A stretch of DNA of 64,000 nucleotides from NCBI GenBank assembly GCA_036872755.1, contig JAVHNS010000001.1:2666001-2730000 (forward strand). The letters are read 5' to 3'. The notes beneath the pieces are model-generated. The model did not search any database. It was given only the letters and a program-made list of their open reading frames with translations, and was not told the origin of the DNA. Both the position numbers and the translations under genes were made by a program. Shown here piece after piece: positions 1-64,000 of this stretch. Each line of letters opens with the position of its first letter. The first letter of the stretch is position 1. Origin of the DNA: Orbilia blumenaviensis. Taxonomy: Eukaryota > Ascomycota > Orbiliomycetes > Orbiliales > Orbiliaceae.

Positions 1-1619
1 TTCCTGTAGACTTGCGGTAGAAGTACCAGTGTGATACCGTTGCGGAGATTGTAATCCTATCGAAAGAGCATTAGTACCTTTCACCAGTAAGGTATTCCCA
101 ATTTCAAACACACCTTTGGAGATTGGACAGGATGTTAAGCGTCCAAAGATATACAACCACGAAGAAACTACCCAAAACCCATGCCGAACCATCCATCTGC
201 CAGACTGGAACTCCTCCAATCATAGAACTCCTCCCATTCAAAAACACCCTGATTACCAAAAACAACCACACCCAACTAAAAGCAATTGTCGTAATCAAGA
301 CGAATATTCCACACAATAACAAAGCAGGATTCTCGACGAAGATAGTGAGAGCGAGCTGTAGAATCGATACCGCTTTGTGGAGCGCTTGTCGTCCACGATA
401 GAGTAGATACACCCAAAATATGGCCAAACATAGGGGTAAAAGACTCGTGAGTCTCATAATATGATCCTGGAAAGAATTGCCCTTCCATGGCCCCTTTAGT
501 GAAGTTACTAGTGGGTATATCGTCAGGGCGATCATGACTGCTGGGACCGAAACTACCAGTAAGTACAAGAGTGGCTTGATGAAATACTTCAAACAAAGCA
601 TCCATACGAAAGCCACACATATAGTTACTAGTGTATCCACCGCCAAGAGCGGCATGGCCCGTTTTAAGACTGTATATATCGAATCTCCTATCGGTAGACC
701 GCTCGGTTCTTCATTGTGGAGCCAGACAACGAATGCGGTAGCGAACATGCAGGCCATCGACATGCCGTAAAATTTGGCCCATATTCGATCGTGAAGAGGA
801 GGAGCGAGCGGGTTCTGGTCGACTGGCTGTGGTATCTATCCACCTTAATTAGTATTTTTATTCGTCATAATGATATGAACCAACTCCTGGCTTACGGGGT
901 CTACAGGAGCAGCTTCTGGGCTATCCCTTTCACCGAAGGGATTGGCTGGATCCTGATTGAGACGTTCGCGAGAGCTACTCTGGGCCTCTTCATCGTTCTG
1001 GTCTGTATATGGTTTTCCTGTTGGATCGAAGAAAGGTGCTGCCTGTTTCACATTCCGGGGTTGGAACTTTTGTATCGGTGGCCGGACGGGGTCCTCGGCT
1101 TCCCTCGACGCCTCTGTATACGAATCACTTCTAATGGCCTATTGAACCCGAGTTAGAATAACTACCACCTATTTGAAGACTTCGTATAGGTCGTACGGAA
1201 TTCAGGAGCATGGGCTGGGGGCCTTCTCTCCGTAGCTCCGCTTCTCCCAAGCTTACGTCAACCAGGTGATTTCCGCCTGTCTCCGTAGCATCGCTCGAAG
1301 TAGATTCCGCAGAGCGGCCTGGATTCCAACTACTCCTTATACCAGCATTCACCGATCCAGCATCACTGTCGTTTTGTTCCTCTTCATCATCCTGATCTGT
1401 AGAATAGTAGAGGTTCCTCCGGCTCTTCTGTAAAGCGTATATTGCTGAGACTTCCTGATCGTGCTCTCGGTCGTCGGTAGGATAATCTGCGGCGGAGAAA
1501 AAGAGAGGCGCATTGCTGGCTGGGTACAGGCTTTGCCGTCCTGCGTCCTTTAGGTTGGATCGAGCTAGGAAACGTGACGCATCTACACCAAATGAGTTGC
1601 CATTACGTGAGCGTTGAAA
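1..1619 (-). CDS. CTL/PNS1-family (choline-transporter-like) membrane protein, partial
   Basis: A polytopic membrane protein of the choline transporter-like family (fungal Pns1/Ctl1), cut at its C-terminus by the window edge. Readable exons are 896..about 1619, 114..826 and 1..56. Intron 827..895 has a TACTAAT branch site and intron 57..113 ends CGATAG. The first part (about 896-1619) is a hydrophilic, acidic, probably disordered N-terminal region rich in S, E and D. The middle exon carries about six hydrophobic segments. The family signature spans the last junction: VVYLWTLNILSNLQR is followed by ITISATVSHWYFYR, which matches the conserved SN..H/R-vT..g..a.WYF block of the family. The true start is unresolved: exon 896-1619 seems to open at a splice acceptor near 1620 (an in-frame TAG precedes it), so a short first exon probably lies in 1660-1760. 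Substrate specificity cannot be told; in yeast the family is not proven to carry choline. Confidence 0.85.
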
Positions 1620-2155
1620 CTACGAGCGACGATAGAACGGGAGCTGAAGCTGCTGAATTCACGAACTTACACTCCGAAAACATTCTGAACGGTATAAGTT
1701 AAAGGGCAGATTAGGGACAGCCGGAGCCCTTGGGAGCTGAGAATGGTGTCACTGCTGCTGAGTTGTGGGTGGTGTTTTTTTAAACTCGGAAGAGCAGTTT
1801 TGGGAGGGTGATGAAATGGGAGGTTATGTTTGTTCGGAATTCATGACTACCAGCTCGCCAGACCTGACTAAGACAAGAGCGGTGTGATGCTATCATGCAA
1901 AACGGGCTTGGAACCGAGCTGGATCCTGGCCAGTCACGTCTAAGGCGCATGTTCTCGCTGCTAAGTCACCGGACAAAGCGGGACTAGTTCTATCACATCT
2001 CGAACCAAGCAGCTAAGGCTTCAGCCGGATATACGCATGGGTCAAAGTGTTAAGTACGTACCAGTATTATTAGATACTATCAATATATGTAGAACTGCTC
2101 CCGGTATTAAGCTACAGCTACCGAATGTTATGGGGGCGAATACTGTATTACATCG
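1620..2155. other. Intergenic: 5' side of the CTL gene and 3' side of the Rab gene
   Basis: No convincing coding region. It holds a predicted 51-bp intron and the probable first exon and promoter of the CTL-family gene (about 1620-1760), then unique sequence up to the Rab stop codon. Confidence 0.4.
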
Positions 2156-3108
2156 CTAAGAACAGCACTGCGAGTCCGCTTGCCTATGTACCGTCCTGCG
2201 GCTGTCAGTCCCTAGCTTGACCTTCAGCCCTGTATTTTTCCCTCTGGGGTCATAAACACCATCTCTGATGTTTCGATATATCTCTTGAGCTACCTCCACA
2301 AAAGCTCGTTCCACCGACTCTCCGGTCTTCGCACTTGTCTCCACATGGAAGTTAATTCCGTTTTCCTTCGCCCATTCTGCAGCTTCTTCCGTAGAGACCT
2401 GTCGTCTATCTGCTAGGTCACACTTATTCCCGACTAATACGATGGAGATGTGGGGTTCTCCGATGTTGCGAAGGTCGGACAGCCATCGTTGGACGTGGGA
2501 GAGGGTTTCTCTACGGGTGATGTCGTAAACTAGGAGTGCCCCCGTAGCATTTCGGATGTATGAATTCGTCACAGATCGATATTGCTTGTAGCTCGGATAT
2601 TAGTACTATCCGCTGTGGGCTATTAATGACGTAGAATATTTACCTCCTGCCCAGCAGTATCCCAGATCTGAAGCTTAATCTTCTTGCCATCATCGACATC
2701 CACTGCCAATACATGAAATTATTAGCCAAAACCAACTGAACAAATTGAAAAAATAATTGAGATGATATAAACTATAAAAAATAAAATAAAAAAACATACC
2801 GACTCGAGAATCAAGCTCAACTCCAATCGTCACATCGGTTTTATTGAATCGACCTTCGCAGAGTCGCACTGTTAGCTGCAACAAGGCGGCACATAAGGCA
2901 TTAGTCTCCACTGTGTGTGTGTTTGCGCTGTCTGGAATGTGAAGGTACAAACCGAGCTCTTCCCGGTCCCAGAGTCCCCAAGACAGATAACTTTCTGCAG
3001 GAATCAAAAAGAGGGATGTTAGCAGGTTCGTAGATATGAGCCTGGGTGAATAATATATGCATGCGTCTTAGGGCCACTTACAGCGATGTAATCCCATGGT
3101 GCGCTCAT
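2156..3108 (-). CDS. Rab-family small GTPase (Rab2/Rab4-like)
   Basis: Membrane-trafficking GTPase of about 210 residues. Exons 3082..3108, 2953..2994, 2800..2875, 2644..2702 and 2156..2584 sum to 633 nt. It begins MSAPWDYIAK, followed by the P-loop GDSGTGKSS, the effector/switch I region around TIGVELDSR, switch II WDTAGQEQYRS, the guanine-specificity motif NKCD and ETSAK. It ends in a double-cysteine prenylation site (QCCS). Intron 3 is unusually A/T rich. The overall pattern (KSSLTVRLCEGRF, VYDITRRET) matches a filamentous-fungal Rab clade related to Rab2/Rab4/Ypt4, but it is not a canonical Rab4, so I give no symbol. Switch II has Q instead of the usual R/K after GQE. Likely role: a recycling or Golgi step at a membrane to which it is geranylgeranylated. 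Confidence 0.9.
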
Positions 3109-3525
3109 TGCGACGTTTTTGGGATGGAGGAAATAGAGGAAGAGTGAGGTATACTTGGATCGCTTAGAGCTGGCTGTCCTGCCTCTTATAAGCAGACCAC
3201 AATTGCGCAGAAAGGGAGCTGTGACACAACAGCTGGCGGGAGCTGGAGCATACGTAATTGATACCAAGTTGAATGGGAATGAATCGAATAGTTTTTTTCA
3301 AAACCTATTTAATTCTATAATCTTTGGGGAAATAATAACCCATGGAACCTGGGGTTTGGCGATTGTGCCCTACCCAGTCCACCGATGCAGTTTTATTGGA
3401 GCCTCAACTCTTTTGTTCGATAGTCGTAAATTCATTCTATATATAGTCTCAGGCCCGTCCCAGATACAAACAGAGTTGAAAGTAGGTGGGGTCTATATGC
3501 AAGAGCATCGCTCGCGTCTAAAGCT

Positions 3526-4811
3526 TTATAGTTCCGCCGCCGTAACAGGTTTCCCAAACCAATGTTTAATATCATTTCCTGATGCTGACATAAAGGCACC
3601 GATATCACCATTCCCATCATCATCATTATCAGGCCAATCTACAGTCTCAGCCTCCTTCTTAAGCAAATCTGCAGCAGTGGACCACGAGAACCGCGTTTCG
3701 GTTCCCCACCCGAACAAACCATCCATCGATCCCTTGAGATATACAGACGTCTTTGGGTCGCTAGGGTATCCGGATCCGGTGTTAGGCACCTCTCCATCCC
3801 CAGACACCAATTTAAAATATTCTTCAAGAGCGAAATCTCTTGTGACTTTTGCGCAGACCGAAGCTACCGATACGGATGGGTATAAAGAGTCGGCTTTTTT
3901 CGAGACTGTGACTTTTGTAGTGGGGAATCTCTTCTGTAGCTTTGCTTGGTATGTAGCGGCTGGACCGACAGTATCGACAAATATCTAGTACAATGTCAGA
4001 CCGTCCCCTTGCAAATGTGGTGCTCGAAGGGGTAGAGTTTTTATATATACCTCTTTGACATTGACGCCCTTCTTTAAGACCTCGTCAATCAAATTCATGG
4101 TGGTATCATGTGCCTGCGCATTAAGATTATATGCGCCGACCCCAGCGGGTCTTAACATGCCAGCGCTGATATCTCTTGCCGACATAACCCGCACTGCCCA
4201 TCCAACGTTTGCGTAGAGTTCTGTATCTGGAGTACATATCTCTTGTAGAAGATCACTTCTGATTTGAGCCGTGAGTTTTTTGGAGTCTATTTAGAAGCTT
4301 GCTAGTAAGCTTCCATTAAAAGACCAATACAGCATTCGAGCAAAAGACCTCACCATCAAATCCTTTCTCGGATAACGACTTTTCGTAATCAGACAAACAG
4401 TATGCTATTCCGTAGACCATGGGACCTAGTATCAAAATCCGCCTCAATGAAGCGACGAGCATCAGCATTGTTCGAACTGGCTACAGCTCATGAATAGTAG
4501 CATATCATAGTATATGTCTGAAATATGGATTTACCAAGAACAGGCCCACGACCAGCTTCGTCCACACCGAGGGTTATTGAAGCCGTTGGGTCATCCCGGA
4601 TTATACTGGGAATTTCGGAGTGGAATGTATACGATTGCCCCAGGAATATATCGTTAGCTGATATCGAAGGGAGATCGAATGTCTGCTCGGCAGGTGCTTC
4701 TCCTGCTTCATTGTCGGCAGCGTCATCGGCAGCAGATGACTTAGAAACAACGGAGGGTTTAGCAGTAGCAGCCGATTGACGAGGAGGCCGGCCTCTTCGT
4801 TTGGTCGACAT
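3526..4811 (-). CDS. rnh201: Ribonuclease H2 catalytic subunit A
   Basis: Catalytic subunit of the nuclear RNase H2 complex, which cuts RNA in RNA/DNA hybrids and removes misincorporated ribonucleotides. Exons 4535..4811, 4354..4425, 4051..4286 and 3526..3984 sum to 1,044 nt (347 aa). The basic N-terminus MSTKRRGRPPRQ has an AT-hook-like GRPP motif. The RNase HII signature GVDEAGRGPVLG followed by PMVYG supplies catalytic D and E residues; DSKKLTAQIR and IFVDTVGP supply further active-site elements; GSGYPSDPKT and FGWGTETRFSW are the eukaryotic H2A C-terminal blocks. The start was chosen at MSTKRR; a longer upstream reading exists but lacks family similarity. It is divergent from mif2, with about 400 bp shared between the two starts. 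Confidence 0.95.
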
Positions 4812-5217
4812 GGCTATTAGTTGAAATCGAGATAATGAGTAAGTACCGAGTACTACTACTACCAGCACCCAAGTCAGTAGCAACTACTGGACTTGAGGCT
4901 AGTTACCAGCAGGGCTGCTGTTTGGCGCGGCAACACGCGTGGTTGCCGGACATCAACACAAAACAACAGCCCACAACCGATGCGCCGTCGCGTTTCTCAA
5001 TCAACCTTCACTCAACCTGTTAAACCTCATCTCCTAACCAACCAGCATCTTCGGGTTACCACCCCCACCGAACAATATAGAACTTCCCAGTCCGATACTC
5101 ATTCCTGACGTCAGAGGCAGACCAGGCCAGGGACGAACCATCGCATTGATCGTTGAAGCCTTCTTGACCCTCTCTGCCCTCTCCTAGCCATCGCTCTCCA
5201 CTTGCTCGCCGTCTAAG
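4812..5217. promoter_or_regulatory. Shared divergent promoter region rnh201/mif2
   Basis: A 406-bp gap between the two ATG codons of oppositely oriented genes. No coding potential stands out and no specific motif can be assigned; it must hold both promoters by position. Confidence 0.5.
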
Positions 5218-7887
5218 ATGGCACCAACCGCTGTCCCCAAGAACCGGGAGAACATCCATACCGACATAGGCTTTGTGGGGAGGTAATGACTACGCCTAGC
5301 CCTTATAATATAGTATTGTCTAAAGCTAAGCGTTCTGTGCGCACCCTAGAAAAACCGGTTTCACCGTCCAGACAGGCCTATCTCGAGATAATGATGGGAT
5401 GGAGAACATGAGCGCCTTCTTCTCGCCCACATCCAATGCAGGAACACTACCAAACTTCGACGAGGACGATATCAACTCACTAGGCGGTATTTCCGATGAA
5501 GACCACGAGGACCCTGAAAGCGAAATCGATGTCCCATCAGACCCACGTGCACGAAACGTGCCGGCGCACGATGGTAGCGCCAGTATGGATATTGAAGACA
5601 GTCAGTTTTTTTCTCTTTCGACTTATCTGCATTATAAAAGAATCCCGAGCAGTTTAACTGATACAGGTATGTAATAGGCACGGCTAGAAGCCTTACAGCT
5701 ATCCTAGAGTCACGGAAAGGCATCAACACCCCCGCGAGACGAAAATCCATGCACAGCGCCCACGCCACCCCAAACTTACCCTTATCAAACGTTACACCCC
5801 AATCAAATCTTTCAACGCCAGCAATGAGACGTCCACACACAAAGGGTGCATCGAAACCACCTCCATCACGACTATCGAAACCAATTGAACAGGAGGAAGA
5901 ATCCCGAGACTCGTTTGGCTCCCATAAGGAAAACGTGCCCAATTCGATCGATTCCAGAAACTCGGACGACGCTCCAGTTGAAGCTCCTATTCCTCGATCA
6001 ATCCCACTCGGCGCGAGAGCTAGTGGTCTCCGTGCGACTGGCGGACGTGGTAGCAGCATGCTTGTCACGAAGGGTCTAAAATCTACGAGGACAGCGATCA
6101 CTCCTCCGCCACTTTCTGATGACGATGACGATGACGAGCTGATCCCGTTCAATGAGGAGCCAACAATGGACGATAGCGAGATAGATGACCTTCCAGCTCC
6201 ACCACCAAAACCGAAGCCAACCCAACGCCCAGCACCAGCGAAAAGCGGCTTGACAGGACCAACTGTTTCAGCGGAGCCCAGCCAGAAGCCAAAGCCGAGC
6301 AAGAAAGGGAAGGCAAATATGTCAAACGCTACGGATGAACCCGAAGACATCCCCGTTCGGAAAACATCCAACTCCGACAAAACTGCGGTACAGAAGAGAG
6401 GCCGGAAGCCTAAGGCGGTTACCGAAGATGTATCAGAACCGGAAGCTCCATTAGAGGATGAGTTCGACATAGTAGATGCTGGTGCCCTAGGTACGGAGCC
6501 TGAAGAGATGGAAGTGGATACCCGGGCCGAACCACGAAAGAAAAATAATGGGAGCAAGGAGAAGAAGAGACAGTCCGCGAATGATACAGAAACAGAACTC
6601 GAGCCCCGGCCCCAACCTTCTAATGCAGGTCAAAAGAAGAAAGGTGGGCGACCAAAGAAGGCCGTCGAACCGGAACCGGAACCAGAAGAGGAGCCAGAAC
6701 CCGAGCCAGAACCAGAACCTATCGTGCAAAAAGCCAAGGGTCGACGCAAAAAATCGGACAACAAGGATGCACCAGCTCCAAATCATGTTGCTGAGCCGGA
6801 AGAGGAGGAGCCAGCAGAATCATCCCAACCAGAGCGAAAGCGAGGTAGGAAACGCAAGGCCGAAACAATAATTCCAAATGCCGAGCCCGAGGTCGCAGAA
6901 TCCTCAGCTGCAGCGGAGTCTACAGGACCATCCGCTTCTAAAAAACGAAAGGGTCCCAAACCAACGACTACCAAAGCAGTTGTCGAAAAACCCAAATCAT
7001 CCAAACCTGAAACTAGCACGACAGCAGCAGCAGCAGGAAGCAGACGGCCTGCCCGAAACCGCACTGCACCTCTGCAGTTCTGGAAAAATGAGAAGCAGGT
7101 GTACAAGGTTGTAGAAAGAGATGAATCTGGAAAGGCAGTATCTGTAGCCACGGACGTTCTCCGAGTTGAAGAAGAACCTGTGGCACAGAAGAAAAAGGCA
7201 CGTCCTTGGCGTCCAGTTGTCGTAACTGGTACCGAAAAGGCTGGCAAGCGTACGACCAGGAAGAAAGGAGCACGGAAGGCTGCCGCCGAAGAGAGTAGTA
7301 GTGAGTCGGACGGTGATAATAGCGAGGACGACTGGGAGCAGGTCGGCAAACTTGTCGGGATGGTTAAGCCATGGCTTTCAAACAACGAAGACGATGCTGC
7401 AGAGGAAGAAGAAGTTGAAGATGGTAAGCTCGATCATAAAACCCTTATCAATCCACCCAATATACTAATAGTTCTCAGAAATTGCAACCTCGCGACATGG
7501 AATAGAATTCAAGCCAATCTTTGGGTCCGACTACCTTTTTGCCAAGACATTGGGGAAACCCTTTATGGGATGTGGAATCCTTGAGCTACAAACCGGCGCA
7601 TCCAAGAAGCTAAAGAGCAGCGGAAAGATGCAGCTCGTATTCTTCATCCTTAAAGGAAAGGTTGAAGCTGAGGTCAATGAACTTGGCTTCAGAATCTCCC
7701 ATGGTGGACAATTTCAAGTCCCTCGTGGTAAGTAACCAATCTTTATATTTTAATGTGATATTTGCCTTTGCTAATAAACAACCAACATTTAGGTAATATG
7801 TACAAAATCTCCAACCCTTTCAAGAAGACGGCTAGGATATTCTTCGCGCAGGCATGTGTTCCGGACCCCGAGGCCGACGCGGAGTAA
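5218..7887 (+). CDS. mif2: Inner kinetochore protein Mif2/CENP-C
   Basis: Centromere protein that binds CENP-A nucleosomes and links them to the outer kinetochore. Exons 5218..5282, 5350..5600, 5678..7423, 7479..7727 and 7793..7887 total 2,406 nt (801 aa). The N-terminus has the fungal Mif2 block (IGFVGR..KTGFTV and RDNDGMENM) that contacts the Mis12 complex. The middle is acidic and disordered, with several AT-hook-like motifs (KRGRKPK, KGGRPKK, KRGRKRK) and an EPEPEP tract near 6665-6720. The CENP-C motif follows (RRPARNRTAPLQFW). The last exons encode the cupin dimerisation fold (FGSDYLFAKTLGKPFMGCGIL ... GGQFQVPRGN). Two splice junctions split codons cleanly. All expected domains are present in the usual order. 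Confidence 0.96.
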
Positions 7888-8186
7888 TATTCTTTTCTCC
7901 AACCTTAGGTAATAACGTGTAGGTGTTCGGGGTGCACATTATATCCCCCCCTTTTTTTACTGCCATTCTCATTGTCTCTCTCTCTCTCTCTTTTTTTTTT
8001 TTTTAACTATCATCGTATCATACTGCTTGCTGGAGGCTCCCGTTCACGGCGTTTTAAGGATGATGTTAACATGTTGCTGGGGACATTCGATTCACGAACT
8101 ATTCATGGCGATTAATGTATTTTTATCATTAATATTAAGAGAACATGGGGGGCGCGGCGGAAGTAATTCGCCCTGTAGCATAACTT

Positions 8187-9029
8187 TTATATTTCCTCCA
8201 AAAGATCGTCATCATCCAAAGACTTGGGTGGGAAATCCCCCACTGTGACCCTATTAGGCCTAACAAATGTGCCGTGATTGCTACCAGCCTCAAAGAACTT
8301 GACACCGTCGATGCTACCGTTATTCTTCCCTGTCGGTTCGTCCAATTTAACACCGACCCAGACACCACCCTGTGGGATCTTCTCCACCAATCCGACATAT
8401 GCAACTTCGCCTCTCCTACCGTCTGCGATTTCACCCACAATACACCTTTTCCCAACCTGGATACCCCTCTCCTCGACTTCCTTTTCAATCTTTTCCTGTC
8501 TATGTTCTTCTGCAGTGGCTTGGGTAGGGTCGAACCGACCGAGTTGGTTGCGTTTCTTCCAGGCTAGGACGGAATCCGAAAGTTTTGCGTAGTCTTCATG
8601 TGGCATTTCATATTTCTCTACTTGGGAGGTGTCGGTGTAGTTTTCGCGAAGGGAGGGAGGACGAGTGTCTGCTACCTTAATTTTTATATCATAACCCGTT
8701 AGTTCCAGAATCAACCCTCACTTGATAGAAACGAACAGGAGCAGAAAAGGCAGATTGTATAGCAAAGAACATACAACAAGCTTAGCACCAGCCTCCCACC
8801 CCAATTCTGAGACGTGTACGCCATCTTCATTGGAGACATTAACAGGCTGTGCGGGCGAAGAGTCGTGTAGCTGGTAAGATAGCTGTTGGGCGAACGGTGG
8901 GATTCCCGTTATAGGTTCGAGCTTTGATTTTAGAGTGGATAGGGTCCATGATGGGGATATGCGACGTTCGGTGACGGCGTTTTCGGAGGAGACGAGGATT
9001 ACGATGTCCTTTGGGAGGGAGGAGAGCAT
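8187..9029 (-). CDS. alf1: Tubulin-folding cofactor B (Alf1/TBCB)
   Basis: Cytosolic chaperone that hands alpha-tubulin to cofactor E. Two exons, 8775..9029 and 8187..8675, total 744 nt (247 aa). Residues 1-85 form a ubiquitin-like domain. A linker (VVADTRPPSLREN, YEMPHEDYAKLSDSVLAWKK, LGRFDP) is typical of the family. The C-terminal CAP-Gly domain contains the GKNNGSIDG motif (usually GKNDGS) and NHGTFVRP, and the protein ends in the acidic -EEI tail that binds partner CAP-Gly domains. The 99-bp intron was placed so that KLVV joins ADTRPP, giving the conserved family reading. Confidence 0.93.
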
Positions 9030-9439
9030 TTTTGGTAGTTTAGCTTGTTTTTTTGGTAAGTAGATCGTTTTGCTCTGTTGTGTATGTAGTAGGGAATGGT
9101 TTTGTGAGTAATAGAGCTTGGTGGGGTTAATTGATCTTGGAGGTTGTTGGATTTATGGATTCCCGGCGCGTTTTACGGTGACCTTTGACGGGTGCTGGCA
9201 GGATCCGGGGGCAGGGATTGGTTGGATGGTGGCTCCACAAGGGTCCAGGGTGTATCCGGTACTTTACATTCGGGGTATAAACTCTCGCCTCGAGATTGTA
9301 CCACAGCTGGACTCCGATAAAACCACCTTGAGTATTACAGGGATGTATATGCATATAATTTGGTGAGGCTGCAGACATGGTATTCGTGATAGTATATTTC
9401 ATATATCAATAAGCTTAAGCAGTTACTTAAGGGTATATG
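9030..9439. other. Intergenic between trm9 and alf1
   Basis: A 410-bp gap holding the alf1 promoter side and the trm9 3' end. Open frames here are short and unlike any family. Nothing else seen. Confidence 0.4.
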
Positions 9440-10385
9440 TTATGTAGCCCGCTCCACGATTGCCCACCAGTTATCCTTTTCGTACCCAGATTTCAGGACC
9501 TTCCCTCCTGCTGATTCTACATTTTCCTCGAGTTCTCCCTTCTTGTAGAGGTGATAGTATCTTAGAAATGGTTTGGACTCCTCGCTTTCTGGTGCATTCT
9601 CTACCTTCCCACTACTAGATTCGCTGCTATCACCCTTCTTCGACGGCTCTTTAAACTGTTTGGTTAGTACCCATGGCACTAGCACGTCCTGCTCGGAGTT
9701 CTCATCCCATCCTCGCCGTGAACTCTTCTGTTCCAATGCCCAGACGTATAATAGAGCTTTTCCTTCGCCGGCGGGTCTCAGAAGTTCGAGAATGGAAGCG
9801 ATAGCTTCTACCCTTCTCTCCGGCGAAGAGAGATGATGAATAACAGCTATACTCAAGGCGAAGTCAAACGAAGACGGCTTATGAGGCTGCGATAGAATAT
9901 CTGCAGTAGCAGCATCTTGCGTAGGAGACTGGTCCTTGGCTATTCTGACGAGGTTTTCGCATCTGTTGCATTTTTTTTTATTTATTTAGTCATCCCACGT
10001 TATAACGTTAGCACAATAAGTGGACATATAAGGATGGGATCGAGAAGTAGCTAAGAATAATAAAATCCACGTATGAGCGAAAGACTATTATTTATAGAAC
10101 TAACCTATCAGACCCGACAATGAACACATTGGGATTGACATTTAGGTATTTCCCGTTGCCGCAGCCGACGTCTACGCCGACAGAACCTGGCGGGAGAGTG
10201 GATAGAAACTCGTGGACTATTGGCCAGGGCTAGAGATGTTAGCTGTAGCCAGCTATCGACATCATTATCGATCGATGCATGCTTAGGAAGTCGGACGAGA
10301 AGTGTACCTTGTATCTAGTCGCCGAGAAGTGAGAAGCTATCTTATCATAGACCTGGTGGACATGCTGGTCCTCGTAGTCTGCCAT
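9440..10385 (-). CDS. trm9: tRNA (uracil-5-)-methyltransferase Trm9
   Basis: SAM-dependent methyltransferase that, with Trm112, completes mcm5U at the tRNA wobble position. Exons 10308..10385, 10105..10229 and 9440..9962 total 726 nt (241 aa). The N-terminus MADYEDQHVHQVYDKIASHF is the family start. Motif I VGVDVGCGNGKY binds SAM; LSIAVIHHLSS and ERRVEAI are Trm9 signatures; YVWALEQ, SRRGW and DVLVPWV form the C-terminal block; it ends near YYHLYKKGEL. An S/E-rich insert sits between these blocks (about 9560-9660). Length is normal for the short yeast-type enzyme. Confidence 0.95.
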
Positions 10386-11038
10386 CTTCTTTCTTTCTAG
10401 AGGGTCTTAGTTACGTTTGGGGTGATATTTGATGTACAGTTTGATTCGGACAAAGCTTTTTTTTTTTTTTTTTTTTTTTTTTTGTGGTACTTACTCCATG
10501 CATAGTCAGGCTTCTTGGGTTTCCGTTTAGGCCCATGCATATATGCATACCTAATGAAGTCTGTAGGATGGCAGAAGATGCTTTCAACTCCAAAGTGCTG
10601 AGCAATTGAAGTCGAAGTAACAGTTATTGATAGAAGGAAAGATTACGCATTGATCTGAAGCTTCAGATCTGCGTAATTCCTAATATATATTCTGGTTTCT
10701 CAGCTCTTCCTTTCTTTTCTTTCTTTCTTTCTTTCAACCTTCACTGCTGCCCCCACAACACGACAACACATTTTTGCCACAGTCGCCTGTGTTACCTTTT
10801 TTAGCACTGCGGCTTTCCCATCCCCAGAACGAACGACCAGAAAAAAAAAAAAAAAAAAAGCTCCGTCCTTTGGACATCACCAGCACCATCGACTGCTTCG
10901 GACTTCTCCCCTCTGAACATCGATCCCTCTTTCTCTCTCCCCGGTTGCCCGCTCTATTCAACATCTTGTTGTTGAATCTCCCGTTTTCTTCTCTTTCTTT
11001 TTTCTCGTCGCTGGCGTCTTTTCCTCCCAACGTTCAAG
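10386..11038. promoter_or_regulatory. Shared upstream region of trm9 and the ubiquitin protease gene
   Basis: A 650-bp divergent intergenic region. It contains a T tract of about 25 (10459-10483), a CTTT-rich stretch (about 10705-10735), an A tract of about 19 (10841-10859), and a pyrimidine-rich leader running into the ATG at 11039, a common fungal promoter/5'UTR texture. The hairpin core seen downstream is absent here. Confidence 0.5.
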
Positions 11039-12792
11039 ATGTCGCTGAAGGTGCTGCTTTCGCAGCCAATCTTGTTCGTCCCAGAATCGACCACACAAAC
11101 AACACACGCGCCTGGCGCCTCTGTGTCTGTCCCTGTGCCCCCCCGATTCTCCCCGGACTCTGAGCAGAAGTGCGTGTCTGCTCTGTCGAGTCTTCTCTCG
11201 ACTTTTCAAGAAAGTCGGGCTTCGGCCACTGCGCTGTCGAGCCCGCTTTCGAGCGCGAAAAGTCTCTCTCCCCCTCGCACTCCTGTGCGTGCCCCCTCCA
11301 GTGAGGCATCGGCCATTGCGCTGTCGAGCCCACTGTCCAGTCTGAGGAGTATTACTCCTCCAGTTTCCCCAGTCCCCGTAAGACGGTCACCGGCCATTGC
11401 GCTGTCGGGACCGCAGGGTAAGGCTAATGCTTCGACGGTTAGGGCCCCGTCGTCTCAATCGTCCGCTTCTGCCTCTTCGACTTCGACATTTTTGTCGTCG
11501 TCGTCGGCTGGAAGAAGTGGTTCGTATGAGACTTCGCCGTCCGTACCGAAGAAGCGGGATTATGAGGCCACTGCGCTGTCTCAGTCCCATGACGGGGAAA
11601 GGGCCGCCAAGAGACGTAAGGTCTCTTTGGACGCCCGGGAGGGGATCCCTGACGTAAGTACTTCCTCCTTCCCTCCAATTTGATACCATTCATTTTGTAA
11701 AATATACAACAAAGTCACTGACAATTACTTTGCAATATATAGCCGGCAATCCAAGCCAGAGGATTTAAGAATTCGTCTGGTGTGCATTGCTACCGCAATG
11801 CCAGTTTGCAGGCTCTGGGTCATATCCCCGCCTTCCGAGAAAAGATTCGGAAGCACAAGTGTAAGTCGAACGGCCCACCCCTCTTTTTACCTCGTATCAG
11901 GAAGGGGGAACAGGACTAACACTAGATTAGGTAGCCGTGCCGGATGCATAGCTTGTGTTCTCCGTGTGGCTTTCCGCGAGCATTTCGCTCGCCACGGTGC
12001 AAGGCTCCCTTCCCACGAACCGAGGGGACTACAGGCTATTTCGCGGTCTCTGGGCCCGAAGTTCGCCGAAGGGCGCCAACAGGAGGACGCCCAGGAGTAC
12101 ATCGGGCTGCTTTTGGACCGGTTGGCAGAACGGTGTGACCCGGGGTATGTACATTCTCTACTTGCTTTCGTTTTTATAATTAAAAGTGACATGCAAACTG
12201 ACTCTTCTTCTTCGTATCATTTAGAAGCTCTATTAAGAGAGCTATCCCCAAGATCTTCGGGGCATCGAAGATCTCAGAGGTCGAGTGCGTGGCCTGCGAA
12301 AAGGTCACTACGTCCAAGAGCACTGACGACTTGCTCGTCATGCTCAATCTGCCACAGGGGCAGAAGCGACAGAGGATTTCCCTCGAGGATTGCCTCGAGG
12401 AGTACACTAAGGAGGAGGTTATCAGGGATTATAGGTGTGAGGCGTGTAGATGCTGTGGGATCAAGAAGAGGGTCAGATTTACAACCCCTCCCAAGGTTGC
12501 ATTGATGGCTCTCAGCCGGTTCGACTTTATGGGTCGAAGGGACAATCGTGAGGTGTCCTTCCCAGAAAAGTTGAACTGGAACAGCTACACGAAGGGGTGG
12601 ACTGGGTCGAGTGAGCTGACGGCTGTTATTAGCCATGTATCAACCAAGGCATCATCTGGTCATTACACTGCGTTTCTTAACGCTGGTGGTGGTCAGTGGC
12701 TTCAGTATGACGACGGGCGGGTCTCGACGTGTAGGAGCCCTACAAAGTCTCAGTTATCAAGAGCGTACCTTCTCTTATACTCGCAGCTTTGA
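11039..12792 (+). CDS. Ubiquitin-specific protease (peptidase C19, USP36/42-like) with hairpin-encoded N-terminus
   Basis: Cysteine protease that removes ubiquitin from proteins. Exons 11039..11653, 11743..11860, 11931..12144 and 12225..12792 total 1,515 nt (504 aa). Residues 1-205 (exon 1) are low-complexity S/P/A sequence with four repeats of A-[I/T]-A-L-S, each encoded by a stem-loop element. The catalytic domain starts at GFKNSSGVHCYRNASLQAL (Cys box, catalytic C in HCYRN), then QQEDAQEYIGLLLDRL, a zinc finger made of CVAC and CEACRCC, KVALMALSRFDF, and the His box SGHYTAFL with QWLQYDDGRVS. The catalytic Cys and His and the conserved box residues are all visible, so it is probably active. 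The Cys box is less canonical than GLxNxGNTCYxN. It ends LLLYSQL, as USP domains do. The hairpin array begins 50-60 bp after the stop. Confidence 0.9.
11208..11592 (+). repeat. Four covarying stem-loop elements inside exon 1 of the ubiquitin protease
   Basis: Copies of the downstream array element with cores at 11224, 11311, 11392 and 11566. Distances are 87, 81 and 174 bp, all multiples of three, so all four are read in one frame. Loops are CA[C/T]TGCGCT. Each has its own complementary arms: copy 1 CGGGC..CGGC/GTCG..GCCCG; copy 2 CAGTG, GGC, TCGGC against GTCGA, GCC, CACTG; copy 3 CGGTC and CCGGC against GTCGG and GACCG, with one bulged A; copy 4 GGGA, TGAGGC against GTCTCA, TCCC. Because stem sequences differ but pairing is kept, structure rather than sequence appears to be selected, even within a coding exon. 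Confidence 0.85.
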
Positions 12793-12845
12793 GGCACCCG
12801 CGCGGAGAGACTAACTGTTGCTCTGCTTGCAGTTGTTCGCTTTTA

Positions 12846-15064
12846 TCAGTCGGAGTCCGGCCATTGCGCTGTCGGAACCGTCCGTTTCTCCCCGTAAGTC
12901 AGAGCTTGGTCATTGCGCTATCGAGCCTGCAGGGTATGTCTCGAACCCTCCCAGTAAGACGGGGTCTGGTCATTGCGCTATCAGAACCCGCGGGGACCCT
13001 TCCTCACACCTATTGCATCTGCCATGCATGCCCCGTAAGACGGAGTCCGGCCATTGCGCTGTCGGAACCGCAGGGCTTCCAATTTCTCCCATAAGTCACG
13101 GCTTGGTCATTGCGCTATCGAGCCTGCAGGGATTCCCTGATCTCCCCGTAAGTCGGAATCTGGTCATTGCGCTATCAGTACCCGCTGGGTTCGTAAGTCG
13201 ACGTCCGGTCATCGCGCTATCGGCATCGCAGACTTCTTTATTATGTTGTCGTCCCCGTAAGACGGAGCCTGGTCATTGCGCTATCAGCACCCGCTGGGTT
13301 TAGTACTCCTCCCCATAAGACGAAGCTCGGCCATTGCGCTGTCGAGATCGCAGGGTCCATTCACTTTGCACACGCACGTTTAAGCTGGTCATTGCGCTAC
13401 CAGCTCTGCAAAGTCGCTTCTGCCCCTCAATCCTACATCTACCCGAGTTACGAGATTGCCGTCCGTTTATTCAGTCAGTCCCGTAAGTCGAAGCTCGGCC
13501 ATTGCGCTGTCGAGATCGCTGGGTTCATAAACTGGAAGCTGGCCATTGCGCTGTCAGTTCCTTGTTATCTCGTTTGCCAGAAGACGAAGTCCGGCCATTG
13601 CGCTGTCGTTCTCGCCGGCATTCCAACCTCGTACTCATGGTAGATCAGTGGCTGGTCATTGCGCTATCAGCCCAGTTGGATTGCCCTAAGCCCGGTGTCC
13701 CGTCCTCATATCCGTAAGCTGGAGTCTGGCCATTGCGCTGTCAGAACAGCTGGATCTCGCCACGCCTTTATTCTCCAAGGAACCCATGTCTGGCCATTGC
13801 GCTGTCGGTCTTGTAGGGTTCCCCGCCACCTGCTATCTCGTCTATCCGTAAGCCGGAGTTTGGCCATTGCGCTGTCAAAACCGCCGGATCCCTTCCACCT
13901 GTTATTTCGCCTATCCGTAAGACGGAGTCTAGCCATTGCGCTGTTAGAACCGCAGGATCCGTTCAGTCTTTACCGCCTGTGTCTGGCCATTGCGCTGTCA
14001 GTCTTGTAGGGTCTCTTCTCGTCCGCTTTTCTCGTTCTTCCATAAGCCGGAATCTAGCCATTGCGCTGTTAGAACCGCAGGATCCGTTGTCTCACCTTCC
14101 GCATAACCCGTGTCTGGCCATCGCGCTGTCAGTCTTGTAGGGTTAACTTCCGCCTCGTTCGATCGCCCTCCATCCTTAAGTCGAAGTTCGGCCATTGTGC
14201 TGTCGTTCTCGCGGAATCCGTTGTCGCGCTACTCCCCGTAAATCGGCGTCTGGTCATTGCGCTATCAGAACCGTGGGTCCCATCCACTATCGATCGCCTC
14301 TTCTTAAGCCTGAGTTCAGACATTACGCTGTTGAGCTCGCAGCTTGTCTCGCCCCCCCGTAAGTCAGAATCTGGCCATTGCGCTGTCAGTACCTGCAGGG
14401 CTACCGTTCTTTCATATAGAGTATTGTTCTCCTATAAGACGGAGTCTGGCCATTGCGCTGTCAGAACCGCCGGGTCGTCTCTATATTCCAGTTACCGTTC
14501 CCATAAGTCGTACCAGCCATTGCGCTGTTGGTCACGCAGGGTTCCATTCCCGTTGTTCCCAAGACTTTGTAGATGCCCCTACAATGTTATTCGCCCGTAA
14601 GACGGAGTCTGACCATTGCTCTGTCAGCACCCGCAGGGCTGTCGTTAGTTGTGCAGCATACCTTCCTTCCACCCTGTAAGACGGGGTCTGGCCATTGCGC
14701 TGTCAGCACCCGCAGGGTCGTCGTCAGTTGTCCAGAGAGAGTCGTTGTCCACCCATAAGACGGGGTCTGGCCATTGCGCTGTCAGCACCCGCAGGGTTAC
14801 CGTTACGTCGTTGCCATAAGTCGAACCCCGGCCATTGCGCAGTCGGGGTTGCAGGCATTGTCGTTCGAAAGTCCGGCCATCGTGCTGTCGGTCCCCTCAA
14901 GGCTTCCCGTTACCGAGATCCTTTCCTCACGCGCCGAATGCTGGTCATTGCGCTATCAGCATGGCAAGGTCACTCCTCATTACGTCAACGTCTACAATCC
15001 CGCAACGTCAATTTGCCCATAAGACGGAGTTCCGGTCATGGCGCTATCGTGCTCGCTGGGTTCC
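12846..15064 (+). repeat. Array of 34 directly oriented stem-loop elements with invariant loop and covarying stems
   Basis: Core consensus GGYCATTGCGCTRTC. Core starts: 12859, 12908, 12968, 13049, 13105, 13162, 13207, 13271, 13329, 13387, 13497, 13541, 13593, 13654, 13728, 13792, 13862, 13931, 13985, 14056, 14116, 14190, 14252, 14318, 14373, 14448, 14515, 14611, 14690, 14769, 14830, 14875, 14943, 15034 (spacing 44-110, mean about 66 bp). Core position 3/13 is C/G in 22 copies and T/A in 11; one copy (14318) mismatches. Position 1/15 is G/C in 30 and A/T in 4. The inner stem has about 6 bp around a 9-nt loop, then an AG/A internal loop, then an outer 3-bp helix seen as CGG/CCG, CGA/TCG, CAG/CTG, CTG/CAG or CGT/ACG. 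A conserved YRTAAG precedes and GCAGGG-like sequence follows. Spacers are mostly unique and pyrimidine-rich. Reading frame is not kept, so it is not coding. Confidence 0.9.
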
Positions 15065-15120
15065 TCCTCACCGCCATCCCTCACTTTGGTCACCTTCCAC
15101 GGCCTCCGCTGTTTTTAACG

Positions 15121-15719
15121 ATGTCGCAGATATGGGATCTTTACAGTTCTGGTCACGGTTATGCCATGCGTACGCATTTAGCCCCTGGAACCCGTTGAGA
15201 GAACAATAATCTGAATGAGAGTGTATTTTTTTCGCTCTTGACCTTGAAATCTTGTTATCTACGAAGGCAACCAACCGCATACGATCATCTCACGCAATCC
15301 GAACGCTCTTGGGAGAGAAAAACGAGCTGCTTGCCATATTTGAGCTTATACAAGGAGAAAGAATCATCACCGATGAAGAGTCACCGTCGTCGTTTCTCGC
15401 ATTCCAGGTTTTTACGCTTTAGAGCATTCATAAATATCTGGAATTTCGAGATAGACAGAGAATCCACACATGAATGGTATATCAGCTTTCTGGCGAAGCT
15501 GACGAGCGGAGAACAAGAAAACGAGCATTTTCCATCGAACCCGAAAGGCCAGCTACTGCTGCATCCGGGATATCCTCGAAGACGGAAAAGGAAGAACAAA
15601 GTCTGGACTGTCCTACATCCTCACTCACAACGAGAGAACCTACTCTCGATCTTCACCAGACAGAACCGCTCGAACGTGGGAGAACCAATGAACGTCCGAT
15701 GACAAAAAAAACTTGCTAG
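15121..15719 (+). CDS. Small hypothetical protein (tentative three-exon model)
   Basis: Not recognised. A model with exons 15121..15169, 15220..15407 and 15486..15719 gives 471 nt (156 aa): MSQIWDLYSSGHGYAM, then a helical-looking segment (SSHAIRTLLGEKNELLAIFELI), then a charged tail with RRTRKRAFSIEPERP ending TKKTC. The last junction keeps frame between SSFLAFQ and LSGEADERR. The second and third exons look coding by composition; the first exon and first intron are weaker and partly chosen to keep frame. It starts about 60 bp after the last hairpin, so it could instead be a distal part of the upstream transcript unit or a chance reading. Confidence 0.35.
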
Positions 15720-16600
15720 TTTTACATCGCCGTCCATTGCCACCGGTGCATTCGCACCGAGTCAGCCAGGTGCCACATCCCTACCTACCTACATATATAT
15801 ACATATATTACAAGTGCATACATCACATTCAGCACTTTAAGTCTTGTTTTTTATTCCATATAGAAGCATCAGCAGGTAGAGCAGATGTATAAAGAACGGG
15901 GAGCCTCTAGCACCCGCTTTTGACGTGTTTTTCCCTTCTTGTTTCCTTGTTTTTTTCTGTATTTTGCCATCATGATACCCTGTATATACATGCATACATA
16001 TCGTTTTTTAGCTTCGTTTTTGTTTCTCTTTATATTGTTACCAGCGGGTTAACATTTTTTATGACCGTTATGAATATAATGACATGCTCTTTTTCCTTTC
16101 CTTTTTTTAAAAATTTCACTAGCTTTATGCATCAGTACTTTACAATTTCTGCTTTTTGGGAGGTGGTTGTATAGACGCATAGCGCTGGGTGGGTAGACGG
16201 GGTTTATACATTGTACGATAATAATAAAAAAATTCCATGATCCAGTCGAAGTATACTTTCTAGCAAACGCCATCTAGTAGAAGAATAGCGTATTCTACGA
16301 ATCATAAACTCAAGGGCATCATCAAAACCAATCATATCACAAAGACCAAAACTATTTCGAAGGCATTATTTCTTTCTTTCTTAACTTCTCTCTCTGTTTC
16401 TCTCTCTGTTTCTCTCTCTCTCTCGTAATTTTTTTTCTATAAGCCCCTTAACGAAACAAAAAAAAAAACCGGAGGGTTGTTATGAACAAGGATGTTATTT
16501 GGGGGAAGGCGGATAGTTTTTATACAGAAAAAAAAGGAGGTTTTTAGTAAGCTATCAACATGGTAGGTAGTAGTAAAATGGTTTTTTTTTATATAGGAGT
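15720..16600. other. Intergenic, AT-rich, no gene seen
   Basis: An 880-bp gap between the small hypothetical gene (+) and atp2 (-), which converge here. It contains TACATA-type repeats (about 15785-15810), a TCTC-rich tract (about 16385-16425) and A/T tracts. It should hold both 3' ends. Confidence 0.4.
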
Positions 16601-18942
<2,342 letters not shown>

Positions 18943-19529
18943 TGTGCCTATGCTTCGAAAGGATGGACTGAGAAGGAAAAGAGGAAGCCCTCAGTAAAGG
19001 ACTCCAATGGTTATGGTGGTGGTGCGGTGATGAGGTAGATAGATGTGGGAGGGGTGCAGCAACGTGGAATAAAAATCGAAACCCATCCGCCAACCTCGGG
19101 AAAATTTTGCTGAGAGGCCTTGACGACAGACAACACAAACACGATAACGGCAGCTGGGGTCCTTATTTCCAGTTCACAGACTCTCCGATCTCTTACGATA
19201 ACTTCGGATTTTACGGAATCATAGTCATGGTCATTATCTATGCTAATATTATCACCTCGAGGATATCACGGGCGGATGAAGAATCTCAATGATAATCAAT
19301 TGCGTGGTACTTTTATTCGGATTAAAGAAAAGGAAAGAAAGAAAACAGCTGCTGGCTTGTAAAGGAAAAAAAATGAGGTCATATCTACTACACAAATAGT
19401 CAAAGCAAAGCAAAGTACTTCCGTTCCGACCCAAATACAATTCGAATTCACGGCATTCCTATCGTTCAAAACAGACATATCCAATTTTTCATGCTTTCAA
19501 AAGACCTTCCAAAACATACAGAAAACAGT
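18943..19529. other. Intergenic: atp2 upstream region and glc3 3' side
   Basis: A 587-bp gap between two minus-strand genes. A GGTGGT-rich patch lies just upstream of atp2 (about 19010-19035). No gene recognised. Confidence 0.4.
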
Positions 19530-22248
19530 TTAATCAACCTTAGCGAGCACAAGGGCTGTGCGTGTGGGAACTAGAGTTGTGGTAATTTCTGTTAGTCCCA
19601 AAAAAAACTCGCTCTTCCATTTCCCCGGCTGGGGCGAATGAGGAGGGGTCAACTTACTATAGACTTGCAAGAAATTCGACCTATCGTTCCACCTGAAATC
19701 TGTGGTGAAGAACTCTCCATTCTCGTCGATTCTCTCAAAACCGCCGAACAATTTACTATCAGAGCTCAGGATGACCTTGTACTTGCCAGCAAGTTCCACA
19801 CCAATTCTGTAGTCTGGGAAGCTGTTTGTGGGGTGGAAGTTGAAAACGAAGATCAAGTTAGCTCGCTCAAAGACGATAATCTTGTCTCCCTCGTGCTTCA
19901 GGCTGATGTAGGCCTGTGGTGCACTGAGCCAATTGTATTTCTCCTCGAGATTTTGCATGGCAGCATCAAATTCGTTCAAGTACTTGTAACGGAGCAAAGG
20001 GTCATCCAAGATGTTCCATTGTCTCCTGGCGTACCAGAATGAATTACCATTTCCTTCTCTCGGGAAGTCGAGCCACTCAGGATGGCCGAATTCATTTCCT
20101 GTGAATTTAGTTAATAGGCGCGTAATATGCTAGAAATTGAGCCACACACGTACCTTCAAAGTTCAGGTATCCTTCACCGCCCAATCCGTGTGTGACCAAC
20201 CGGATCAACTTGTGAAGCTCAAGGCCTCTTTGAATCTTCGGTGTCAGTTCTGTTAGATCGGACATGTTGGTATACATTTGTTCATTGCAGAGCCACATCA
20301 TGAGTGTCTTGTCTCCGACCAAACTATATTGGCAGCGTTAGTAAGGTATCCCGCAAAAAGATCAACGATAATATCAACTTACGCTTGATCGTGGCTCTCA
20401 GCATAAGCAATAGTCTTCTCTCCGTGACGTCTGTTAGTCAATGTGAAGCAAACATTGCCGATATCCCAGTCATCATCTTTCTGTTCCTTCAACATCTTAA
20501 TCCACATGTCAGGAATGGCCATTGCCAGTCTGTAGTCGAACCCAACTCCACCGAGTGAGAGTGGGAGACATAGACCGGGCATGCCGGACACATCCTCAGC
20601 AATAGAAATGACCTGGTCTTTGTAAACCTGATGCAACATTTCATTGGCCTGTATTCGCAAGATCGTTAGGAACCATAAAATAGCAGCTGGGTTTTCGAGA
20701 TGTGATACTCACCAACATCAAGTAGACAACACCTTCGTCGTCAACGCTGGGTCCGAAGTATTCATGGTATCCACCAGAAAATCCACTAGTAAATCTGCTT
20801 AGCTGGTGCATTTCCCTGTGAAGCAAATATCGCTGTACTTACGTTCCAATACCATGGTGGATGTAGAGCATGCTGGTAACACCATCAAATCTGAAACCGT
20901 CAAACTGGTATTCCTCCATGTAGAATCGAAGATTGGACAACAGGAAACGCAAGACTTCATGGTTCCCGTAGTTGAACAGCCTAGAATCCCACAGGTCGTG
21001 CCTTCCCTTACCCCCACTATGGAAGTAAAGGTGGTCGGTCCCGTCGAACATGTTCAGACCGTCAAGGACATTATTTGACGCATGCGAGTGAACAACATCA
21101 AGAAGAACTGTGATACCCAGACCATGGGCAGTATCAATGAGCTCCTTGAGCTCGTCTGGTGTACCATAACGGCTGGAAGCAGCAAAGAAGGAGTTGATCT
21201 GATAACCAAAGGAAGCATAGTAGGCATGCTCCATGATGGCCATCAATTGGATGACATTGTAGCCGAGCTTCTTAATTCTCGGCAGAATGTCTCTTGTGAA
21301 CTCAACATAAGTACCAACTTTAGGGTCTTTTGTGCTGATACCAACGTGAGCCTCATAGATACGAACCGAAGTTGGCTTCTTCGGGCGGGGGTTCTTGAAC
21401 TGGTATGGGTTTGGTGGGTTCCAGAATCGACCGTCGTACTCAGATTTGACGGACAACTCCTGGGTCACTCTTGTGATCCAAGCGGGGACTCTGTGGATCC
21501 ACTCATGCTGGCCATCTTTTGTGATTCTCATAACAAGCTATTGATATGACACAAGTATTAGCACAAAGTTTCGAATGGGTCCACATGAACCACGCAAAAT
21601 GCCAACCGGAATATTTGGGTAGTACGAACCTTAACCTTGGCATCATGAGCGATGACGGGCTTTCCATCTTTGGCGGGAAGAGTCAATTCCCAGACACCGA
21701 ACGGGTCTCTTGTCATGGGATAATCGCCCTGGTCCCAATTGTGGTCCCACCCATTTCCAACGATTAAATGTGCTGTTTCGGCATTGGGAGCCCATTCTCT
21801 GTATGTGATATCACCGTTTTTCAACACGTTGAATCCGAAGCGTTCGTATCCCTAACACGCGCGATTTACGATAAGAAGTTAGAACAATTGCCACAACGAG
21901 ACAGAAAAAAAAGAAAAGAAAAGAAAAGATAAAGGAAAAAAGAAAAAGAGAGAAAAAAAGAGAGAGATATTGTGGATAGTTGGGAAAAGTAATTACCCTC
22001 GAGAACTTCTCAAGACCGCCTTCTGTATCATTGATCTTTTTGATCCATTGCTGTGCAACATCATAACGGTATTTGATGTTTCCCTTCCATGGTGTCAGCC
22101 AAGGATCTAGACCGACAATGCCGGTGCCTGGCTCTAACTCTTCAGCTGGTGGAGGAGGTGGTGGTGGTTCCGTGACGGTTTCGGTCACGTTCTTTTTAGT
22201 AACGGTCTCAGGAACGACCTGAGCAGCTGGAGCTACTGCGGCAGCCAT
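19530..22248 (-). CDS. glc3: 1,4-alpha-glucan (glycogen) branching enzyme
   Basis: Cytosolic GH13 enzyme that introduces alpha-1,6 branches in glycogen. A multi-exon gene: the start is [14 protein letters not shown] with a poly-proline run, followed by [16 protein letters not shown] and the CBM48 block [17 protein letters not shown]. The GH13 core shows [25 protein letters not shown], the nucleophile region [22 protein letters not shown] (acid/base and fold) and the C-terminal beta domain ending [12 protein letters not shown] final intron (about 19589-19656) joins NFLQVY to KITTTLVP. Introns are 50-150 bp. The longest one, near 21856-21995, has an A/G-rich tract. All catalytic blocks look intact. 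Confidence 0.96.
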
Positions 22249-23256
22249 TGTGTCTTTCTTTTCTTAATTAAAAGTCTTCTTTCCGTGATGGTTTAGCAAC
22301 GAAAAATGATGGGATTAAAACGATAGCTTTTTCTTTGGTTCTTTCACTTTTTTTTCTTTCTGTTTTCCTTTGATGGATAGATGGATGGATGGATTATTTT
22401 GATGAGGAGAAGAGGAATGAGCTGGCGGATGGACTGGATGGAATCAGAGCTGGATCCAAAGAGGGGTGGTGGCGATTTGAGAGAAATACTTATAGCTAAC
22501 TACGAGCAGGGTCCAGAGCAGAGGCCTGTAACTGCTGCGTTGTCGCGGGAATATTTCACAACTGGAATGACGAGTGTCGAGAGGAGGGGCAGCTTGCATG
22601 CAGAGAGGGGTAGTTTTATATGTGATATGAATGCAATGGAATAACCTCGAAAGAAAATCGTGCATATGCGAAGCAGGTGGACGTGTTCTTATTGATAGAT
22701 GATTCCGAAGAAACTCCTTCCCAACCTCGGGTTTACAGCTTTGCAATTGAGGTTAATTCTCGCAATCTTAATCTCACAGAGAGGATGGAGCACGTTTTGA
22801 AGGCGTCCCAACGAAGGCCCTTTCGCCTCCCTCGCCTGTACTCTCGGGGCTTGGCGGTGGTTTGTTGAAATCCGATACGTCATAACTACTACTGGTCTAG
22901 CTTGGTCCTCGTCCTACGCTGATACTTGACTCCTACGGCCGTTTTTTTTCTTATCGGGTTATAACTCAGCTGTTATTGGGCCCCCGCCAAGGCCCTGTGC
23001 AATGTTCTGCATATGCGCGAGCTCTTGTCTCGTCCCATTCCACTGCAGCCCATAAGCCCACAGCCAGCCGTGCTCCAATAATATCTATCTTTATTATCTT
23101 TGCACTGCTTTTTTTGACAAAAAAAAATATTTTAAATTTAAATGCAGAATATATGCAATATTGCAAACGCACTTCTACGTAGACGACAGAGTATATTCTC
23201 GATTGTTCTATTCCTGCGAGGGCCTGCATTGCATTGAATTCTTCACCACTTTTTAA
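22249..23256. other. Intergenic: glc3 upstream region, no gene seen
   Basis: A 1,008-bp gap. A short GATG/GATA tetranucleotide run lies at about 22374-22394. The remaining open frames are short and unrecognisable. It holds the glc3 promoter and the cog6 3' end. Confidence 0.4.
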
Positions 23257-25614
23257 TTACCCGAGAAGAATCTCCATCTCCTGCGTCGTCCTGGGGAATG
23301 CTTCCCTTGAGAAGATCGTCGGTGGCAGGTTCTCCAATGCCGCTTCGACCCGAGCGAAATCATTGACAAACCTGTCCAAAGCTGCCCGAATAATACTCTT
23401 CTTGAGTGAAGGCCGCGACAAGTAAACGAGGCGGGTCTCCGCATCGATCATCGCACTAGGAAGAAATTCATCTAGCTGCTGTGAGCATTCCACTAAAATT
23501 TCCTCAGTCACTGCACCGCTATCGAAGGGTTCCTCATCATTCCCAGTATCCAACATAACTGCAAGGCCTGATGCAGTCAGGAAATAGTCGTGCAGCTGGT
23601 CTACAATTGCTGCCACGTGCTGATCAACATCGTTATCAAGGTGATGAATGTAGTTCTCCGTTCCATACGTTGATAGCCGCATGGTATTCTAGTAAAATAA
23701 CCTGGTTAGATTCCACGCCCAGAAAGAAGTAGATTCCCAATTAGAAGACGAACCTTGGAAACCTCTAGACAGTTTACTATGAAAATATGTGATTCTAGAG
23801 TTGCAAGGTCCCTCGAAAGGGTCTGACAGCCTTGTATATACGGATGCAATGCTTCCGAATAAATCATATCAAATGCTTGTGGTTTATATTCATCGGATAT
23901 TAAAGACGCCTCAAAGCCCTTGATCAGGTCTTTGAACCGCGCCAACGCGTCGATTAGGAATATAGGTGGTGATAGATCTTGCGTCGCCGATGGTAGATCG
24001 CGCTGAACAGATCTAACCAAGTCTCTGAGGCAACTTTGGAGCTGCCGTGTGGCCGTCGATATGAGACTATAGCGAATAAGTCAGTTTACTTCTATATAGA
24101 CTAGTAATACAGGAAATTTTACCCGTCAATAGCAGCAATAAGGACGGCATCAGGACCCAGTAGCTTTTTAAATGTTTCTCGATAAAACATTAGAATATTC
24201 AAAATCCCATATAGGAGTGTCGGTTCCTCATGGCTCGATATAACTTGCTCCGTCCGATACTAGCCTAATGTTAGTTTATGAAATATTTAGGACGGAATGA
24301 GGAATACTGACCCTGAATGTCGAAAGAACTGCTTCAAGTGATTTGTCCGCCAGAGGCCGTACATGGTCTTTCAGCCTAGTCTCGGTTTCGAGTAACGACT
24401 CAAGGCCTTCGTCTGGCAAGCCACCCCGAAATTCGTCGCCAGGGACAAGTTCAAATATAGCTTGGAGTGCCTCAACTTCGCTAACGAGGGCTGAGTGAAG
24501 CCACGCGAGCATATCTCCGATATATCTAATGGGGTCATGAGCCATCAAGTCGATTGGCTTGTCCACCGATCTATCATTGCCGCCAGTTAAGGCGACATTG
24601 AATGATTCGGTAAGAGTCCTCTGCCGTGACTCTGCCAGTGTATCAATACAACTCCTACGATAAAACATTAATACAAGCCCTGTAACCTCTATTGATTGGC
24701 TAGTGGCTTACTGTAAAAGTGCAGGACGACTTGTGAGAACATCGAGTGCCTTCCGTACACGGTGGTTCCCTGTAGGTGTCTCAAATGATAGGAACTTGAG
24801 CTCTCTCTGCAACCACAGATAAACTCTCTGGTACGCCGAATTAAGATTCCTCGTCATCTGGTCCATAATCTCAACACTAAGCCCAAGCGTTAGTAACTAG
24901 TATATATATGGGAGTAGTTGAAACTGTCCCGTACCCTGCACGAGTGCTCTCGGAGCCGAGCAGCACCTGACAGTCAGAGTGGATGCCTTTGACTCTAAGC
25001 AGCGTGTTGAAGAAGTCGTCATCGAGTGATTGAGGTGAGGAAGTAATGTTGGCTAGGTCGGCCACTGGCAAGGTGAATTTCTGCAGGAAGGCCTGCAGCA
25101 GAGCTTCTTTCCGGTGAACCTTCTCTCTGTCTTCCAGCATTGCTCCGCCCTCTTGCACGACGGAACTAATCTCCACGGCACCATTGTCGACTCGAGTCGT
25201 AACATCGTTGAATGTTTCGTGCAGTCCTTTCAGGGCGTCTCCGATGAACCGTACTTGCTGAGACAGAGATGTCAGTAAACCGAACAAACCATACTATATA
25301 CGATGAAAGCACCAGCCAACCTCAGCAATCAAACCAAAGTCCTGAATGACCTGCGTATTGCTACTGGCGAGATCGTGTAGAGTCTGTGCGCGGAGCCGAC
25401 GACGGGTGTCGGCATTGTTATTCTCGACAATTGAATTGAACGCGGTGAGGACCTCCTTGATGTCCGGATCCGTCGCGGATGTTGACAGGATATGAGCCGC
25501 CTTGAGAGGTAGGTGGTTGGACTTCAGACCCGGAGTGTCGGGTAGACCGGTGTGATCGGACAGGTATCGGTCATCTCGGTCGTCAAGATGGAGCAGGATC
25601 TCTGGGGTGGCCAT
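23257..25614 (-). CDS. cog6: Conserved oligomeric Golgi complex subunit 6
   Basis: Subunit of the COG vesicle-tethering complex that keeps Golgi enzymes recycling. Seven exons: 25321..25614, 24935..25257, 24712..24876, 24312..24654, 24123..24259, 23754..24066 and 23257..23688 sum to 2,007 nt (668 aa), the usual length. The N-terminal half is heptad-rich (NSIVENNNADTRRRLRAQ, EALLQAFLQKFTL). Family marks are the FFNTLLRVKGIHSDCQVLL block and AHDPIRYIGDMLAWLHSAL, the most conserved Cog6 signature. The C-terminus reads RLVYLSRPSLKK and ends MEILLG. No odd features apart from many small introns. Confidence 0.95.
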
Positions 25615-26845
25615 GTTCTGGCGCTCGGGAGGTGTGGGGGTGGTCCAGGCCAGCTATAGCTATAGCTCTTACGATCACAGCTAAACTGGCGCTGCTTCTC
25701 GGTCTCGCTTTAAATTGGAGCTTCGGGCTTTCCAATTGGTACCTGCATGCCATAGCTCGATCTCGGTCTTAGTGCTATTCTGTCTTCCCACTCCCCGCGA
25801 ATGTACCACTCATATACCTCTTAGTGCTTCCGGTATGCTTAGGTTGGTCTAGGTAGGTAGGTACCTAGGTAGGTACCTGTTACTGGATTATTCTTATTAT
25901 CATGGAGAGCATGGACCAACTGCCATCAAACCGGGGGGGCGACACTATTTTTAGCATCAGCCCTCACCGGTACCAGGTCCACTGGAGCAGACTAGGTACT
26001 TACCTCCTTAAGTACTTCTTCACTTTGCTTCAGCACCGGTATAGTAAATTCAAGTGATATGCAGCCAGCCTACTGCTCTAATTATCATATCACCATAGTA
26101 TTTCCTTCTGTACGGCCGGTGGTGACAGTGGTGAGATATCACAGGTAGTCGGTAGCCAGGAATTATCTAACTCCGCCGGATATATGTAACGTAACAGTCA
26201 ATTTAAAATAAACATCGACGAGATGAAATGAACAGGATCGATAGCCAGAGAGTCGAGTAAAGCACTGCCTCTTCCCCCCGTGGCCTCCAGTTCTGTTCTG
26301 TTCTGTTTTAGCTCTGGCTGTATGTAATTAAGTGCTTTGCTTCCCAAGATTCCAATGCCCTGGCCCTGCCTTGCCGAGACACTTCTTCTGGCAATTCCAA
26401 TTTCTAGTTGCGTGGACCCGACCGACCTGGAGAACCCAACTTCCGGCTGGAACAGATCAGACACCAAGACGGACAGACTGACATCCATTCCCTTCATACC
26501 ATACCCAGTACTCCGCCTTCCCAGCTGACGACCTTCCCCATCTTCCGCTTCCGCTTCCAGCTCCAAACCCAGCCGGTCTGACGCCTATTCTATCTCTTTT
26601 TTTTATTATTATTGTTATTACTTTTATTTCTATTTTTTTATTTTTATTGTTTTATTTTATCAACCCGGTCCAGTTCTCGAGGCTACAGGAAATACACTTT
26701 CTGACCTTGAGTCTATTACATTACGTCCACTTGGTCCATTTCATCCATCCCTTCGCGACTCCTGCGTCCGTCCATTCAAACATCAAACATCACACCCAAA
26801 CTCATCGCAAATCCGTAGCAACACCCACCACCACCTCATCTCGAG
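25615..26845. promoter_or_regulatory. Divergent upstream region cog6/cdc50
   Basis: A 1,231-bp gap between two divergent starts. At about 25850-25880 there is a GTAGGTAGGTACC/GGTACC palindromic microsatellite-like patch; near 26600-26660 a TTTTATT-rich run. No coding region recognised; both promoters lie here. Confidence 0.45.
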
Positions 26846-28490
26846 ATGAGTAGGACTTCCGAAGACAACGAAGGCATCGACCCTCGGGATAAGAAGAAGA
26901 AGGAGAAGACCAGAAGACCCGGCAGTATGTTCGCTGCGACTGTTCCCTCTTGATCCGTCGTCGTCCGTGTTTTTTTCTTCTTTCTGTGCTGACCGGTGGT
27001 GGTGAATGTGGCCCCTGATAAATAGATACCGCCTTCAAGCAGCAGCGTTTAAAAGCATGGCAGTAAGCTTTATTCTTCCTCCTTCTCGTAGGCCAGCAAT
27101 GCCAGTCGAATCGGGGTCTACAAAACTTGTCATTGCCGTGATTTTTGTCTAATCCGTTTCCTTCCGATAGACCCATCTTAACTCCTAAAACTGTACTGCC
27201 GCTCTTTTTCGCAGTTGGTGTGATATTTGCGCCAATCGGTGGCTTGCTGCTATGGGCTTCTGAACAGGTACAGCGAACTATAACTGCTCGGCATTCACAC
27301 ACCGTATTAACCATCATATCCGACAGGTTCAAGAGTTAGTTATTGACTACACCGAATGCGCATCCGCTGCCGGTTCCAACAGAGACTTCGTTCCCATCCC
27401 TTCCGACAAAGTCCAGAGAAACTTCTTCAAGCCGACGGTTGAAACAAAACAAGACCCGCAATGGAAATACGTGACCAACACTACTACGATCGGTAGAAAC
27501 AATCGTAGAATTAATGAAACCCTCTGTACCCTCAAATTCCAACTGGAAGCCGACATGACTGCACCGGTTTTGCTCTACTACCGACTCACCAACTTCTACC
27601 AAAACCACCGTCGATACGTCAAATCTGTCAATGAGGAGCAACTTCGAGGTACCGCTGTTGGAGCTGGGACATTGGATACTAGTGAATCTTGTGCGCCGCT
27701 GGCTGTCAACTCCGCCGGGAAGATCATCTATCCGTGCGGGCTTATGGCAAATTCTCTCTTCAACGACACATTCGGATCTCCGGTTCTCGTCCAAAAGCGT
27801 GGAGGAACTTCTTCTCAGCCAGAGCCCTATGAAATGACAAATAAGGGTATCGCATGGCCCAGCGACCGTGATCGCTATGGCGAGACAAAGTACACGCTTG
27901 ATCAGATCGTCCCGCCACCTTACTGGGAAAACCGGTTCCCTGACGGATATAATTCGACTAATCTGCCCAAACTCAAAGAGTGGGAAGAATTGCAAGTGTG
28001 GATGCGTACCGCTGGTCTCCCAAATTTCAGCAAGCTAGCACGACGTAATGATACAAAGACTATGGAAAGCGGTGTTTATACCCTCGAGATCAGAATGAGT
28101 ATGACGAAATTCTTGAATGGACGACGGGGAGTTTTTTATTTATTTATTTTTTTACAAACTAACGGATTCTATTATTATTATTATTATAGATTTCCCTGTC
28201 CATTTATACGGTGGTACCAAATCCATCGTTCTATCTACTAGAACGGTGATGGGAGGAAAGAATCCATTCTTGGGTATTGCATACGTTGTCGTCGGAGGTC
28301 TATGCGTGCTCCTCGGCGTCATCTTTACTGCTCGCCACTTGTTCAAGCCCAGGTTCGTCGGACTCTACTAAAAAATATCTCCTAAGATTATTTTTATTAA
28401 CAATTCGCCTATAGAAAACTCGGTGACCACACTTACCTCAGCTGGGAAAATGGCCCAGCCGCCACAGCTTCAGGACGTGATGCGCATTAG
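26846..28490 (+). CDS. cdc50: Cdc50/Lem3-family P4-ATPase (flippase) subunit
   Basis: Chaperone-like beta subunit of phospholipid flippases. Six exons: 26846..26924, 27026..27062, 27171..27267, 27327..28098, 28190..28352 and 28415..28490 total 1,224 nt (407 aa). A cytosolic basic N-terminus ([22 protein letters not shown]), first TM helix ([21 protein letters not shown]), a large lumenal domain with N-glycosylation sites, family blocks [33 protein letters not shown] and [12 protein letters not shown], then the second TM helix ([19 protein letters not shown]) and a short tail. Topology and length fit the family. Which of the fungal paralogues (Cdc50, Lem3, Crf1) it matches cannot be told by eye. 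Confidence 0.95.
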
Positions 28491-30136
28491 ACATTCTGAA
28501 GACCTATAATAATAAAAAAAGATGTTCATGGCTGGGAAAATTCTTATTTTTGTGGCTACGTTTTTATGACATGGGCGTATTGTGCCGCCGTTCGGGAAAT
28601 GTTTTCTTTTAAAGGGTTGTTTCTTTATATTCTGTCGTTATTTTTCACTCTCTTCTCCTCGTCCTTGATCGCCCATTTGGTGGTCGGCGTGGCTTCTTTC
28701 TCTTTTTTCTTTCTTTCTTTTTCTTGTAAGATTGGTTCTTCCAGAGGTTCTAGCATGTTGTGACTTATATTCTCGCTTTCATATCTGAGCAATCGATGGT
28801 ATCTTCAACCAAAAGTTCATCTAATCCAATTGAGAGGCCTTGTATTCTGGATATGATTTACTCAGCGGACTACTTATATAAGAGCAATTCAGAGGTAACC
28901 TGAAGAGTCCAGACCCGTTATTGATTCCGTCTTCCCATCTGTTAAAGTACCCTGTACCGTAGGCAGTGCAATATATATCATATCGAAGCTAACCTAAACA
29001 ACCCAGCATCATCGACAGAGTCAAATGGAACAATTCAATTATAATATGGAGACATTTTCGTCTTTCAACAATGCAATATATAGATCTAAACATTAATCAC
29101 ACGGTAGCCAGATAGCAGCGTACTGCATCATTAGAAACACATAGGCCGTGGGAAATGTTGAAACGGAAGCTAATATAAATGCATACCTGCATACCTACAT
29201 ACCTGCATAGCCGGGGTCGCGGTCGGTTACCGTAGTTAACCAGGTACTAATTTGAATTTGAAACATGTTTAAACACCTTTCGAAGAACATCTTGTCCTTT
29301 TATACGAAGGCCGATCTAAGCATAGAATCGTTCCACAGCGTATATATTAACCCACTTCTGGTCACGCTGCAGCTGAATCTGTTCACGTTTTGGCGTTGAG
29401 TATTCCTTGTTAGCGCATAATGCACGGCTGCACCTGCTACGTTACTTCCTGGGTTCTGAATGGAACGAAGTCCGCGCGATTGGGCAGCACAGTTTCTCAG
29501 ACGAGACAAGAGACGGCGGCAAGGCTAGCAGCCTGCCTAGCTGGAAAAGAGCAATGTGATGCGGGCTCCGATTCTGCCATGTTTAAATTTTTAGGAGCAA
29601 ATTTCCAGACCTCTCAGTTCGGACCGGTACACACTTTTCAGCGGCTAAGGCTGATAGCTACAATATTATTTCCCATCGTGTCATTATATATTATATGTCA
29701 GATACCGGAATGAAATGAAGTGAAAGCAGGTTGGTAAGTGCACCAGCAAAGAAAGAATTATCTGTAATTCAAAATTTAATATCTACGAACCGTAAAAAAC
29801 CGGGGTAATTCGAGTATAGACTTGGAGCAGGTTTATAACCAGGGCTAGAATAAGGCTTTCATGAATCCATGAATCCATGAATCCATGAACTCAAGGGTTC
29901 TTTTGATTTTAAACTAGGACGGTAAAGTTGCAATCGATCTAAACCTAAATCTACAGTCGATAGAGACATGACTCAATCTTTAAAAATCGAAAAACTACCA
30001 GCTACAGATCTAGAGGTCTAGAGCTGATATCTAATTCATTTTTATCGGTAAATAGGTAGTAGTATTCGCTATGCAATTAAACAAGCTGAGACTTTCAATC
30101 ATTTAATATATAACATAGTCCTCCAAAATGAGAAAG
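28491..30136. other. Gene-free stretch, unique sequence
   Basis: About 1.6 kb without a recognisable gene on either strand. A short direct repeat of GAATCCAT units lies at about 29860-29890, and CATACCTGCATA-type repeats near 29180-29205. The longest open frames have no visible domain. It could be decayed sequence. Confidence 0.4.
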
Positions 30137-30456
30137 GAAAAAAATTACATGCACACAATTTCGTATACATGCACACTAACTACGCGCGTACATGCCCTAG
30201 CTGTGTCCCTACACACTCCACCATACACCAGCCACACATCCCATACATCCTACAGTAAATTCAACCTGTGATTTCTTAAAGCTATTACCTACTTGGGCAT
30301 TGGGCCCGGGGCCTGCGGGGTACAGCGCTGTCAACTGGCTATAGTAGGTAGATAATAGCTCTAAGAGATCCTAAGTTGGATTTTCTATAGGACGGGTGGC
30401 TAGCGGATGATGGAGTGTGCATGGACACAGGTAAGCTTGTGCATGTAATTTTTTTC
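30137..30456. mobile_element. Foldback / MITE-like element (imperfect 320-bp palindrome)
   Basis: The two ends are inverted copies: GAAAAAAATTACATGCACA at the left and its complement TGTGCATGTAATTTTTTTC at the right. Similarity continues inward: left ACACTCCACCATACACC, TCTTAAAGCTATTACCTAC and right (complemented) ACACTCCATCATCCGC, TCTTAGAGCTATTATCTAC. The centre is a GC-rich piece around GGGCCCGGGGCC. No open frame of note. This is the form of a non-autonomous DNA transposon or foldback repeat. I could not identify a clear target-site duplication, and the family is unknown. Confidence 0.6.
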
Positions 30457-30736
30457 AATTCGGCCCGCCATACATAAATGTAGTGGTCTAGCATGATTCT
30501 ATACCATGCATGCAAATGAGATAGTATATAATGGGAATAAAATTGTGGACGAAATCCCGGAAATTAAAAAAAAAAAGAGGAAAAAAAAGAGAGAAAAAAA
30601 AAAAAAAAAAAAAAAACACCCGTCGTAAAACATGAAAAGGTATAATATATACTGGTTATTAACTTGATAATGGTGGTAAATTGAGTTTAAAATCAGACTC
30701 GGATGCCATTGCCGTCGATCTTATAGGTAGGAGCAG

Positions 30737-31907
30737 TTAGTGGAGTTCATGGACATTCACATGATGCTCAGGAGTGGGTGGCTTTGGCGCGGGATAATTA
30801 TAAGGCGTATACGCATTAGGCCTGCCGTTATCGTAATATCTATTGTCACTGGTCCCAATTTCGACTGGGCCTCTGGAGTTTTTCTCGTAGACTGGTGGTG
30901 CCGGTGACTGGCGTCTCGTATGTCGTCTCCAGATAAAGAATGCAAGTGCTGCGACTCCAATAACAAGGACTGGTATTGCTACCCCAATCGCTATCTTAGC
31001 ACCGTTGGGCATCCCTGATGAAGCCATCGGGATAGAAGAGGCACTCGGGGTCTCGGATATCTTATTTTGTAGGTCGGAATCTGTGCCACTTGGAGAGGCA
31101 GGTCCTGTGGTCCTGGAAGAGGTTTCAGCTGACGAGGTGGTAGTCGTGGACATAGTTGACGGCTTGACAGAGGAAACTACGGTGCTGATGACGGTTGCAG
31201 TCGACCGCAAAAAGTTTGTGGGAAGTTGAACACCTTCACCAGCGTCGCAACATCTGTGCCGTTTCACGACAGATAGTCAATATATGGTTCATTTAATATC
31301 ATCATCGTCCGCCCACACAGCCCCCTCAAGAAAGCCCCCCCCCCACGGGAACAGTAAAGCATTACACAATATCATGCGATGGGAAATGAAGGGAAAGACT
31401 TACTTGCCGCCAGTGACTTTGCCACCGCAACAGACAGTTCCGTCTTGACAAAGCGTAATCGGTGCGTCCGAACGGAACCAATCTATATAATCCCATCAGT
31501 AAGCCTATATTTCATGAAAAACCCTTAAAACCTTCCGAAAGGAAAAATCGTTTCTTACCATACTGCGATCCCCTCCTTAGACAAATCTTCAGGCACGCAG
31601 GATCTTCCCACGTCGGATCCGTACAGCTTTCCCTCCAGAGCGCTCTTCCTACACCATCTGCAGTTGCTCCAGAACATAATCCATTTGACAAACAGATATC
31701 TGCGCCCGATCCTCGGTTTGCTATTGCACAGCACATCGAATGTTGTCCTCTGACATTATTGCAAGGTTGATAATCGGTCGAATTTCGCAAAGATCCATCT
31801 GGATAATAACACCGTGGTGTATCTGGAACTTCGATTTGTGCTGCAGTAAATCGAATAATAGACAATACGACCGTCAATAGAATGACGTTAAAACCAAGTC
31901 GCAACAT
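30737..31907 (-). CDS. Cysteine-rich single-pass cell-surface protein
   Basis: Function unknown. Three exons. A cleavable-looking signal peptide (MLRLGFNVILLTVVLSIIRFTAAQ) is followed by a compact ectodomain with many cysteines (CYYPDGSL, CCAIANRGSGADICLSNGLC, CCGG, GKCCDAG), a Ser/Thr-rich stalk (TMSTTTTSSAETSSRTTG) likely to be O-mannosylated, one TM helix (IAIGVAIPVLVIGVAALAFFIW), a basic stop-transfer RRHTRR and a Pro/Tyr-rich cytoplasmic tail. The architecture resembles fungal wall sensors (Wsc/Mid2 type), but I see no true WSC domain. Such proteins are common in Pezizomycotina and are usually annotated hypothetical. Confidence 0.8.
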
Positions 31908-33483
31908 CGTGGTGAGTGTATTTTGTGAAATGTATTAAGATATTAAAAAGAAAAAGAAGAAAAAAAGAACAGACCCAAATTCGAAGAAACCTTCAAAGAG
32001 CAAATCGCTGAAAGAATACAAAAAGGAGAAAAGAATGCAAAATGCAAGAACGGCCCAGGAACCGAATTCTCGGAATACCTCAGCTCGCACAGCAAGCGCA
32101 AAAGTTCGTTCGTGCGTGGAACGGGGTAACGTATGTTTACATACGTTTTACAACCTAAAGGAAGGGCGCCTCTTCATATATAAGCTATATCGGATATGCG
32201 GAGGCAGTAATAAACAAAAGGAACTCGACACCGGGTATATTTAGGTTATTTCCTTTTACTCGCATGAAACAAACTCGAAGAGCAGCACCATGGCCAATGG
32301 TAAGCGGGACTTAGAGATTCAGGCGCGCAGTATTTCCACTGCCAGGTCTTCCTTGCTGGTTTGCTAATGGTTTTCTGAACTTGCCTCCTTTGCAATTACA
32401 AGATACGGTTTGATGTGGGTCTTTCTCGTACAGCTCATCCGATCTCAAGCGTCGATTCGACTGGGGCCTGTGGGTAAATCGGCCTCAGAAGAATAAGAGG
32501 TCTCGAAACGTTTCCGCGGTCCAGCTTCCGGTATCTCAAATCATTTGCCCATGTAGAGAAATGCATGCGATCGAATGACCGCAATGCCCACCCCGTTGGA
32601 TATCGTATTTGTATCATATGTTGACTATATTCTGATATAAGAACCCTGATCAAGGCAGATGCAATCGACATCAACAAGGCAAAATCGAACCGGCGACCTA
32701 TTCAGCCTGCATCTATACGGAAAGAGGGCCTCGCTTTTGCGAGAAGTTTCTGGGAGGAGCTACTGCCGGCTACCTGCGACCTGATATCTTGAAATGTTAG
32801 ACCCACATGAGCATATGAGGGCGTTCGAAAATTTTAGCCTCAAAATGCAGGTGGGCGAGGTCCCATGGTTCGAGGCTACTCTCAGAATGGCTGTAAAATT
32901 TCCAGATTGGGCCAGTTTCGACCGCCAAGGTACCACATCTGTTATTATTGGCTGACGAGCGCATGGGTAACCATGAGAGTTGCACCAAAAAACACACGCG
33001 GGTGCGCGGCACAGCATATGGAGAAATTTCGTGACAGGGGCTGGCGCTTACTTCAAGCTGCTGCTTCTGGTTTCCCTATTTTTAGGGATTGTCTCAACAT
33101 CTTCTCGGCTGAACGATACTTGCGCGGTGCGGTGGGATGCCTACCAATCACGTGTCTACAATTAGGAACCGTCTTCGACAGGTGTAGCCCTCCCAAAAAG
33201 AATGCGACAGTAAAGTGCTTGGGTGAGGTTTTGCCTCTCGAGGATCTAATTTTTTAACAGTATCGATACATACAGGACGACCTGCCTTCGAAAGACCGCC
33301 CCTCGCGGTTATAACTTGCCATGCGCATGCGCGATATCGATAGCTATTATATAATATAACAGCCTTTTAACCCGACATTTACTACTACTACTATTATTAC
33401 TACTCCTACTATTACTACTACTATTACTACTACTACGACACCTCCAAGCCTTCTCGGCACGCTTCGCCGGGGACCGATACCAG
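31908..33483. other. Intergenic, no gene seen
   Basis: A 1.6-kb region between divergent genes. Open frames at 32435-32677 and 32760-33257 have no recognisable domains and unlikely composition. A (TAC/TAT)n trinucleotide tract at about 33380-33437 lies just upstream of the next gene. Confidence 0.4.
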
Positions 33484-34858
33484 ATGTCGTCCTTCATCCA
33501 GAACCCACGCGTAGTACGATTATTAGCACCCGTTGGAATCCTCTTGACTGTGGCTTTCTTGGTGTTCCATGTGTACGGGTCACCAAGCACAGCTGCTATA
33601 CCTAGCATTGGAAACTATGGTCAAAACGGCCCCCCTAGATTCCAACCCCCCGAGGCGTCGGTCCAACATAACGTTGTCCGCGGTGATAAAATAGTCTGGA
33701 CGAACGACAATGGAACAGTATGGCAATCTGTCGGCCGTGATCCAAACCGACCGGAATGCTGGACCTACGAAGACCGGTATGGGGTCTACAAAAAACTGTC
33801 ATCTAAAGCAGCTAGAATTATATCCGAAAACAACAGAGGTAGTGGGAATAGGAGAGCTGTTCTCCTAAGGCTAGGCGGGAACCAAGCCTGGGGGTCTCAT
33901 TTTATATGGCACGTCAGATCACTCGTCATAGAAGCTGGCCACCTGGCAGGATACGACGTTATTATATACGTACATCTCGACATGGATTGGGTGAAACAGA
34001 AAGCCTGGCTGGAGAAGGTGCCGAAGGAACTACGTCCACTGGTTCAAGTATTCTCGACACAGGACCTGAGGAAATGGATTCCAAAACCTGCCGAGTTTAA
34101 AAATGTTTACGAGCAGAACCATACACCAGTTCAGATGTTTATGGCTCAGAACCCTAAATACGACTTCGTGTATACAGTAGAAAACGACGTTCGATTAATC
34201 GGGAGGTGGGATACATTTCTATCAGACGTCGATACCGAATATGCTTTTCATAGAAAACACCAGGGAAAGGACCAGAATCTATCGGATATCCCGGATCTAG
34301 TAACCTTCCAGTCAGTGCGCCGTCCTAGGCCTGATTGGCCATGGTTTAAAGCCGAATCCGAGAATGCCTGCCTTAAGAAATTTGGTGGCAAGGAGAACGT
34401 CAGGTCTTCGTTAGGTGTTATGTGGGGCTGGTCTCGCAAATTGACCGATTCCCTGACGGATTACAACAAGGGCGGGCTTAACTGTTACTTCGAATATTTT
34501 GCGCCTTCGGTCGCCTATCACCAAGACCTAACTACATTCTTCTATCAACATCCATTATATTGTCCTAACAGACCGAGTCCGTCGGAGAGGCACTCTATGG
34601 TACCCGAGGATGTTGGAAAGAACGACCCGAGGCTGGTTCAGTATGATAAGGTTGCTGTAGGGTGCACTGTAAGTTTATAGATAACTGTTTCTAGGGACCG
34701 GCCTATCTCAGCTTCTCTTTGCTAACCGCTATTCCGATGACCAGTATTACTTCGTCAAAGTCCACGCCCAACCGTTTTGGGAAACATGGCACCGAAACCC
34801 CGAGGCCTGCCGTCCTCCCGCCTTGGTTCACCCCGTGAAAGGCGACTATTACAATTAA
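33484..34858 (+). CDS. Type II membrane glycosyltransferase-like protein (DUF3405-like)
   Basis: Two exons, 33484..34668 and 34745..34858, total 1,299 nt (432 aa). A short cytosolic N-terminus precedes one signal-anchor helix (VVRLLAPVGILLTVAFLVFHVY); the rest is lumenal. Readable blocks are WTYEDRYGVYKKL, VLLRLGGNQAWGSHFIWHVRSLV, YDVIIYVHLDMDWV, FVYTVENDVRLIGRWDTFL and GVMWGWSRKL. The E-N-D-V-R..G-W block resembles the acidic metal/sugar-nucleotide motif of fungal DUF3405 proteins, which are glycosyltransferase-like and of unproven substrate. I infer a Golgi protein acting on cell-wall or glycoprotein sugars. The second exon (YYFVKVHAQPFWETWH) keeps frame. Confidence 0.6.
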
Positions 34859-35254
34859 GCTCGTCGATTCACTCAAAGTTTAGCATCTGGCCCCCAAAAA
34901 GCATGTCGGTTTGGGTTTTTAAGTATTTAGAATATAGCACTTAGCAGGCGAATTTGTTCTTTTGATATATGGTTAATGTATAATTTGACAAGCTGGCTCT
35001 TATTCTTCTTCTTTGCTGGGGATAGTGGGTATGGTTCGCGACAAATTATTCAGGCGGGGTCTGTTTTTTTTTTTAAAAAAATCGATATGCCCGAAAGCGT
35101 AAGATTTCTTTTTGTATATATAGCATGGAAAGTGAACAGGGTATTAGAAATACAAAATAAATTATATGATATAGAAGGCTCCAACTCCGGCTAGAATAAT
35201 TGGAATACAAGGCTTTGAGTTATAATCACTACTTGGTTCATATACGGATGACTT
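34859..35254. other. Convergent 3' region, no gene seen
   Basis: A 396-bp AT-rich gap between two converging genes; it should contain both polyadenylation regions. Nothing else seen. Confidence 0.4.
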
Positions 35255-36697
35255 TTAGTTGGGAGATAGAGACCAGCTGATAAGATTATCTCTCAAATCT
35301 TCTTCTGCGACCTCCAGGGAATGCCACCCATGATGCTGAGATATGGTAGTCGGACGATCTTGAGATATGCCGATCGCCCTCGAGCTCCCCGAATCACCGG
35401 GAGAAACTGCTCTCGCTGCCGCGTGTGGCCGTAGCGTGGTTGTCGACCTGAAAGAATCCGTTTTGAATGGCACACGAGGGCTCGGTCTCGAACTCGCCGA
35501 AGAATCTTGCCTTTCAAAGCCCTGAAAACTACGTGCCCGCTTCCAGGAGTCGTGATGATGCCAGCCACTTCCAAGTCTGTGGCTTAGACTCCTGTGGTTC
35601 GAAGGGTGAAGATCTTGAACTGAGGATCTTGCTTCACTGTCTTCCGCGTTAGAGCTTGAGTTTGCGATATCGTCTGTTACGGCTTGGTTATTCCCGTCCT
35701 GTGCCCAGCCTGACCCGCCTGCAAATATATCTTCGATACAATCCACAGCGTTCAGTTCGCCTGTCTGGAGTTGCCATGATGCTGCAAGGGATTTGCGGTA
35801 TATATCCTGTGCTCGATCTCGCTCGCGTGAGTGGGCGGACATGTTCGACACCTCGGCGCCATAGGTGCCATCAGCTGCTTGCGCTTCGACCGGTTCGGAT
35901 ATTGTAGGCTCGCTCATGATCACACCGGCTATACCAGAGAATACCTGGGCAGGACGTAGCTCGGGGCTAGTATATCGTTAGCCTCCTGCCACCAAATGAT
36001 CGGTAGAAAGGGGGGCGTGGAAGGTGTGATGGTGGTGAACATACACTTTAAAGCTCGTCTCTCCCGAAATCTGCTTGAGTTCGGTTGATATCTGTACTGT
36101 CGAATTGATCTTGCTGGCCTGCATTAAATACCTCCTATTCTCTCTCTCCCGGCCGACGTACTCCGCAAGATTCAACTCCAACGTCCCGAGTATGATCCTC
36201 TCCCTACCACTGTATTCCTGGATGATTTCAAGATCTAGGAACACTGGTGCCAACATGCCGCCTCGGTCGACGGTCATCTTGACCACTAGCTCCTTTGTAT
36301 ACCTCCATGTTACTCGATGCTCTTTTATCGGTATCTTGCTCGTTCGTCCTCTGGACTCGGCGAGGGGAGAGTCACGGATATGCCATTTGACGTATGCGAG
36401 TCCGCTGACCAGGGGTACGTTGTTAAGGTCGTGAACTTGGAGTTTAAGGTTGAATCGGGGCTAGTAACCGCAGCACCAAGAAAAATAAATAAGTTATGTT
36501 AAAAAAAGGACGGTAACAATCAACGGATATAGGAAAAAACCAATTTCGTTTTCGGGGTGTTTAGACGCTTACTCGACGGGATTTTGGAACTAGCATCGGT
36601 CCGTTAGCTGGTTGTAGACACACTTGATATGTAACGCACGTGGGGGGGAGAATAAAGAACAGAAGGTTCGGAACGTCTTACCAACGAAAGAATGCAT
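35255..36697 (-). CDS. NT-C2 domain protein (EEIG1/Ehbp1 N-terminal type)
   Basis: The first exon, 36682..36697 (16 nt), and second, 36573..36589 (17 nt), are unusually short and join to MHSFVVPKSRR; the third opens PRFNLKLQVHDLNNVPLVSGL. This begins an N-terminal C2-like domain (YVKWHIRDSPLAESRG, VTWRY, LDLEIIQEYSGRERIILGTLELNLAEYV), which extends to about residue 150 and ends before the intron near 36045. The last exon is mainly disordered and S/R rich, with a conserved fungal patch (DIYRKSLAASWQ and DCIEDIFAGGSGW). NT-C2 proteins bind membranes or act as adaptors; the fungal member has no firm function that I can name. Confidence 0.8.
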
Positions 36698-37505
36698 GGT
36701 GCAAGGACCGAATTTAACTAGCCAACAGGAATAATTGTAACTGGCGTGTTCCCACCCGAGAAAAGGCAGGCGTTCATAGTGATAGCCCTGGTACGGGGTG
36801 TGATGTTAGCCAAACCTGGCTGCTGTGTATCCCAGTTGGTGCTGCTGTGGAGAGTGGATTCGATTGGAATGCATGGGATGGAAGTTATTGATTGGGGATG
36901 GGGCCGATGTGGGTTCCCTTGAGCTTGCTCAGCTCAGGGCCGCTGACACATCTCCCAACTTAATTTGGTAAACGACCTTGCATGAACCGCCGTCAGTTTA
37001 TGGGAATTTTGGAGGCAGATATTCATTCTTCGATATACAGTATTGAACCTATAGATCCATACAAGCATACTAGGAAGTAAGAAAAGGCCCTCATACCCAT
37101 TTCGCTTTCACTCGGCTTCGAGTCGGCCGTCGGTGACCATATGAGAGCTCGTTCTTACCGCATGCGGGCGTGGGCGGCGAAACTCGGATTTGGCATCGAT
37201 GGGCGCGCAAAAAATACCACAAATCTCAACGCGCAAGTCTGCCCCGCCAAGCCCATAAAATAGCCGATTATCACGAGCCTGAGCCGCTTACGTATACAAT
37301 ATCGTACACAGAAGCTTCATTTAATTAGATTGTATACCTCGGTAGCTGACGTATCTATACGAATAGATCAGAAGGTCTTATATCGTTATTCTTCAAGTTT
37401 ATAAAAAAGACTCAATAGCTCCGGGATTTTGAGCTGCCTCCAAACCGTACCCAATATTTCAATTCATTCGATAAAAGTTACTTATTACAACAAAGTTTGG
37501 CGAAG
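36698..37505. promoter_or_regulatory. Divergent upstream region (NT-C2 gene / hydrolase gene)
   Basis: An 808-bp gap between two divergent starts. No specific motif assigned and no coding region recognised. Confidence 0.4.
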
Positions 37506-38765
37506 ATGGCGAAAATGCTTAGTATACCAGAGTTGCTTGCCCACCCGGGTATGCGAGAGATTGTAATACCGTTCACCGCGAGTCAAACCGGCATTGCCAA
37601 GGTCGCGATGGGTAGAGGTGGCCCAATCAAGGTATGCACATCAATTGGTTGGCTTATAGGTTGGGGAAAACAGCGCTTACCAGGATATGCGAATACTCCG
37701 GAAAGATCAATTACGAGGTCCATGGCACTGGGCCGATAAAGCTAGTATTCATCATGGGGCTCCGAGCGCCTCTAATCGCTTGGATGAGGCAGATAAAATA
37801 CTTTGGACACGAGCATGGCGACAGATATTCCATGCTTGTATTTGATAACCGTGGTGTCGGTTCATCAGACAAACCTCTCATGAGGTATACAACTAGTGAA
37901 ATGGCGTTGGACGTCAGGGTATATCTCAAGCTCTCTGCCTTGTTGGTTATTTTACGGTAGCTAAGCGATCGAGGGTAATATAGGATCTTCTGGATCACCT
38001 TGGTTGGACCGAGCCGGTCCACATGGTTGGTGTTAGTATGGGAGGAATGATCCTGCAGGAGTTTGCCTACAGATTTCCGGAGAGACTGGCGTCCGTAGTG
38101 CTGCAATCTACTGCTGCAGTAATAAAGGCCGAAGTGGTATAGTCCCCTTCGTCTCTAACCCTAATATATTGCACCGTCACTAATATTAAGGAACACACAG
38201 CCGTTCTTCACGAACTTAAGGCGCAGGGCAGACCTTATCAAGCCTAAGACACTCGAAGAACGGCTCAAAGCTGCCCGCGCGAACCTTTTCGGGGATAAAT
38301 ACATTAATGCGCCAGACGAACTAGGCGTGTTCCCAACAAACGCGGACCGCTTCAATGCAGAGGAGATCTGGAAAACAGAGAACGTCAACCAACCGCCATT
38401 CCTTGGTTTCCTCTCGCAACTGGTCGCTGCTGGATGGCATTCGTGTAGTCCTCAAAGGTTGAGACACATCGGAGACAATGTCAAATATGTTCTTGTCGCT
38501 TATGGTGGACAGGATAAGTTGATTGAACCGTAAGACCATCCTATCATCTGTCGTGATGTCGCCCTATGTCATACGCTGACACCTGGCTATCTTGGATAGA
38601 CCACATTCGGAACATCTTATTAAATGCCTTGGACCTCGGGTAAGATCACATGTATTCCCAGACGCCGGTCACGTTATTAGCACAGAGCACGTACACGAGT
38701 ACAACGCTATGGTGAGGGATCTCATTGAAGAGGCTGCTGCTGCCTCGCAGAATAATGTACAGTGA
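37506..38765 (+). CDS. Alpha/beta-hydrolase fold protein
   Basis: A cytosolic-looking hydrolase of five or so exons. After intron 37632-37705 the sequence reads GGPIK joined to INYEVHGTGPIKLVFIMGL. Oxyanion and core blocks: VFDNRGVGSSDKP, the nucleophile elbow GVSMGGM (catalytic Ser), QEFAYRFPERLASVVLQST, then YGGQDKLIEP with the likely catalytic Asp, and FPDAGHVISTEH with the catalytic His. All three catalytic residues are therefore present. It resembles small fungal hydrolases related to proline iminopeptidase/epoxide hydrolase folds, but the substrate cannot be inferred. It ends EEAAAASQNNVQ. Confidence 0.85.
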
Positions 38766-39047
38766 AAGAAATGCCGTCTATCATGTTCCAACCCAGAACT
38801 GCAATGATTATATACAAGTAGATATGGAGGGTTATGTTGGGCGTCAAAAACAACCCATTAATAGATAATTGTACGCCATTTGGCCAATTGGGATTATTGG
38901 AAAAACTTCTTGTTTCTCAGGATGGGGTTTTTGGTGTGAGCAATTTTTGTATTCTATATGCTTTATTGAACCAAGCCAGATGAAAGCGGTCCCCAGATGT
39001 CGCCTTTTTTCGTTTTGTAGTCCATTTATAGAGTCGAAATATTGAAT

Positions 39048-39586
39048 CTAAGAGGCATTCTTATCGAGGAACTCTTTCGCTTCGTTGATCTTACTGGCAA
39101 GGTAAGGGCTACCGCCACGATCCGGATGGTTTAGCAGCATAAGCTGTCGATGGTTCTTTCGGACATTGGCTTTTGTAAGGTTTCTCTCACTACATGGGAA
39201 TCTCTTCGTCAGCAAGGCCAGTCTACCTGTACATTCCGATTCAAATGGTTTCTAACCTCAAGGACAAGATGAGCGATGCTTCTCGTCGATTCATCCGGGA
39301 ATCAAAACCACCCTTATAAAACTGTTTTCCAAACCCTGCACCTCCAGGAATGGCCTTATATTTTCGTAGGGCTTGTAGGCTAGATAAACCGAGAATACTA
39401 TTGTAAGAGTGGATATTTTCGGACGGACGGCGGGATGGAAATTATTAGATGTAGCTTACCCTACTCTCCCCTACAAAATTCAAGCTCATGTTAGCAGGCA
39501 TGTTCTTTTCAAAATATGAATGTAGAAGAAGGTCTTACCATGAAAGCCGCCGCAGCGACACCGACGCCGACCCAGACTACATTCAT
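39048..39586 (-). CDS. pam18: Mitochondrial import motor J-protein Pam18/Tim14
   Basis: J-domain co-chaperone that stimulates mtHsp70 at the TIM23 channel. Exons 39539..39586, 39460..39470 (an 11-nt microexon), 39257..39379 and 39048..39189 total 324 nt (107 aa). One N-terminal TM helix ([17 protein letters not shown]), then the matrix part: [19 protein letters not shown] and the J domain with the HPD tripeptide in [25 protein letters not shown]. This is the short form without the long N-terminal extension of the yeast protein. Frame is kept only if the 11-nt exon is used, which supports it. Confidence 0.93.
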
Positions 39587-39987
39587 CGAAACGCCTGATA
39601 ATAAAAAAAATTAAGGGAAGAAACAAAGAAAGATGGTGTAGATACCGACGGCAGGGAAGAGGTGGAATCTGGGTGTCGGAGGTTTTTCTTGAATTTTTTC
39701 GCTTATTGGGCCCGGCTCCAAATGCCAAGACTGTCGCGCAGCATCAAACCGGCAGCACGTCGCATGGCCAAGTTGGTGCGAGCAGCTCCTCCACAACATC
39801 CTCTCGCCAGGCCCGGAACCTGTCTGTACGGACCTCTCTTTCCATCATGCAAGCTCCCTGTCACCATTTAGTCACCCTGCGTACATCTACTTCACATAGA
39901 AACCACCGTCCGGTTGTCAGCTAGTATCGTACCCCGACGAAGAAGCCCAGATTTACCCCGTCAAACATTGCTGCTGAGCCTGCCGTG
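39587..39987. promoter_or_regulatory. Divergent promoter region pam18/spp1
   Basis: A 401-bp gap. The spp1 reading frame stays open upstream of 39988 to an acceptor-like TAG at about 39924, so a first spp1 exon may lie in this interval; I could not place it with confidence. Confidence 0.4.
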
Positions 39988-40989
39988 ATGAAGAGTCGCC
40001 CAGTACACGCTGGCAATGGGGTTCCGAAAGGTTCTGAAGAGACGCTCTACTGCATCTGCAAGAAGCCAGATACGGGCAAATGGATGATAGGCTGTGATGG
40101 ATGCGACGACTGGTTCCACGGGGAATGTGTAAATGTTAGGCCTGTCGAAGAAGAATTGGTGGACCAATATTTCTGTAAGGAACCCTACTACTCCACCTAT
40201 AACAAGGTAATCTTATTCTAACCATGTCATCTTAATCCAGGCCCCGGATGCCAGGAGAAGAACCTCGGCATTACAACCTGGAAGCGGAGATGTCGACTAC
40301 CATCCTGCCAGCGCCCAGCCGCCACAAATGCTCAACCGCCATCCAAATACTGCACCCCAGAACACGGAGTCGAGTTCTTCAAATCCAAAATAACCCTGGC
40401 CGACTATACCCCTGGTGAGGTTGCAAGCCTTGCAAATGCGGTCAACGACGCTGCGGGTTTCCAAAAGCTAGGCGACAATGTTCCTGCGCCGAGCAGCCCA
40501 TCTGACCGTGCCAAAATCGAAAATCTATTGGTAGTAGATTTCCAAAAGTTGGAACCACAGAAAGAAGCCATCAGCCTTCAACAAAGCCGTCTTGCGACTC
40601 GCTCGAAGTTTATCACCATGACTAAGGATCGGCAGAAGCGAGTTGCGGATGAACTCCGTGCTGAGGAAAACCAGTCGTCTAAGGGAAGTAAGGAAATCTG
40701 CGGATTCGACATGCGCCTCGCACTGGATGATGAAGATTTTGCAGAGTGGTGTGAAAGTGAAGAAGGGAAATTGATATTTGAGAATGGAACGATCAGTGGC
40801 CGCGAGGATCTCTGCGTCAAGAAGAAATGCGAGAAGCATAAATATTGGCTGCGGATAGCTATCGAGGACATGGAATTGGAAGAAAGGCTCATCACTGAGG
40901 GCTCTACACTTATTACCAATGAGGAAAACGAGCTTCGAAAGCGACAGAACATCAAGTCGCTCATGGAAGAGAATCAACGACTCAGGTAA
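39988..40989 (+). CDS. spp1: COMPASS (Set1) complex PHD-finger subunit Spp1
   Basis: Subunit of the histone H3K4 methyltransferase complex; reads H3K4 methylation. From 39988 it begins MKSRPVHAGNG; the PHD finger follows at once: YCICKKPDTGKWMIGCDGCDDWFHGECV, continuing over an intron (about 40174-40239) to CPGCQEKN, which completes the Cys4-His-Cys3 pattern. The second half holds a CXXC-like/CFP1 C-terminal domain (RRCRLPSCQRP, YCTPEHGVEFF and CVKKKCEKHKYWL) and a coiled coil near the end. The in-frame sequence continues upstream (TPTKKPRFTPSN), so the true N-terminus is probably longer and on another exon. The stop may also be replaced by a splice at 40985. Confidence 0.88.
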
Positions 40990-41438
40990 AGGTATGTACC
41001 TTTGAGAGTTACTTAAGTAATTATCAACAGGGGACATAATAATGCCGGAAAGGTCACGCCAGGAGGTTACAATGTATTATATCTTGTGCACAGAATTCAG
41101 ATAGAGCCTATCACCGCCAGTACCACTACCGTATCTAATACCAAATATGCAAATGGTATCCAAGAACCAAATTGTCGCGCGAGAACTATCTAATCTAAGA
41201 AACCGCGTGTAAAACTCGAGTACACTTAATATCGATGAATCCTCGTTTTGGTCTTGATAAATTCTAGCTCTGCGTTGCGTTGCAGTTAAAAAAGCACCGA
41301 CCAAAAAGTCAAAAAGTCTTGGCATCTCTCCAAAAAAGTTGAACAAGCGATCTTTTTTGGATTTTCTTCAAATTCTCAAATCTTCAAAAAGAACCTCATC
41401 ATCTTCGAAGTCTCATATCCCGGCAACTTTGTGCGAAA
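40990..41438. other. Intergenic spp1/rlp24
   Basis: A 449-bp gap between two plus-strand genes; nothing recognisable apart from the rlp24 leader. Confidence 0.35.
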
Positions 41439-42126
41439 ATGAGGTAACTTCCTCAGATCCCTAGCAGGAACTACATCGCGACTTTATTACTAACATCTAT
41501 TAACTAGGATCGAAACCTGTTATTTCTGTTCGCACCCGGTGTACCCTTCCAAGGGTATTACCTTCGTTCGTAACGATGCGAAAGCTTTCCGCTTTTGCAG
41601 ATCGAAGTGCCATAAGAACTTCAAGATGAAGAGAAATCCAAGAAAGGTATATTAATATCGCTTTTTTTGCCAGCTCCTACATGCATCATACTAATATGTC
41701 CGCGCCTTCCTCCAGCTTAAATGGACAAAAGCTTTCCGTAAATCTGCCAACAAGGAAATGGTCGTCGACTCGACACTGTCTTTCGCCGCTCGTCGCAATG
41801 TTCCAACCAGATACTCTCGCGATTTGGTCGCTACGACCCTCAAAGCAATGCAAAGAGTTACCGAGATCCAGACGAAGCGAGAGAGGGCATTCTACAAGCA
41901 AAGGATGTCAGGAAACACAGCCAATCGTCGCGCAGCCGACAGGAAACTCGTGGAGGAGAACCAGCACATGCTTCCAGAAGTTCGAGCCAGGTTACAACAA
42001 ACGGAGGAAGAGCTATCAGATGTGGAGGAGACAATGCAGGAAGAAGCTGTTGCCGTCGCTATCCCCGCAAGAAAAAGGCAGGCGAAACGACAGGTTCAGG
42101 CCGGAGATGCGATGGATCTCGAATGA
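41439..42126 (+). CDS. rlp24: Ribosome biogenesis protein Rlp24
   Basis: Pre-60S assembly factor, a placeholder for ribosomal protein L24 that recruits the Drg1 ATPase. Exons 41439..41443 (5 nt: ATG plus two bases), 41508..41646 and 41716..42126 total 555 nt (184 aa). Reads [25 protein letters not shown] with the zinc-binding CxxC, then [39 protein letters not shown], and a C-terminal coiled coil. The conserved zinc ligands are present (CYFC and C-K-C-H). The tiny first exon is a known habit of ribosomal-type genes in fungi and fits the conserved MRIE start. Confidence 0.95.
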
Positions 42127-42795
42127 GCTTACCCGAAGGGCTGTCGCATCTAACGGTGTTATGGGCTTGTATGATATACTTGCTGTTCACGCGATTTGTA
42201 TGATAGGAGGCACTGGCGTAGAGGAGTTTGGATACCTGATTTTTTTTTTTTTTTTATTATATATCTGCATCTACATGCATTGGACTGGTCTCGTGGGCAG
42301 CTTCAATGCTCCACAGCCTTTTTATTCCATAAAAGTTATCCTATATAACCGCCTTAAAATTATGGTGCTAGAAAGCCATTGCTACAGTAGTAAAGTACTA
42401 AAATTTAAACGATCTATCGAGTCATCCACCTTGGTCTAGATGTCCCAAAGACCTTCTAGTTCGTTCCTTTCAGCTTACTCGCCACAGTCGGATTTTAAAT
42501 ATTTTTCCCTCTATTGAACCGAAGCAGGAAAAAAGTAAAATCCGGTAGCGCAGAAAAAGCAAAGCCAAACGAGACGACGACACCAATGATTTATTTGCAA
42601 CCCACATTTAACGCCGGCCAGTTCCGCGGGTCCCTCCAAACTTCAACCTCATCGATGACCTCAAAAACCCAAGACGGCCGACATTTATAAGGGAAAATTT
42701 TTTGTGTAAATAAGAAGCAGAAAAGCAGAAGAGTGAGAAGGGTCTTACATCGAACCGACTTGCAGCGCCCTTAGCTGGCCACCTACCCGAACGCG
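42127..42795. other. Intergenic rlp24 / m-AAA protease
   Basis: A 669-bp AT-rich gap with a T tract of about 16 (42240-42256). No gene seen; it contains the promoter of the protease gene. Confidence 0.4.
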
Positions 42796-45426
42796 ATGAT
42801 TCCCTCGATACGAGCACTCAAGCCTGCTCTCAGATTACAAAGCCCCTCTACACGACTGGTATATCGAGACCGATTCCCATTACACGCCCACAATCTACTA
42901 TACCGAAATACCCGCATCTCAGGCGCACCCTTCAGCACTTCTCATATCCGAAAACTCTCCAATCAGACCCCACCATCCGATAAGAAACCCGAGGATAAGT
43001 CAGAAGAGGGGCGTTCCAACGAACAGAAGCAGGATAACGAGGCAAAGGAGGAAAAGGAGGAAGAAAAGCGGGCAAATAATGCACAAGATGGATCGAAATC
43101 AGGTCAAGGCCAGGACAACTTCAAAGGCTTCCCAGGCGGTCCTTTCCAACAGGGCCAGGGCCAAGGTCAAGGTCAAGGTCAAGGTGGCAAAAAGGCCGAG
43201 TTCAAAATGGATTTACCGTCACTAGTCACATCCGCTGTGGTCTCATATATTCTATACCGAACCGTCGTACCCGGGGAGAATGCTCGAGAAATTACCTGGC
43301 AGGAGTTCCGGACAACCTTCTTTGACAAAGGTCTCGTCGACAAGCTCACCGTTGTTAACCGACAAAAGGTTAAAGTCAGCCTCCACCGGGAAGCTGCATC
43401 TCGAGTCTATCCTGATTCGGGAGCTATTGCAGGAAACAGCGTGTATTACTTCAGCATAGGATCGGTTGAGGCGTTCGAACGGAGACTGGACGATGCTCAA
43501 AGAGAACTTGGAATCCCCAGCTCAGAGCGTATACCTGTGGCTTATAAGGACGAAGTATCATGGTTTGGAGCATTTTTGTCATTCGGCCCTACATTATTAC
43601 TCCTCGGTAGCATCTATTGGTTTTCACGACGGGCCGGAAGCGGCGGATCGCAGAGCGGTATCTTCGGCATAGGAAAAAGCCGGGCAAAACTATTCAACCA
43701 CGAAACAGAAATCAAGACAAAATTCAAGGATGTCGCTGGTATGGACGAAGCTAAGGAGGAAATCATGGAGTTCGTAAAGTTCCTTCAAGAGCCTGGAATC
43801 TACAAGAAGTTGGGAGCCAAGATCCCTCGTGGAGCTATTCTTTCTGGACCACCAGGTACCGGTAAGACATTGCTCGCGAAGGCTACTGCAGGAGAGGCAA
43901 AGGTCCCATTCTTCAGCGTCAGCGGTTCGGAATTCGTGGAAATGTTCGTGGGTGTGGGTCCATCTCGTGTTCGAGATCTTTTCGCAAAAGCTAGGAAGAA
44001 CGCTCCTTGCATCATCTTTGTGGACGAAATCGATGCAATTGGTAAATCCAGAGCTAAAGGAAACTTCAGCGGAGGAAACGACGAACGGGAGAGCACTTTG
44101 AACCAGTTGCTTACAGAAATGGACGGCTTTAATACAGCGGAACAAGTTGTTGTGCTAGCTGGTACAAATAGACCTGACGTTCTCGACAAGGCCCTCATGC
44201 GTCCTGGTCGTTTCGATCGACATATTGCTATCGACCGCCCTACAATGGAAGGGAGGAGGCAAATCTTCATGGTGCACCTAAAGCGCATTGTCACAAATGA
44301 AAACTTGGACGAACTGTCTGGTAAACTGTCAGCTCTTACACCCGGTTTCTCTGGCGCAGATATTGCAAACTGTGTAAATGAAGCTGCGCTCATTGGTAAT
44401 AATCCCCAAGATACATCTTTAGGCATTTCTTATACTAACAAAGTGAAATAGCTGCCCGAAAACAAGCCGACTCTGTGGCCATGACCTATTTCGAGCAGGC
44501 CATTGAGCGTGTCATTGGTGGTTTGGAAAAGAAATCTCTAGTTTTGTCTCCTGAAGAAAAGCGAACTGTCGCCTACCATGAGGTACACCTTGACATACCA
44601 TTTTCATTAACTACATATGCTAACCACAATACATTATAGGCTGGCCACGCGGTCTGCGGATGGTACCTCAAGCACGCCGACCCCCTTCTGAAGGTGTCCA
44701 TCATCCCTCGAGGACAGGGTGCCCTTGGATATGCGCAATACCTCCCAGCCGGCGATTCCGTATGTAAACCCCTCTTCCTAAGTCTATGAACACCCACTAA
44801 CCACATCTTAAATCAGTACCTTATGAACGTCGCCCAATTAATGGACCGTATGGCAATGACCCTCGGCGGCCGTGTCTCTGAAGAACTCCACTTCGAAACC
44901 GTCACAAGCGGTGCCAGCGACGACTTCAACAAAGTCACACGAATGGCCACGGCCATGGTGACAAAATGGGGCATGTCTAAGGATATCGGATACCTCTACT
45001 TCGAGGAGGATCCGAACCAGCTGCACAAGCCGTTCTCAGAGGAGACAGCACGGAAGATAGATATGGAGGTTAGGAAACTAGTCGACCAGGCCTATGAGCA
45101 GTGCAGAAATCTACTGGTGGAGAAGAAGCACGAGGTTGGATTGGTTGCTGAGGAACTACTGACGAAGGTTCGTGACACTTCAAAACCCCCCCCATACACA
45201 ATATCGATTACCAAGCTCTTCTTACTAACAATACCCTGCCTACGTTATACAGGAGGTCCTCGGCCGCGACGACATGATCCGCATCCTCGGCAAACGCCCA
45301 TGGGAAGAGCGAGATAAGCAATTCGAAAAATACTTCCATCCAAAGCAAATCATCGCCCCGCCACCACCAGCCAGCGAAACCGAAATGGCATCTGAAGAAG
45401 AAGAACCTCGACCGCTATCTACTTAA
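42796..45426 (+). CDS. Mitochondrial inner-membrane m-AAA protease subunit (Yta12/Afg3 family)
   Basis: ATP-dependent zinc metalloprotease for quality control of inner-membrane proteins. The ATG at 42796 opens a basic mitochondrial presequence; a Gln/Gly-rich linker ([12 protein letters not shown], about 43150-43190) precedes TM1 ([16 protein letters not shown]) and an FtsH extracellular-type domain ([26 protein letters not shown]), then TM2 ([14 protein letters not shown]). AAA domain: Walker A GPPGTGKT, Walker [13 protein letters not shown], second region of homology RPGRFDRH. The zinc site HEAGH is split by an intron near 44583-44639 (YHE joined to AGHAV). The C-terminus ends [11 protein letters not shown] cannot decide between Afg3 and Yta12/Rca1. 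Confidence 0.95.
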
Positions 45427-46164
45427 TATCTCGAATCCCCCTCCAAAACCTATTTTCCCTCTTCCCCTCATCCCTTAACCCCCTCCACCACCAATCACCT
45501 ACAGCCACTACTGCTACTCAAGATATGACAAATATCCCTCCACTCCGGTTATTGGGTTATTTTTTATTCTATTTAACTCTTTTTTATATACTATATTGTC
45601 GATTTATTTTCTTCTTCTTTTTATATTTATCATCTTATACATACCGGATTGCATTTTTCTTTCCTTCTATATTTCTATCCCTCTCTCCTTTTTCTCCAAT
45701 TCGTTTCGCTGTACATACTAACCACGCCAACACCGTAAACTACTAAAAAAAATAAGAAGAAGAGAGGAGGAGAGATTGTGAGCGAGAAGCCCGATTTCCA
45801 GTCTCGACTGGTCTCGTAATCTCGGCACTGGACTAGGTGGCCTGAAGTTAACACCTACGGGTAAGCAAACCCTCCCAACAAAGGGATAACATTGTATAAA
45901 AATGACATTAGTAAACATGTATATATATGGTGAGAAGGACACAAAGAGAGGGACAAAGAAAGAGCAGATTTGTTTGTTATCTCATCGGCTTCTTTTTTTA
46001 TAAAAAAATTGTAAAAGAGCCGGAATAGTGTACATAAACCACATCCACACCCCAAACCCAGAGAGAGAGAAAGGATAAATTCTGAACTAAAAACAAGAAT
46101 CCTTCTTTTCCTTTAAAAAAAAAAAAAGAATGAAAGCTAGGAATATCTCCCTTCCTCAGATGAA
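45427..46164. other. Convergent 3' region, no gene seen
   Basis: A 738-bp gap between converging genes with pyrimidine- and A-rich tracts. Open frames here translate to low-complexity strings. Confidence 0.4.
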
Positions 46165-47495
46165 TCATGAATCTTTCTTTGACTCCTCTTTCGCTACTGT
46201 AGCCGCAGCCCCTTCCTCTTCTTCTTCTGGGAAATAAAAGCCACCTTCCTTGATTGCAGAAACACGGGGTAAGAACATGCTAACGTGTTTCTGGTAGACT
46301 TTGTAATCCTTGTACTTGCTCGAAGTGATAAGCTCCGTCAACCAGGTAGAGCCCTGGAACAGCAGCAGGTAGCTAAGCGCACCAACTCCGGTCCAGTTGT
46401 AGACGCTGTCGGTAACTGTATCCAAAAATATCAGTGATCTAGCTTCATTACAATTTCAAGAAAAACTGATGCAGAGACAAAAAAAAAAAAATACTTACTA
46501 AAGGCAGACCATTGATACAAAAGAGCCCAGAAAATCTGCTCGCCAACGAAGTTTGGATGCTGGCACATATCATAGTTAGCTTGTTTTTTTCAATTTTTTT
46601 TTAATCTACTACAAAAAGTTATTGTAATAAACTTACCCTAGAGAAGGCCCAAAGCCCGCTATACACGAACCCGCGATCAAGTTCGTTCTTGTCCCACCCA
46701 AGTGGAACAGTGCCGGTTTTCTTATACTTCTGCTTAGCTTGATGAAAGCCTAAAAAAAAAAAAAAAAAGTTACATATTTCGTTAGCCAACCTCCCCCCCT
46801 CTCTTCACTACCTCCCCAAAAAGATAAATTGGTTACGTCATACTCCACTGCTGCTGGTCCGCAAAAAACTCCAAAAGAACCGCCATCATCATGCCCCTCG
46901 AAAAGACGGTATCAGCCGTAGTAGTCGCATCGGTTTGCGGAAAATTCTTTGTAAGAATCAAGAACAGATAAACCGGCGCCGTGATGGCGACCAACAAGAA
47001 ATTCTGCCCAAAGCTGATGAAAGTGAGATTCATAAGAAAGAACGCAGGAGCACCGATTGCCTTCCGAATAACATCCCATCTGTAGTCTTCGGACGACCAC
47101 TGGTAGCCGCCCTTTCGCCAGTAGTTGTAGGTTAGACGGATACTCCATAGGATCGAGACAACGGCAACGGTATCAACACGGTCTGTTCGTAAATTGTTGA
47201 TATTGGCCCAGTACGAGTAGTGACAGATGTAAACGGCGGGAAGGATGCTCCATAAACGATCAACTTGACTGAAGTTCCTAGTAATTTCTGAAAAGATAAA
47301 GACAATAACTGAGAGAACACTGGAAGCTAGTACAGTGAAAGCGAAGGGGTCGGTTTGCTTGTAAAACGTGAAGAAGTCCAACTCGCCAGCGGCGACCAGC
47401 TGGATGTCACGGACGCCATCCTGGACAAGCTGGAGGAGATTAGGTGAAGAATGTGCTATTTGGAGAATATTCGAAAAAGAAGGGATGGCAGCCAT
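46165..47495 (-). CDS. DUF1295 / steroid 5-alpha-reductase-like multi-pass membrane protein
   Basis: A polytopic protein of four exons. Readable blocks: FSQVDRLWSILPAVYICHYSYW, IRLTYNYWRKGGYQWSSEDYRWD, DRGFVYSGLWAFSR joined to HPNFVGEQIFWALLYQW, WTGVGALSYLLLFQGSTWLTE. The HPN-x-x-GE motif and the WR-KGGY..EDYRW block are characteristic of DUF1295, which shares the C-terminal fold of steroid 5-alpha reductases and isoprenylcysteine methyltransferases. At least five hydrophobic helices are visible. The C-terminal tail is acidic then lysine-rich. The reaction is unknown; probably an ER membrane enzyme. Confidence 0.88.
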
Positions 47496-47691
47496 CGTGA
47501 AAGGGACTGCTGTAGGAGTTAAGTAGAATGAAAAAAAAGCTGTATGAAGTGATCAGGAGCAGGAGTTGGCCTGCTTTTGAATGGTTTAATGTCGTCAAAG
47601 GATAGTCTGCCCACCGGCCTGCATGCGGTATCTGGGGCCTGGGCACTAGGCGCCCAACTACGTCGACAACACAAACGGGTTAGACTAGCCG

Positions 47692-50457
47692 TCATTGGCA
47701 GTCAGGTATCTCGAACATATCTTTAAGGGTCAATGCACCTGTTAGCCATCCACGGTTTCGCGGGGTTTCAGATTGGACGCGGATACGGGCCTGGCTTACC
47801 TCCCTGAAATTGCCAAGTTGCTGACTAACTTTGGCGTATACTATGCGATACTGCTCCAAGCTTTGGTGGACGACGTCTTCTTTCGTCAACTCTCCGTTGC
47901 AAATCCGCTTCATGTTCACCTCCATCTGTCAAAAATCATATAAAGTCAGCAACATCCGTAAACTCAATCGATTATATACAGGCCCGAATGTAACTATATC
48001 CAGAATATAAAAAATATATATGTAAAAAAAAAGGGGAGATAGGAACTTACATCCTTCCGAAGAAACGGCTTGCTCAAACTCATATCCGCCGCAATAGTAT
48101 CATACGACTCAACCAATGCCACCCCCAGATTACTAGGAACAAAAACATTCTTACCCCCACCCCCCTCACTCCTCCCACTCCCACCACCACCGCCACCCCT
48201 CCCTCTCCCTCTTCCCCGTCCTCTTCCCCTACCAGCACCAGCACCCCCTCCCCCTCCCGCATTACTCAAGCAGAACACATACTGCCTCTGCTGAATCTTC
48301 TCAATATGCTCCGCCATCGTAGCATCAGTCCCAATCCCATTAGCATCCATAAGAGCAATAAGCTCCGGTTCAGTAAGATACCCCGGCGCCGTAGTCTTCC
48401 CATCCGTCATAGTAACCTCATTCGGCACAAACCTCTCCCCATCCTGATACCTCGGTAACATCTGCGAAGACTCCCATCTGTCCCAGGGATACACATCAAG
48501 ATAATTCCTCTCTAGCACAGTAAGCCCGGATGCATGGAAACCTTCACCACCGTAGTCGAGACTGACGGTTGTGGTTTCTCCGATGGCATCTTTGGAACAG
48601 CAGGCTAGGAAGTGTCTGACCACGAATTCGTAGACTTTTCGTTGGTCGGCGTCTGCGAGGGCTGTTGAGGCGGCGTAGGCTACGGGGTGGATCGGAGGGT
48701 GGGCTTTGTCGTTATGTTTACCACGTCTTGGTTGTTCGAATGCGCCGCCTAGTAAACTATAGCCCAGTATTCCCCGATTTAATAACTACTACTATTGGGA
48801 TATCTCCATTCGAATATGTATTCACTACTCACCCAGTAGCATATGGACCCCAACCCCAATTGCCGGTGTCATTTGTCTGTTTCCCAATCAGATTTTGAAG
48901 GTTGACGGCTTGATCGTATTGATCGGTCTCTGTACGAGGGTAGCTGATAAACCCAGATGTATATAAACCCTCAGCAGCCTGCGAAAGTCATCAGTTAACA
49001 AAAGCCATACATCCCTTCAAAAACCATATATCCATACCTTCATAACCCTCTGCGAATTCATACCAAGAAACCTACTCCCCTGCTTCTGAAGCTCCACGGT
49101 CGTCAAGGGCAGCGGTTTACTATATCCTCACTTAGTACCCTAACCAGAAAAGAAAAGAAGAAGAAGAAGGGGAAGCAAAAGGCGGGAAGATGTAAGGGAG
49201 GAACATACTATTTCCTCGCTGGCTTCCTCGCCACACTCTTAACAAGAGCGTCAGGGCTAGACAAGCAGTTTTCAAACAGCAATACAACAGTCATCCTATC
49301 AAACAACCGTGATCGGTCCCAATTATAAGTCGTCGAAACTCCATCACGGGTATGCATCAACTTCAACGACCAAAACGGCTCCGGCACGAAGTTTTTGACC
49401 CTCATAAACCTGTCGACTACGAATCCAAGTGTGGGGAATTGACAGGATCCTATATGTTTAAAAAAACCTAATATTAGCAAATTTGCATAGTGGTAGAAGG
49501 TAATTCTCATTTTTTATACCGTAGCTTATCAGCGCATCCGAAGCAAGCCCATATCTTCCCTGAAGTTTCAAACTCTGAAACCTGGTTAGTGCAGCTCCGA
49601 TCCTAAGATCAAGCTCCATACGAGCCGCAACAGCCAACGCCTGCTGCTCATCCAAATCCTTCGGATTATGCGCCGCCCGAATGACATGGCTAACCATCCA
49701 AAAAAAAAAAAAAAGTCCACGGTGTTAGCCCAACCCACAGAGGTATATATATAGATATCAAAAAGCGGGATATACGAGAACTCACCTCTTCTCAATATTG
49801 CTAAACTGCGCCCTCTTAACCTGAATCGACGGATTCCCCCTCCTCGCAAAACTCCTAACCTCGGTACCAATATACTCCCCCTCACGATCACAATCCGTCC
49901 AGATGAACAGAATCGTAGCACTCCTCGCTTCCTTTTGAATATTATCCGCAATGCTCTTCTTATCCTGCAACCACAAAAAAAAAATGAGTGTTAGCCTCCA
50001 TCAATACCATTAGAAAGAAGAAAAAAAGGGAAAGGGGGAGATTAAGATACCGACCTTCTCAATATTCTTCTGAATCGGTGCATCAAACAAGTCAACAGGA
50101 TCGCAATCAGACCATTTACGAAACCTATCCATAAAATCAATCTCCTCGGTGTGGCCTTGTACCGAGGTCATAGTGACCTCGCAGTGATTCCACTGATTGA
50201 ATTTATAATCGAAATCATAGTTTCTGATATATTTATTCCCCGTTTGTCTCTAATCATAAAAAAAAAAGACAGAGGAGTTTTGTTAGTAATACATCTTGTT
50301 TGAAGGTATCAAGTTATACATGTATAGCCTGACGAAACAGACATAAGAAAAACACTTGAAGATTGGTACATACCGTCTGAAACCTTCCACCACTAAGATG
50401 CCCAGCAACCGCCTTAGCAACCGAAGACTTCTCTGCGACACAGAGTATCTTAACCAT
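47692..50457 (-). CDS. top3: DNA topoisomerase III
   Basis: Type IA topoisomerase that works with the RecQ helicase and Rmi1 to dissolve recombination intermediates. Multi-exon. It begins MVKILCVAEKSSVAKAVAGHLSGG, the Toprim start, followed by IWTDCDREGEYIG with the metal-binding DxD-like residues. The gate region has SCQFPTLGFVVDRF; the catalytic Tyr lies in GFISYPRTETDQY; later blocks are NDKAHPPIHPV and GIGTDATMAEHIEKIQQRQYV. A Gly/Arg-rich insert (GRGRGRGRG with GGGGG runs, about 48135-48268) interrupts the core fold between QRQYV and FVPSNLGVALVESYD. It ends MFEIPDCQ. The catalytic residues look intact. Confidence 0.95.
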
Positions 50458-51210
50458 ATCTTTTAGCTTTTAGCTTCTGTATTCGTCTTCGAAGCTTAAA
50501 AAAAACCGAGTATTTCTTCTAGAATGTTGAGTGAAGATAGCCTGAAATCCAAGGCGCATCCTAGCTTGGGGGTGAGCGTGAGTGAAGTGAGCTTCTGATG
50601 GAAGGTGCGCGCGTGTTGCTCAGATTGGAAAAACAGGCACGTATTGGGGGGAGCTTCAAAATACAACAAAAGGAAGCTTTTGGATCCTGGTCAACAGCTA
50701 GCGCCCCGAAGCTAGCTAGCTTCCTAGAACAAACTCCTGTTCTCCTCTGATTCAATAATGCAGATCGATCTCGAATGCTTTGTTTATGATTTATAAGATG
50801 CAGAGCCATATACACTACTACTACCCTGCTGATATAACCACACTCACAGACCAAACCCACCAAGTACTAGTTCAAGAGGTAGAAAGGTCGCAACCACAGC
50901 CAGTCGGTAGACACATATACATACAACTTCAACTAATAGCTAAAATTTAATTTTTGAATGAAGAAAAGGGGACAGAGAAGAAGAAGAGAAGAAAAAAAAA
51001 AGAAGAGCTTTGATTATGTAAAAATGGTAGAACGCGAACGGCCAGACAGCACAAAGAAAGAACATCTCCCCAACTTGCTTTTTTCATGTGACCATATTAC
51101 CCTGCTCGCTTTGTTAGGCCCGGTAACCATCATAGCCTTGTATTTTTTTTTATCTATCCTCCCTAAACAACCCAAGAAACGAACCCCCTGAAAGTTCACC
51201 TCACAATCGA
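50458..51210. other. Intergenic: top3 upstream region
   Basis: A 753-bp gap between two minus-strand genes. An A/G-rich stretch lies at 50960-51010. No gene recognised; it holds the top3 promoter. Confidence 0.4.
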
Positions 51211-54115
51211 TCAAGCCGGTTCAGACCAGTCAACTTGATCCGTAGTGCTATCCGTTGCACTTGCATGTGCTATCCTTAATCTCAACCTCAGTGGTGGCTA
51301 AAAAAGAAAACCGAAGGCCGTTAGCAAAAACACTTCCCCTAAAAACACAATCCCAAGGATAAAAAAAAAAATACACACCTTAAGACTCCCCTGCACCTTC
51401 ATCTGCTGCGTGGCCTCCCCCTGCGGCGCCAGCTCCGTGCTACTAATAGGCATCAGCTGCAGCTTCTGACTCTTCGGAACAGCAGCCTGCAGTGAAATCC
51501 CATGCATAGAATCCGTAAAGCTATTATTCTTAAACCTCGCGAGAATGGCAACCAGGCCGTCCGCGTTTCGTTGTAAGCTCAGGGTAATCAGCAGCCCCTT
51601 CTTGTTATACACAGTGTGTGCGTTCGCTGCTGGTGCTGCCTGCTGTTGTTGTTGTGGCTGTGGAGGGGGGCTGGAAAGGCTTGATCCAAGATCTCCTAGT
51701 AAACTACTGGCGGCGGGGCCAGCTGAAGGTCCTGACGGTGCACTGCCGAACAGATCCAGAATATTATTCACAGATGCAGCGGCAGGTGGCGCCTGTGCAG
51801 CTGGAGAAGAAGAAGAACCAAACAAGTTCATGATATCAGCATGTCCATTAGCCTGTGTCGGAGCAGCGATGGGGGCAGAAGAAGTCGCCTCGTCACTGAA
51901 CAAATCCAGTAAATCATCCGCACCAGACTTAGGTTTCGCAGCTGGAACTTTCGTCTTTGCCTTCTTCCCGCCGGCACCCGATTCAGTAAGGGCCCTATCC
52001 TCAGTCCGAGCTTCAGGCGGAGGCATCCTCTCCAAAACACCCCGTCGAACACCATCATGCCCAAACAGATTTCCATACTCAACACTTCGCTGCTGGATTT
52101 CAACATCAAGACTGTCAGAGCTTGATGTCAAAACACGGCGTACTCTCTCGATCTGGCTGGGGTCGGTTATCCTCGTCGTGAGCTTCATCAAACTGGTCAT
52201 GATGTACTCGTGAATAACGCTGTTGACGTATGCGGAATCAAGAATACCCGTCAAGAGATCGATAATATCCGACTCCTTGACATCCTGAACCAATTCCTCT
52301 TCCTCGTAAGCACCACCTTTTAGTAAAAGGTCGCCGTACTCGCCGATAACCCATGCTCCTGCCAAAGTCAACGCCTCCTGTGTGATATCCGTCCGCAGGG
52401 CAGAATACAGCTTCTGAACGGAGTAAGTCTGCAGTTCCGCTTTGCTCGTCGCTATTAAACGAATAAAGCTGGAAAGAATCTGCTCCTTAACGAAGTTACC
52501 GGCCTGTCATCAAAGAAAAAAAAAAAAAAAAAAAAAAAACCCCCATTAGCCACTACACTTCCCAAATCATCATATTGAAAGCTATATATCTCACCAATTT
52601 CAAAACCCTCAAAACAGTATCAATATGCCACCGCTCATTCGGCGCAAACTTCTCCGCCGCAATACAGATCTGAGTCGTCATCGCCGGCTTAAACTCATTA
52701 TTCGCAACCTCCAAGAAAGCCAACAGCTCCCTAACCAAAACCCTGATATTGGTATCATTAATCAGCGTGAACGACAAATCCAACGCCCTCCTCCTAATCG
52801 AAATATCCGGATCCCTCAAACAATCCAATATCGTATTCCTGTGCCTCTGAACAGCATTCGGCTCAAGATTAACCACCTTAATCAAAGTATTCAAAGCAAC
52901 ATATCGGATATTATTATCCTTATTGCTAAGAAACTTGCCAAGAATATTGATACCAAGAACCCTCAGCCCGCTATCGGCATCGATATCCAAGATCGTAAGA
53001 ACGGCTTCGTATAGGATCGAATTCCCCACATTCTTCGAAGAGTCCGTGTTCGTAGCAACCTGCGCCAATATATCATTGATCTGTTCGCTCACCCCGGAAT
53101 CTCCCTTGCCCATAACTCTTAACAACTGAAGTATCTTAACCTGAAGGAATGGGTCCGTGATACCAGTAACATCATGTTCCGGCGCATACCCCGCTGTCGT
53201 CAACGCCTTCAATTGCTTCACCAAAACCGGTGTGTACGTCTTAAACTGCTCAACAAGATCCGGGTCGTGAATGCAGAGATCGATAATCAACGTCAGACCG
53301 CACAGTAAAACTCCGTGATTCCTATCCTGCAAGAGCAGCTTCGTCTTCTCGATGAAATGCTCTTGAAGATCCGGAACCTTTCGTATTATCCTCATCGCGC
53401 AGAGCGCCGCCTTCTTCCGTATGTATGGATTCGCCGTTGATAGCAGGCCTTCGATCTCCTGGAACAAATCTCGTGCCATTTCCGTCGATGCGATGTTTCC
53501 GAGAGTGCACAGTGCCAGTCCGACGACGTATTGATTGCTATGGTTCAAATCACTACAACCAAAACCCTCCCATCAGCTCCACAACCACTAAGAACCTATA
53601 AGAAAGCCACCTCAAACGTACTTCTTGAGAGAATTCGTAACCAGCGTCAAAACCTCCTGATTCTCATCCAGCAACAACATAGTCCCAAGGTACCCCAGTC
53701 GTTTATCGGCGAACCGTGGCGAAGCTAAGAGCTTGAGACACTCGATCTGGCCGAAATGTGTCCTCTCACCGAGCGTGAATAGATAGAGAAGCTTCGCAAC
53801 ATTATTGCGACTATCCCAGCAACATTTAGCATTGACCCTTCCCGAGGAAAGATTTTGCGATTCGAGTAAAAAAATAAAAGGGGATTAATACCGGACCGAA
53901 GAATCTGCAGACTCTTCTCGAAATGAAGCTCGAATAGCTGCGCTTTCCTTCTGGATAACAGCTCTCTCGTCGGCAATAGTCTTCGATGCGCGCACAGCTC
54001 TAATGAATTGCTTCACTAAACAAAACATGTCAGGAACTCTCCCATACCACATACTAAAAAAAAAAAAAAAAAAGAGTGAATACTCACAAGAGCTCTGTGA
54101 GAAATTGAACGTCAT
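51211..54115 (-). CDS. apl4: AP-1 clathrin adaptor complex subunit gamma
   Basis: Large subunit of the trans-Golgi/endosome clathrin adaptor. It starts MTFNFSQSS joined by a short intron to [22 protein letters not shown]; the long armadillo-like trunk follows ([92 protein letters not shown]). The hinge has [16 protein letters not shown] and MNLFG repeats, typical clathrin-box-like sequences, and a poly-Q stretch. The gamma ear at the C-terminus ([14 protein letters not shown]) ends in [15 protein letters not shown] and WSEPA on a last small exon. The ear and trunk patterns distinguish it from alpha, delta and epsilon. Confidence 0.95.
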
Positions 54116-56008
54116 GATGTTCCCAGCTTCAAAAGAAAAGAAAGAAAAAACAACCTCAGCAAGAGGTCGTTCTCAGTATTCTACCAATGATAATGTCGTC
54201 CACGAAAAACCGCCTTTAAGCAGGGGGAAGAAAGGCTTCTAATCCAGACAGGCCGCTTTTATCTCTCTTTCTCGTGTGTATGCGTCTTTGGTGTTTCCGG
54301 TGCGTGGGGTGGGGTTCGCAAACGTGTTTCTATGGAGTGTAAGTTCAGCCGACATACGGGATTTTTATGTATATGGTGTCGTCGACGACAAGCTGTTTGC
54401 TTTTTGGGGGGGGAGAGGGTTAAGGGAGCTAGCCAGACAGCAGAGCCTCCGGAGAAAAGCTTACGGCGAAGGTGGTCACAGAGTTCGGTCCTATGCCGAG
54501 TCCGTTAAAGGAAGAACGGGGGGGTTTTCGTAAGACGGGAGGAATGAAGGAAAGGTATATCGGTTCTGATCGCGATAAGAGTCGTGGAATGGCAAGCAAA
54601 ACGTATGGTAGGCTGGCGGGTGGGAGAGGTCAGGTTGCGGTTTGGAGCTTCCAGGGTTCTCCCGAATTGGGTAGTGGAAATACCACATCTACCTTACCAC
54701 GAATTCGTGTTGTCAGTCATCATATATCTATTTACAGCCAGCTTGCGAAAAATCGAAAACGAAGCTTGACTATACTAATTTTTAACTCCTCAACCCGAGT
54801 GTTCGACTTAAAGGTATATCTTTAACTACCAAATTAATCATTCCTGTACTTGGCTGAAAACCACTGTAGTAGGTGAATATACCGAATCTTCGAATGTATA
54901 CCATTAACATCTACATCAACGAACACTCTACGAAGACTGTCCCCAAAGGCTACCTAACATAAGACTACTATAACCGGATGCTAACTTCTACGTGAGGAAT
55001 TTCTCGATAACCACAAGCCTCCGGAGCCCATGGGCATAGGCATAACTATCCATATACCATATACCTTTCCCCCCAAATCCAGAACCCGCAAATCAACCTA
55101 TAACACTACCAACCCCACAACCTCAGCAGACCATCTGGGGTATACCTTCTAGGTGCCCCTGGATTTCTTTCAAAAACTAGCTATAGAAATGGGGAGCAAT
55201 ATATCTATCTAATACATAGTTAGGGAAGGTTTGAGATGGGTGCACGGTCTCGTTTGAGACAAATTTACAAATTTTTGGATTTGCGGATATGAAAGGGGAG
55301 ACCTCCACATAAATACCTAGGTAGGTAGTATATTACCATCATCATCAAAACCGACATATCATTCATATCATATCATATCATTCTGCTCGAAGAAAAAAAA
55401 AGATCTCATATCAATATCGCCCTCCTAACAATAACCTTCCCTCCCAAAAAGCCCTCCACCAGGACCTTCAACAAAAAGGGATATCCTATCTTATACTATA
55501 CTATTAATTTTTTCGGTTGCAGGTTGAATCATAAAAAAGCGAGAGTAGTAGGAAATAGAAAGAAAAAAACCGGAAAAAACGAGGAGTATAAACAAGTAAA
55601 GAGCCAACGCTAGCTATCAAAAACGCCTTTGTTCTGTCTGAGTTAAGGAAATCGTATCGAAGGAGACGAACGGAGAAGTAAGGTAGAGGTGGAAGTAGAG
55701 GTAGAGGGCGGAAACGAAAGATAATAGAGGCAGAAGGATCATCAGAGGGCGAGGGAATAGAATAGAGGGAGGTGATGGATGGATGGATGGATGGATGGAT
55801 GGATGGATCGCGTTCCAAAAAGCCAGCACAAAAGGTTTATATCTCTCACTGTACCACCAAACGTGAAAAATCGGGTGAGAAAAGGGATAATAAAAGAGAA
55901 AGAGAATAGGCCTCGCCAAAAAAAGAGACAAAAACAATGAACTTTGATTTCCTTGTCCCACAGATATAAAAAAAAGACCGTCAGTTCGAGGATGGGCATA
56001 TAAGCAAC
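54116..56008. other. Gene-free stretch with a GGAT tetranucleotide repeat
   Basis: 1.9 kb between apl4 and grr1, both minus. It should hold the apl4 promoter. A (GGAT)n microsatellite sits at about 55774-55807. Open frames at 54276-54825 and 55504-55999 look like chance readings or low complexity. No gene recognised. Confidence 0.45.
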
Positions 56009-57989
56009 CTATTCCTCCTGTATTTCCTCTTCCTCATCATCGTCATCCTCTTCATCAACAAGACCGGGGTCCTGTTCCTCTCTATCGTCGTAATACGCTT
56101 GATCGGGTGCCAGGTTGCCGTTGGTGCGCGATAGATGATTGAGATGGTTGCGGAGCTTACCCACACCGGCTCCACTAAAGACGCAGAAAACAGCCCTTTG
56201 GTGTTCGTTAAACTCTATCCAAAAAAAAGCAAAACCCATGATTAGTAAGATATTTTTTTAGAAGATATAGGATTGCGGGGGAAAAAGGCTGTCTTACCAT
56301 TTGGTGGTGGTCGACAGTAACGAGTTAGATCCTTGCGGAGGAAACAAACGACCCCGGTCAAACTGAGATGGGTGAGCTTGGTACACGAATTGATCAATTC
56401 ATGAATACCCTATATAGTTTGTCAGCTTCACAAAACCCAAAGCTAAATAATGTGAGTAAGGAAACGGCAACATACATCAACAGTAAGATTCGTGCAATAA
56501 GAAAGATGAACCCTCTCCAACGCACACGGATGCGACCTGGTCGAATGCACCAACGCCATCAACGACCTATCGGTGATATTGCTACATTTCACCAAGCCAA
56601 TCCTTCGAAGTTTCGGCAGCGTAGCAAGCTGTGTAATACTCCGATCCGTCAACCGCTGACAGCATGCAAGATCAATATATCTGATCCGATTGCAAGCTCT
56701 TATCAGCTGTATGATAGCTTGGTCGGTCAGCTGCGTGCAGTGCCCGAGATGCAGATAATGCAGGTTTTTAGTCAGCTTGGTGATCGCGGTGACCGCACGA
56801 TCTGTGATAAGTCTGCATTTCGCCAAAACGAGGTTTCGTAGTCTGGGTGCGATTTCGACAATATGCTCAACACTATCATCGGTCAACTTATCGCAATTGG
56901 TGAGGTCGAGGATTCGCAGACTTTCGTATGGCCGCTGGGGGATCCCCGTGAATGCAGCATCCGTCAATAGATCGCAATGGCCAAGGCGTAGCTCCCGAAG
57001 GTGTGATAGTTTCCAGAATATATCGAGTACCGCTTGGTTGGTGATCTTGTTGACTTTGTGGAGGTCGAGTTCGAGGAGGTTGGGACAGTATTTCGTAAAG
57101 GCCATGACGCTCTCATTCGTGATTTGATCGCACTCGTTCAGTTTGAGCTACATCACAAAGCTCCTATATCAGTAAAAAAGAAATCCCATAAAAGCCCCTC
57201 GCCAGTCCCAGCATACAATCTAGAATCTAGAATTTAATATCTTACCCGCTTGAGATGTGTACAATTGGCAGCAACAGCAACCATCGAAGAATCCGTCGTC
57301 TTCTTACACTCCGTAATATTCAACCCTTGAAGCCTCTTGCAATTCTGAGCAATCACATTCATCGAAAGATCCGTAACACCGAACAAGCCAGACAAGTCGA
57401 GAGCCAACAATCTAGGATTATTCTCCAGAACACCCATGATGCTAGTATCGGTGACCTGGGCGCAGTTGGTCAACGTCAACCGTTCGAGCCTATTACAGGC
57501 TGCCAAAGCCAAAACGGTCCCGTCGTTAAGGGTATCAGTCAGAGTCGTAAGGTTCAGACGTTTGATGAGCGAAGGATAAGGAAAACTCGGCTGTTCCATC
57601 TGTATCGTTTTAGCCAGACTCTCAAGGCTTTTGAATTTCGATATATAAGGCCGGATCCACAGCAGCTCCACAGCACATCTCGCCCACGACTTGCAGACAA
57701 AGACACATGATTGAAGGTCTTGAGGTGAAGCAAGCCGTCCGAAGATGGCGAACAGAAGCTCTGGGGGTAAGTAAGCAGTCGGCGAGACCTTCATATCCTC
57801 GAATTCTTTCAGCTCTTCATCCTCGGCTTCTCTCCCATCATCGACTATAGAAGTGGAGCTATCATTCGCAGACTGCTGGAAGAAGTCGTTCTCGAGCTCA
57901 TCCTGTACGTTCCTCTCGGGGCTCCCGGTACTGCTCGAATAGTCGTAACGAGACGGGTCTCGTGCTGTCTGTATTCTTGCAGAAGTCAT
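56009..57989 (-). CDS. grr1: SCF ubiquitin ligase F-box/LRR protein Grr1
   Basis: Substrate receptor of an SCF E3 ligase; in yeast it couples glucose signalling and the cell cycle to degradation of cyclins and Mth1. It begins MTSARIQTARDPSRY with a disordered acidic head, the F-box (LPPELLFAIFGRLASPQDLQSCVFVCKSWARCAVELLW), then a run of about twelve cysteine-containing leucine-rich repeats (LERLTLTNCAQVTDTSI, LQGLNITECKKTTDSSM, LRILDLTNCDKLTDDSV, LHYLHLGHCTQLTDQAI). The C-terminus has FNEHQRAVFCVFSGAGVG and an acidic tail of D/E ending IQEE. Four or five exons; frame is kept across KR/LKLNECDQ and TVD/GIHELINS. Confidence 0.95.
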
Positions 57990-60580
57990 GACGGGAGGGA
58001 GGGATGTCGATTTAGGATTGGCGGGAGCGAGGGAGGGAAGGATGCCTATGTTAGGCGGGCTACTATGAGCGGGATCTGTCTCAAACCCTCAGTTGAGCAA
58101 ACACCAAGGTCAAAATCAAAATCGATGGGGTGACTCTGGTGGATTTTCAACAAGCCTAAGATCAGGCAGGGTATGTAAGGATGTGTATGGAGGGTGTGTA
58201 TGGCTTTGGGATGTGATGTGTGTGTGAAGGATTCGTGCGTGGAAGTCGGGTCGAACAAGCGAAGGAATTGGGGCCGTGCTCGTTCCGTGGTGGTGGGTGG
58301 ATGGGGCGGATGGTGGTGGTGGTGGTGGTTGTGGTTGTGGTTGTGGTGGCGGGCTTGTCTTGGGAAAGATGGTCGAAAGATCCAGCTGCTGCAGTACAAC
58401 GAGGCTCGGTAGTTGGCCGGGGAGAGGAGAGGAGAGAGGAGAGAGAAGAGAGAAGAGGAGAGGAGAGGAGGAGAAGAGATAGATAGATAGATAGATAAGA
58501 TATTCCACAAGTACCAAGTGGCAGCCGACAAGAAGAGACGTAGGAGAAGAATCCGAAAGATGAAGTCTAGGGATATTAGACCAGGTTTAGATGACCAAGC
58601 AACCAAAAAAGATGAGACCGATCGGGTTCGATGGACGTTAACGTTGAGGAATTTTCGATGTTCTGCTTTAGGGATGTCGGATATTTTTTGGTTTGGTAAG
58701 CGGGGGGGGTTCTTTCCTTTTGGCTGGCTGGCTGGCTGGTTGGCTCAACTGAGGGGGGAATTATATTGGTTGAAAAGGCCAGGCCAGGCAAGGCAAGGTA
58801 AGGCAAAGCTGGGCTGGGCGGGCTGGCTGGCTGGGCTGGGCTGGGCTGGGCTGTGGTGAGTTAAACCCCCCCGCCCAAGACCTGCTGTGGTGCTGCCGCC
58901 GCCGCCGCTGCTGTGTGGAACAAGCGGGCGGTGAGGTAAGCTGGGCGTCTACCTATTGGTAGCTCTGGTATACCAGCTATGTGTTATAGGTGCTACCCTG
59001 CGTGCCTGCCAGCCTACAATCAAATCAATTTAAATTTCGAACGGAATCCAGCCCTTCTTTGGATTTAAAATTTATTCCATTCGAATTCTCCACAGCCTCA
59101 GATCCGATCCCAGAATCGATTCCAGTGCAGTCTGGCCAGATGAAACGTGTATAACCCGTGTATCAACATTATCTATAAACGTCCGCACTACATCTCAATA
59201 CCGTTCTAATAATCATTACCACATTGACACCTATATCGATTCCGTATTAATATCACCCCGATTCCCAGCACAGTATATACTTAATTAAACAAAATTACAA
59301 CCGAATCTAATAGTCCTATAATTACCTACCTAATTGCCAATTAACCACTTTATATATCTCCTATATATATAAATTACACTCACTAACCACACTAATATAC
59401 TACTCTACCAGCCTACTCCCAATTACCAATCTTACAAGTTCCTAAGGAAAGCAGGCTAATTTGTCCTATATATTACACCCCGAGAGCAGCCTCACTCCAA
59501 GATCCAGATCTAGACCTTCTCACCGCCCCCACAAAGTACTGGCATACGTATATATCTACCTAATATATACTTAGATACTACCTATATCCTAATAATTACA
59601 ATCTGTTCGCATTGCCGTTTGTCCAACCTAACTGAGCACTTTTTTTAAAATATCTGGTGGGTTATATATGGGTTAACGTTATGGTTGCCCAGATTCGGAC
59701 AGAACAGACAGACAAGCCCAAGCAAGCTTGATTAAGATATAGGTATCGATAATTAGTTGATTAATTAGCCCTCTCAACTTAATTAGGACCGAGCCTTCGA
59801 AACCCCACTGTTAGATCACATATATATGTGATTTACCCTTCAGATTGGCCTTTTTATATTTAATTTTTTCGACATGGCATGCATGCATGCATGCAGCATT
59901 CCCATTCAACCGACGATGACGGTACTTACAAAAAAACGGCAGGGCAGCTCACAAGGAAAAATAACAATAATGATAAATAGGCACATGTACGGCATCAGCA
60001 TCATCATCAGCAGGAACACATATGCACACTAGAAAAGTACCTAAAGTAAGTAAAGTAAAGAAGGCCTTAAAGAAAGAGAAGGGGGAGAAAAAGTAGGAAG
60101 AAAAAAAAGGAAGAAGCTTTTCATTTCGAGGTTTTTTGTAACATAGACATGACACAGTTTTGATAGAGCTATAGAGAGGGAAGAAAAAAAAAAGTAATGG
60201 ACACACTTTGATCGAGCCATCTAGGGACCAGGGTACGTCGATGAGGATTAGAGCCTTTTTTTTTTTTTTGTAAAAAAAAAATTCCGTCTTAGACAGCTCG
60301 TTGGTAGGCAAAAAAGTGAATGAGGCAAAAAACCCGTCGACAGGAGAGAGATAGTTATAGAGTAGTAATAACAGTAGTAGGAAAGGAAGTAGTAAGGAAA
60401 TATAAATAATAATAAAAGGAAAAAGAGTAAAAAGGAAAGAGAAGGCTCCAAGTTAATTCAGATAAGTTGGTCTCCAGTCCATAGTTAATAGCAGTTGGGC
60501 CTTATGTAGCTTAAGCTTTCTTCGGTAGCGGTAAACAAAAATACAGCTACACCCCCGCCGATATGTGTGTATGTGTCAGT
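57990..60580. other. Long grr1 upstream region, repeat-rich then AT-rich
   Basis: 2.6 kb with no recognisable gene. 58290-58345 is GGT/TGG rich, 58420-58500 a GGAGA and GATA repeat, 58725-58855 GGCTG/GGGCTGG repeats, and 58895-58915 GCC/GCT repeats. From about 58990 to 59870 the sequence is strongly AT-rich with many TATA-like words. A (CATG)n palindrome lies at about 59876-59896. Part is surely the grr1 promoter and leader; the rest is unexplained. Confidence 0.45.
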
Positions 60581-62496
60581 CTATTTTCCCAAGCTTGGGA
60601 AGGCGGACTCGTCAGAGACGTTCAGGCCTCCTCTCTGGCCGCCACGGCTGCCACGGAACTCGCCACGTCCTGGTCCACCGCGATATGGGCGGTCTCCACC
60701 ACGATTTCCACCGCGAGCTCCACCACGGCCCCTATCGCCGCTTCCGCGCCTTATCGATCTGGGATCAACGAATCCGTGGTCGATTTCGACAACAGCCTTC
60801 TCGGTCCTGCCCCTGGCCTTCTTCTGCTTAGACTTTCCACCGACGAAGTATTCCTCGTCATCATCCCTGACGACTTCCTTGGCAGTAGCCCACTTTTTGT
60901 TCTCACGAGCACCCTCGTTGGCACGACGAGCCTCTGGAAGCTCCTCGACTGGGCCACGGGTCTCCTGCTCAGCCTTGTAATCAGCAAAAGATATGGTGTT
61001 ATCTTCTGGTTCTGGCTCGGCAGCTGGCTCAGCTGGAGCAGCCTCGGTGGCCTCAGCCTGTTCACCCTCAGCAGCGGCAACTGGAGCCTCACCGGCAGCC
61101 TCGGCTTGTGCAATGCTTTCACCAGCTTGCTCCTCGGTCCACTCGCTCTTGTTGTTACCCCAGCCTTGGGATACTTGCTTGTCGGTGTCACTATATCCAC
61201 ACACGCACACATTAATAAACACCCCCACCACAAACACTCAAGGCTAACTTCGATCATAGGACAATGAGGAAATAATAACTTACAGTCTACCGGTGCCGCT
61301 GTGACGCTCGAACTCACGTCCTCCACGACCTCCGCGACCTCCACGGCCGCCACGACCACCACGATCACCGCGCTCTCTCAGACCGCCTTGTTGGTCGGTT
61401 GGCTTGGATCGGTTGCTCTCACGGCCGGCTCCACGGTCTCGGAAAGCTATAACGAACTCATTAGTCCCAAACGACAACAGCAAATAAGACCAGAAAGCGC
61501 AGCGACATCACAATCAACATAAGCACCCAAAGGCGGGGGTGGGGTGACAAAAAAAATCCGGGGTAAACACCCAGACAGAACCGCAAAAACGGAACACGGA
61601 GGAGGGTGGGGGAGAGACCAGGAAAAACAAAACCAAAAAAAAAAAAAAAACATAAAGACACTCACCTCCTTCATTGCCCTCACCGCGAGGACGACGAGGA
61701 CCACGGCTGTCAGCAGCAGGAGCAGCAGCAGCCTTTGCCGGGACAACGTCAGCTTTCTTAGAAGTGGTAGTCTTCTTGACAACCTCCTTCATTGGTGGCT
61801 TTGGAGTATCGTTCTCATCTTCGATATCGTTGCCTATAGACAAAAGAAGAAAAAAACACCAAGTTTAAATCGAGTTAGACTTTGTTTTCTCTTTTCGATA
61901 TTTCATCGGGGTTGTATATCTCCACCCCTCCTCTATGTTGCGATAAAAAAAAAAAAAAACATATGGAGGGATTTTTTGGATATCTTTAAATATTCAAGAT
62001 CATCATCTCTCATTCGAGAAAGAGGATGAGAAATGAGGAAAGGGAGCGGAGGGGAATAGGGTCTGTACCAAGAAGGTCGAAGGGGTTCTATAGTAATGAT
62101 CGCATTGACGTTAGCTCCACCGATATCAGATAAAACCTCCCCCTCATCATAAAATCATCATCATCATCATCAACAGAACATTTCGGGAAATCCTCCAGAA
62201 TATAATATATCCCCGCCACTCCAAACCCCATCTCTAAAAACTCTTTAAAACCCTCCCTTCTCCCGCATCCTCCATCATATCAAATCTTTTCACCGCCGGA
62301 TTTATTGTTTTTATTTTTATTATTTTTATTTTTCTTCCTGTTCTCTCTGCCGAAGGAGAGAAAAAAAGCCCTCGCACACAAACTAGGGCTTAAACCAGGA
62401 TTGGGAGCGGGAAAAAACCCGCCAAAGAGAAAAACCAAAAAAAACAAAAAGCAGAAAAAAAAAGGCGGGACTTACTTTCGAAGCGACTGCTGCCAT
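60581..62496 (-). CDS. stm1: Stm1/SERBP1-like RGG ribosome-associated protein
   Basis: A protein of the Stm1 / HABP4-PAI-RBP1 family that binds ribosomes and G-quadruplex or RNA. Exon 1 is 62476..62496 (21 nt, MAAVASK); exon 2 is 62069..62087 (19 nt) giving NPFDLLG, the Stm1 N-terminal motif; then NDIEDEN. The middle has Lys-rich, Ala-rich and RGG segments (GGRGGRGGRGGRGGR, about 61320-61360); SGTGR..SDTDKQVSQGWGNNKSEW is the family core, followed by an acidic A/E/P stretch, ISFADYKAEQETR, and a C-terminal RGG tail (GGNRGGDRPYRGG) ending ESAFPSLGK. All family blocks occur in order. Confidence 0.9.
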
Positions 62497-62793
62497 TGTG
62501 AATGAATTTGCTGCTCACGCTGTGGTGAGACTTTATCGGACAGAATACCACAAAATACGAGGGGTGGTGGTGGTAAAGAAGAGAGGTGGGAGATCCGTCG
62601 ACGGACGATGTAGGAGCGTTGGAAAGACGGTGGTCGAAAAAGGTGGGTGGTGGTGATGGGATGGGTGGGATTTGTGTGGTGGGATTTTTGGAAGGGATGT
62701 TTAATGGTTGTGTGTGTGTGTGTTTTTGTGGGAAACTCAGACTTTCGGTGCAGGCTAATGTCCAATGCGGCAACACGGATTTTTCTTCGATTT

Positions 62794-62835
<42 letters not shown>

Positions 62836-63083
62836 CTTACATATGGGACTCTTTTGAATTCCCCAGTCCGAAGCGATGGAATGCAAAAACTAAGAAATGT
62901 AATGGGTGCGGGTAAACGAACGGGCCGGATTAGATAATATGATATAAAAATAAGTACTGGTCAATACTAAAGTATAAGAAAGTATGTCTCGATGCTTTGA
63001 TTATAAAATGGGCTATGGCTAATGGACGACAAGTCTATCTACGACCTGCAGGCCTTGTACGCACATGTAAAGTAAAAACTACC

Positions 63084-63119
<36 letters not shown>

Positions 63120-63727
63120 ACACTACTCAAATCCAAGAACAGCTGCTTTGGTTTATAAGAAAGAAAAAAAAGTAGGAGACAATGCAATATACCGATGCGA
63201 TGATGATGAATGCAACAGGATCAATGCAAAATCGACGGGACACCGGATGAAAGCTAGTAAATTCCCGAATGACCCTCTCACACAATATCCCTGATCCCAA
63301 GAGACCCCGCTGTGCCAGAAAAAAATAAAATAAAAAGCACACAAAATAAAAATAATAGAGAAAAAAGGATTTAATACCGGATAAGAAAAGCAAGATGAAG
63401 CGAAAGCGGGAAAAGGCGAAATGTGGACTCTCAAAGTGGTACGAGTCGATACGAAGACCGGAAAATGGATGTAAAAGCAGGGCGTTTGACCACTACAGAG
63501 AAACGGATATGCCGCAATCGAGACAAAAAATGGCAGAGACACCACCATGCCGATGGGCTATGGGGAGGAAAAACGCCTGCAAAAACGATTGAAGGCCGTA
63601 TCATCGTCATGAAAATATAAAAAAAGGGCGAAAAAAGCTACCAGACAAGAAAGAAGAAAAATTGCGCACGTGAAGCACAACATGCCAGAATCACCCACGT
63701 CACCCCAACCACGACAAATGCCGCCAC
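62497..63727. other. Intergenic: stm1 upstream region
   Basis: 1.2 kb. It contains a T tract of about 35 (62799-62833), a CT dinucleotide tract (63084-63116) and otherwise unique sequence. The stm1 promoter lies here; no gene recognised. Confidence 0.4.
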
Positions 63728-64000
63728 TTACGAACCATCTCGCTTCTTTCCCTTTGACAAGCTCTTCACTCTCTTCAGGAGACCCCCGCCAGCTTGTTCG
63801 GGCAAACCAGGGCTATTGACCCTGTCGCCCGAAGTAGTCCTTCCCATACCGGGATGTGACGGAGCTCTATCTCTATACCTTCTCTCGTCCTCTGCGATTT
63901 GGATCCTCTCGCCTTTCCTATCCCATGCCGAGTCGTAATCGTCCCCATAGTTATCTCGAGGCTGGGAAACGCTTCCTTTGGTAGCTCGGTTCACTGGGGG
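63728..64000 (-). CDS. Unknown basic, disordered protein, partial (C-terminal end)
   Basis: Cut by the right window edge; only the C-terminal 90 residues are visible. Sequence is hydrophilic and charged (YDSAWDRKGERIQIAEDERRYRDR, SPGLPEQAGGGLLKRVKSLSKGKKRDGS), with a basic end that may bind acidic membranes or nucleic acid. A splice donor (GTAAGTGG) overlaps the stop codon, so the protein may continue on another exon. I do not recognise the family. Confidence 0.5.
   Translation of the reverse strand, partial: PPVNRATKGSVSQPRDNYGDDYDSAWDRKGERIQIAEDERRYRDRAPSHPGMGRTTSGDRVNSPGLPEQAGGGLLKRVKSLSKGKKRDGS

Follow-up and report, generated by a model that had tools for sequence, protein, structure and literature searches.

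What purpose, if any, is served by 34 hairpins with one constant loop and differing stems lying directly behind the stop codon of a protein-coding gene? The question is raised by a locus of Orbilia blumenaviensis, a relative of the Arthrobotrys fungi, which trap nematodes. Its genome comprises 42.46 Mb in 23 contigs, and the window analyzed here is a whole stretch of 64,000 nucleotides (C1:2666001-2730000), from whose first nucleotide all positions are counted. The upstream gene, on the + strand at 11039–12792, was spliced by eye into four exons (11039–11653, 11743–11860, 11931–12144, and 12225–12792). Its 504-aa product is 100% identical over 504 aa to the hypothetical protein TWF730_000768 of Orbilia blumenaviensis and contains a UCH domain (E 3.7e-36), identifying a ubiquitin carboxyl-terminal hydrolase.

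The array, at 12839–15064 on the + strand, is made of 34 hairpin units of ~45 nt each with pyrimidine-rich spacers of 0–61 nt (68% C+T). It begins 47 bp beyond the hydrolase stop at 12792, its first core lying 67 bp beyond, on the same strand. Downstream, the intergenic stretch is bounded by a convergent gene on the − strand (16715–17529) with fragments of a V/A-type ATP synthase subunit. Thus, the array occupies most of the first 2.3 kb past the stop. We propose, with a probability of roughly 55%, that the array acts in cis as a sense-strand RNA element of the 3′ UTR of the hydrolase mRNA and is a candidate protein-binding platform.

A preliminary description of this stretch had counted 34 core copies, all on the + strand and 44–110 bp apart, with a loop that is exact in 26 copies. 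All of this was reproduced: cores lie at 12859–15048, the spacing is as claimed, and CATTGCGCT is exact in 26/34, the remaining 8 loops being variants of it. Loop positions 1–3 (CAT) and position 8 (C) are invariant in all 34 units. The stretch noted at that time was incomplete, however, as four more copies lie in coding exon 1. When the core pattern was searched over the whole window with up to 3 mismatches tolerated, 42 matches were found against 3.9 (sd 1.9) in shuffles, namely 33 cores of the array, 4 in the coding sequence, and 5 at other, scattered places. The 34th array copy (14318) has 4 mismatches and was identified outside the pattern search by reading the sequence. The earlier text had mentioned 38 copies in passing and without positions; the extra four were found at 11224, 11311, 11392, and 11566, and are excluded from the array counts below.

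The shortest spacings of 44–45 match the unit length. The unit consensus, condensed by hand, is CCCRTAAGNCGGAGTCYGGYCATTGCGCTRTCRGAACCGCAGGGT. It is predicted to fold into an inner helix, an AG/A internal loop, a CGG/CCG middle helix, and a CCC/GGG outer helix across an unpaired RTAAGN, of which TAAG is found in 23/34 units. The inner helix runs uninterrupted for at least 5 bp in 30/34 units, while swapped arms manage this in 42%; its uninterrupted length averages 5.65 bp, compared with 3.49 (sd 0.22) after arm swap. The longest uninterrupted inner helix, of 9 bp, is AACCCCGGC/GTCGGGGTT at 14830–14844. The most diverged unit, at 14318–14332 with the loop CATTACGCT, has a broken closing pair, and the rest of its stem is continuous (9 bp). 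Within the unit, conservation is highest in the loop, and similarity drops far once the unit ends are passed.

The stems vary from copy to copy in a compensating manner. The arms quoted earlier at 14830, 13387, 13654, 14943, and 13862 are all correct, and two pairs behave as had been claimed, pair 3/13 being matched in 33/34 units (C-G 22, T-A 11, one broken) and pair 1/15 in 34/34 (G-C 30, A-T 4). Covariation was counted in an ungapped alignment of 34 rows, 31 of which are distinct. Over the six inner pairs, 91.4% of 186 cells are paired, where shuffles give 77.2 (sd 1.6); doubly changed cells number 39, where shuffles give 12.6 (sd 2.7); and the covariation score of 0.576 compares with 0.298 after shuffling. 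None of 500 shuffles reached any of these values. In slid registers the score is only 0.03–0.24. Double-sided change is seen in 5/6 inner pairs. Two other statistics are not above shuffles, as the count of doubly changed pairs was matched by 130/500 and the number of pair types by 398/500.

Because shuffles are blind to relatedness among the units, arms were swapped between units and folding energies compared. Own arms give −8.0, against −5.80 (sd 0.27) for permuted arms, and no permutation among 100,000 was equally low. With a non-redundant set of 23/34 units, the energies are −7.92 and −5.72 (sd 0.33), respectively, with 0/50,000. When swapping was confined to the same 3/13 class, or to the same class plus the same neighboring base, 0/20,000 was obtained in each case. 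When each unit was swapped with the one of most similar flanks, the own arms were better in 22, equal in 8, and worse in 4 (n = 34, p = 1.6e-4). On a tree built from the flanks only, pair 3/13 underwent about 7 left-side and 6 right-side changes and broke once, and pair 1/15 changed four times per side and never broke. The middle and outer helices covary also when the inner helix is held constant (1/50,000; 25/50,000 in the non-redundant set), the middle helix doing so alone (7/50,000) and the outermost alone weakly (1356/50,000). The arm-swap results and the changes on the flank tree indicate that shared ancestry alone is insufficient for the stem covariation. The preliminary reading of a conserved loop with compensating stems thus holds, with covariation exceeding subfamily structure, and evolution seems to have maintained the hairpin shape as such.

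The strand on which the hairpin is read can be told from its wobbles. Pair 2/14 is G.U (G.T in DNA) in 32/34 units, and among the other wobbles of the inner helix, G.U or U.G occurs 6 times and A.C or C.A never. Read from the − strand, the G.T cells become A.C mismatches, which fits an RNA transcribed from the + strand. The hairpin strand is the sense strand of the hydrolase gene, as these wobbles support.

On the other hand, stability is ordinary when compared with dinucleotide shuffles, the mean z over the 34 units being −0.16 on the + strand and −0.11 on the − strand. In minimum-energy folds of 43-nt pieces, pairs 1/15 and 2/14 are both kept in 21/34 array units and in 3/4 coding copies. 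In local context, pairing probability exceeds 0.5 in 8/34 inner helices on the + strand (mean 0.31) and in 4/34 on the − strand (mean 0.19). The consensus fold is shallow at −4.33 kcal/mol. The hairpins are thermodynamically weak and may depend on a bound protein to stay folded.

The four further copies connect the array to the gene in front of it. All on the + strand of exon 1, they lie at 11224–11238 (protein SATALSSPLSS, loop CACTGCGCT), at 11311–11325 (SAIALSSPLSS), at 11372–11423 with the core at 11392 (VPVRRSPAIALSGPQG, the closest to the array consensus), and at 11566–11580 (YEATALS, loop CACTGCGCT). In one register, an array unit translates as PVRRSPAIALSEPQG, which is the upstream gene's own coding segment, and the third coding copy (11374–11418) is 91% identical over 45 nt to the array at 13031–13075. 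Each coding copy is able to fold into a 5′-bulged hairpin, the fourth via a different stem, TGAGGC/GTCTCA. All four have 5–6 bp, a 5′ bulge of 1–2 nt, and 3–5 further bp, where array units are variable. When each coding copy was synonymously resampled 5,000 times, 18, 127, 751, and 853 sequences were as stable or more; fold stability is therefore clear in two copies and weak in two.

A peptide like AIALSSPQG is kept in 5/6 orthologs (A. musiformis, O. javanica, A. megalospora, O. oligospora, and A. conoides) and is absent from the O. ellipsospora ortholog. The motif sits in an otherwise poorly conserved N-terminal stretch of the orthologs. Because of this conservation, the coding unit appears to predate the expansion, and duplication would more simply have run from the coding sequence to the 3′ side.

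Such descent could also be accommodated by a neutral process acting on DNA, in which a coding segment became a tandem repeat and imperfect palindromes were repaired by replication template switching, so that the arms would match while having no role as RNA. Consistent with this, the unit co-descends with the coding segment, there are local duplications, most changed pairs are transitions, and, as described above, folding energies are ordinary. However, palindrome correction in DNA predicts perfect pairs, so that the G.U wobbles argue against it, both by their persistence at 2/14 and by their one-sidedness (6 versus 0). Moreover, a palindrome process does not protect the loop, which is nevertheless the most conserved part, with sequence outside the unit far less alike. 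We regard the neutral process as unlikely.

Another possibility is that the array belongs to a separate + strand long non-coding RNA or acts as a sponge titrating a hairpin-binding protein. The gathering of 34 similar sites and the gap of nearly 4 kb that separates the hydrolase stop from the convergent gene would suit such an RNA. Against it stand the onset of the array only 47–67 bp past a stop codon on the same strand and the presence of the same hairpin in the hydrolase coding sequence, which make an independent transcript quite unlikely.

The partner of the loop could also be another RNA. Loops containing the palindrome GCGC (30/34) could kiss in cis or in trans and thereby condense or dimerize the mRNA, which would account for G replacing the A of the U1A site described below. 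The self-complementarity spans only four nucleotides, however, and GCGC is absent from 4/34 loops, whereas CAT, which is unnecessary for kissing, is invariant. An RNA–RNA platform thus appears improbable.

A known protein family has to be considered for the same loop. U1A hairpins (U1 stem-loop II and U2 stem-loop IV) have in common with the array the loop AUUGCRC, the U1 loop being also preceded by C, and the U1A 3′-UTR element is a U1A-binding autoregulatory site. The array differs from them in having G or T for the essential A6, in its 9-nt loop, and in its 34 units. The U1A/U2B″ family (Mud1/Msl1) might still use the hairpins as decoys or for autoregulation, their loop AUUGCGC being one base from the AUUGCAC site. 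In this genome, AUUGCAC is found in stem-loop II of 4/4 U1 genes and in stem-loop IV of 4/5 U2 genes, the fifth having one extra U, and protein homologs are present. Searching with human RRM1 gave two homolog loci, on C5 and C1, at E 1e-5 and no third. The C5 homolog (L018) has His (MRGQAHV) in place of Phe56 of U1A, and the C1 homolog (L019) retains Phe.

The base that differs speaks against this. At the A6 equivalent, 37/38 copies have G, one has T, and none has A, even though in the coding copies GCA and GCG would specify the same amino acid. For human U1A, changing A6 to any other base costs 6.3–6.7 kcal/mol of binding (PMC2203988). Given the A6 data and this genome's own U1 and U2 loops, mimicry of the U1A/U2B″ site is very improbable. 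The AUUGCAC site is absent from yeast U1, so that fungal Mud1 specificity can differ (PMC6325900), and loop-closing pairs matter for Drosophila SNF, a related protein (PMC5992148).

The snRNA genes themselves form loose clusters, four for U1 (L009–L012; C4 and C15) and five for U2 (L013–L017; C9). Among the U2 copies, the 5′ half of L017 has clearly diverged, and L016 is the one with the extra U in the stem-loop IV loop. Near a U1 gene (L010:2695-2782), a palindromic hairpin matches Rfam mir-7131 on both strands below the gathering score, and is probably a small inverted-repeat element.

The array might instead be what is left of a protein-coding repeat by which the hydrolase or a neighbor was once longer. 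A 45-nt unit of 15 codons with register stops in only 2/34 units would fit, but this reading is largely refuted, and a decayed protein repeat ruled out, by the scatter of units over three frames (14, 11, and 9) and by third positions that are barely freer (variability 0.32 versus 0.26 and 0.29), with a stop depletion that is not significant (2 versus 4.5, p 0.13) and changes on both stem sides, amino-acid-changing sites included.

A protein search with one array reading frame gave a single match, P0021, whose E value of 1.6 is not significant alone. P0021 is a 142-aa translation from a 1,906-bp contig. When it was compared with the array by tblastn, the best match scored 48.9 bits with many further matches in all three frames, against 30.8 bits for the best of 200 shuffles and 16.5 bits for the reversed array. 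The unit and spacer at 14252–14310 (+ strand) align with P0021 as VNRRLVIALSEPWV..PSTIDRLF versus VNRSLVIAPSEPWV..PSGIDRPF. In one alignment, the unit at 14252 with its spacer and then the pair at 14769/14830 match consecutive portions of P0021 without a change of order; conservation of unit order is only suggested by this, as the repetitive array lets other stretches align too. By codon reading, the last loop nucleotide is C rather than T in three P0021 units. The peptides of P0021 fit the same stem pairs, which a translation cannot prove. Judging from these alignments, the P0021 contig carries an array related to that of Orbilia. When P0021 was the query of a protein search, only itself was returned.

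Within the genome, no second locus was found by DNA search, in which 2 candidates were scored, or by exact 12-mer search. The latter returned seven other sites, each single, none of which has GGY..RTC arms and a paired 3/13. A dispersed or mobile palindromic element is thereby ruled out, these searches finding copies at one locus. At one of the seven sites, on C2 (L028, C2:2847330, − strand), the sequence GAGUGGA-CAUUGCGCUA-UCCGCUU forms a 7-bp hairpin with a nearly identical 10-nt loop. It is antisense to a mechanical reading frame and likely arose by chance.

Rfam covariance models gave no match at gathering score in the window and none at E ≤ 1 over 11000–15200. Two exact cores in tandem were found at no locus in viral collections and at four bacterial loci in prokaryote collections, which were rejected as unrelated repeats. 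At one of them, in a Chlorobiaceae MAG (L022:197-280), CATTGCGCTGTC is part of a 24-bp tandem repeat unrelated to the fungal unit. At another, on the − strand of a Neobacillus contig (L020, 70–340), four near-identical copies include CATTGCGCTGTC in a different context and belong to an unrelated repeat family. A scan of the array region for bacterial promoters and terminators gave nothing useful. In a narrow search of open-licence literature, no paper on such a hairpin array, its loop, the species, or hairpins in its fungal group was found.

Three known systems resemble the array in design. Engineered MS2/PP7 arrays combine a constant loop with varied stems at many 3′-UTR sites; the Orbilia array differs from them in being natural, in having another loop, and in having no coat protein. 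Introner-like elements of ascomycetes consist of numerous units that have GTAAG close to one end and a stem inside, whereas the Orbilia units are confined to one locus and do not conserve splice signals. Intron-like units (GTAAG...CAG) were ruled out, GTAAG being present in 13/34 units and CTRAY inside the unit in 1/34. The third system is the iron-responsive element (IRE), five of which, each 25–30 nt with the loop CAGUGH, lie in the 3′ UTR of transferrin receptor 1 mRNA (PMC4112806). As in the proposed platform, small hairpins of one constant loop on paired stems are gathered there in a single 3′ UTR. The IRE stem is interrupted by unpaired bases, as are the bulged stems of the coding copies, with array units varying in this respect. 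The array differs from IREs in loop sequence and size, in having 34 units rather than five, in its extra coding copies, and in having no known link to iron, and CAGUGH is found in 0/34 array loops. By analogy, the five-IRE 3′ UTR would be the closest operational counterpart of the array, although the loop sets the array apart from the IRE family.

Returning to the 3′-UTR element, we picture its origin and action as follows. The unit would have originated within the hydrolase coding sequence and then multiplied 3′ of the stop codon, and from its position and strand the array would be transcribed within the hydrolase 3′ UTR. Each unit would fold as an outer helix, an internal loop, a middle helix, a small bulge, and an inner helix of 5–6 bp, the last with a nearly fixed G.U wobble, a Y-R closing pair, and the 9-nt loop CAUUGCGCU. 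Most likely, one putative RNA-binding protein reads the loop and the wobble. The 34–38 sites could then serve as a multivalent platform setting the stability, translation, or location of the hydrolase mRNA.

In its full form, in which a hairpin latent in the coding sequence was duplicated beyond the gene's stop codon into a conserved 34-site array that controls its own mRNA through a new loop-reading protein, the scenario is put forward tentatively and is somewhat doubtful as a whole. If true, it would mean a new RNA family and a new route from coding sequence to 3′-UTR regulation. As a proposed type of 3′-UTR hairpin platform, the array stands a fair chance of constituting a new RNA family. 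With 34 adjacent units, a single genome gives enough compensatory changes for testing an RNA structure without many species. If the proposed 3′-UTR platform is real, the array would provide a bait for a fungal loop-reading protein and a naturally occurring equivalent of engineered hairpin tags, and it would be an example of coding sequence seeding an untranslated regulatory RNA.
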